The notes under the pieces are model-generated. The model did not search any database and was not told the origin of the DNA. It worked only from the letters and a program-made list of their open reading frames with translations. The translations under genes were made by a program, and so were the position numbers. 64,000 nt of DNA from Cristatella mucedo (Eukaryota > Bryozoa > Phylactolaemata > Cristatellidae). Below are positions 1-64,000 of the stretch, piece by piece. Where the stretch lies: positions 7,682,501 through 7,746,500 of the forward strand of contig WPIO01000008.1 of the NCBI GenBank assembly GCA_009760855.2. Direction: 5' to 3'. Position 1 is the stretch's first letter. Every line of letters starts with the position of its first letter.

Positions 1-456
1 GACGACGTCCTTGTCTGACAGAAGGCGTGTACTCGCCACAATCACCTAGTCAAAACGGAAAGAAGGTCAGACTACTGCGCTGCTACGATTTTCATATGCA
101 TTACAGCACAGATGCATGGAAAAAGCATTTCTAAATTAGACATCATTAATAAGCTTTTTTGGCTAAGGTATCCAAGAGCATCGTCAGTGACCCTACCCAC
201 AAGTTTGACAGAAACCACGAGCACGAAAGCACGTACATGTGAGCACCGTGAGTTGTGATGGGGGGCTCCCACCACCACTCATGCAATGGCAGACATTCTC
301 AAGAGCAAAAAGCACTTCCTTCTGTAGCTTCTGCATCCTACTGGAAAACAGGAGGGGATCCTGCAAGCTGCAGAGCCCCAGAGATGCTCCAAACTCAGCT
401 GCTGCCGGTTCAGTGTTATTTATGATATTTTCCTATTGATATTAATAGAAGCTGAA

Positions 457-523
457 GCACACACACACGCACACACACATATGCACACACGCACACACAC
501 ACACAGTATATGTGTGTGTAGTG

Positions 524-561
<38 letters not shown>

Positions 562-601
562 TGTGTTTGTGTGTGTGTGTGCGTGTGTTTGTGTGTGTGT
601 G

Positions 602-666
<65 letters not shown>

Positions 667-740
667 CATGTGTGTGCGGGTGTGTCCGCTCGTGTGTGTG
701 TGTGTGTGTGTGTGTTTGTGTGTGTTTGTGTGTGTGTGAG
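457..740. repeat. GT/CA microsatellite
   Basis: A CA-rich block (457-505), then about 210 bp of imperfect (GT)n. Open frames of Val-Cys or His-Thr here are artefacts. Confidence 0.95.
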
Positions 741-1108
741 CACACACGAACACAAAGGGACTGTCAAGGCCGCCTATAATGGCTGGTGGGCCCAAAAGGT
801 TCCGACTCTGGTATAAAAAGCACTACTGCAACCTGCTGCAATCATGAGAAGTAAAAAGAATACGTTTGTATAACCACTAAGCAAGTTTTAGTACAAAAAT
901 ATTGATTTGGTGCAAAAATGAAAGTGTACAACCAACAATAAGCAATTCCCTATCTGAGCCGCTCCGGCATGGGACGAGCTAGGCGCCTGCCAACTCATGA
1001 AAACAGCAATTCTTTAGACGGTGATGTGACCCACGTGAGCTCAGAGCCTTCTAACCACTTCACCTCGGGCACACTCGTGTGATTCCACATGAAGATTGAC
1101 TAGGCCAC
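741..1108. other. unassigned sequence downstream of SCFD2
   Basis: No coding or repeat signature recognised. No clear minus-strand polyadenylation signal was seen. Confidence 0.4.
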
Positions 1109-1333
1109 TCAGTTAGTGTAAAGGCCCTTAACTAAATTGAACAGTGTAGCAAAGAAATATTGACTGCCCTTAGCAGCATGCTTAGACTCATTACTCTGTC
1201 GGAAAAGGAAATTGTCTCCACGACGGCTTGTTTCACAAGGTACTGCAACTTTATGGAGGAGTTCTAAATAGATGTCTTGCGTTATGATGCCAGGTATCCG
1301 CAACAGAAGCAGCCCCAAATCATGACCACTTTG
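1109..1333 (-). CDS. SCFD2: SCFD2 putative terminal exon
   Basis: The first downstream open frame that can be entered in phase 0 with a usable acceptor (aaatttgtcag at 1334). It encodes GLLLLRIPGIITQDIYLELL, reminiscent of the strand-turn-helix that ends SCFD2 (VIVLSTRLL.P...ELLF), then runs 40 residues longer than expected before a stop. Similarity is weak and AT-richer codons differ from the other exons. The true terminal exon may lie elsewhere or outside the window. Confidence 0.35.
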   Translation of the reverse strand, partial: QSGHDLGLLLLRIPGIITQDIYLELLHKVAVPCETSRRGDNFLFRQSNESKHAAKGSQYFFATLFNLVKGLYTN

Positions 1334-4300
1334 CTGACAAATTTAGCCTTGTCCTTTGAGTCAATTATCACTGAAACCTTTATTGGAGCACCGACGCATG
1401 TACTGAATCACATTTTCACTTAGCTAAAAGGGCAAATTTACTCTCATCGCCCGATTTGATTTAGCACCTGTCTTTGCTGGTTCAGTGTGTTCTCGCCCTA
1501 GGCCATTCCAAAGGATCCCATGCTTGATGGACACAAGTGCTTCCTTTTTTTTTGATCCGGGCAAACACACCCTGTTTATCTATCTAGTCAATGCCTAGTC
1601 GAAACCCACCAACTAGCTTCCTAGTAGTAGCGAGCAGGCTTTCAGCATGAACCTTAACAAGTGTGAAATAAAGTCTAAACCATAACTTTTTATAAGACTG
1701 TCCCAGTGGGTGTAGTGACATGTGGGTGGTAGGGTCCTTTTTCGTAAGCAATGACACCAGTCGTAGCCATCTTCTTCAGGCAATACCTCACTGCAGTTAC
1801 ACCAATTCAAAACCGTATAACAATTGCAATGCTATCCAGTACTATTTAGTGCAAAGCCCACATTTGGCCCTTGGTAAAGGCAGGTATCAAGCATGCGGAT
1901 TGGCAGTACTGTGATGCAATGTTATTTTCATACTACTGTAGACTTCTAGTACCTCCAAAAGTAGACAATGCAATCGTTTTTTAAGGATCAGTACAAAAAG
2001 GGAAATCGTGATCACCACAAGATTTCTATTGAGTGCCAGGGATGACGATACGACTAGATACAGAGAAGCGGGCTCAGTGCGAGAGAGCTCAGCGGAAAGC
2101 AAGGAGGTCGAATAGGTCGTCTGATGCCAGTGAAGCGACATGTAAGACAAATAGGGATCCATCTTAAATCGATTCTATGCTTGATAGTGAGCCAGTAAAG
2201 CTTAAACAGAAGTGGGGTTCTGTTGCTGCAGCTACTACCCCTGACGACAGGCCAGACGAGCTATAGATTGTCATACCAGCTGCAGACAATAAAGGGCACT
2301 GGCTTGGAGTCCTGAATACAGGGAATCACAGTCACTAATCCATAGGGGATTACTCTGCTCCAGCACCCTGAGCACCTGCAGCAGGCAAGTATGTCAACGG
2401 CCATGACAGCAAAGCAGAAGCCATCTCGTCCTCATCAAGATCCACAATCGCCGAGTGCCAACATTTCAATAAGAAAAATGTCAAATATGTTCCCTTCTTC
2501 TGCTTTGCATCCCTAAGCAGCTTAATCAGAAGAAGTGAAAGAACAGACATAGATAATAACTGTTAGGCTATCTCCTGGATTTTCGCTAACTAAGCAAAGC
2601 AGCCAAAGCCGAATTACTGACATGGCAATAGTGAGCAGAGTAAACCGGCAGTGCTAAGCATGAGAAAATCAGCGGGCAGCCAATCAAGGGGCCACTCGTG
2701 ATGCCAGTCACTTGTGAACCGTTGTTACTAAACAAAATATTATTAGCAATCAGAATGAACAGTCCAAAAGTCTGTAACATACGGTCAGTGAGAGCACAGA
2801 CATTCAAGTGGCATCGGCAGATAGGTCGGCAGTGACTTCCAGGTGCTGGCGCATACCTGCTTGGTCTTGGCAAAGCCGGCTGATGCAAGCGCTTCACGAC
2901 AATGCTTCACCTCAGAAGCGGTGACTCCTCCAACGACAAACACGATCAGGATGCCCTTGTCGCCAGGATGACTGGCAGAGGATCCTTTCGATTTGAACAA
3001 CCTAAATGAACGATCAGACATGCCCACATAAAAAATCTGCCGTGTACACAGCTATGACGGATGCGCTTGAATAGCTACAGTAGAAAGAGGCATCGTATCA
3101 GAGATTCGATTCAATAATTTGATCCGTCATCCTTTTTTGTGAGCTTGTGCCCCCAAATTCGTGACCGTATATCCAGCTGTCTGCAGCTGTCTGGTTAACA
3201 CATCATGACAGTAAGCCTGAAGCAAGAAGCCTTGAAGCAATCATCGTGGCCTTCGATCCAGAATAATCAACGAGGCATGATCAGGTGCTGAGAAACAGAT
3301 GAACGACACAGAAGTAAACGTCGTGTACAGGATTCATTATTTCAACACCGAGTGTCGGCACATGAACTAAATCAAAAGACACGGCTTGAAAAGGCTCGCT
3401 CCTTGTTAGCTCACGTGCTAGCAGTTACCAATTTCTATGCTGATAACATAAATTAGACGATTTCTACACTGATGACCTAACGGTAGGCAGATACGTCTAG
3501 CTGCTAGTAGCAATTGCAAAACAAATATAACTTTGACAGGCTTTAGTGCCCTGATTACAGAAAAGAATGCAATGCAAAATATAGAGACTTACTGAGATTT
3601 TTCAAAATGCAACCTGTAACCAATATTCGGGTGAAGGCTTGGGGTTTAACTCAGCAGAGAATTCACACATTTACTCGCGATGCAATGACTGCTACAGACA
3701 AGATGAGAGCTACATCTAGAAAAGTTTAAATAATAATAAATACTCGTATAGCTACAGCAAGCCGTTGTTCCCATAAAATGCCCACTCGAACTAGGAGAAT
3801 TAAATTTGGTGAAAAAATGGAATAAAAATTAAACCAAAATTCTAGCAAAGCTTTTACGTAAGAGACCCTATTAAAGTAAGTTCTCTTTTAATCGATTGGT
3901 AAATACTCAATTTCTATTTCTATGACATTGTATCATATAGCATGGGCATCTCATCTGACGTAGAGTGTACAGTGGCATTAATGTTTACCATTAGCTGAGA
4001 TTAAATGCATTAATACAATGCTGATTTTAGCTATTTCAAACCAAGACACTTGGGCCACCGGCTTGCATACGAGAGTCTTGTGTTCTAGAAATTTTACACT
4101 TTTCCTGTCATGCATGTTCCACCGCACGCACTAAGCCCTTACTTACGATATTCTGACTGGTTTTAAAATTAGTTCATCTCTTGGCATAGTAAGCTGTCAG
4201 ATATTTATGCGACAAGAAATTTACTTAGCATTATTTTGAGCATCAGCCATAGAAAATCGAGCAGCAAGTGATTCACCATTTGATGAGGATTGAACCGACC

Positions 4301-7300
4301 TACACTTGCTCCCCGTCAAGCAGTGCATCGACAAAAACTACTTGCATTCCCTTTCTGGTTCGTTTATTAACGTGCTCTGAGCGATCTGAGTTGCCTATTC
4401 CTTGGCCCTCCCATCGCAGTCACCAACTTGAGCCATTTAGCTAGGATTAACCAACCTCAAACCCTTCGGAGATAATGCACCTAAAGTCTGGAAATCTCTG
4501 CCTACCAGCAGACACTACGATATACCCTGACTTGACGACCTTTCTATTGAAGCTAGAAGTTCACCAATTCCTTATAGCATTTGCTTCGACCACATCGATC
4601 ATCTTGTGCATGCTTGCACTCCAAGACTGTACATGTTATCACTAACCAATTGCCATGCTTCCCTTCTAGCTTACATGAAGCACCTAGGAAGTTGTTCGTT
4701 GTTTTAGGGTGAAATACAAATGCATTATAACTATTATTATTATCATCATTGAATGCAAATATTCCTTAATTCTAAACATAGCATAATTTAGGACTTGCTA
4801 TTCAAAATACTACTGCGATTAGCCTTTCCGTGGCTTTCATCTACTTTGAAACGATGTCTTTTGTACCCTTAGATGGGACCCATCCGCAAACAGCAAGGGC
4901 AGGCTATTTTTTGCAAAGCATCTGCAGGCTACCGTGAAGCATAAAAAATTAATACACGCACATGAGCACTTGGCTCTAATTTATTCTTTCCTCTCTTTAC
5001 AAAGATCGTGGTATGGCACTTAATGTCTCTCCATAAACTTATTTCGCATTTGATTTGTCGGCAAATAATTTTCAATCAGTACAAACCTGCCCACTATCAT
5101 CTGTCATCTTAGCACAAGGGCTTGCATACAAGTTCATCTCACAGTAAATAATAGCAGATGCTATCCAGCGTAATGGCATCGTACCTATTTTGGAGAAACC
5201 GAAAACGTCCAGAATATTGTTTTCCTTTCCACTATAAAAGCTGCACTTCGAATATACTGTCAGAAGATTATATCAAGGAAGAGGCAGCAATAACTGCAGA
5301 AAGACAGTGCCAACAGTTACGCAACTCCTCAATCCCAGATCTCACAATCTGACACGATATGAGATCCGGCAGAGAAAAAGTCAGGAAACGATTCTTTACC
5401 CAACCAACGTAGACAATAAACTAAAAAGTAAAGGTCAGTTGATTCAGCAGCCTCATTTACGTAGCATCAGAACAGCCTTAGTGGCTATCATTTCTGCTTG
5501 CACTGGGCGACGAGAGGATGCCTGGTGCAAGACTCAAACCCACGATCTGGGTCGTGAAGTGCGAGCACCTTGCTACAATATTTCTCTGGGATTAAAGGCA
5601 TAGAGTAGCACAAGATTAGATCCAAAAAGTCACAGCAGAGCATGACCCGTGAGGGAGGGCACAGACAGGGAATAGCACTCACTGTGAGGGAGGAAAGAGA
5701 CACGAGATAGCATTCGAGTATGAGGGAGCTCATGGTCTGCACTGCAATTCTGAGTTTGGCGTTTGCCATCACGTATTTTAAACGACGCTGATGCAACTGC
5801 ATTGATGCAACACCTCGAAACACACAGTACTGCGTCTTGAAGTTTTCGAAGTAGGAGATAAAGGCCTCCTCTCCCCCTCCACTGAGAGCCCAAGAGAGCA
5901 GTCAGTGGTGACCACAAACGTGTCACTGCTCACCCGAGGCCGGTCTTCAGCAGACTTGCGGCACCACTTCCACCACCGGATATCCCGCCACCCGACGCCG
6001 AAGAGGCAGCGTGCTTTATGTCGGTGCAGCTCAGTGGAGTGTCACAGTCAAGTGCACTGGACACGAGCCTCTTGAGCAGCGGGTCCAGGCGCGGCGGTGA
6101 TGCAACCCCGTCCGCAACAGGAGCTGTCTTGAGCAAGTGCCTGCAAAATCACGCACAGAAGCTGCAGCAATGCACGGCGCAGGTGCACCACTTCGGCGTA
6201 GGAAAAAATATGGCCATCCAGATACCGGTTCCTACTCATTCAACACCTCAACATTGCCGCCAACGGAGCTTTAGTGCACCTCGGAGCACTGGCAGAGCCT
6301 GAATCGCCTCTTCAGCGACAGATGTGCCCTCCACACTTGCACTTATGAGCTGCAGATGGTGCAAGGACCTCATCTCTCTTCCCTCCATCTCCCTTGCTCA
6401 ACCTACCTCCCCAAGCAAGGAAGGAATACGCGAACTAGGGCAGAGTAGTATTGCCTCAAACGCAGCACGTCTGCACCGACCATTCCAGCAGCATAGACGA
6501 AAGGGGCATTTTTATAATGCTTACAATTGGTGCATGATTCCACTAACGCCAGACTTGTCTGTAATGACCGCTTCGACTACTGAATTACACCACTGCTCAC
6601 CGACCTGCACTGGCTACCGATCGGGTAATGGCCCAGGAGGTAACGTGCTCGCACATCACGACCCAGGTCGTGAGTTCGAGTCCTTCGGCAGACAATCCTT
6701 GGCTTCTGGCTGCAAGCAGTGGTGATAGCCAAAAATGCTCTTCAGTTGCTGCATCCATAAGCATGTTGAATCAGCAAAGCTTTACTATTCACTTACAAGC
6801 AGCTTATCGACTTCAGGTTCTGTCGCTCACTTTTATGCAGCATCATTATCTGGCTCCAGCCTACCGACCCGAAGTATGCCTCAATCAGGCCGGGCCACCC
6901 ACTCTTCTGAATCAAATAGTTTAGAATTGCCTCGAACCAATTTCAGACCTTTCAGAGACCGTATTTTGTATATTGTATTCTCCCAAAGCCTGCAACTCAC
7001 TCTCGACTGACGTCATAACATCCCATGACTAGACGGCATTTAAAATGAAGCTAAAAATGCACCTGCTTTTCACAGCGTTTGCCTGGTCGATGGCTCACTG
7101 GGTAAGGGGGTAGGGTGGATGCTTTTTACGACCTTGGTCCCAAGGTCTCGGGTTCAAATCCTGTGGTGGGCGATCCTTTATCAAAACTGCAAGCAGTGGT
7201 GATAGTCGTAAAGGGTCTTCTATCACTATACAAAAAGAGGCTATTCAATCAGCTAGAATTTCTTATTTGGTCCTTGTGATTTGTCGTTTTTGTGCTTATG

Positions 7301-10300
7301 CATGCTGACACTGTGCATGCTATTACTAACCATATTGATACACTTCCTTTAAACCATGTGCACAGTGCCTAATATTAGCTGATTCAACAGGCTCATTTGT
7401 ATAGCAGCAGAAGAGCCTTAACGGCTATATTCACTGCTTGCTTATGACAATACAGGATTGCCCACAGCAGGAGTAGAACCCACGACCTCGGTTGAGAAGA
7501 GCGAGCCCCTTACCTCCTGAGCTATCACGGCTTTCTAGAAAAAGAAACTAAGTTCTCTGTGAGAACTATACAGATGTATTACTAGTGTTATTGTTATTAA
7601 GAATTTACTTACGCTAGCCCGCAAGTTGGGCAACGTTGCAACGTCCACCACAACCATCTCCTGACTGGACGACATTCAAGAACCCCCGCTAAAATCTACT
7701 GGTAACCTAGGAGATGTCAAGGGCAATAAGGTGACCAATATAGCACAGGCTCGGTGGGTGGACCACAGTTGAAGCTTAGCATGTTAAAATTAGGAAAACC
7801 GATATATGTGGCTTGAAAATCAATGATTTATGGAAGAGAACACAAAAATGGCTGCTGATAACGCAAAGATGTCTGGCACCTTAGCCTTGACTGATGATTT
7901 AGGGTACGAACTGGTCGTTCTTCCTGCAAAGGCTGCAAGGGGCCTGTGGGGCCACTGTGGAGCCTGTGACTGTTGTTAATTGCTTCGAGTACGCTACTGC
8001 GCTAGCTGTTGAGGTCATGGACAGCTGCACTGATACTGGACAAGTTGCCTTACTGCGCCCTCCCGTGTCTTAGCCAGAGGGAGGCGAGGCACTTGCTCTT
8101 CATGCCCCGCGTTCGTGGGTTCGAGTCCTACAGTAGGCAATCTCTTATTGCTCATGCAAGCGGTGGTGATAGCAGTAAAGGCTCTACTGCCACTATACAA
8201 ATGAGGCTGTTAAATCAGCTTACCATGTTTACTACTCTGCAATTGTGCTGCTGATGGTGTATATAGTATGATTCATGTGACTGCTGCAAGCCGTTGCTAA
8301 ATGCCCGATAAGGAACTATCCTTTAGTGCAATATTCAGTGAGGAGACAATGCTATATGTCACATGCCGACATGTATGATGGCAGATAACAATGCTTGTCA
8401 ATTTCAAGCTTTCTACACTTCGAAAACTAGTCTTCGATTTTTTACCGACTTCAGGCACATCATAATCTGCAGTGTTTTCTTCTGCAATGATTTCATTGAC
8501 AGTGAAACGCTTTGAATGCAATGTCGTTAAGTCGTGTCGCTCAATGCTTGCAGGTCTACTTGCAGGTGCAATGAGGCACTTAAAGTTGGTGCAAATTGCC
8601 AAATCGTCCTCTTCTCATCGACCTGCACTGGCTACTCCTCAACCACCATATCGACATAAGTTTTTTGTCACTAATTTTCCAGTGCCTTCACTATCTTTCT
8701 CCAGCCTACCTATCTGAACTACTTGCTAATCGGGTCAGTCATCACCGTACCACACCTGCTCCTCTGACTCAAGTCGTTTAGGTGTGCCTCGAATCAAACC
8801 TCAAATCCTTTGGAGACCGTACCATTAGTTTATATGCTCTCAAAGCCTAGAACTGACTGCCAACTGGCGTCACGACATTCCCTGACTTAACATGATTTAA
8901 ACAGAAGCTAGAAAACGCACGTGCTCCTCATAGCGACAGCTTTCCAGTAGGCTGCACTCATCGACCTGAGGTTTGCCTCTCGAGGGCATGGGGGAGGGCA
9001 ATGATAGTTCTTGGATGTACTAACGGCCGATTGTGAAAGTGGGGGCAATTGGGAGGTGTAAGTATGTCTGGCCTTTCAGCACTTGCTAGCGTCACAGCAA
9101 AGAAGGGTAGGGCATCGTACCGATTGCGCTGCTGCAGAGCCGCCGAGCGGGCACTGCACATAGCCCGAAGTCGGCTCTGCACGAGGCGTGGCTCCGCTGC
9201 AGGTAGCCGTGGCACGTCAGCGGCACACTGGTCAGCAGCACTGCGCTCCTGCGCAGCGCTTTCGGCCACAGAAGCGGCCGTTCGCTGAAACGAAGAGAAA
9301 ATCTAGCATCACTAAACTAATATCGATAATAAGTCGTCTGTATAGCATTCGAAGAGCGCTGAATCTATTTCGTGGCATTTCAAATAGCCCGGAGAAGGAA
9401 GCATGTTGACTGACTTGTGGCAATGCCATGCACAATTGCAGTAAGCTTAAGCTCGCACAGAACATGGGATTCACGAGGGACAAGCAAACGTGTAGGGGCA
9501 GGGTTGTGAGGAAAAGTAGGGCTTCTAGCTCTGCTCTTAAGTCTGCTGAGTTCGTGATACCAGTCGGTAGCGAGCTCTAGGCTTTAGTCGCATAGAAACT
9601 GAAGGCGCGGTGTCCGAAGGATTTTCAAGGAGCGCCCACATGCGTTGCTGCAGCCGTGCTGCTCAGGAGACGAACGCGTTGGCACGTGAGCACGCTGGCA
9701 AGGTGCTCACCTGCAGCGAAGCCACTGCTGCTGCCACCGCCGGGTCGTTTTCGCCGTCGACGAGGGACGTTACGTAGACCAGCAAGCCAAGCAGCTGGAT
9801 CAGCGAGTACCTGCGGCAGCGGCCACAGCGCGTGCATGTGCCGCTAGACAAAACACTGCCAATCCAGCAGCACCGGCAGAGGCAGTTGCAGCGCCGATGC
9901 TGGCCAGCAATCGGCCAACAATCAATTTGGCTGCATGCCAGCATTGGTCGACAGTAACTGTTCTAGTAAGGTCGTGATGGCACACTAGGTAAGGCGGCTG
10001 CTTATCACGACCTCTGTCCCGAGGTCGTGGGTTCAAATCCTGCGGTGAGCGATCCTTTATTGCCCCTGCAAGCGGTGGTAATAGCCGTAAAGGCTCTTCT
10101 GTCGCTATGCAAAAGAGGCTGTTAAATCAGCTAGTATGTATGTTATGTTATGTTATGTTATAAGGCGCACCTACTACTTACTGTACTTCTGACAGCCAGT
10201 TTACATGCCGCTGCTGTCGCCACCACAGCTGCTGCTGCTGCACGAGACTTCTGATTGAAGGTTGGCATAATAGCAGCCTTGATGCGAGCCACTGGAGTGG

Positions 10301-10548
10301 CCTTGAACTAGCTGCTTTCTTTCAACGTCTCCGAATTAACAAGAGGACTACATTTGAGGCGGTATATCTAATTAGCACTTGCCTATCTGCACAGGCAGAG
10401 AGAAGTGTGCCACTGCTGCCTCTTCAGACCACTGCTTACGCTGTTCTCACAGTGCCACACAGCCGGACACATCAAGTCTCGAAGATTTGAGCACATCTAC
10501 AGGTGCTTTTCAGCCTGCCCATGGTCAACCCAGAGGTTTGACGCTGGC

Positions 10549-10613
<65 letters not shown>

Positions 10614-13600
10614 AGCTAACGATCGGAGAGAAAGAGAGACGGATAGAAGTGGTGCAAAACGCTTTACCAAAAGATCAAACTACGGGAAGCACAGAGGCCA
10701 GGAAAAGGTATTAAGACCGGCACGTATCGCTAGCCAGCCTACGAAAACCTCTGCAGGTGGTGGCAGCAACGCTCGGCATGGGCTGACTGCCGCTTCGACC
10801 CATTGGAAGATGCAGAGGTTTGAGTTCGAGAGAGAGAGAGAGAGAGAGAGAGAGCAAGCCTTACTCAGGGCCACCGCTGTCCACTTTCTCGCCCACGGGT
10901 GATTCGGGTGACTGCAGCCGCTTCAGGACGATCTCAGTAAGGCGGTCGGCGGCGGCAGTCAGCTCGCCCTCGCCGATGGCTTGCATCAGCACCTTCTCCA
11001 GCTGGCCAAGCTCGTCAAGCGATGCCGCTCGGCGGGAGCCGCAGCGGGGCGCTGCGTCCAGGCTGCCGCAGACGGCCAGGCTGGCCTGCAGCAGGCTACA
11101 GTGCCGCCGAACAGCCTCGTGGCGACCCCTGAAAGCGCCGAGTCACATCGTCACTGGCAGCGCGTGGGCGCGCACGTTCGATTTCCATTCCGGAATGAGG
11201 CTAGCCTTCGACGGAATGCCAGCGGCACAACTCTTTGCAGGCCAACGCTACTTCATGAACCAAAAAACGTTCAGCAAAGCTAGGAGTAGGATACGAGCAG
11301 TCGATGATGGTGAGCCAAAGTGCGCTCCGTCCACCGAGCTCGCTGCGCTAGCCACCGCAGCGGCCAAGATGATGGCCAAGATGGAGGCCACGATGGCCAT
11401 CAAACAAACCTGAAGAGGAGCACGAGCGACAGGACCTCTGACGTCGAGATGCGGCTGCCCAGCTTGCCGCCGTGGCGTGCGGGCAGGCGCTCGGCTGTGG
11501 CCGCGTCGGTCAGCCGGCGCAGGCACTCGGCCAGGGCATCAACCTTGGACTTGGCAGTCAGCAGAGCCTCGTGAAGAGGCAGAGTAGCGCTCGACGGAGG
11601 AGCCGACTTGCTGCCGCCATCCCTGTCGGCAGGCTCTTCCAGCGCCGCAGAAGGTGACAGGCAGCCGAAGGGCAGCAAGCGTGCAGACAGCCTGGAACAA
11701 ATGCACACCTTCAGCGGCTGCACGACATATCCTTCAGCTGCTGCAGGCAGCAGGGTCCGAGCCGCCTGTAGAGAGAGCAGACAGAGGATTCCATCGAAAT
11801 GTCGCACGTGGCAGGCACGGTGATGCTAGATCCCTAGGAGAATGGGAGACATGCAGATCTACCCAGACAGAGGAGGGGTGAGGGAGAGGAGGCGAGAGAC
11901 ACAAAGACAAGGAAGAGAAAGACAGCAAGAAAGAGGGGAGGATATAGACTGAGAAAAGCAGGGGATGCAGCAGGAAAGAAGAGAGTGGGAGACGAGAGAG
12001 AATGAGAGACAGATAGACAGACAGACAAACAGGGAGAATGGGTTTGATGTAGGAAAGGACAGATAGCAAGAGCATGAGAGAAAGACAAAGATGACAGGGA
12101 GCCTTACTGTTCCGGCTGCCCGACCAGTGGCTGCATGCTGACGGCCACATCAGTGTGCTGACACGGGAAATGCTCATGCGCTTGCAGCATCCGGTCCAGA
12201 AAGCTGTCCGGATCGTGGCGCAGACATGTCACCAGATCCAGGATGCGATCAACGACGAGTACCGATCCTCCAAGCGTGGCCTGCGGCCACCCATCAACCC
12301 GATAAATCACTGCAGCTGCATGGGCAAGCGGTTCGATCGAGCTGCCGCTGAGAAAGAGAGAAGAGAAAGAGGCAGAGGAGAGAGGCAGAATGAGTGAAAA
12401 GATAGCTGAGCAGCAGCAGCACCTTTCGCCTTCGCACAGCCGCCAGAGGCCACGAGGCAGCCAGAGTGGAGGCGACGTGGCGGCTAGCATTTCCAACATA
12501 GTAGCATTCTTCAGTGACACCGGCGGAGGTGAGGAAGCAATCGAGAGCCGTCACTAGGTCCTGACAATGGCAAGAGCGGCTGCAGACGACATGGTGCGAA
12601 CAGGCAGAGTGCAGGATGCCAAAATAGCACACCAGCAGCCGAAGCCGAGGCAGCCCCCTGAGCGCGGTCGCACAAAGTCACTGAGGTCATCATGAGAGGA
12701 AGCCTGGTTTAAGATTAAGATCGAGACCGGATCGGCAGCATAGCAGCTTCGCTGCCTGCGCCTGGGCATTAGCAGGAGTACGAACCTTGACCTTAGCCTG
12801 GCATGTCGTATTCAGCTGGGGCTGTGCATAAATATCCTACAAGAGCACAGGTGCAGCTTATACAAACTGTCTTAGTGAGCCGATAGGTACCCCAGCATTA
12901 ATAATATTAAGACATTTGTATAGAACCCCAAGGGAGCCGAACCTCTCTTTACATAATGTATGCATGCTGTAACAAGCACTTAAATCTTCACGTGTAAACG
13001 CACAAAAGAGAATTCACACAAGAACCTAGCAAATGCTGTGAGGAGCAGATGAGTTTTCAGCTTCTTTTTTAAACGTCGTGCAGGTAGGGGGATGTCGTGA
13101 CCTTAGTCGGGAGTGATTTCGAACCTTTGGGAGCACGCAAACTAAAGGCATGGCTTCCGAAGGATTTGAGATTGGTTAGAGGGCACAGTTAAGCGGCTCG
13201 AGTCACAAAAGCTGGAGGCAGTATGCCAAGCCTAATTAGCAAATAGTTCAGTTAGGTAGGCCGGTGCATGACAATAAAGAGACATAAAAGTTAGTGGCAA
13301 AACCTTAAAGTCGATACGCAGCTTGATGCGAAGCCAGTGCAGGCCGATGACAACTGGTGAAATGAGGCAGTTGCGACGCTAAAGACAGACAAGCCTGGCA
13401 GCAGAGTTTTACAGCCACTATATAAGCTTTGCGCCAACTGCAGCAGCGCGGCCAAAATGATGCCTCTGTGAAAATGACTTAATATAAAATAAAAAATAAT
13501 AAGTACCAGCTCACTTGGCATTGCACACCAAACGAATGCTGGTTGCAAGTTCTTTTTTCGTGCCGGTCCGTGTAGCAAATGACAACTCTCAAGCATGCAT

Positions 13601-16600
13601 ACAACTGCTCGTGTGAATGGTCAACGCCCACCAATGCTTAGAGTGATGAGGCGGGTTGACAAAAAGCTCATTCTAGCTCCAAAGGAATTCTCTGGCGAGA
13701 CAGAAAAGAAAAGGCTGGCTGCATCCGATTCGCTTGGCCAGCCAGATGTGCTTGCAACGAGGCTTTAGGATCGAGCCCCCAGCTGACACGTCCGCAGCTC
13801 CGATTAAACCGAAGCTCTGCTCTAGCTGCTTTTTCATAGGTGGCGGAGATAAGCGATTACTCCGACTGGGTCTTGGCCTAGCGGCAAGGCGCGAGCGCTA
13901 AGCAACCCAGGTCCTTCACCTTCGAGTCCGGCAGCTGCCACTTTCTTTGCTGCCCCCTGCAGGCGGTGGCAGAGGCAAACGTCGATACAACTCTTCGGTT
14001 GCCATGTAAATGACGCCATTGAACAGGCCAAGCTCTACTTTTTTCCCCACAGAAACTTGGACGGCCCAAGTGCACCAAAGCAAAATCTCAGGCTACGAGC
14101 TTCGAGAGGGCTACGGCCGCGCTGACCTAGTAGCGGACGGTTTCGTGAACGCCAGTCAGCAGCACGGCAAAAGCTACAGAGCACACGGTGGCTGCAGCGC
14201 AGCACAGCACCCGACTGACCGAAGCGCCTCCGTCCAGCGCCGACCACGCCTCGGCCCGGCCTGGCATGATCACGAGGTCGGCCGACACAGCAGCCACGTC
14301 GAGTGGAATGTGCACGACTTCGGCAGTGAAGTTCTGCAGAAACGCGACAGCGGCAGGATGGAGGCGTGCGCATGCTCCAAGCTTGGCGAGCGCGCGGCGA
14401 GCTCGGTCGAGGACCGGCTTGCTTCGTGCGTCGCCCGCTCGCTCGCTGTGCCTGGCGCAGCGGCTCACCGCATTGCCCATCCACTCGAGAAGCTCCTCTT
14501 CGAGACGCTCGAAAGCGGCGGTGGCAGCGGCGGCTGTGCCTCCATCGCCCTCGGTTCGCAGCCAGCGCGAACCCTGCTGGGCAGCAGCGGCTGCAGCATG
14601 GGCAGCTCCGGGCACGGCCGTCACCACGGCGACGTATAGCAAACGACCCTTTGCGCTGGCGACGATATCTCGCACCGTCTCGCGTGTGTCACCGGCCACG
14701 GCCGAAGCTGTGACGAAGACGGCCTTCTGGCAGCCAGCGGGCACGACCTGTGACGATGAGGCTGCAGGTCAGGGGGTCGAGCATCCTGTGGGCGGGCGGT
14801 CGGCTTGTTGGCAGCTAATGGCATGGATCAGGCTTCCCGGAAGCCTGGCTTCACCGTGGCATGCTACGCAGCCAGCGAGCAGCATTAGGCTGTGCCCAGG
14901 CAAACGGGGAGGGAAGGAGGGGTGGACAGGCAACCTTCGGTAAGACTACCAACACTCGGCTCAAACCGATCGAGCCACTCTGGCGGGCGGATGCCCTCCG
15001 GATGCAAAGCTATTTGCAACTCGCCTGTACCTTACAACGAACATTGCTGGGCCAGAACAGGCTGTCGATGCTGTGCAACAGCTATCAATTCTATAAAGAG
15101 CACAAGTGGGAGCCGGCATGATGCCGCCGTGCTATCGATAAACCACGAACTAAACTGTGGCATCTGGTGCTGCAAACGACCTTCGTGCGACCGGGCACTC
15201 GACACGGTGGACAGCAGTGGTCTGACAGTGGCTGCCGTTCACGGTTGGATAGGCACCAACAGCCGAGAGTTACTGGGCGTGCAGCAGCAGCAGCAGCTGC
15301 TGCTGCCGGGTAGCTCCTGAAATCATGCTAGCATTTCACATGCACCCAGAACCTTGTAGCACACGACTCGACCTGTACAGACGGTGTCATTCACAGGCTC
15401 GGACATGCTGCAACAGCAGCCACCTTTCAGTCCCAAGCCTTCCAGCGATTTCTGGAGAACTGTTCAAATTGCCACTCCTTAGGAATGCAGGCTTAGATAG
15501 AGTTTCTCGACTTGTTTTGCTCGATCTTCCAGCAGCTGTTCATACTATCGATTGCCAAGTCCTTCTCAAGGGCCTCTCGTCTCGTCTCCTGGGCATCACT
15601 GGTACTGAACTGCAATGGTTTAAGTGATATCTCACTAGGAGAATACAGGGAGCTGATGTGAACAGACATATATCATCCAAGGAATGACTGGAGTATGGAA
15701 GGCCTCGGGGCTCTGTGCTTGGTCTGGTTCTTTTCAGTTTATATTCTCCCTCTTGCCAAAGTGATTGCCAGGCACGATCAAGGCTTTCACTTCTATACAG
15801 ATGACACTCAGCTGTAATTTTGCTTCGATCACTCCCAGCCCTCCAGCACATTGAATTCTCTCCTCCCTTGCTCCATGTATTAAATATATCCACACATGGA
15901 TGGCCATATTCTTAAATTGAATGATAATAAAACCAATTTAATTGTTATTGGCAAATCAAATATGATTTAGAAAATGCAAAGGTTAACTCTCACAATCGGT
16001 TCTGCCAGCATATTTCCTGTTGAATCTGCACGAAATATAGGTGTCCTTCTCTAAAGTGGCCTTTAGTTAGACGACCACATAATTCCACAGTCAAGTCTGC
16101 CTACTTTCAGCAACATAACATTGCTAAAATTCGGGCTTGCTTAGACAGGCATACTACATCCAAATTGGTCCATGCATTTGTGACAACTCGTCTTGATTTC
16201 TGTATTCCGAACAGCATCGATGTCAAAGGTCTTGAGGTTTGTGATTCACAGATAATTTTAGACGATGAGGGGGCACACACGGTAGGCTGAATGAGATCTG
16301 CATGTGGTCAGGTAAGTAGGATTTGGTAATAATTGGTGATGACGAAGTGCAATTGTACGAGAAAATTTGGTTGAGTGTGTGACCTCTTTGTGAGTGTGTG
16401 TGTGTGTGTGTGTGTGTGCAGCACGAGTGTCAGCGCTAATGAGTACGAGTGTTCATTCCACTAGAGTCCTTCGGCGGCAAGCACAAGTCTCATCTTTGCA
16501 ACCGTGCTGCTGCTAGCGTACCATTTGTATGTGCAATGCAGGCAAAAGTTAATCAAGCCTGTGCAAAGCCGAGCACTTGAAAGAACCTACACCCAACAGG

Positions 16601-17081
16601 AGACACCTAGCACAATGTATTTAGATGAGCAGACGGTAAAAATTCACCAAGGAAAAAATAAAACAGAGCAACAAGGAAAGCCTGATTTTGCCGTGTGGCA
16701 GAGCTTGATTATATGACAAGTTTACGGCTGCTGCTGGATCATCCACCAGCAAACAAGAGCCTGGCCTACCACCCACCCACTCTAAGCAGAATCATTTGCA
16801 CGGCCTCACCATTTCATGACCACTTTTTCAGTTAGTTACATAATCAAAGAAATTTGGCAGAGATCAACAAAGAGCAATATGAAAATCAGTTGACAGTGTG
16901 TGCTGCACACTTTGGAAGCATGGGAACCAGAGGCTCGGTCTCCAATAGTCCTAGTTCGTTAGAGGCGCAAGAGGGAGTTCTGCAAGTTGGTCAACCAAAC
17001 GTTGGACAACCACAAGTTGGGCACAGCAAATGTGGCTAGATACGATAGATATGCTTAGTGATGGTCTTCAGACTACTTGGC

Positions 17082-17143
<62 letters not shown>

Positions 17144-17624
17144 CAGAGAGACAGAGAGAGCAAAGCAGTAGGCAGCCTCGCTGCCAGCCCACACCTCCTG
17201 GCACTTTCCTTGGTGACTGGTTGCAGACAGCACGCAGGATGCACATTCGAATAGCTAACGGTAGCGCTGCCAGCGAGTGCTATCCTGGCAAGGCGCCATG
17301 CGGCAGGGGGCACTGCTGCGAGCCCACTGCCGCAGGAGCATCGCTGGCTGCAACCAGGCAGTGCTCTGCACCCTGCACCCCAACCCACAGCAGACATCTC
17401 GGTCTCGAGGTGGGCTAGCAGAGGATGCAGCTCGCGAGGGTTACCTCAAACGGCGACAGCTCGGCCACGTGAAGTGCGCCGGCAGCCAGCAGACGCTCGA
17501 GGCCACCGTTCCAGTGAAGCGCCTCTGCGGCGCCGCGGTCCAGGTACACGCTGGCGTTCTTCACCGAGCCGCACACCGCTCGCCAGGCCTTGTGTGCCAG
17601 GGCTCTGACGTCCACCGCAGCCAT
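1109..17624 (-). CDS. SCFD2: SCFD2, Sec1 family domain-containing protein 2 (11 exons)
   Basis: Exons in transcript order: 17624-17445, 14747-14220, 12560-12423, 12280-12108, 11691-11410, 11128-10865, 9810-9711, 9284-9121, 6140-5934, 3001-2857 and, tentatively, 1333-1109. All junctions are GT-AG and all phases agree, giving 801 aa (727 without the last exon; human SCFD2 is 684). Family landmarks appear in order: SVYLDRGAAEALHW at the N-terminus, KAVFVTASAVAGDTRETVRDI, EECYYVG, VLVVDRILDL, CLSPSAAL, LEKVLMQAIGEGE, YSLIQLLGLLVYVTSL, LRAMCSARSAALQQ, DPLLKRLV, SLLKTGLGLF and ILIVFVVGGVTASEVK. SCFD2 is a divergent Sec1/Munc18-like protein; the family is linked to vesicle tethering and SNARE handling. 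Exon third positions are very GC-rich, introns are not. Introns carry LINEs, SINEs and microsatellites. Assignment is from remembered family sequence, not a search. Confidence 0.88.
2010..2290 (-). mobile_element. LINE 3' end, second subfamily, degenerate
   Basis: Aligns by eye with 19.9-20.3 kb: tgcgagagagctcagcgg, tgagccagtaaagctta and gacaggccagacgagct correspond to its gagcaaacgac, ggagccaatgaagttcg and gaccagacgagct. Located in SCFD2 intron 10. Confidence 0.5.
2857..3001 (-). CDS. SCFD2: SCFD2 exon 10
   Basis: Acceptor catttag, donor GTATGC, phase 2 in, phase 0 out. ILIVFVVGGVTASEVKHCREAL is close to the human LILFVVGGVTVSEVKMVKDLV, the most conserved C-terminal segment. Confidence 0.9.
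4270..4745 (+). mobile_element. LINE 3' end, strongly degenerate
   Basis: Landmarks aaacccttcggagataatgc, ccctgacttgacgacc, a tgtacatgttatcactaacc 3' UTR and a tail of (ATT)n. About 1.2 kb before exon 10 of SCFD2. Confidence 0.6.
5435..5580 (-). repeat. tRNA-derived SINE, family A
   Basis: Minus-strand copy: 3' body words gattcagcagcctcatttac and cttgcactgggc, then B box complement actcaaacccacgat. In SCFD2 intron 9. Confidence 0.7.
5934..6140 (-). CDS. SCFD2: SCFD2 exon 9
   Basis: Acceptor gattttgcag, donor GTGAGC, phase 2 both sides. RLDPLLKRLV, DIKHAASS and SLLKTGLG match family motifs YKPLLKQVV, DIEHMSSG and LLKTGFSMF. A glycine/serine linker lies between the last two. Confidence 0.85.
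6590..7075 (+). mobile_element. LINE 3' end interrupted by a SINE
   Basis: The LINE words cgacctgcactggctaccga (to 6623) and cgacttcaggttctgtcgct (from 6811) belong together in intact copies. Here they are separated by about 185 bp of SINE. Confidence 0.75.
6624..6800 (+). repeat. tRNA-derived SINE, family A, inserted in a LINE
   Basis: B box gagttcgagtccttcggcag, then ctgcaagcagtggtgatagc and a TTGAATCAGC end. It interrupts the LINE at 6590-7075. Confidence 0.75.
7085..7260 (+). repeat. tRNA-derived SINE, family A
   Basis: A-box-like tggctcactgggtaa, B box gggttcaaatcctgtgg, then the shared body and end tcaatcagctag. Confidence 0.8.
7373..7533 (-). repeat. tRNA-derived SINE, family A
   Basis: Complete minus-strand copy from tagctgattcaacaggctca to cctcctgagctatcacggc, only 110 bp from the plus-strand copy at 7085-7260. 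Confidence 0.75.
8075..8225 (+). repeat. tRNA-derived SINE, family A
   Basis: B box gggttcgagtcctacag and the complete 3' body (gcaagcggtggtgatagcag, atgaggctgttaaatcagct). Confidence 0.75.
8540..8945 (+). mobile_element. LINE 3' end, degenerate
   Basis: Contains cgacctgcactggctact, tctccagcctacctatctga and aatcctttggagaccgtacc, all landmarks of the same LINE end, with many stops. Confidence 0.7.
9121..9284 (-). CDS. SCFD2: SCFD2 exon 8
   Basis: Acceptor ctcttcgtttcag, donor GTACGA, phase 0 in, phase 2 out. LVQSRLRAMCSARSAALQQ matches the conserved LF.SLRDIAGARSLLKQF segment. The N-terminal half of the exon is alanine-rich and poorly conserved. Confidence 0.75.
9310..9645 (-). mobile_element. 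LINE 3' end, degenerate
   Basis: Minus-strand landmarks: a gagcgctgaatctatttcgt UTR word, ctgactgacttgtggc, and the ctctaggctttagtcgcata and aaggcgcggtgtccgaagga words that correspond to the PRTNLKSFGDRAFSS region. In SCFD2 intron 7. Confidence 0.5.
9711..9810 (-). CDS. SCFD2: SCFD2 exon 7
   Basis: A 100-bp exon. The split glutamate codon (GA|G) restores EYSLIQLLGLLVYVTSLV, which corresponds to the family motif DYSPEExLxLLIYIYS. Acceptor ctgccgcag, donor GTGAGC, phase 2 in, phase 0 out. Confidence 0.85.
9968..10140 (+). repeat. tRNA-derived SINE, family A
   Basis: Full-length: gtcgtgatggcacactaggt, B box gggttcaaatcctgcgg, 3' body, end ttaaatcagctag, then a short (TATGT)n run. In SCFD2 intron 6. 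Confidence 0.85.
10549..10612. repeat. CT microsatellite
   Basis: About 30 CT units in SCFD2 intron 6. Confidence 0.95.
10828..10854. repeat. GA microsatellite
   Basis: (GA)13, complementary to the CT tract 220 bp away and next to the exon 6 donor. Confidence 0.95.
10865..11128 (-). CDS. SCFD2: SCFD2 exon 6
   Basis: Acceptor gctttcag, donor GTAAGG, phase 2 in and out. Carries HCSLLQASLAVCGSL and LDELGQLEKVLMQAIGEGE, matching the conserved LLQ...FE.LL.QSIGE helices. The 26-bp GA microsatellite begins 11 bp past the donor. Confidence 0.85.
11410..11691 (-). CDS. SCFD2: SCFD2 exon 5
   Basis: Acceptor ttgttccag, donor GTTTGT, phase 2 in and out. Carries FGCLSPSAAL, the LHEALLTAKSKVDAL helix (family: LWEALLNTKHKEA) and STSEVLSLVLLFR. 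Confidence 0.85.
12108..12280 (-). CDS. SCFD2: SCFD2 exon 4
   Basis: Starts after acceptor ccgcag in phase 0, so that RRRK joins ATLGGSVLVVDRILDL. This matches the family signature VxVDRxLDL. An upstream pyrimidine-rich acceptor at 12348 looks attractive but breaks the phase with exon 3. Ends CCGGAACA|GTAAGG, phase 2. Confidence 0.85.
12423..12560 (-). CDS. SCFD2: SCFD2 exon 3
   Basis: Forty-six codons, phase 0 at both ends. Begins DLVTALDCFL and contains GVTEECYYVGNASRHVAS, matching the conserved REEC..hG..S.hIA segment. Ends RRRK at donor GTGCTG. The intron that follows is only 142 bp. Confidence 0.8.
13020..13400 (-). mobile_element. LINE 3' end, degenerate
   Basis: Minus-strand words match other copies: taggggatgtcgtgacctta, tcgaacctttgggagcacgc, gaagccagtgcaggccgatg and agacaagcctggcagcagag. 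In SCFD2 intron 2. Confidence 0.65.
13866..14032 (+). repeat. tRNA-derived SINE, family A, degenerate
   Basis: Starts gtcttggcctagcggcaagg; B box ccttcgagtccggcagc; body ctgcaggcggtggcagaggc. In SCFD2 intron 2. Confidence 0.6.
14220..14747 (-). CDS. SCFD2: SCFD2 exon 2
   Basis: The largest exon, 176 codons, phase 0 at both ends (acceptor tcacag, donor GTCAGT). Holds the KAVFV...ETVRDI strand-helix of the Sec1-like fold and, near its end, the HIPLDVAAVSADLVIMP stretch. Alanine-rich insertions relative to human SCFD2. Several long open frames on the opposite strand here are GC-driven shadows. Confidence 0.85.
15460..16235 (+). pseudogene. LINE reverse-transcriptase core fragment, degenerate
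   Basis: Frames with stops and shifts read VLLDLPAAVHTIDCQVLLKGLSS and GITGTELQWFK (motif LxDLSAAFDTIDH), then GSVLG and FSLYILPLAKV, and FYTDDTQL at about 15794, the altered YADD catalytic box. It continues into the KLVHAFVTSRLDFC region. This is the only catalytic RT piece in the window. It sits in SCFD2 intron 1 in antisense. Confidence 0.75.
16388..16420. repeat. GT microsatellite
   Basis: Short (GT)n in SCFD2 intron 1. Confidence 0.9.
17084..17160. repeat. compound AT/GA microsatellite
   Basis: (AT)19 passing directly into (GA)n with CAGA interruptions; in SCFD2 intron 1. Confidence 0.95.
17445..17624 (-). CDS. SCFD2: SCFD2 exon 1
   Basis: Sixty codons from an ATG in a good context (ggccATGG), ending at donor GTAACC in phase 0. 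The start is chosen because the SCFD2 N-terminus begins about 20 residues before the VYLD motif; the open frame continues upstream to 17768 but that part looks like 5' UTR. Contains VYLDRGAAEALHW, the best conserved N-terminal stretch of the family. Confidence 0.85.
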
Positions 17625-19024
17625 GGCCAGCTCACGACCGATCTTGAGACCTGCCGCCAGAGAGCTAGAGATATAAGAGCAGCCGTCCCAAGAGCACGCT
17701 AGCTCGAGAAAACAAGATCCGCCCGGCGAGCGGGCACGAACTTCGCTGCTGCTCTGGTCTCTGGACACAAGAGCAGGCGCATCGCTTCACTTGTGCCTCA
17801 GCATCACCAGAGAGGCCCCCTCCAGCAAGTCACTCGATCGGCGAAGAGGGGGCCCGGTTCCACGACTTGTCACTTGCACGTATGCCAATTCACCGTACGA
17901 GACATCGTGTTGCAAGCAGGGGATTGGAGCAAGGGATTGAAAGCAGGAGTCGGAATCACCTGGCGATTGACCCTCAAACGCTGTGCCAGCTGTGAGGGCA
18001 CTCGGCGAGCCCACCGGCGGTGGGATCCCAGCAGAGCCCAATAACGACCATCAGATTTCTTTAATACAGCACTGTCGCTGTACCAAGGTGACCGCTCGAA
18101 AGTTGTAGCAACAAGGACAGGGACCCCACGTGCCACCCAAATGCCACCATACGAAACTCCTGCTCCTTTCACTTCGAGGCTTCGGTACGCGCCGTCTGCC
18201 AGAAATCCGTCACGTTAACCACGATCAGACATCGAATTCGGTGGGCGCGCAAAGCAGCCGCACGCTGTCTCACATTCTTACTCGGGAAACGTTGCTAGCC
18301 GAGCCCCGAGCCGGCTATTTCGGCACGAGCTGGCGTCGATGGACCGTTGCCGGTAAGCAACGCACGGTAACTCGTTCCTTGAATGAAAGCGATGCTCCTT
18401 CATCGCGCTTGCGACATATAAAAGCGCAATCGTACGCCGGCCAAGAGGAAATGCGATGAAAGTCTAGAGGGCAGATGGAAGGCAGGACGGCCAGTCCGTT
18501 TGCGGGCGACGTATTCTTACCTTGACATTGGTATTTGCGGTGGGCGGGACTATTGGCGCGGCACCGAGTCAACTGTTGTGCAAGCCACTCAATCTCCCCC
18601 CTCCCCACCCACTACCCCCCCCCATCCATATACTTACGTCTATATGTTCAAACTCGCTGTAAGAAAATCAATATCCAAGGGTTAGTTATATCGTTATGAC
18701 GCTATGAGCGCCCGAGCGACCATCACTACTTTCAGGTAGCTGCAAAACGCGTGCAATGTGCAAAGACCTGACGTTCGCAATACGTCAACGATAACGAAAC
18801 AGTGCTCGTCATTCTGTACCAAGCGCTAAAGAAAATACCGAAGTAGAAAAGCACGAACAATAGCCTTAATATTAAGGCAGATGCGACAGGTGGGTTCCAG
18901 CAGACTCATTGACAAGCTCGCAGCAGTTCCCACTCACAACCAGGACTCCCGACCGTCAGACCGTTAATCCAAGAGGGCAACTGCGGTTAAGCATGTGCCT
19001 TATGTAATGGTCAGGTCGTAAGTC

Positions 19025-19760
19025 ATACCACATCTAAATTGGTCCATGCATTTGTGACATCCCGTCTTGATTTCTGTAACCCACTGCTTGCTGGTCTACC
19101 GGCTGTGCTCTCAGGCGGTTACAGCTGGTGCAAAACTCTGCAGCGACGCTTGTCTGTCGCGAGCACCAAAGTTTCCACATTACACCACTTCTCGCCGACC
19201 TTGACTGGGACACGGTCAAGCGATGCATCGACTTCAAAGTTCTGTCACTCACTTTTAGGTCCCTTCATTCTTTGGCAGCAGCCTACTTATAAGATCTACT
19301 CTTCCCCCTCCCCACCAGGCTAACCATCGTCACACGAGCTTTTCGGAATCTAACTGTAAACCCATACCTCGTACAATTCTCAAATCTTTTGGAGTCCGTG
19401 TCTTTAGTTCGTACGCTCCCAGAGCCTGGAACCCACTCCCGACTTGCGTCACGATATCTCCTTACGCGTTCACATATAAAAAGAAACAAAAAACGCACCT
19501 ATTTAGGACAGCATTTAGCGGGTCCCTGCGATTCTTCCTTGCTGCGCTTATGCGTGCTGGCACTGTGGATGCCGCTACTAATTATACTTGCATGCTGACC
19601 CCGTTCATGTCGCCTCACCCCTAACCATGTTATTCTTGTTGTGTATTGAGCACGCTACCACTAACCATTCAATCGTGCTTCCTTTGCAGCAAATGTAAAG
19701 TGCCTAGAAAGATATTGAGTTCTCCGAGGACGCTATATCAAATGTATTATTATTATCATT
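19025..19760 (+). mobile_element. LINE 3' end, degenerate
   Basis: Reads LVHAFVTSRLDFCNPLLAGLP, then frameshifted LQLVQNSA, PSYLS and FGVRVFSSYAPRAWNPLP equivalents, and the shared 3' UTR with an ATT-rich tail at 19740-19765. Confidence 0.8.
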
Positions 19761-19879
19761 ATCATACAATAATCTCGTTCTTACATAATCATAATCGCGC
19801 TACCGGTTAGTAGGAACTCTGGCTAGTAAATTGCACTGGATCATGCACAGGTAAGCACCAAAAAGCCAAGTCAGGAACA

Positions 19880-20330
19880 AAAAAGACCGGTTCGTTGATG
19901 CGAAATGAAAGCTGAAGCGATTTAGAGGCGTATGGCTGTACATGAACGGAGTCTTACTTTAAATGAGTGGAGACTTGCTGGAAATCGTACCACGTAGTCA
20001 CTGCAGGTACTGACAGTAGCCGGAAGCAGGTTTCAAGCTCTCGGTGCATATGAGCTTAAGGCTCGGTTGTGAATAGATTTCAATCAAGTGCGAGGGGATG
20101 ACGACAAGATGCTGAGGAGCGGGTGTCACGAGAGCAAACGACTGAAGGAGCAACGAGGTCAGTTAGGTATTCCAGTAAGACAGACAGGGAATATTGATCT
20201 AGATTCTATACTTACTAAGGAGCCAATGAAGTTCGGAAAGAAGGGGTACGATGTGGTAGCTACGCCACTTTCGACGGACCAGACCAGACGAGCTGCCGAG
20301 TTGCGCAACAGTAGCAGACGATTAATGGGC
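19880..20330 (-). mobile_element. LINE 3' end, second subfamily
   Basis: Minus-strand frame reads LLLRNSAARLVW and SLVSIESRSIF, the counterpart of LQLVQNSAARLV...RIDFKVL but diverged. It shares a layout with the degenerate copy at 2.0-2.3 kb. Confidence 0.6.
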
Positions 20331-20768
20331 ACTGGCCGTAAGAGCTTCGATTTTACAGCGGGTAAGCGAGATGCCAGACTGTTTTCCAGGCTTCTTTGCC
20401 CGAGCAATTCCCCGCCGATATTCGGGAGTACCATTCTATAGATACTCGCACGTTCTTAAGCCGAAGCTGACGTGCGGATAATCGCGCGGCCGCCGGCAGA
20501 CCAGGAAATACGCTACTAGTCGAGTTTCCGCGGATAATTCCCGCAGCCCTTTAGTAGCAGTGAGCGGCCCAACCGTACTTGAGGTTTGACACACCCTGCG
20601 CATTCTATAAAAATGCATATATTTATTAATTTATTCAAGTAGATCGCTATACATATGTAGATAGTAACCTAATACACAAGTTGCGGAAGTCGTAGTAGGT
20701 GCTGCTGAGAGACGGCCATTTTACTCCGTGTTTATTTCAACCTGAATTGCTGCACGTGCTTTAACGGA

Positions 20769-32482
<11,714 letters not shown>

Positions 32483-32890
32483 TCGCGAAGGGTTCGTCGA
32501 GAAAGTTAGTCGTTACGCAATTCTTATGATGCAGTATCCGATTCTCAGTGAAGTATGCAAATCGGAAATTCGCTCTTGGAGCTCTTTTGGTGGACAGGGC
32601 TTGCGAGGCCAGCGAGCATCGAATCTGCTGCACACATGTTCGACGAGTCACCCCTTAGCAGGGCCTTCCCGTAAGCTGAGTACGGAAGTGTTAAGATTGA
32701 GCGACTTACCGCCAATTTCATAAACGTATTCAAAAGGATCGTTAAGAAATTTTTGAATTCTTGAACAAGCCGTGCACCTTTTGCAACCTTCTTTTATTGG
32801 AAACGACTTCGCGTTGGTATACCATTACGACTTTTTGTAGCACCGGATCTTAAGTTTTACGTACAAACGGCAACGCACAAGCGTCGAAAG

Positions 32891-32989
<99 letters not shown>

Positions 32990-33074
32990 TCCCTCTCCCT
33001 CTCCCTCTCCCTCTCCCCCTCTCTCCCTCTCTCTCTCTCTCTCTCCCTCTCTCTTCTCTCTCTCTCTCTCTCTG
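32891..33074. repeat. CT microsatellite
   Basis: About 180 bp of (CT)n with CTCCCT interruptions. Confidence 0.95.
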
Positions 33075-33085
33075 CTGTATGACAG

Positions 33086-33091
33086 AATAAA
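33086..33091 (+). terminator. AATAAA, possible polyadenylation signal of the THAP gene
   Basis: Lies about 600 bp after the proposed THAP stop codon, just beyond a long CT microsatellite. Assignment is by position only. Confidence 0.25.
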
Positions 33092-34374
33092 GTTAAACTA
33101 GCCCCAAAGCACTGCAAGTGAGTCGTCGAAACGGTGCAAAGCTATGCAGACGATAGCTGAGAATGCATATTCAGTGAGAACAATTCCGTGTCTGATCGTG
33201 TATTCTACACACGTAAAGAGCCACATCTGAACAGTAAGAAAGCTGGCAGGCCAAGTATGAAACATACGCAGCAATGTTTTAGTTTTCATAGATCATTAGG
33301 CATGCGGCTCTTTATACTCAAGTCAGGAACCGCTATTTAAACTTCTCGCTCCCTGCAAGCAGCACAATCTACCACGAACCAGGCAAAGTTTCACGTTCGG
33401 AAAACGTTCGCAAAACAGAAATGCTTTCGCATCGACGCATAATTGCCCACACGCCGGCTTCCGTCGGTCACCAGACCCCCACCACGGGAACTTAAACTTT
33501 CCGATTAAGATTATTGACTCGCTATCCCCTTAAGCAACTTTGCAGAACACGAAGGCAGGTAAGAACACGGTGCCAGGGGAAGCTTCGTCGCGGCGAGTTC
33601 GTTCGCCAAAAGTAGGCCGCACGTAGCACGTGTCAAACTCGGTTCGTGACATTTTTTCTTCAGAAAGACAGTCGAGTAACCGCCTCGGAAGCCCGGGCGA
33701 GGCGGAAGGCAGGCTCGCTTGTCTAAGGTAAAATGAATACAAATAAATTGGCGACGATGCAGAGGACAGCTCGGAGGATCGAGTCGCTGGGTGGCTGAGG
33801 CTCGAGACGCCACCTCCGAGTCTGAACTTCGCTGCTGCCATCGCATGACGTCGTCACGTTAAGTCACGTTTCGGGCCTCTTCATCGATCATCCGCCGTCC
33901 GCGCTGTGGATGACGGGGAGAGCTAGCCTTTGGCCGAGGCATCGATGCCAGCTCAAGGGAGAAAGAAAGATCGCGGCCCAGGGTGAAATCGTCGCCGGCG
34001 GACTCGCCATCCGTCCAAACCAAACAGAAGCCAGCTTTCGCGACGTTAAGCGACCAATTGTGGGCGTGAGGGTTCTCCCGATGCGTCATGCGTTCTCGCG
34101 ATGCGTCATGCGCCGCGCCCCCCCCCCCCCGTGCCTGGTTAGCTACCACTGGCAAGTAAGGCCAGCGGCATACGGCCGCTCTCGCGTGGTGTATATGATT
34201 CTGTAATTGGCCGCCGGACGCGTCGATTTTTGCCCGTAGCCGGCTGCTGGGAGCCGACTTTCGAGCCTACCGCCCCCCGTGGCTCGACATACCGCGGAAT
34301 GTGCCTGGAGGTAGCAGGCCGCTCGGTGGTCCTCGAAGTCGCATATGCTGTATGCGTGCCACCTGTGAACGCGT

Positions 34375-34490
34375 GCACCTGTGAACGCGCTACGTTCGTT
34401 GGCACTGTGTCACTTGTCGTTTGATTGTGCTTCCTTTACAGCGAACATAAAGTGCCTGAAAAAGACTAGGTTCTCTGATGGCGCTGTGCA
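34375..34490 (+). mobile_element. LINE 3' UTR fragment
   Basis: Contains gattgtgcttcctttacagc and ggttctctgatggcgctgtg; no RT coding. Confidence 0.55.
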
Positions 34491-34809
34491 TTTTGCACTT
34501 ATTGCTCATGTGTGGGCCTGTACGCTCGCCATACGCTCTCCCCCTCTCTTCATGCCACTTGCTGTGGAGCAGCATACCCGACGGCTGCTACACAGTGTGT
34601 GTACGCTTGCCAGCGTGTCGCCTGCGTACAATACAGCCACCGTGCCACCGTTTCACCCACAACACGTGTGCGGGAGGGGGGTGGGATTAGCCATTCGTTA
34701 TTCTCCATCGTCGAACCACCGCCGCGTGAGCCCCTCACTCACATGAAAGCGATTCGCATACCACGGGGGGGGGGTGAGGGCCGAGGTATTTTTTCCGACT
34801 GCATACGTT

Positions 34810-34837
34810 CACTTCTCGCGGTGCACCGCGAGAAGTG
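34810..34837. repeat. 28-bp perfect palindrome
   Basis: CACTTCTCGCGGTG directly followed by its exact reverse complement, no spacer. Confidence 0.95.
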
Positions 34838-35574
34838 GTGGCCGAAATGAAGTTGGCTCGCTGCGCTTCTTCTGCTTGAGCTCACGACGGCGGATTCTGA
34901 GCGGCGACGGCTGGGCCACTGGTTGCCCCGCTTCGCACCGAGCCTCGCCACGCCTCCCCTACGAGCTTCTTTCGCGGAGCTGAGGCGAGAAAGCATGAAG
35001 AATCTGGTAGTATAGGCTGTACTCAAGTACATACAAGATAATTTCCATACGGAAGACTTAATTGGTGCAGGCAGACGTACAAAAATTAGTGCATCGAGCT
35101 GGCTTTCTAGTTTCTCGAGAAAAAACGCCGTGCCATTTTGGCAGACTAGTTGGCGCCGACCGTTGCCGACGCCAAATGTAGAACGACGTCGACTCGCGAA
35201 GTAAAAAATGTCGTGCAACAAGAACCGAAGTGAAGTTGGGTTAGCACCCAGTAGAAAAATTGGCACGGACCCGAGAAAGAAAAAACAACGTCCTGGCTCG
35301 CGGACGGCCGGCCTATTAGGGCCGCGGTGTGTAACCGGTGGCGCAGCACGAAGTTGGCAAGAAACGACATGCGGAAAGAGCACGGCTTGCCGGAAGTCGG
35401 CAAAGCGACGGAGGAGTGAGGAATGGGATCGCTGTGCACGTCTAGCACGGTCGGCAGGCGGACGAAGTTCCAATGAGTACGACGGCCGCGTCTCTGACGA
35501 ACGGAAGCCTCGCCCGCCAGTCGGCCGCTCGTTCGAGTGAGCGCTGGCTGACGACATCGCCGGGTATCAGCGCC

Positions 35575-35773
35575 CTACGTCATACGGAGGCAGGCGGTCG
35601 ACCCCGGAGAGGAAACGACTTCGATGAAGAACAGTGTCGCCGGGTTAACGAACGGCACGTTCGGCATGTCGGCCGCCGTGTCCATGGGGTTCAGAACGAC
35701 CTGCTTGGTAGTGCCGTCCACGCCGGCCACCGCCCTCGCTTCGTCCACCGCGGCGTCGTTGCGCAGGTACAGC
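35575..35773 (-). CDS. secreted protein exon 5 (stop)
   Basis: Acceptor cgctctgtcgtgcag; phase 2 entry restores an arginine codon. Encodes the third unit LYLRNDAAVDEARAV, then KQVVLNPMD and FVNPATLFFIEVV, ending CLRMT-stop. Confidence 0.72.
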
Positions 35774-37189
35774 CTGCACGACAGAGCGGCACCGGATGGT
35801 GAGAGCGGCAGCTCGCTCTGTGCAGCCTCGAGGCCAGCCGCAGAGCCCCCGAACTGTCCTCCCTGCTAATGCCGCCTCTTCAACTGCCTGCTCGCCCATC
35901 TCTCCGGGCAGACGCCCCGCCTGCTTACCGGAAATAGGGGCCGGCTTGCAAGCTGATCGCGGAGCCTCCGAACGATTGGTTGGTGATGGGCCAGCCGCCG
36001 AGCATGAGCAGCGTGTTGCTGGGCTGCTTGTTCGACGAGTAGTTGCCGTAGGTGTAAGCCTGCAGCGAGGAAACGCGACTTGGTCGGTCGCACAGCGAGC
36101 TGCGCTCGCTGTAGCAGGGGGGCCGAATGCTTTTGACGTCCGGTAAGGAGGCACCGCCTGTCGACTCGCCTTCCGCCAGCCAGCCAGTCAGCTGTGCCAC
36201 AGCCACGGCCGCCGTACCTTCATCACTCCCGTCGAGCCATTGAAGCCGAGCAACAGATGTCGCTTGTCGGCCGTGTTGTTGCTGAGCTTAACTGTGAGAG
36301 CCATCGGGCCGCTGGCCGAGCCAAAGTAGTTGACAACGAAGCGACCTGACAAGGCGACAGCTCTGAGCTGTAGGAGCTGTCGGCCGAAGCAGTGCTTGGA
36401 GCCGACGCGCCAAGCGCTGCTGCGTTGCAGGCAACTGCCCGCCCCGTTGCAGGCAACCGCAAACGAACCGGTGGCTAGGGTGACTTCGGCAGCGGATTAA
36501 CGAGAGCCGGACGGAGCAGCAGTCAGTAATACAGTTTTTGCGAGTGAAAGAGAGCGGAGCGCGAGAGAGCACTCACTCTCCGGGTCGTTGTGGTTGTACG
36601 TCGCCAGCAGAGCGCTCTGGTCGCTATATGGCCTGCTGACGCCCAAGTAGCCGTTGGTCTCCAAAGACTTTATGACGACGACATCGCAAGTAAGGGGCTG
36701 CAACGAAAAGCCAGATCCGTCTATCAGGCCTGCTGAGCGCCCTGGCGGAGGCGTGTGGCATTCTCAGCCGCCGCCGCCGCCTGTTGCTCGACGAGTATAG
36801 CGATAAGCACCACTTTTCTGCACATTCTTCGTCGGCTCGTTTCTGGCTCTTCTCCACTCGTCCACTCTTCCTCCTCATCTTCTTCCTCTTCTGCTCCCTT
36901 TTTCGCCTCCTGCCCCTCATCCGTCTCGTCACGACCGCATCTCTCTAGTACTTCCGTTCTCTCCAGGTGCACTCCTTCCGTTAACCGTCCGCTGGCGAAG
37001 CACCGGCCGTTGGGTGCATGCACGTGGAGGCTGGCAGCGAGCGCCAAGTGTCCTACAGCAGCTAGTGCAGCCACTCACCAGCTTGATCAGCCTCAGCGGG
37101 GCGGCGTTCAGCGCTTCGAGCCAGAGCAGGAGGGCGACGCTGGCCAGCGCCCTCGCCGCGGTCGCGTAGCTCGCACTCAAGTAGTTCAT
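35575..37189 (-). CDS. secreted 229-aa protein, possible beta-trefoil (5 exons)
   Basis: Exons in order: 37189-37079, 36697-36577, 36345-36218, 36059-35929, 35773-35575. Every junction is GT-AG, phases agree (0, 1, 0, 2), and the frame ends at TAG, giving 229 aa. Residues 1-30 form a signal peptide (hydrophobic ASVALLLWLEALNAA). The mature part has four N-glycosylation sequons (NNT, NGS, NYS, NQS) and only two cysteines, near residues 41 and 225. Three similar strand-like motifs, NGYLGV (52), HLLLGF (107) and LYLRND (165), recur about every 56 residues, each followed by a loop and a second strand. That spacing suits a beta-trefoil (the fold of FGF, IL-1 and ricin-type lectins), but I recognise no family. 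Codon third positions are GC-rich as in SCFD2. Confidence 0.7.
35929..36059 (-). CDS. secreted protein exon 4
   Basis: Acceptor tttcctcgctgcag, donor GTAAGC, phase 0 in, phase 2 out. Encodes AYTYGNYSSN and NTLLMLGGWPITNQSF with two sequons. Confidence 0.72.
36218..36345 (-). CDS. secreted protein exon 3
   Basis: Acceptor tcgccttgtcag, donor GTACGG, phase 1 in, phase 0 out. The split serine codon gives NDPESRFVVNYF, a typical trefoil-like turn-strand. Ends in the second unit HLLLGFNGSTGVMK. Confidence 0.72.
36577..36697 (-). CDS. secreted protein exon 2
   Basis: Acceptor tttcgttgcag, donor GTGAGT, phase 0 in, phase 1 out. Encodes PLTCDVVVIKSLETNGYLGV and ALLATYNHNDPE, the first of three repeat-like units. 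Confidence 0.72.
37079..37189 (-). CDS. secreted protein exon 1 (signal peptide)
   Basis: Thirty-seven codons from ATG (context cagaATGaac) to donor GTGAGT. Encodes a short polar N-terminus, a hydrophobic core VALLLWL and a likely cleavage region ALNAA. An acceptor-like ttctacag sits 15 bp upstream of the ATG, so a 5' UTR intron is possible. Confidence 0.72.
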
Positions 37190-37436
37190 TCTGCTGTCGA
37201 GTCTGTAGAAGAGTGAGACAACCATTGTAGCAGCAGCTGCTGCAGCGATGCAGTCCAGCTGCAGCGTCCTCAGGCCGTGGTCCGGCGGTGGTGGCGTACC
37301 TACCTCTGTCGTCGGAACCTGTCCGCTCGGCTGCAGCTCACGTTCAGTCCTGTACGGGGGCGCTGCTGCTCGCTCTTTGCTCGAATTCGAAAAAGTGGCG
37401 CATTTATGGGCGGGCTGCGGGACAAACCAAGACAAG

Positions 37437-37460
37437 CTATTTTTAGGCTCCGCCCCTTCC
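37437..37460 (-). promoter_or_regulatory. possible core promoter of the secreted-protein gene
   Basis: A CTATTTTTAG decamer (palindromic MEF2-type consensus, also TATA-like when read on the minus strand) sits beside a GGGGCGGAG GC-box, about 250 bp upstream of the start codon. Motif presence only. Confidence 0.2.
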
Positions 37461-37802
37461 CTTACCCGGGACTGCTCGGTGGATGACGGCCCTTGGGGAC
37501 GGCCTAGCGGGATTCCCCACTGAGTCAATCGCTATGGCTGCTTGGGCAAGGTGGTGGAAAGGTGTATGGGGTAATGCCGGATTCGAAGCAGTCTCAGATC
37601 CGTGGGCGCTCGGTCTGGTCGGGCGGGTTCGTTGGGCCTCCAATTTGCCGGGTAATCGGCATGTCCGCCAGCTGCCCGGTGGGGGGGAGGAACCGAGGAC
37701 CCCTCAGCACTGTATTCTCTGAGTAATCGATACCTCTATGGGCTGTGAGCCCCGCTGCCATTACTGCCGCACGTCTCGTCTAGAATACACCACCCAGCGC
37801 TA

Positions 37803-37836
37803 CGCCGAGTGTCGCTCAGGTTCGCGACACTCGGCG
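37803..37836. repeat. 13-bp perfect inverted repeat, 8-nt loop
   Basis: CGCCGAGTGTCGC and GCGACACTCGGCG flank tcaggttc. Confidence 0.95.
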
Positions 37837-40800
37837 GCAGAGCAGGCCATTGAGCGGCAAGGAAGGCGCGGCCTAGTGCCACCGCCCTACCCGCTAAGCA
37901 TTTCCGGTCTCGCGACATCTCGCATAGGTCAAAGGAAACCGGCGAGGCGGTTGTAGTAGAATTGCGAAATGAAAAAAGATTAAAAGAACTTGACTCAAAC
38001 ATTTTTCAAATGCGAGCGGGCAGCGCCATTAAACGTCGGGAGTTCGACGTTCGCCGTCTCAACTACCCTGGATAAGTAAGAGTTAGGCTATCCCCACGTT
38101 GGCTGCTGGGCAACCATGACGCTGCTGCGGCCATGTTGCCAGTGGCTGGCGGCGCCACGAATTCGAAAGGGTCTAGCAGGTTTAGTAGCTAGGCACCTGC
38201 AAATAAAAAAAATTGAAAGATTTAGGCTGGACAATTAATTAATTACCATTTGATAAATCTGTATTCTTTGTGATGCAGTGTTAGCTTTTAATGCAGCTTC
38301 TGATTATCAGGTTGGGGGGTAAACCGGGGACGGAAATATCAGAGATAGCGGCGCCGGATGACCCAGCGGTCAGAACGTTGGCCCAATAAATTTTTAATGA
38401 GTAAGATGGACATGGCAGACGCCCATGCAAGATCGTAACGAATGCCGATTCTTGCATAAGGATAGTGTTCTCATCCTAAACCTAGCTACGTCGGTCGATC
38501 TTCGGTGCTCAGCTATCGCGCCCGCACTAAGCTCTCGCGAATTCAGAGCACCAACCGCCGGCGACTGCCGTCAGGCGCTGGGCTATGGCCTTAGTGTGGC
38601 GCAGCGATTGGCTAGTCCCCTTTGCCACGATCCCCTTGGCCTATCTAAGATGCCTGACTAGGTTTTCGGGGGGGGTCGAGGAAGCTGCGATGCTGTTCGG
38701 CGAGGGGGTCCTCGTGAGCCGGCGCCTCGTCGGCGAGCCAGCAGCGCCACCTGGCTCGCCCCGTAGCATCCGGCGGCGGCCCCAATCGAGCCGGCGTAGC
38801 CGTTTCCACGGCAGCCTAGCGGGAGATGTCGCACGAGCCCGCCTGCCGCCAAGATTCGATGCAGCCAGCCGCGTTAGTTCGGCTGCAGCGAGCTATCAGT
38901 ATGCTAACCGAAGCCCTGCCGGTCGCGAACGGCGACCTGGAAGCGCAGAGCGGCTCCTCATCGCGGTTCAGCTCCGATGAGCACCGTCGCGCAGACGATT
39001 GGAAACGGTAGGAGGAATCTCGCTTCACCTGCGTATCACAAATAATCCTACCGCACGCCCGCGTGAGAATATCTGGCCCTGCTCAGCTTAATCGTTTTAT
39101 CGTTACCGTTTTATCTGTCTGGTGAGACACTTCGTGGGCACTCCAATGACAAGAGGGCGTCTGCTCCGTTCAGAGGCCCGGCGCGAACCAACTCCAATAT
39201 CTAAATTAAATGAGTGCAAATATCTAAAATACCCAAGACGATTTGAAATCTAGAGACAATTTTCCACTCAGCTCCGTAATGCTGATTTCGAAGGAACGCT
39301 GGCGAATAGGACGGGCGAACGCTGGCGCATCCGGAGTTGCTGAACCAAGCGAACCAAACGTACTGTTAGCTTAGCCTCGGAGAGGAATCTCGCGACTTCC
39401 TCGCACGCACGCGGTGGTTTCGTAAGAGTTTCTCAGTACAGTGAGAGAGCAACGCGAATTTTGTGGTCAGAAGAGCAAATCCGTAAATCCCTTCGAGTCG
39501 AAGTGCAGCGTAGGCGGCCGGTGAACTCGCCAACCGCCTCCTTGAACTTCAATGGTGCGTCGCTATTCATCGCGATAACTAGCTCGTGGGCGACTGCGGC
39601 TCTCCAATTCTCGTTTCGGGGCGCCGGTACATCGCACGGTAGCTCAGCTCACGCCGCGCCCGAGAACAGGTCGCCCCTACGTCCAGGAGCAGCCACTCGA
39701 CGAGAAACTCATTCGCAAAGCGGGCACAAAGGCCGCCGAGTTTAAAGACTTTTCGCTCTGCTGCTTCTCTCATTCTTTGAAGGCACTGTGCTCACTCGTT
39801 TGGGCTCTTCAATGTTCGCGATGCTCCGAAGATTACCGCTTAAGCAGATGCGTCTGCTTTCCTGTAGGGCACATGTTCCGATCTGCTGTAGGAATTCACC
39901 GATGTGTGCGGAGCTAATGGACTAAGCGGTTGCTGGCCGTGGACCGTAGCTTAGCTGCAGCCCGGGGTACCTTAAGAAGTGACCGGCCGCTCAGCCCCGA
40001 CCTTAGACGTAGCCAGGACTTCGCCAAGGAGTGGGGGCCAGGCCTTGACTTTTCCATGGGCTGCCAATCGAAAAAAAGGCGCAGGCTTGTCCAGGGGGCC
40101 ATAGGTCTGCATCCCCTTCGCAGCACCCTTCGTACAGACCCTTGCCACTCCGCCACCGTTCTCCCCAAGTCTCGCCAGGACGTTGCCGCCGCTTCTTTTC
40201 TGCTTTAAAAGCTGTGCCGGCGGAGGCTGCACACCCTAGAGGGCGCTTCGAACCCTAGGGGGACGTATCTCCTAAGCGGGTCGTCCGTATGGTTGGTATA
40301 CGAAGGCGCTGAACTTTTTATAAACGGGAAATGCAGCACTAGACAGGAAAGTCGAGTCCTAATCGTCCGTCTGAATGTCGACTGGCGGCTTTAGCGCGGT
40401 CTTACGTTTCGCTCTACAACCGTCCGGTTGGTCGACTACCGCACGAGTCGCAACCTTGACGGAGACAGGGGGGCCAATAGCGAACGCACAACCTGGATAG
40501 GATTTGCTCGCTCACGATTGGTGACGGAAGTATTTTGATTGATTGTTTTGCCTTCATAAGCTCGGCAGATCGTGTTTTATTTTAGTGCGGCTAGGCAGTC
40601 GATCTTCAAACGAGCCAGCCTGCAGGGAAACGCCGCCTCCCGGGTGTCTAGCTAGCTTTCAGGTTCGGAATGCTGCCTCGGTAGGACACCCTTTATCCTC
40701 CCACCGAGTAACTCCCCGAGCAGAGCGAGCCGTAGGCTTCTTAGTTACAGAGTAGGAGAGCCTACTTCTTAACCGTAGTCTACTTTCACTTACAGACTGC

Positions 40801-41097
40801 TGGTTACAGAACGAGACACTCTGCTCACGAGGCACCTAGGCTGCGAATCTTTATCTCGCCCTCGTGACGCAACGTCTTATCGCTAGCCGCCGCCCACTCG
40901 GGTTGCCCTGCCCGAGGCCATCTCTCGAACCCGAGCGCTCCTCCGATTCCAAGTAGTTCTCGGCGACGCAGTATTCCGCCGGGGCTACCGAGCGAACGCA
41001 AAAAGGTTGTCTTGCCGGGCGGCAGCAGATGCGTCATGGCCTTGAGGCTCGGCAGCCGAAACGCCCCCCCCCCCCCCGCGGGCATCGGTTTCGCTGC

Positions 41098-41250
41098 CGA
41101 CCGCCACCCGGGTTGCCCGCGGCCATCTCTCGAGTAGGCATTCCCCCTAGGGATGACCACCGTCGGCGGCGCCTCCACGCCGACCGCCACCCGGGTTGCC
41201 CGCGGCCATCTCTCGAGTAGGCATTCCCCCTGGGGATGACCGCCGTCGGC
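41098..41250. repeat. 83-bp direct tandem duplication
   Basis: The unit starting cgaccgccacccgggttgcc at 41098 repeats at 41181 with only a few differences. A diverged relative (cactcgggttgccctgcc...ggccatctctcga) is at about 40897. Confidence 0.85.
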
Positions 41251-42751
41251 CTGTCCTGGAGTCGGACGGTCATTCGAGCTCTTGGCCGTATGGAGAGCCG
41301 TTGGCGTACTTCATGGCCGCTCCTGAAAGCCTGTAACCACCCGCTGCTGTCGAATAGACTTTCTATTTTACGGATACTGACTTGATAGTCGCTGTTGCGT
41401 TCCTGCTACTGACGGCATACCAGCGTGCATTGGTGCAGCACCTACGAGTAGCTAGCCAGTATTCGTCGACCTTCGGGCTGCGACTAGCGCTGTTACGAGC
41501 GCTGCATTTGAGACCTTGCCGCACGCCGCGTTAGTATCTCGGTGACGGCATTTCAACGGATGTCAACTGACCGATACGGGGCCGATGCGGCGACGGTCCG
41601 AAAAGATGCTTCGGCACGAGCCGAAGCGGGGAGACCAGCCGAGAGCTCACCGCGGGACTCGGCTTCAGTCTACGAGCAAGTCAGTCTTCGCAGCCACCTG
41701 CCAAACCAGCGGGGAGAGCGCGGACTAAGGACTCCCAGAGCAGCGAGCGACTGCCCTTCTCGACATCCATCTTCCTAAGCAGCCCCTGCTGTCGAGTCGT
41801 TTAGGCCTCGGACAATGCTCGCAGCTGACGACTCAGCAGGCGAGCGGCTAGTCATTCGTGGGCGGCCATCCGTCTATCAAACTACGCGGTCGAGCGGTTT
41901 CGGAACGGACAATGGGTGTGCGGTGGGAAACGTGGCGTTCAAAGAATTCATAGGCCGCCTGAGGAGTACATGGGCGAGAGGGCGGTATTCCTCTAATTAA
42001 GCCTGGTTTAGACGGCGAGTCTTGCTTCCTACGTACTCGAGCCTTACTCTGGTCTTCCTTTTTGTTGGAGGTTTAGTAGGGCAGTCATGCTCCAAGTCTA
42101 GCCTCCTTCTCGCTCCGCCCACCGAGCATGGGGAAAATTACTTTTGCAATGAGGGAGGAAATGGCCCTCCGAGATGTATGTCCAGGTGAATTAGAGTTGG
42201 CTGCCGCCATTTACATATATTTTTTAAACCAGGGCAGAAGAAGCCGCCTCAAAATCTGATTTATAAACTCCGAGCTTAGAGTGTCCCACAAACGCAGGAA
42301 CCCTTTCGGAAGGTGTTGACGATTTCGCTGGTCAAGCCGTCCGCCAATTCGTTCAAAGTAATGCAGTAGACATGGCCTGAGCGGCGCTTACGATTGGTCA
42401 CTTGCTAAGTCGTGCCTGAATCTTGGCCGAAGAAGTAGAGCCGGGTTCGGCTGCTGAGTCTTCGTCGAGTCTTTCCTAAGTCTTGGACCTGCATTGGTGA
42501 CGTATACACCGAAGATTTGAGTAGGGAAGAAGCAGGTAGTAAGCAAGACTCAACGTCTAAACCGGGCATTTAAGCCGACCGTCTAGAGTGACTGAACTTG
42601 GCCGGCTCATTTTGTTAGCTGAGTGCTTGTTGTGCCGGTTACTCGTCTCTCGGTCTCACTAACGAGCCCGACGGCCTAGAGTCACGCGATCTAGAGGCAG
42701 TCCCACGACCTCTTGACCTCTGGAGAGTTTTGAATAGAGAGCTCAAAGAAA

Positions 42752-43300
42752 AACGATAATAATAATGATAATAATACACTTGATAAAGCGCCCCCGGAGA
42801 GCTCAATCTCTTTCTAGGCGCTTTACATTTGCGGCAAAGGGAAATGCAATTGAATGGTAAGTAATATCATGCTTGATAAACAAACAACATGAATAACACG
42901 GTTAGGGGTGACCTGCACACGGTCAGCATGCAAATGTGGTTAGTGGCAGCATGCACAATGTCAGCACGCATAAGCACATACAAGACGAATCGCAGGGACC
43001 CGCTAAATGCTGTCATACATAGGTTCGTTTTTCATTTCTTTTTAAATGTAGTCAAGTCAGGGGATGTCGTGACGCAAGTCTGGAGTGAGTTCCAGGCTGT
43101 GGGAGCATACGAACTAAATGCACGGTCTCCAGCGGATTTGAGGTTTGTACGAGGTATAGGTAATCTGTTGGATTCCGAAAAGCGGGTGGTACGATGCTTG
43201 GCCTGGTGAGGGAGTAGATCAGATAAGTAGGCTGGAGCCAAAGAATGAAGTGACCTAAAAGTGAGCGACAAAACCTTGAAGTCGGATACAAAAGTGGCTA
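42752..43300 (-). mobile_element. LINE 3' end fragment, minus strand
   Basis: Contains minus-strand SLHSLAPAYLSDLLPHQAKHRT, split across two frames, plus the 3' UTR and an (AAT)n tail. Truncated at the HWLP region. Confidence 0.85.
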
Positions 43301-43954
43301 GCAGAAGGCACAGCAGTGCAGAGCAGTTCGGGTCGACAAGCAGCAGCGTCGGCGGCAGCAGCAGCCGTTATTTAAAGCCTCAGCTAGTGGAATAACGTTA
43401 GCCGCAGTACCAGTAAGCTTTATGCCTTTAATCGTGCCGTTTTCATTGCAGCTCTTTTAGCACACTGGAGCTGGATAAACTACTTCCTGGTCCAGTGCAT
43501 GCGATCGTGTGCACGGCGACCTGTGTGTGTGAAAGGTCGAGCAGGTGGGCGAGCGTGAGCTAGGCAGCAGGGAAGTAGCACATCAGAGGATGCCCTTGCT
43601 CTGCTCACTCAACAGAGAGGTGGTCGCTGCCAACAAGGGGGGGGGGGCACGTCGGGAGGTTCCGTGATGGCAGCGTTACCACCTATCATTATGCCACGAG
43701 ATGGTCGCCCACTGGCTTGCAAGCAAGCACGAGCACTAGTGCACATAGATTGCTCAGGATTGTGGCATTGAGTGTTCAGGATTGTGGCATTGAGGGGCTA
43801 CACCTTTACCGTGAAGGACCACGGCGACATATCCTAAACCAGACACATACTGCCCTACTTTGGAGATGCTTAGATTTACTGCTAACCACCACCCCCATAG
43901 CGAATATGTCTTCGTCTCGGGTTCTGACCCTACATCATCACAGCTATCTTAAAG

Positions 43955-44118
43955 CAGGACCTAAGTCCATGACCAGATGCTATCACTTACCAAACTCTAA
44001 CGGTGGGTCGAGTCGTACAGCGGCAAGTCCTGTATTGCATACTACCAACCGGTTGACAGTCTGGCTTTCGGCTAGTGAGGCTCTTCTACTGCCATAAAAT
44101 GAAGCCGTTGAATTAGAA
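43955..44118 (+). repeat. tRNA-derived SINE, family A, degenerate
   Basis: B box gggtcgagtcgtacagcgg and 3' end tgaagccgttgaattag; body heavily mutated. Confidence 0.45.
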
Positions 44119-44436
44119 AACATTGATCTTCTTCTTTTATGCTCGTGACCCAAAAAGACCAGGATCACAGATGCCCCTGCTGTGAGATTTCGCTGAAATC
44201 CTAAAACAGGAAGGGCATATCAGAAGAGATTTTGGATTGGGTAAAACTGTCACCAATTTTTACAAGAGCATTTGAAATGCCTGCCGTAAGTCTCACTCAC
44301 AGCCACCCACACCTGTTAGAGGCTGTGCAATTTTTCTGCAGGTTCACGGGTTGACCAGCCATTGTGAAAGCACGTTTATGTGAGCTAAGTGAGTCTGCAT
44401 ATGTAGGTCCTCTCTATCTGTCCATCTATCTGTCTC

Positions 44437-44530
44437 TATATCACTCTCGTTCTCGTTCCCCCCTCTCTCTCTCTCCCTCTCTCTCTCTCTCTCCCTCTCG
44501 TTTTCTCTCCCTCTCTCTCTCTCGCTCACT
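44437..44530. repeat. CT-rich imperfect microsatellite
   Basis: Interrupted (CT)n with CG interruptions. Confidence 0.9.
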
Positions 44531-45189
44531 GTCAATCTCACTCACTCTTACACAGATACTCTCTATCTTTTCCCCTTTCTATCACTCTGAGTTTCCACCA
44601 GGCCATAACATTATGTTACACTGGAGAGTTTACTATAACTTCACTTAAAGTCTAAGCAGCTTTTGTTGGATACTTGGTTGCTGGACAACATTTTCTTGAG
44701 AAGGAAAGGTAGGGAGCACAGCTAAATAAGGAAGTAGGTAGCAATGAAGTAAACAGACTGCTGTAGGGAAGTGCCAGAATCGCCAGCAGAAGAATGATTT
44801 GTGTACACGATGTAGTGCTGAGTACTGCAAATTGCAATGAACATGTATATAAAAAAAATTGTGCTATATGTGTGAACCTGGCGTCAGCATCATGCCTAAG
44901 AGAAAAACCTTTGGGTTTCTAACTATATTTTTACCCCAGAAGCAAATTAATCGTGGATCATTGGGTATTTTCTGTTTATTTCAGGCATACGCGATTAGGA
45001 AAACGCACTTAGATACCCAAAAGCAACAAATAAATTTAAACCTGTTGCCTTGTACTAGGCCAATACTACTCAATGAAGCCAGCGAGGTATGGACGAGCCA
45101 CGCTGCAGCATTTCGTGGGTCGGAATAATATAATAATAATAATATAACTCATTTGTATAGCGCCCTAGGAGAACTTAATCTCTATCCAG

Positions 45190-45300
45190 GTACTTCACGT
45201 ATGCCACGGGGCTTGAGCCCACGACCTTGGTCGTCAAATAATTTCATTCGCCTTCACCTTGTTAGGGGTTAGCACTTCAACCGCTGGGCCAAACCAGCGC
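45190..45300 (-). repeat. tRNA-headed repeat, family B
   Basis: Minus strand reads cgctggtttggcccagcggt, then ccaaggtcgtgggctcaagc. Same order as the copy at 24.8 kb. A fragment of LINE tail (45125-45190, minus) adjoins it. Confidence 0.5.
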
Positions 45301-45631
45301 CGACTGATTTAAAAATAGCTGTGATTCGACTGGGAGCCTTGTTTCTCTAGAAGCGATGCCCGCTGTGGGACATCTTTTTAATCAATAATCAATATCTGCA
45401 GCACATTAGCAGCAAGATTTAAGTTTCGTTTTCTTTTTTGAAAAACAGCCAAACACCTCGTTAGATGGGGGTGCTAGTTTGCTGGATGTTTGGGGGTCTC
45501 CTGTCACCAGTGCTCTCGCGTGTGCTCTATAGTAGCGCTGCTATCGCCTCCTACTTGGTTTGGGGCTGATATTTACAGTACTTGAATGCACAATGTCGCC
45601 AAGCCAGACCGCTCAATCGTTATGTTAGTTA

Positions 45632-45819
45632 CAGTGGTCCTCTACCTTCCTAATGCTGCGACCTTTTATTACAGTTCCCCGTGTTGTGGTGACCCCCAAA
45701 CATAAAATTATTGTGTGCAAAATTTGGAAATGCGTGTTTCCCAATGGTCTTAGGGAACCCCTGTGAAAGGATCGTTCGACCCCCCAAAGGGGTCGCGACC
45801 AAAAGGTTGAGAACCGCTG
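45632..45819. mobile_element. SPIN-like hAT miniature element, non-autonomous
   Basis: 188 bp with hAT-type terminal inverted repeats: it starts CAGTGGTCCTCTACCTT and ends AAGGTTGAGAACCGCTG (14 of 17 positions pair). The interior carries gttgtggtgacccccaaaca, taaaattatt, atggtcttaggg, cccctgtgaaaggatcgttc and aaaggggtcgcgacc. These match, in order, the remembered consensus of the SPIN (Space Invader) hAT family, with the middle deleted. No coding capacity. The flanking 8-mers, gttagtta and ggttacta, are not a clean target-site duplication. No internal promoter seen. Confidence 0.82.
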
Positions 45820-46395
45820 GGTTACTATCATTTACATATGTAAGGTGCCTAGACTGAGATTAAGTTCACCGATGGCGCTATATGGATACATTATTATAGC
45901 CACATAGGCTGCTAGCGGGAGTGAATTCAGGCACACCGAGCCGACCGTCCATGCCCACTGGTGAAACAATCCGTATCCTTTGCATAGAGAAGCATATTCT
46001 ATAGCTACGGAGTGGGTACAGGCTCCCAAAGCCGGCCGTGGCGTACATCAGCTCTTGTGCCGTTCAAAGCCTAAAGGATACACTCAGCTCAGCTGTAAAG
46101 GCAACAATTCTCTTTCTAATATATGGCTTTGGCATTTATGCTACCTCGGCCGTGGATTATCACATAACCGGCTCGTAGCCATCGTAATTTAGGAGCAGCG
46201 AATAATGACAGTCAGTCATGATCTGGCCGATTTAGCATGCTACCGTTTCAGTCAACACTTGTATGACTGCCTATTTTAATTAGTTACTGCTTTTAGTATT
46301 TCGCTTTCACGCGGACTTTCACTCGTTCGATTTCTTAGTGAGTGCAGTAACGCTGAAATCCCTCGTGCTGCTGAGTCTTAGCCTTAGGTTTGCCT

Positions 46396-46457
46396 AACTG
46401 CAAGCGGCGGAGATAGCCGTTAAAAGGCTCTTCTGCCGCTATACAAATGAGGCTGTG
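46396..46457 (+). repeat. SINE family A, 3' body only
   Basis: Only the shared 3' body (actgcaagcggcggagatag ... tacaaatgaggctg) remains. Confidence 0.6.
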
Positions 46458-46739
46458 TGGTTCGCGCCTGCGGCTTCTGCTGTAATTAGCGAGCCGCCTG
46501 ACACTCATGCACATGCCTCACCTGTGGCCAACAGCCAAGCCGCCGATGCAGCGAAGCGAAGCGTCAGGCCACTAATGCATGTTATATTTCGTGTCGCTGT
46601 TGCGATTTATCGGGCTCTCATATATGTACCCGTTGAGAGGAATAGAAAGTCTCGTTTACCACGCACTTGCGCCCGCTCTGTCTCCGTGAGACTCTCACTA
46701 GAACAGCCGCAGCCACAGCTGCTACATCAAAAGGCGAAC

Positions 46740-46873
46740 CGATTTTGTGAACCCTGGTCGAGGGTTCGAGTCCTGCAGCAGCAGGCAATCCTTTATTGCC
46801 CACTGCGATTGGTAGTGATAGGGATTGACGCTCTTCTGTTGCTATATAAATGAAGGCTTCTGAATAAGCTAGT
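46740..46873 (+). repeat. tRNA-derived SINE, family A, 5'-truncated
   Basis: B box gagggttcgagtcctgcag, cctttattgcccactgcg, end tctgaataagctag. Confidence 0.7.
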
Positions 46874-47389
46874 CAGTACATATTAATTTTGGATTCCGAC
46901 CAACGGCCTAATCATGATTTTGGCATAGATGTAGAAAAACTTGACCTTGAGGGCTCGGTACAAGGTCAAAGCCATCATTTTGAAATCCTCTCGGTAATGC
47001 TCTGAAGTGGTCCATCAAAGATTTTTAGTTTTAACTCTTGCTCTTATTTTCAAGTGATCGTAAACTATTCGTTTAGCACTTAGGCCTTCTGGAAATACTT
47101 TAAGTTCCCTGCTAAAGGCAGTTAACCCAGAAGCCTCATTGACAAAGTGTACAGCGACAAAGACCCTCAGTATGAGAGCGTGGAGCTGTGCAGCAACTGT
47201 GTCTGGTCGTAATGCCCATTTCGACTTACCGGAATGTAGATCCACAATCTGATTTGTCTTCTCGTGAATCGAGTTGTAAAGTGGCCTGCTTAGCTATCAG
47301 GTTATCTAAGGGTGCTATGCACACAAGGTATTACTATTATTACTATTGTTATTATTTGAGTTTAGCCTCCTTTCAGCTGCTGCAGCCTG

Positions 47390-47580
47390 CTCTTGGGAAA
47401 GACGTCGTGCCGGACTCTGTGCACGTTACCCCTAACCATGTTATTCATGTTGCTTATCAAGCATGATACCACTCACCATTCATTCGTGTTTCCTTTGCAG
47501 CAAATGTAAAGAACCTAGAAAGAGATTGAGTTCTCTGATAGCGCTTTATCAAGTGTTTAATTATTAGTATCATTACTATT
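47390..47580 (+). mobile_element. LINE 3' UTR fragment
   Basis: Shared 3' UTR (cctaaccatgttattcatgt, cctttgcagcaaatgtaaag) about 360 bp before the large LINE copy, on the same strand. Confidence 0.65.
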
Positions 47581-47936
47581 AACTCTCGGTAACCAGCGAG
47601 GACCAGCAGATGTTCTATTCCGATTGAAAATCAGCTTCCGTGCGGCCAAATGAACTCGTTTTGGCCTCAAGCTGCAGCAGCGTGGTTCGTGCGATTTTTT
47701 CAAGTTTAAGCTCGTAAATACTCTTGATTTGCCTGAGCAGCAGAGATGTCTGCTTACGCTAATTTTCAATAGCAGAGAGCTTATGCAGGTATCTCTCTGA
47801 CGTATGTACTTCCGTGCGCAAACGTTCGCCCTGCGAACCGTCCGGCAACGTCGGCTCAAATAGTAAGCAGACTATCCGTATCTGAGCTTGACGCCAGTTA
47901 TCCGCGAGTAGTGACGATAAAACTAACTAACTAGTT

Positions 47937-48875
47937 ATGGGCAAACCCAATGTGATTCATAAATTGGAAAGGCTTACGCTCAAAATTGGCTCTGCCAGCA
48001 TATCTCCAGTTGAATCAGCTCGAAATCTAGGTTTCATATTCCAAAACTACCTCTCGTTAGACGACCATATCAGCTTCACAGTCAAATCTGCCTATTTTCA
48101 GCTTCATAACATTGCTAAAATTTGGGCTTGCTTAGATAAAGATACCACATCTAAGTTGGTCCATGCATTCGTGACATCCCGTCTCGACTTCTGCAACTCA
48201 CTGCTTACTGGCCTACTGGCATGTGCGATCAGGCGATTGCAGCTGGTGCAAAACTCCGCAGCTAGGCTTGTCTGTCGTGAGCGTCGCAGTTGCCACATTA
48301 CTCCACTTCTCGCCGACCTGCACTGGCTACCAGTCAAGCAACGGATTGACTTCAAGGTTTTTTCGCTCACTTTAAGGTCACTTCATTTTTTGGCTCCAGC
48401 CTATCTCTCAGATACACTTCCCCATCAGGCCAAGCATCGTACCACCCGCTTTTCGGAATCCAACAGTCTACAAATACCCCGTACAAACCTCAAATCCTTC
48501 GGAGACCGTGCATTTAGTTCGTATGCTCCCAAAGCCTGGGCCTCCCTCCCGACCTGCGTCAGAACATCCCCTGACCTGACCACACTTAAAAAGAATTTAA
48601 AAACACACTTATTTAGGACAGCATTTAGTGGGTCCCTGTGATTCGTCCTTGATGTGCTTATGCGTGCTGACACTGTGCATGCTGCCACTAACCACATTTA
48701 CATGCTGACCCTGGGCATGTCACCCCTAACCATGTTATTTATTTTGTTTGTTTGTCAAGCATGATTTTACTCACCATTCAATTGCATTTCCATTTGCGGC
48801 AAATGTAAAGCGCCTAGAGAGAGAGATTGAGTTCTCTGAGGGCACTTTATCAAGTGCATTACTATTATGCATTAG
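47937..48875 (+). mobile_element. L2/CR1-type LINE, 3' end with open reverse-transcriptase C-terminus
   Basis: A 234-codon uninterrupted frame (47937-48641) covers the end of the reverse-transcriptase ORF: LQLVQNSAARLVCRE, HITPLLADLHWLPVKQRIDF, LAPAYLSDTL, SFGDRAFSSYAPKAW, and FKKNLKTHLFRTAFSG by family comparison. It ends in TGA, then a 3' UTR with aaatgtaaagcgcctag...gattgagttctctgag and an (ATT)n tail. It is 5'-truncated: the catalytic core is missing. The intact frame suggests the youngest copy here. Confidence 0.88.
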
Positions 48876-48879
48876 TATT

Positions 48880-51115
48880 AGTGAAATGAATTGTGTTTAA
48901 TTTTAGCTCATTATACATTTATGCGTTGAGCTAGCTTCTCTTGCACTTTGCGATATCTTTAAAGAATTAATTTAATAAATCTAGGGACTTAATTGAGGCT
49001 AACCCACAGACGCCAAGGGATGGGGCGTTCTTACGTTGACCAGGCGGAGCGGAAGCGGCTGGATGGGGCGTGTCTTTAGTTTCAGCGCCGGATGTAGCAG
49101 CGGTTTTCAATACGACTGCAGCTCACTCTGAACAGACCTCTGCCGCGAGTAGCAAATGCCCAGCTGTTCTCAAATGAAATATTATGCAGTTTAGGCTATC
49201 TTTTGGATACAGGACCTCATGAGTGATTCCCGACACAGCGGCAGCAGACGATGCACACGACCACCACCAGATGTAGCCCACTGTTCTTAAAAAGGCAGTG
49301 CTGTGTAAGCTGATATGCGAAGCCATCGCAGATGGGCCCCACCTGATAGGCTATTAATTGAATCCGGCTCAAAACATATACACAACAAAAATGTCTGTTA
49401 TCAATTAAATTGCACTTTTAATTGGCAATTTGAGTCGTCACATATAGCCTTGACCACGTTGCAGTAGGGTGCATCGTGCGGCAGCTGGATCCCTCACCGA
49501 TGAGCCTTTTTCTACCATCTAGTTCTGACGTTTAGAGCGAACAACAGCGGCGGATACCGTATGGACGTCTCCGGAGAGGACTGTAATTCGGACGAGTTGG
49601 CTGTCGTCAGACGGTCGTTGGGTTAGCGCGAACGGGTCTGCAGCCTAACCATGCGTGCGGGTACCGGACGCTGCTCGGATGCCTACCGTTACCAATGTGA
49701 TAGAGGGGTCTCTGCTTCGCTGCTTTGCAATCATTTATGGCTTGATTGCTGGCTGAGCTCTTTAAAAATAAACTCTTTCGGAGTCTGACGTCAATGAGGA
49801 GAGTCGTAGTGACGGTAAACGTTGAGCGGAAGCTCTCCCGAACAGCCAACGGCTTCGCAGCGAGATGTCATGCCCGCGCCCCTACTGCTCTCAGCTGCCG
49901 GTGAGCTGGCGTTGGCATCTTTCTGCCATTCGCATTGCGTGTGTTGGCGAAAGTCTTGTAGTGAGTTCGCATATGTCATCTAGAACCTTCGCTCATGGAG
50001 CTCCCTCTAGAAAAGAGAAAGTGTATTGCTGAGAAGGGCAGACAATTGATCGAAAGCAGATAATAGGAAGGTCGACACAGCTGGTGGACCTAACGCCCGC
50101 GGGTTTAAGTTTATTAGTTCGACAACGAGGGTGTCAGGTTGACGATGTTAGCGGTCTTGCTAGACAGTTTCTTACTAGATCACGAGCTCAGTGAGAGCCG
50201 CCAAATTCTGATTTACAGTGGGTCTTCTCTCTTAAAAGACTAGTGATTTCTCGACACGCCATGTCTTTCCAATAATCAGATCAGGCTGACGGCTGCTTCT
50301 TTGCCAAACTTGAAAGCTCCGAAAATTATTGATACATAAATGGACCAAATTATCAGCCTTGTGACTTCTTGCCCCCTCCGAATCAGCCTTAGAAACGGAC
50401 ATTATCCAGGATGTCTGCATGTAGAACTGCATAGTTTTCACCTGTCATACAGTGACTATACAGCATCTCGAGCTTTGGCCAATCCTGGCAAACCAAGCCA
50501 CTAGGTTCTTTTCTGTGCTTAATACGTGTTCTGCCGTGCATATCAGTCAAACCTTGCAGTTTCGACCGTATCAAAATCGCCAAATACATAAGGAAGTCTT
50601 TTGTATTGGGCTTCACAATAAAGATCACCTCCATTCAGATTCTTAACAACTCGCTGCAAGAGAAGTGATAAAAAATTGTTAATTACAACCAAGATATCGT
50701 GCGTACTCAAGAATGCAAATGCACGTAAGATGATACTCACGGCTGTTGGTTAGTAGAAACCCTCAGCTAGTAACATGCACTCAATTATGCTAGGTTAAGC
50801 AAAGCTCACAAGAAAATGAATTAACTCACTGGCAAGTTATACAAGCACGTTTCTCTGACCCTTAGTAATTTTGAAGTGCTTAGTTTCGTTCTATCGATGA
50901 CTTACTTTTACAGACTAATCTCTGAACCCTACTTGCGATCTAAACTGCAGCCTCCCAACCAGACAAACGTGTACTTTATGTTCATTACTGGTATTGATAA
51001 CTGGACAATCGGTACTTTGAAATGCACATTGGGCATTTAAAGAGAAGAAACATTAGAAAGGCACAAATAACTTGAGTAAGTTAACTGCTCCTGGGTATCA
51101 GCCCCAATTTAAAGT
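48880..51115. other. unassigned intergenic sequence
   Basis: No repeat family or convincing exon. A minus-strand frame near 49.8-50.0 kb is open for 62 codons but lacks motifs. Confidence 0.4.
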
Positions 51116-51117
51116 GC

Positions 51118-51252
51118 TTGCACTTGCCGATACAGGCAGTTGGCTTGAGTCCGGCAGCAGGCAATCTTTTATTGCCCACTGCAAGCTGTGTAGCGATTGC
51201 CATTAAGGCTTTTCTGCTGCAATGTAGATGAGGCTGTTTAATCAGCTTACAT
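51118..51252 (+). repeat. tRNA-derived SINE, family A, 5'-truncated
   Basis: ttggcttgagtccggcagca, tttattgcccactgcaagct, end atgaggctgtttaatcagct. Confidence 0.7.
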
Positions 51253-51632
51253 TTACTTTGTTTTTAACTCAGCTGTTATCTGCATCACCCCAATACAAGA
51301 TTGGTTCGTAATACCTTGCTTGCCTCCCTACTGTTAGTCTATTCGCAAAACTTGATGCCGGGGAACAGTTTTTTCACATGTTAGATAGAAAAAAATTTGA
51401 AGTCGATTAGCTAGCTGCCTTGGAGGTCTGTGGTGTCTAAGATTATGCTCTCCTGCTCTCACTTCCTCCCCCACTCTCCTTCCTTCCCTGCCCTACTCAC
51501 CTTCCCTCCCTCCCCCACTCCCCCATCTCCTCTCCAAAAGAGACGTCGCCAGCACACGCCAGCACATCAGACTAAGGAATAATCTGCACGTACAAAGACA
51601 GCTTCTAGCTTGCATGAGAACCAGCTTGTCCC

Positions 51633-52290
51633 TTAATAATAATAATAATAATAGTAATAATAATAATAATGCACTTGATAAAGCGCCCTCAGAGAACTCA
51701 ATCTCTTTCTAGGCGCTTTACATTTGCGGCAAAGGGAAATACAATTGAATGGTGAGTAATATCATGCTTGATAAACAAACAACATGAATAACATGGTTAG
51801 GGGTGACATGCACACGGTCAGCATGCAAATGTGGTTAGTGGCAGTGTGCACAGTGTCAGCATGCATAAGCACGCGAAGGACGAATACCCACAGATACCCA
51901 TTAAATGCTGTCCTAAATAGGTGTTTTTAAGTTCATTTTAAATGTGGTCAAGTCAGGGGATGTTCTGGCGAAAGTCGGATGGAGTTCTAGGCTTTGGGTG
52001 CATATGAACTAAATGCACGGTCTCCAGCGGATTTGAGGTTTGTACGAGGTAATGGTAAACTGTTGGATTCCGAAAAGCAGGTGGTACGATGCTTGGCCTG
52101 GTGGGGGAGTAGATCTAAGAGATAGGCTGGAGCCAAAGAATGAAGTGACTTAAAAGTGAGCGACAAAACTTTGAAGTCGATCCGTTGCTTGAGTGGTAGC
52201 CAGTGCAGGTCAGCGAGAAGTGGTGTGATGTGGCAACTGCAGCGCTCACGACAGACAAGCCTAGCTGCTGAGTTTTGCACCAGCTGCGTT
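51633..52290 (-). mobile_element. LINE 3' end fragment, minus strand
   Basis: Minus-strand frame includes VQNSAARLVCRERCSCHITPL and ends in the shared 3' UTR and an (AAT)n tail at 51633-51670. One frameshift-free stretch of about 95 codons remains. Nearly the same sequence as the 42.8-43.3 kb copy. Confidence 0.85.
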
Positions 52291-53379
52291 ATCTCGAGTA
52301 AATTTATCGATAAATGTAGATGAATATAGGAAATGAGCTTGATTTCATCAAACATATTAATGGTATTCTAGTTGTATAGTAAAAGATTTCATACTTTTTC
52401 AATTCCTTCCCGGGTTTGGGAATGTGATATCTTCAAAGAAAATATAAGGCAGGTAATGTTAGTGATATCATATCTCATTGGATGTGAACCGGCCAATCAG
52501 ATTGGTTTTGAGAGTTGGCATATTGTAGGAGGCCAGAGATCTTGTGGCATTGTTGTGCGCAACGTTGGTACTTGGCATCTTGCTTTTGAACTGACATCTT
52601 GCTTTTGCTTTGGATGAGATGCAAGCTCCTCAGAAGAAGACCGTCACGTGGGCTAAAATCCTTGTCAGCGGTAAGCAAGCCTTTTCGGGTGTAAGGCTGG
52701 TATGCACCTGTCAGAGACTTCAGTCTTCATAGGAATCTTTTCAGAATAGATGGCAAGCAAAGCTATTGTATAATCGCCTCATGCACACTGCTTCTTCAGA
52801 GCTATAAAGCTGCGATATTTTAGCTGTAACCGATGGCAGAAGTGCAGATTGTTTGATTAAAGCATACGAAAACAAATAGGAATCAGTCTTACTTGACAGG
52901 CATTAAGTGCAGTCGTTTTATGGCTGTTTGTTAGCCTCCATGGTTGATTGGGTAGTAAGTAGCTTTATCCTGCTATGACAGCCGGTTCTTTACTGCAGAT
53001 TGGCACGGCAAAGCTGCCCTTGGCTTTGCGAATGCTTTAGCAAGTTTGCCAATGTGTCAATCACATAGTCCTCCTCATCGAGGTGTTCAATTATAGAAGG
53101 ACATGCATCATACTGCAATAGTAAGAAGGCCTGCTGGGATGCATTGCATTTGGTTAGGGCCAATGGATGGCTAATATTAGTCATCCTAATTACTGTAGAT
53201 ACCCGAAAAATATCTTAGGAATTTTACATCATAACATTGAAAATTCATTCGTATGGAATCTTAGCATAACACACTCTCTTTCTAGACATGTTTGCTATTT
53301 GCTAGAAAGAAAGCATACGGAATTATTAGTGCTGATAGCACGTGCAATTTCAGCATTCGTTAGCACATAATTGACATTT

Positions 53380-53790
53380 CACACAGGCGGAGAAAAGGCT
53401 GGAAGAAGCAGGTGAGTTTATAGCTTCCTTTGAAATATTGCCAAGTCATAGGAATGTTACTTCGTTAGTGGGAAGAATTTCCGGCATAGTAACTAACTGA
53501 AGGCATCGTCTCCAAAGAAATTTAGTTTCTTTCGAGGCACAGATCAGCGACCAATATAAGAGGACCAAGATATCAAGTGGCACGTTAGGAAGGCGGATTA
53601 AGACCATAGCAAACAGGTGAGCCGATGCAAGATTATGATGGCATTTGAAAGTGAGTGGTAGGATCTTAAAGTTTATATGACAGCTTGATGGAAGCCAGTG
53701 CAGGTTGGTGGAGAATTAACTAGTGCGTGATTATTATGTTCACGGCAGACTAGCATGGCTGCTAAGTTTTGTAATATACTCCAGCTGCTC
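53380..53790 (-). mobile_element. LINE 3' end, degenerate
   Basis: Minus-strand landmarks include gaaggcatcgtctccaaaga, gatggaagccagtgcaggtt and ggctgctaagttttgtaata. Confidence 0.6.
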
Positions 53791-54169
53791 ATTAGAACAG
53801 GGCAAGGAGACGTTGTAGCTGAGAGCTGTAGTACTTATTGCACTCTATTCACAATCTGTCTCTAATGGGTTGGAGGCAAAGCTAAGCAATGGCACACCGC
53901 CATTGTTACTGGTCCTTGCACAGTGACCAAAAGCTTTGCCTCATGCATCAAGATTGCAAACTTAGCATATTGACTTGACACTTTCTTTCTAGCGGAATCG
54001 ACACTTGCTCTCAAACAGACAAGTCCGTTTTTGAAGATCGTGTGGTGTAAGCATGCAAGATTCTCAACTTGAAAAGTCGACATTTGTACTCCGACGTTAA
54101 CCAAGTTTAATCAGTGAAATTCCACCACACGATTGAAAGCAATAGATGGTACACCGACTCTCCAGCCAT

Positions 54170-54655
54170 GCTACTCTATCGTGAACGGTGCATCAGCCAT
54201 CGAATTCAAATTCTCTCTAACTTGCCATCGACTTCAAGATCATCTCTCACTGGCTAAGGTCTCTTATTTTGTTTTTACATCTACTTCCTGATGTGAAATA
54301 CTTAGTTCTCAGGATTAGTTCTCATACTACCAGCTTCTCTCCCGTGGGGTCATTTAGTCAACCTTCAATCAACCGTCAGCATTTAATTAACCTTCATCCT
54401 TCGGGTATCTGGCATTTATTTTCTATGCAAACAAAACCTTGAAGCCTCTGCCGACTGACATTATGACATCCCCTGACCTGGTCTCAGTTTACCGCAAAGC
54501 TAGAAACCCAGCAGTTCGTTGCAGCAGTGGCATCGTGGCTATGAATCGCGCATGATTTGCATACACATGCTACACGCTACTATCACTAATCGGTCGTCTT
54601 GCTTCTTTTCCAACCCTATGTGAAGCGCCCGGCAGAGGGTTTGGTAAACCCAAGG
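54170..54655 (+). mobile_element. LINE 3' end, degenerate
   Basis: Landmarks: cttgccatcgacttcaagat, gacatcccctgacctggtct, and a degenerate UTR near 54600. Confidence 0.5.
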
Positions 54656-55255
54656 TTCTTGACAAATATGCAAGCGGCACTTTCAGATATGCAACTAGGT
54701 GTAGGTTAGCGTTGGCAACCAATATGTTAGTGTATTGAGCTTGTTGGAAGTGGCAATCAAGCCATAGTTGAACTCAGGTTTGATAAACCTCGAGATTTCT
54801 CAACTATATTACGATATTTAAGACAGACTTTGGTCGCACCATATCTGCATTGCACTCCTCAATGCCGTACGCTTAAATGCAAACTGGTAAAACAGGGAAC
54901 ATCTTGCTCAATGGTTTCTCGCACCAAACCCAGTTGCTGGCTGAGTGCCGGTACTTTGTGCCATTTTGTAAACAGCACATTGTTCATAATATCTAGTACG
55001 ACAGCTGAGGACATTAATCTCCCAAATCCAAGTCAAACGCGAGAGCTTACGCACCATAGTAGGGGCCCACCAAAGAGAAGTTTGCTCGTAGCTAATAGCA
55101 GGCAGAAGCAAACCTGTGCACGGCTGCTCATCCGCCCAAGTCACCACATGCAGTTGCCCACGTGCACTTCGGTGTGACCTGATTAGTTAACCCTGATCAA
55201 ATCGTGTTACCTTTTGTGACATTCGGCATTTGAAGGGTGTAACTTTTGTTTTCCA

Positions 55256-55409
55256 ATGAAAGGTTTCTCTCGATTCGACCCAGGTATGTATTTTCCTGCA
55301 GGCCCGAAGAGTTGCCAGGTACCTCGAGACGGTTTTCCCAAGGCAGGCACCGGAGAAGCTCTGGCAAAGATGCACGACGCAACCTCGCCCAATGCATCGA
55401 GGTTGGCGG
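55256..55409 (+). CDS. coiled-coil gene exon 1
   Basis: ATG at 55256 (ccaATGa) opens the frame MKGFSRFDPGMYFPAGPKSC and ends at donor GTGAGT, phase 1. The first exon could start elsewhere; this ATG is the first in frame. An 18-nt GT...AG stretch at 55284-55301 is in frame and read through. Confidence 0.55.
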
Positions 55410-58400
55410 GTGAGTCTTCTCTCGATTCACTGCAGCATGCACTGGTTTGCGAAAAACTGTTTCTTCTGCTACTCGCTTCCTCTCTGCCTATGCCGTTGCT
55501 GCTGAGTGTCCGGTTCTGTCCACAGACTGTGCCAGACCTCGTGAATGGGGCTACGAAGCCAGATTCTTGAATGAGCTGTCGCGAAAGAAAAGCGATGGCC
55601 AATCGCGGAATCGGCCAATCGCGTCGGTCGGCTGCCAGCAAATTCGAGGCGCTGTCAGCAGCAGCTGCGGCCAGACGTCGGCCAGAGATCGGCTCTCTTT
55701 TGCTGCTCCTCTGACCACTTTGGCCCGAACAGGTAGCTCGTTCGCTGCCCCGGCAGCGTGACGGTGTTGCATCTGCTAGGTAGCTGGTGGCCGTAGCTGG
55801 TAGCTGAGTAGCTGGTGCTTGAGAAAGCCTAGCTTTTCGGCAATGCCGACCTGATCAGGCTAAACGATCAAGCTGACTAGTGATGTGAGTGGGCAGAGAC
55901 CATTCGTCCATTCGAATTGTAGTTTTAAGAAGGAAGTCGAAAACGCGAATGACAGTTGCCATCCCCATTGTCGGAGAGCCCTGCAAATCAAGGAAACCTG
56001 AGCCGAGGTTGTTCGAGCCTTCTAGGTCAGTGAGTTGCTCACGGCCGGCAGGCCTGACTGAGGAGGTGCAAGTGCAGGACTGCAGCTTCAGCCATCCTCA
56101 GTGCAGCTACCGTCAATATTTTTGGTCAGTAAAGGGCTGCTGCATTTACTTTTTTGACAGCCTCTACCAGGAGACAGTGCCGCGGTCATGCTCACAACAT
56201 TCGCGAGGTAGCTCAGCTACAAAACTCGCTGCCAGCTATGATGGGTCAGCCAAGATCGCTCGAGTTGAGAGCAAGTCGAGAGGTTTTGGCACTGCCAACA
56301 GCAGACCTGCCTACAGCAGGCATGCCATCCTTTTTGCCGAGTCCAGGCCAACGAACGGCATCATTGTTGATGGCAGGTCTTCAGCAGTGCATCTACGAAC
56401 GTCAGCTGAGAATGCTAAGACTGCGGACGTCACATCTCCGAGAATGCGGCTAGCCGAAAGATACCGAAAAGCCGAGGAGGACACGTTTAAAAAACTCGAA
56501 CGAATGGCTAGTAAGCAACCGGCGCCCAATGCAACCTATATTAAGTATCAGACGTCACCATCGTTGACAGGTTTCGCCGTTGCATGTTCAGCTGCTCTAG
56601 GCCGTCTTTTTTCTAGGGTTTTGTTTTATTCGCTTGAGGCTGACCAATGAATCGCAAAACAAATCAACTCCATGCACCAAGTGTGCTTGATTTGAGCCGC
56701 GTGCATGTACGGGTCCCTTAAAGAGCACAGCATCCATTTGTCCTATTAATTTTAACTGGAAAACTTTCGTTCATTTTAATATTCTGTTGCCATTATCTTT
56801 AGCCATGGCATGGGTTATTATTTATCAGTGATAGTTATATCTACATGCTACAGAGGCTAGAGGCACGTGTTCTTATATAGCGACAGAAGAGCCTTTACGG
56901 CTATCACCACCACTTGCAGTAGCGATAAAGAACCACCCACCGCAGGAATCAAACCCACGACCTCGGGACCGAGGTCGTGAAAGCAACCGCCTTACCTAGT
57001 GTGCTATCACGGCTAACCGCCTTACCTAGTGTGCCATCACGGCTAACCTTATGGCGGTCGTTATTGGAGCCTGCCTCAAAAAATTAGCCACCGCCTGAGG
57101 TAGCTGTCAGTCATTCTCCTGAGAATGGCAAACAAAACTCTCGCAAGCTGATTGCAGAATATCGTGGCGATACTGGGACAAATTGAGTATTTTTAGGTGA
57201 ACATTGAGATATAAAGGTAGAAATTTAGATTATGAAATAGATTTGATTGGAATGCTGGTTTCTGAGAGATGACTTGCTTAGTATTTTGACCGTCCTGAAA
57301 TAAGCAATCAATCGTGTGGACACGGCACTGTCTTGAAATTGTAAGTTGCCCTTGCTGCATGTTCTTTGTTTGATCAGACCTTTCGCCTTACTTCAAGTTC
57401 AGTTGCATTACTATTGGATCTGCCGATGGTGTAGATGCTATGGATGTCATTTAATGGTAGCTTTGGTTCGCGAAAGTGATGTCTGCATGCTCGCCGAGTA
57501 TAAGCTTCGGTAGTTTTCTTATTGTCTTCATTTAGAGTGATGCCAATAGACTTGGAAACTCGAGAGACATTTGAAGCCCCAACTTGCCAATAAGGTCTCA
57601 AAATCTTATCGTGTCGACAGCCATTCAACGATAATCTCTCTCAACTAATCCTTTAATATTGGAATGTTTCCAGGGCTCTCCGCTCACGGCCAAAGATCCT
57701 CCGACGTCGCCACTGTCACTCTTAACAATCAGTTGGTTTGGACAACCAGGTTGACGCCAATCTGTCCAGATGTGGACAGCCATGTGAAACCACCATTCTC
57801 GAAACTTTGCCTCTGGGCACTGCAGAATCGACTTCGACTAAAGCAAGACGAGCAGCTGCGGCTGACAAAGCAAGTCGCCGATGCCGAGCTTCGAATGCAG
57901 AGGCTGGAACTCGAGTGCCGCCTTTCGGCGACTGCTCTACGAGAGCAGCTCACGGTGAGTGCGGCCAAGGCGTCACCGAGCGGTGAGTTGCTGACCAGCA
58001 TAACAGCCAGTCTAACTGCCAGCACTGGACAAGTTCGCATTTCAGCGTTTCGGGTGCGGGCTCAGGACACCCCCTCGTAGTCTACATATTAGCCCGTTGC
58101 GAATGTTGGCTTGCTTGAGCTCATGCATGCACAACAAATATCAGTGCTTACTGGCGTGACTTAAGCCACATAACGAGATCAGATGGGCTGGTCACTGCAG
58201 ATCGTCGATTCTAAAATCTGTCGGCTGAGCCTGCAACTGGACGAGCTGCTGCTTGGCGAGACGAGACTGAAGCTTCAGCAACAGCCATCACTGATGGAGC
58301 AGCCACCAGTACAACGACGGCAAGTGACGGTGGGGCCGCAGCCCTGGCATGCGGAGCCGCCTTCGAAGCTTTTGCAGCCACTACTGCAGCAGCAGCAGCA

Positions 58401-59166
58401 CGGGTCGTGGCAGCAGCCATCGTGGAAGCAGCTACTGACACAAGCTAGTTTGAATAGCTTGATAAGAAGTAATAACGACAGTGGCATGCAATTGGAAACG
58501 CTTGATCGGCTAGGGGATGCTCACCTTGAGACAGTGAACTGCGATAGAGGCGATAGCAGCTTGCATCGGCCGAAGCCAGCTTTCCTGGAGATCGTCGGTG
58601 ACGGCTCGGCCACGAGGGGCAGCCTGCTTCTGCATCAGCTGCCTAATCGTTGGCCGGCTCGCTCTGAGGCCGGCGGTGGTGTCCGAAGCATCAGCGCTAG
58701 CCGGCAGCGCCGGGGCCTGCTTTGTGCTTCAAGCTCATTTTTTGGCACCTCCTCGTTTGCCCCGTTGACGGCACGCGAAGCCACGCACCCGAACGTCCTG
58801 CTGCTGTCACCAATTGCTGAAACGTCATGCGCTGCCTCTGGCGGCTGCCAGCAGGGCGAGCTAGCGTGGGAGTCTGCTCGTCAGACGTCGACCACTTCCG
58901 TCCGTGCAGACGTCCGGTCGCCTGCCGAAATAGCAGCAAAGCCCCCCCCCCCCCCCCGCTTGAACTGCTCGACCTGTCAACGTTTGCTCGGACCAAAGCA
59001 GTCGACTTCCCCGTCGTATCTGCATGCCGTCAATCGATTGCCTTCGTCAGGCCACTTTGCACTTTTGCTAATGAGGTCGTTCACAGAGCGAAAAGACGTT
59101 CGAGCTTCCAGAAGCTCAGGCCACCGCTGCAGCGTGCAAGGGCAACTACGTGCGCTGTTGCATTAG
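55256..59166 (+). CDS. 686-aa coiled-coil protein, unidentified (6 exons)
   Basis: Exons: 55256-55409, 55526-55732, 55923-56025, 56161-56510, 57674-57954, 58201-59166. Phases agree at every junction (1, 1, 2, 1, 0). The N-terminal third is basic and serine-rich (FLNELSRKKSDGQSRN, LRRKSKTRM). Two heptad-rich helices follow: MRLAERYRKAEEDTFKKLERMA (about 250-271) and a longer one from LWALQNRLRLKQDEQLRL (about 317) across the last splice site to LDELLLGETRLKLQQQ (about 393). The C-terminus is Gln/Ser/Arg-rich with a proline run coded by 16 consecutive C. I recognise no family; a cytoskeletal or centrosomal role is typical of such proteins but is not shown. An AATAAA lies at 59275. Confidence 0.65.
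55526..55732 (+). CDS. coiled-coil gene exon 2
   Basis: Acceptor tctgtccacag, donor GTAGCT (weak), phase 1 in and out. Encodes CARPREWGYEARFLNELSRK and a polar, serine-rich tail. Confidence 0.6.
55923..56025 (+). CDS. coiled-coil gene exon 3
   Basis: Acceptor cgaattgtag, donor GTCAGT, phase 1 in, phase 2 out. Encodes LRRKSKTRMTVAIPIVGEP and a Pro/Arg-rich end. Confidence 0.55.
56161..56510 (+). CDS. coiled-coil gene exon 4
   Basis: Acceptor ttacttttttgacag, donor GTAAGC, phase 2 in, phase 1 out. 116 full codons; ends in the first predicted coiled-coil. A second open frame (56154-56453) overlaps but lacks compatible splice phases. Confidence 0.65.
56875..57047 (-). repeat. tRNA-derived SINE, family A, with a 30-bp head duplication
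   Basis: Minus-strand copy in intron 4 of the coiled-coil gene. The tRNA-like head segment accgccttacctagtgtgct is present twice, 30 bp apart (56987 and 57017). Holds a perfect 11-bp stem at 56956-56979. Confidence 0.8.
57674..57954 (+). CDS. coiled-coil gene exon 5
   Basis: Acceptor aatgtttccag, donor GTGAGT, phase 1 in, phase 0 out. Carries the main heptad region, ADAELRMQRLELECRL, rich in Leu, Glu, Gln and Arg. Confidence 0.75.
58201..59166 (+). CDS. coiled-coil gene exon 6 (stop)
   Basis: Acceptor ggtcactgcag, phase 0; 321 codons then TAG. Continues the helix (IVDSKICRLSLQLDELLL), then Gln/Pro-rich and Ser/Arg-rich low-complexity sequence. The 16-C run at 58942-58957 encodes about five prolines. 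One base more or fewer would swap the last ~70 residues for a different, equally long open tail. Confidence 0.7.
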   Translation: MVDSKICRLSLQLDELLLGETRLKLQQQPSLMEQPPVQRRQVTVGPQPWHAEPPSKLLQPLLQQQQHGSWQQPSWKQLLTQASLNSLIRSNNDSGMQLETLDRLGDAHLETVNCDRGDSSLHRPKPAFLEIVGDGSATRGSLLLHQLPNRWPARSEAGGGVRSISASRQRRGLLCASSSFFGTSSFAPLTAREATHPNVLLLSPIAETSCAASGGCQQGELAWESARQTSTTSVRADVRSPAEIAAKPPPPPRLNCSTCQRLLGPKQSTSPSYLHAVNRLPSSGHFALLLMRSFTERKDVRASRSSGHRCSVQGQLRALLH

Positions 59167-59274
59167 CGACCGACTGGTATTGAACGACTTATCGCCATTC
59201 GTTTGCTTTGTATGCACTTTTTATTAAAAGTTTAATTATTACTTTTGCTGATTGTTTTTTAAGCAAATGGTTTA

Positions 59275-59280
59275 AATAAA
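59275..59280 (+). terminator. polyadenylation signal AATAAA of the coiled-coil gene
   Basis: Canonical AATAAA 109 bp after the stop codon, followed by a GT-rich microsatellite that could act as the downstream GU-rich element. Confidence 0.5.
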
Positions 59281-59306
59281 GACAGGACTTATGCTTTGTA
59301 CACGTA

Positions 59307-59307
<1 letters not shown>

Positions 59308-59385
<78 letters not shown>
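59308..59385. repeat. GT microsatellite
   Basis: (GT)38 immediately after the polyadenylation signal of the coiled-coil gene. Confidence 0.95.
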
Positions 59386-59386
<1 letters not shown>

Positions 59387-60079
59387 TTGGACTTGGGCCT
59401 TGATTATCCTGCCCAGCCAGATGTGCTGCTCCTATACTCTTGGCGACGCTAGTAATTTTAGCTGTGCTAGATTCTAATGCTTCAAAGACTAGAAAGAAGT
59501 TTATCACAGCCATAACACTATTGACATTACAATAGCCGGACCTCCAGCATAATACTAGACAGCCTTCTAGCTTTGGGGTGATGTAATGTAATGTACTTTA
59601 AATGGTGATGCACTTCAAAGTGGGCATACGGGTCTATGCTTATTCCCAGCTTCAAATCCCGGTTGACTAGCTCTATTGGTCCTTATTAGAAATCACCCCA
59701 CTGCTGTCAATATTGAATCTCATTGGTAAAATCCATCGTCTGCGTCAAGATTCCGTAGCAAGTTTGTTCATTGCCTATGGCAGCGATGAAGTGCTACAAG
59801 CAATGAAGAATCCAACCAGTATTTGCATCTAGCATTAACGGTACCTGAAAATCCTAATTCTCCATAAAAGGCTGCCAACAAGAGATTGTTAACAGAAATC
59901 CTGAGCAGTGCGAATGCTGCTTGCAACGACTTTGACATTAAAAGGTGCCTTCAGGTTCAAGGTTCAGGGCAGTATTTTACGATATTGTCAGTGCTTGCTT
60001 TCGGCTTGTCTGGCCTTTTGACGTTCATGCTGCTTTGCCAGTGTCCGGTTGCTTTAAATTTGCTTATTACGCAGTAGTT

Positions 60080-60246
60080 AAGCCGTGATGGCACACTGGG
60101 TAAGGTAGTTGCTTTTCACGACCTCGGTCCCGAAGTCGTGGGTTCGAATCCTGCGGTTAGTGATCCTTTATCGCCACTGCAAGCGGTGGTGATAGCCGTA
60201 AAGGCTCTCCTGTCGCTATATAATGAGGCTTTTAAATCAACTAGTG
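60080..60246 (+). repeat. tRNA-derived SINE, family A, full length
   Basis: One of the best copies: gccgtgatggcacactgggt, B box gggttcgaatcctgcgg, body cactgcaagcggtggtgata, end tttaaatcaactag. Confidence 0.85.
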
Positions 60247-60619
60247 TTCATTTATTTAGTTTTTTGTCGCTGTGTATCGTGCATTGTTGAAACAAAGAGA
60301 AAGGGAGAAACTTGGCATTGCCAATATTTCGCGGTCAAATTATTTGCTCTTATATGTTTTGCCTATTGTCACTATTGGTAGGTGTACATGCCACCTGTGT
60401 ACCTCGACTTTCAGATACACTGGTGAAATATATTTGCCGCAAAATAAATGGCAGACCAGCGCTAAAGTTATGCATGCAATGACTCTGTTATTTCGTTCTT
60501 TCATGCGACGAACAAATGACTTAACTTGTGGCGTTTTTACGTTGTAACGCTTCTGGGAATCCTTGAAACTTCTTATGCAATGACTTCAAGCAGCTACACA
60601 GTGCATTACTATCAATAAT

Positions 60620-60775
60620 ATTAGCTGATTTAACTGACTCATTTGTATAGCGGTAGAGGAGCCTGATGGCTATCACCACCGCTTGCAGCTGGCAGTATAT
60701 GATCGCTCGCTGCAAGAATCGAACCCACGACCTCAGTCGTGAAGAGCAAGCATCTCACGTCCTGGGCTATCGAGA
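60620..60775 (-). repeat. tRNA-derived SINE, family A
   Basis: Minus-strand copy from tagctgatttaactgactca to cctgggctatcgaga, in inverted orientation to the copy at 60080. Confidence 0.75.
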
Positions 60776-61631
60776 GCTATTTGCGAGCCACTGCTTCGGA
60801 TGAGAGGCTTAGAAGTCGCCGTTTTCTTAAATTCGCAATTAAAGTAAAATCAACACTCGAAGTCTAACTGATGACCTTTTTGAGGCAGCAATCGAGAATG
60901 CTTGCCGGCGCTACCTGCTTCCCGGCTGCTTTGGATGTGCTCCCTTCTACCCCGCTGCATAGGATGTGCCCCTGCCTCTGGGCTGCTTAATAATTGTGCT
61001 CTCTCCTGTCGGGCTGCTTAGGATGCCGGTGGCACAATTTACGCAGCCTTCGCTGCAAGACATGCTGCAAATTTCTGCCCCTTGAGTTCGCTTCATGTCG
61101 TCGGAATTCAACCACTCTACCACATAAGTCACTTATCTCAAGTAAGAACAGCCATCGTCAACCCGTTTCAAGCAATTCTTTGCAAAAATAGCGGGTTTCG
61201 GTGATGCAAGCGCATTGTGCAACTTCTAAAACCGGTCTCCGTTGTTGAGTGTTCCCGCACTTTCAAATATACTTCGCTGCACTTATGATTCCTCACCTAA
61301 AACGGTCCGATTATCTTCCCATATTATTATTAGCGTATTAATATTAGTATTTATTAGCGTATTAATAGCAAGCCGCAGCAAAATCTGGAGCGTAATCTTG
61401 GCTCATTCTTCAAGTCTAAGTGAAGTAACCTATCTATGCACGTTGCAGAAAGATGCAGCCGCCGCGATATTGAGCAGCAGTCGTATGTCTCCATTCCACC
61501 GCGTATGTCAGCCGAGATGTAAGACTGGCTGCTCCTGGTGTACAAAGTTATTTCTTTGCCACTTAACGGCCATCTCAGCCTGGTTGCCCTTCCCTAAAAG
61601 TCTGGTAGCCACCAAGGAGGTCGGCCCCTAC

Positions 61632-61682
61632 CTGAGAATGAAGTACAAGGTGCAGAACATGCACCTTGTGCTTCATTCTCAG
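61632..61682. repeat. 23-bp inverted repeat with 5-nt loop
   Basis: Arms 61632-61654 and 61660-61682 pair at 22 of 23 positions around the loop gaaca. Confidence 0.95.
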
Positions 61683-61939
61683 GAGCATGCAGCAAGATAC
61701 TTTAGACGAGCATACGAAGGGGTCTCGTTCTAGGTGGTTGCCTTGCTGATGTGCATTCTACAAGTACTGCTAATACGCAGTACCTAATAATAATCTCAAG
61801 AAACGCCACTAAACAATTTCAATTTTGCTTTAACGAAATCTGATTGGCTAGATGGTTCGAACGATGCATACGCCAAACCTTTGCTAAGATATAGAGAAAA
61901 AGGGGGAAATACCACTGAGGACAAAAATGATAATATTGA

Positions 61940-62092
61940 GATAATAAAAATAATAATGCATTTGATAAAGCACCCTCAGAGAACTAAATCCCTTTCTAGG
62001 CAATTTACATTTGCTGCAAAGGAAGCACATCGCATGGTTAGTGGTAGTGTGCTCAATGACAACAAGCATAACATGGTAAGGGGTGACATGCA
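61940..62092 (-). mobile_element. LINE 3' UTR fragment
   Basis: Minus-strand tail (aataataatgcatttgataa) followed by the shared UTR words and caacaagcataacatggtaa. Confidence 0.65.
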
Positions 62093-62489
62093 CAGGATGC
62101 CAGAGCAGACGAAAACAAGTGACAAGTTAGATACAAGAACTATTTTGCTGCAGAGTATTTGGATTTTCTGCCTATTCTTTCTACTGACAGTTAAACCTTA
62201 TGCCCATGAGCAGTATGCCTTGGATCTTGGTGTATTGTGTACTATGCAAACAGATATTCGGCTTACATGTAAACACGAAGGAGAGGATGATGTTCTCGCG
62301 TATAAGAGCAAATATTCACTTGCTGCGTGCAGTTTGGATTTGATGCGGATAAACATTTATACATCCGGTGCAAGCCAGTGGCCATAATTCCGAGCACGCA
62401 TCGAGAAAGAGATAAGTGGCTTCTTTCTACAGTAATAGAAATAAGGCTGCAGAATCAGCATGCTTTCTCAGTCTCCCCCTTCTCTGTTT

Positions 62490-62533
62490 GTCTGTCTGTC
62501 TCTGTCTCTCTCTCTCTCTCTCTCTACCTCTAT
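62490..62533. repeat. CTGT/CT microsatellite
   Basis: Short CT-rich run. Confidence 0.9.
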
Positions 62534-64000
62534 CTTTCATCGGAAACTTGAGGTAGCAGCTGCACAAGCCATCAACAACAATAGTGGAGCTTTTTCTTTG
62601 TCCATAGTGTACTTATGCATAGTGACAGTTGGCGTGTTGCCACAAATGATAGATATGCTTCCTTTTCCAGCATATGCAAATAGGTTTGATGTAGATATAG
62701 TCCCTTTTATGGTGCTGTGCAAATATCTTATCATAATGATTTGCCACATTCAGCACTGCCAAAAGCAAGATTAGGTAGCAGCAGCAGAATCCTTAGCATC
62801 AATACAACTAAGATGATAACATAGGTACCCATTCTTACTTTTTTGTAAATCCTTTGTACACTGAGTGTGTCCTACAACATAAGCCCATTAAAATGTTTAT
62901 CTTGCGAGCACTCTACTACGGGCTGCTGCTTTATGGTCAGTAGGCGAAAATGTCTTAGCTCTTCACTAGTTTGTGTTGAATTTATCCTAGGATTTTTCTA
63001 TTTCTAGTGCTTCCCGCCTAAGAGACGTTACACCAAAGCACACACAACTATTTGTTTCATGATTTATTGAATATCAAGATTCTCTGACGGTGTGTCCGAT
63101 TGATCAGGTCGACAAAGCATTAATCTTGCCACTGCTAAACCGAAAGCTTGTTATGAAAGTCGGACGACGAGGCCTTTCTGATATTAGATGAAGGCCGTAG
63201 ACCTGCTTTTGAACATTTAACCTGTGCTTGTTATGCACAGACTTCTCTGCGCATTGAAAAATCGAAGCATATCAAATGCAAGTGCACACGAGATACCACG
63301 ATCTAGCGTCATGCAGGTACACGTGTGGCTGCATTAGCATCTCGTGATTCATGTGCTAATTTGTCACCATCTACAGTATCCCTCCTATGTTGGAATTTCG
63401 CAAGTCTTCTAATCATTTTTAAATGTCTGGCTATTGAAGAACAGGGCATTAGCCGAACTTCAAAGTGATTTTAAACGTTTCTTTGGAGATAACTCAAAGA
63501 TGCTGGATGAAATAATCTGCTTCGCATCCTCGAAAAAGGCACCATACGCAACGGCTGAAAACACGTTATTAGATTACCAGCAAAAGCGACTGCGACTTTT
63601 TGAACTAATTCTAACTTATCCTCAGCTTACAACTTTCACAACGCCGACTACCAGAGGTCACTATAAAAACAGCTATTGTTAATCACCTGAATAACCTCTA
63701 AAAATAGTTGGCTTCAAGGCTCAATGGCGAGAGATCGAGAACAGAAAACATGTTCACTGGCCATGCGATTTCCAACGACTTCGGCATCGAAAGCCACCTT
63801 TTCGAGGCAGGAGTGTAAAATTATGTTGGTACTAGTTTCCGGCTTGTAAGGCCTTGATTTGCTTTACCTGCATCCTTTTGCCTTTTTTGTATAGATCGGG
63901 TTTTTACTTTCCAGTCGCTTTTTCGCTGCGTGTTGTTCGCTGTTACTCACTTCTTGACAAGATAAAGATGAGGCCCCTTGTTGGCACGCTATTTTGGGGA

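What the first reader, a model, noticed from the sequence alone, without database searches (positions are those of the whole stretch)
45632..45819. SPIN-like hAT element in an invertebrate-looking genome
The terminal repeats and at least five internal blocks agree in order with the SPIN (Space Invader) consensus as I remember it. SPIN is known for horizontal transfer among tetrapods and has been reported in a few invertebrates. The copy is short, with a central deletion, and its terminal repeats still pair well. It would add a host lineage, or date a transfer, if the host is not already on the list.
Basis: partly seen in the sequence, partly recalled or inferred. Interest (0 to 1): 0.85.

Follow-up and report, generated by a model that had tools for sequence, protein, structure and literature searches.

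The report
SPIN-like jumping gene in invertebrate
A short, dead copy of a cut-and-paste jumping gene of the SPIN kind, best known from land vertebrates, sits in an invertebrate's chromosomes together with hundreds of sister copies, which points to DNA passing between very distant animals; SPIN-like elements in a few invertebrates were already known, so the news is probably one more host.

Summary
Confirmed. Window 45632-45819 is a complete non-autonomous hAT element (MITE): 188 bp, 17-bp terminal inverted repeats matching 14/17. The assembly (572 Mb, 688 contigs) holds 482 matches to its subfamily's deletion junction and 668 to the family's right end, controls 0. Of 40 sister copies, 23 have 8-bp target duplications of at least 7/8 (nTCTAGAn). 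The host is an invertebrate: its COX1 needs the invertebrate mitochondrial code, its DNA is not strongly CpG-depleted, and the element lies among resident repeats. Contamination or an unrelated hAT is unlikely; horizontal transfer is the best explanation. The window copy lacks a clear target duplication and has a segmental twin 167 kb away. SPIN-like elements are already reported in Rhodnius and Biomphalaria, so this is a probable new host of a known kind.

The parts
45632..45819 (+). Complete non-autonomous hAT element (MITE) of the SPIN/URR1 type, 187/188-bp internal-deletion subfamily; orientation is that of the 'CAGTGG' end first
45632..45648 (+). Left terminal inverted repeat (14/17 to the right one)
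45803..45819 (-). Right terminal inverted repeat
45705..45736 (+). Stretch spanning the subfamily's internal-deletion junction; its consensus occurs 482 times (2 or fewer mismatches) in the assembly, control 0
   Evidence: alignment of long and short consensus
45774..45800 (+). Subterminal hairpin and palindrome of the right end. The family's version has 668 matches (2 or fewer mismatches) in the assembly, control 0; the window copy itself has one extra C here
45624..45631 (+). Candidate left target-site duplicate (weak: 4/8 to the right one, 5/8 with one base of slack; not beyond chance)
   Evidence: the segmental twin L009 has 2/8
45820..45827 (+). Candidate right target-site duplicate (weak)
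45835..45897 (+). Resident LINE/SINE 3' tail starting 15 bp after the element: ties the copy to the host genome
   Evidence: E 3.5e-9 in the window; the same tail lies in 11 of 104 other fetched loci
44239..45929 (.). Segment shared with a second copy 167 kb away on the same contig (L002/L009): element plus flanks were duplicated together; the left end is limited by the stretch held

Best explanation
The feature is a fossil copy of a non-autonomous hAT transposon (MITE) of the SPIN/URR1 type in the nuclear genome of an invertebrate, probably a lophotrochozoan with a mollusc-like mitochondrial gene block. Shown here: defined ends, TIRs, 8-bp target duplications with a TA centre on many sister copies, hundreds of copies, copies of several sizes that differ by internal deletion, a near-star relation among the sampled copies, and residence in host DNA. 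Inferred: a SPIN-type transposase bound the TIRs and subterminal repeats in trans and moved the element by cut and paste; the family entered this lineage by horizontal transfer, directly or through third species, amplified in a burst and died. The window copy inserted, mutated, and was then carried with its flanks in a local segmental duplication.
For: TIRs and exact ends. Copies: 41 matches, 40 of them at 85-100% identity and one at 77%, from 40 candidates scored out of 1996 of the first look; 482 with the junction; 668 with the right end. TSDs of at least 7/8 in 23 of 40 copies found with the window copy and in 18 of 27 copies with both ends, out of 30 fetched with the recalled consensus; consensus nTCTAGAn, T4 and A5 in 78 of 82 half-sites each. 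Recalled consensus versus genome long consensus 219/222; that consensus came from copies picked with the recalled query, but the short consensus, from copies picked with the window copy, agrees at 178/186. Host: COX1 under table 5 with 8 AGR codons read as Ser and TGA as Trp; CpG o/e 0.83 in the window and 0.75 in 111,976 flank bases, some loci overlapping; the resident tail in 8 loci of this family and 3 others. Near-star: 38 copies, mean pairwise difference 0.098 against 0.107 for twice the distance to consensus.
Against: The vertebrate SPIN/URR1 sequence is recalled, not a database record. No SPIN-type transposase was found: the 63 strongest of 138 PF05699 matches (150 of 766 candidates scored) look like another, young hAT family whose held part (3' side, 20 loci) shows no such TIR, and of 75 weaker matches I could fetch 5, none with SPIN-like ends. 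The window copy and its twin lack a clear TSD, as do others: 17 of 40 copies are below 7/8. Host unnamed, so no comparison with host gene divergence.
Confidence: 0.87

Rival explanations
1. It is a resident, vertically inherited hAT MITE family of this invertebrate lineage that only resembles SPIN in its TIRs and palindromes.
For: hAT TIRs with CAGNGGTTCTCAACC-like ends recur in many hAT-Charlie families (recalled). No database comparison was possible.
Against: The agreement covers non-coding interior as well: 219 of 222 aligned positions with the recalled consensus, including about 60 bp absent from the window copy and typed before the genome was searchable. Non-coding DNA would not stay so alike over the protostome-vertebrate split.
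Confidence: 0.07
2. Contamination: vertebrate DNA in the assembly or a chimeric contig.
For: Vertebrate DNA is a frequent contaminant, and SPIN is best known from vertebrates.
Against: Hundreds of copies spread over many contigs, one of 24.8 Mb; the window copy and 8 fetched loci of the family carry the resident LINE/SINE tail nearby; flanks are not CpG-depleted as in vertebrates.
Confidence: 0.02
3. The host is itself a vertebrate, so a SPIN copy is expected.
For: LINEs of this kind, THAP genes and microsatellites also occur in fishes (recalled).
Against: COX1 on a 21,008-bp mitochondrial contig holds 8 AGR codons in frame, which are stops in the vertebrate code; ND1-ND6-CYTB-ND4L-ND4-ND5 lie on one strand (genes named by eye), a lophotrochozoan block (recalled).
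Confidence: 0.02
4. The 188-bp copy reached its place only by segmental duplication or a non-transposase route, since it lacks a TSD.
For: TSD 4/8, reached by 12% of random places; the twin L009 shares the flanks.
Against: Exact ends and the family's TSD pattern suggest that the ancestral insertion was transposition; 11 of its 18 differences from the consensus are shared with the twin, so the copy was already old when duplicated.
Confidence: 0.1

Closest known systems
SPIN (Space Invaders) non-autonomous elements of tetrapods, with URR1/URR1B of rodents and URR1_Xt of Xenopus (hAT-Charlie)
   Same: TIRs, order of blocks, 8-bp TSD with TA centre (nTCTAGAn for SPIN is recalled), near-identical consensus to the form that I recalled (219/222). 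The labels SPIN_Ml, SPIN_Og, SPIN_NA_6_Et and URR1_Xt as hAT-Charlie were seen in PMC3017861 (passage); URR1B as hAT-Charlie in PMC10458454 (passage).
   Different: Invertebrate host; a 187/188-bp deletion subfamily, besides copies of about 320 and 608-642 bp. Whether the breakpoints equal those of vertebrate MITEs could not be tested.
SPIN elements of Rhodnius prolixus (Gilbert et al. 2010, cited in PMC11614815)
   Same: SPIN in an invertebrate, attributed to horizontal transfer from tetrapods (passages).
   Different: Rhodnius is a blood-feeding bug; here the mitochondrial gene block is mollusc-like.
SPIN-like hAT of the snail Biomphalaria glabrata (PMC5440852)
   Same: A hAT with about 1,000 copies and 'significant identity' to SPIN in a mollusc (passage).
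   Different: Probably a different genome: about 46% GC in the flanks here, while B. glabrata is AT-rich and larger (recalled); no sequence of that element was available to compare.
OC1 / hAT1 / ET transposons of the same horizontal-transfer wave
   Same: Elements shared between vertebrates and invertebrates (PMC3621081, passages; PMC11614815, passages).
   Different: Not compared by sequence; no reference held.

Membership tests
hAT superfamily (non-autonomous element) | Short TIRs (10-25 bp; PMC3942097, passage) | tested here: met
   17-bp TIRs, 14/17 in the window copy; only 1 of 63,600 segments of this size in the window reaches that
hAT superfamily (non-autonomous element) | 8-bp target-site duplication | tested here: met
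   Met by the family: 23 of 40 and 18 of 27 copies at 7/8 or 8/8. Not met by the window copy itself (4/8)
hAT superfamily (non-autonomous element) | Mobilised by a hAT transposase | tested here: inconclusive
   hAT dimerisation domains are plentiful (138 matches), but the best belong to a family without these TIRs on the side held; 5 of 75 weaker loci fetched, no SPIN-like ends
SPIN / URR1 (hAT-Charlie) | TIR and subterminal sequence | tested here: met
   Against a consensus recalled by me, not a database record:
SPIN / URR1 (hAT-Charlie) | High identity over the whole non-coding element | tested here: met
   219/222 aligned positions to the recalled consensus for the long-copy consensus (copies selected with that query); 178/186 for the short consensus (copies selected without it). 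The reference is recalled.
SPIN / URR1 (hAT-Charlie) | TSD preference nTCTAGAn (recalled) / Buster-type TA centre (recalled) | tested here: met
   T at position 4 and A at position 5 in 78 of 82 half-sites each, counted on the 41 copies with TSDs of at least 7/8
SPIN / URR1 (hAT-Charlie) | Best match in Dfam/Repbase | not testable with these tools
   No repeat library held; three primary SPIN papers not held
SPIN / URR1 (hAT-Charlie) | SPIN transposase or its fossils in the same genome | tested here: inconclusive
   Copies of 608-642 bp and one near 918 bp carry more interior, but no coding link to a SPIN transposase was found
Horizontal transfer | Element identity far above that of host genes | tested here: inconclusive
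   Element side tested against a recalled reference; host genes and sister species could not be compared

The most novel reading that the evidence does not exclude
This lophotrochozoan, perhaps a mollusc not yet on any SPIN list, was a reservoir or stepping stone in the same wave that seeded SPIN across tetrapods, and what crossed was (also) the short non-autonomous element itself: the near-identity runs through the interior of the about 320-bp form, as if one master copy had been shared, with local deletion classes such as the 188-bp form arising after arrival.
Probability: 0.2. Interest if true: 0.7.

Novelty: new member of a known kind. Interest (0 to 1): 0.47.

Why it matters
SPIN is a textbook case of transposons jumping between animal lineages, and few invertebrate hosts are known to me. 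A lophotrochozoan-like genome with hundreds of copies, TSDs, and a consensus practically equal to the recalled vertebrate type gives another node for the route (parasites, their intermediate hosts, water) and a chance to date a transfer once the host and its relatives are named. It also shows that the internal deletion of the window copy defines an amplified subfamily.

Tried and rejected
Looking for outside relatives of the element: exact patterns in viral contigs and genome contigs, and blastn in plasmids and phages, gave 0 matches; these are collections of viruses, bacteria and archaea, so this says little. Rfam: nothing at gathering scores in the window, nothing up to E 5 in the element and its near flanks, and 3 hits far below gathering scores in one of 4 other loci. 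Paper text searched for six recalled sequence pieces: 0 papers.

Empty-site test inside a LINE tail: I joined the two flanks to see whether the element interrupts a LINE copy. The right flank is a LINE/SINE tail (E 3.9e-9 in the joined piece), the left is not (best 0.8 bits, on the other strand), so an insertion into a LINE is not shown.

Host naming: Pfam on 30 frames of the window gave one hit over its cut-off, a THAP domain; PDB searches with 4 frames gave THAP relatives for that frame and otherwise nothing convincing. 18S rRNA was sought in the genome without a usable answer or without any answer. LINE protein in viral contigs: none of 28 stretches encodes a relative. Searches translated the wrong strand of COX1; searches are the right ones (tables 5 and 9; the right strand was not run under table 2).

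The young hAT family as the driver: rejected for now, since the part held of its 20 loci shows no SPIN-like end (exact TIR in 7 loci; blastn in 20); its 5' ends lie outside the stretches held.

Full report
What is there. Window 45632-45819 (188 bp) starts and ends exactly on a pair of 17-bp inverted repeats that match at 14 of 17 places. No other of the 63,600 segments of 188 bp in the window reaches that. Single-stranded, it folds at z = -3.8, and 0 of 200 shuffles fold as well. It is the only copy in the 64-kb window.

What it resembles. A recalled sequence is a lead, so I looked for a blind check. The recalled form contains about 60 interior bases (roughly 82-140) that the window copy does not have. 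When the genome became searchable, that form gave 2284 first-look candidates; 40 were scored, giving 71 matching pieces at 75-97% identity, most of the left-hand pieces running through the missing interior at 87-93%. The majority consensus of 17 long copies (those of 250-345 bp among 27 with both ends, of 30 fetched loci) agrees with the blind 225 bases at 219 of 222 aligned positions. These copies were picked with the recalled query, which favours agreement. The short copies (40 plus the window copy) were picked with the window copy instead; their consensus agrees at 178 of 186. A longer recalled form agreed at 298 of 308, but it was typed after the consensus had been printed and does not count as blind.

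It is a family. The window lies on contig C676 of a 572-Mb assembly in 688 contigs. The 188-bp query gave 1996 first-look candidates, of which 40 were scored, and 41 matches: the copy itself, 39 others at 85-91%, and one at 77%. The subfamily's junction (32 bases, 2 or fewer mismatches) occurs 482 times and its reversed control 0 times. The right end (26 bases, 2 or fewer mismatches) occurs 668 times, control 0. Diverged copies are missed by both. Besides the 187/188-bp class there are many copies near 320 bp, three of 608-642 bp and one near 918 bp that share extra interior sequence, and single copies or a few of other sizes (212, 279, 350, 419-498 bp), some of which may be insertions rather than classes. 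So the window copy's central deletion is a subfamily trait.

It moved as hAT elements do. Of the 40 copies found with the window copy, 8 have perfect 8-bp target duplications, 15 have 7 of 8, and 17 have fewer; of 27 copies with both ends found with the recalled query (3 of the 30 loci gave no pair), 18 have at least 7 of 8. On those 41 copies the duplications read nTCTAGAn, with T and A at the centre in 78 of 82 half-sites each. The short copies are near-star-like: mean pairwise difference 0.098 against 0.107 for twice the distance to consensus, 38 copies, the twin L009 and the 77% copy left out. Mean K2P to consensus is 0.059 for the 41 short copies and 0.089 for the 17 long ones; the window copy stands at 0.097. 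Only the best-scoring copies were sampled, so the family's mean divergence is probably larger. Substitutions are 2.6 times denser at CpG places (0.123 against 0.047 per site, 40 copies), which suggests methylation in this host.

The window copy in particular. Its own target duplication is weak: 4 of 8, which random places reach in 12% of trials. Its closest relative (L009, 91%) lies 167 kb away on the same contig and shares its flanks: 614 bp, element included, at 91%, and 1.8 kb at 88% in the longer stretch; the left flank differs at 3.1% of 784 aligned positions. Both copies therefore come from one insertion and a later segmental duplication; 11 of the window copy's 18 differences from consensus are shared with the twin. 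Fifteen bases to its right begins a resident LINE/SINE tail, which also lies in 11 of 104 other fetched loci, 8 of them loci of this family. I could not show that the element interrupts a LINE copy: the left flank does not match.

The host. COX1 lies on a 21,008-bp contig (C688); its frame holds 11 TGA. Read with the invertebrate code it is open, with 8 AGR codons read as Ser, which are stops in the vertebrate code. A Lys that I recall as conserved (in SGKEEVFG) is AAA, which would be Asn in the echinoderm/flatworm code. By eye, ND1-ND6-CYTB-ND4L-ND4-ND5 stand in a row on one strand, with COX3-ATP6-COX1-ND3 on the same strand and ND2 and COX2 on the other. I recall that block as the ancestral order of molluscs and close lophotrochozoans; no gene tree was made. 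CpG o/e is 0.83 in the window and 0.75 in 111,976 flank bases of fetched loci, some overlapping, with 46% GC. A THAP domain in the window (E 3.5e-14) fits an animal.

Mechanism. Shown: ends, TIRs, TSDs, copy number, a deletion subfamily. Inferred: a SPIN-type hAT transposase acted in trans on TIRs and subterminal repeats. No such transposase was found. PF05699 gave 138 matches from 150 scored of 766 candidates. The 63 strongest look like one different, young family: 20 fetched loci are 98.3-99.9% alike over about 2.0-2.2 kb, and the part held (the 3' side) shows no SPIN-like end.

Known context. SPIN in Rhodnius, attributed to tetrapod donors, was seen in passages of PMC11614815; a SPIN-like hAT with about 1,000 copies in the snail Biomphalaria glabrata in a passage of PMC5440852; SPIN and URR1 as hAT-Charlie labels in PMC3017861 and PMC10458454 (passages). 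Three primary SPIN papers are not held. In the listings of my searches, papers naming Space Invaders were those on Rhodnius and Biomphalaria (in one search only 12 of 4,973 papers were listed, one of them, Biomphalaria, with the term). So the kind is known; the host is probably new, and that is unproven.

Verdict. Horizontal transfer is the best explanation of near-identity in non-coding DNA across such a distance, resting on a recalled vertebrate reference that a single Dfam search would replace.

Noticed in passing
G000 loci L048-L067 (e.g. L053:22-1755): A young hAT family with transposase frames up to about 640 aa: 20 loci 98.3-99.9% identical over about 2.0-2.2 kb, 3' end without a SPIN-like TIR. 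A very recent burst, possibly another transfer.
   Followed up: partly
window 45130-45310, 24780-24930, 19025-19765, 42756-43284, 47418-48880, 51649-52287 and others: LINE fragments whose 3' tail (ending in TAA repeats) is shared by what looks like a tRNA-headed SINE; 20 tail matches above the inclusion threshold in the window, 7 of them the copies that built the model.
   Followed up: partly
window 27202-27618 (+): THAP domain frame (Pfam E 3.5e-14), directly after a LINE tail match (27223-27339); part of a gene or of a transposon.
   Followed up: partly
G000 contig C688 (L101, L102): 21-kb mitochondrial contig with a repeated non-coding block: the same frame pair twice in L102 and once inverted in L101; ND2 and COX2 on the other strand.
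   Followed up: no
window 34000-42000: GC-rich stretch (55-60%) with CpG o/e about 1.0-1.1 in 4-kb bins over 32-44 kb, unlike the rest of the window (0.60-0.87); perhaps unmethylated gene bodies or promoters.
   Followed up: no
L073, L079, L080, L074: Longer SPIN-like copies (608-642 bp, about 918 bp) with extra, more diverged interior: perhaps older, less deleted forms.
   Followed up: partly
G000 C166:4375626-4376390, C83, C549, C299: Five further COX1-like stretches outside the mitochondrial contig, perhaps nuclear copies of mitochondrial DNA.
   Followed up: no
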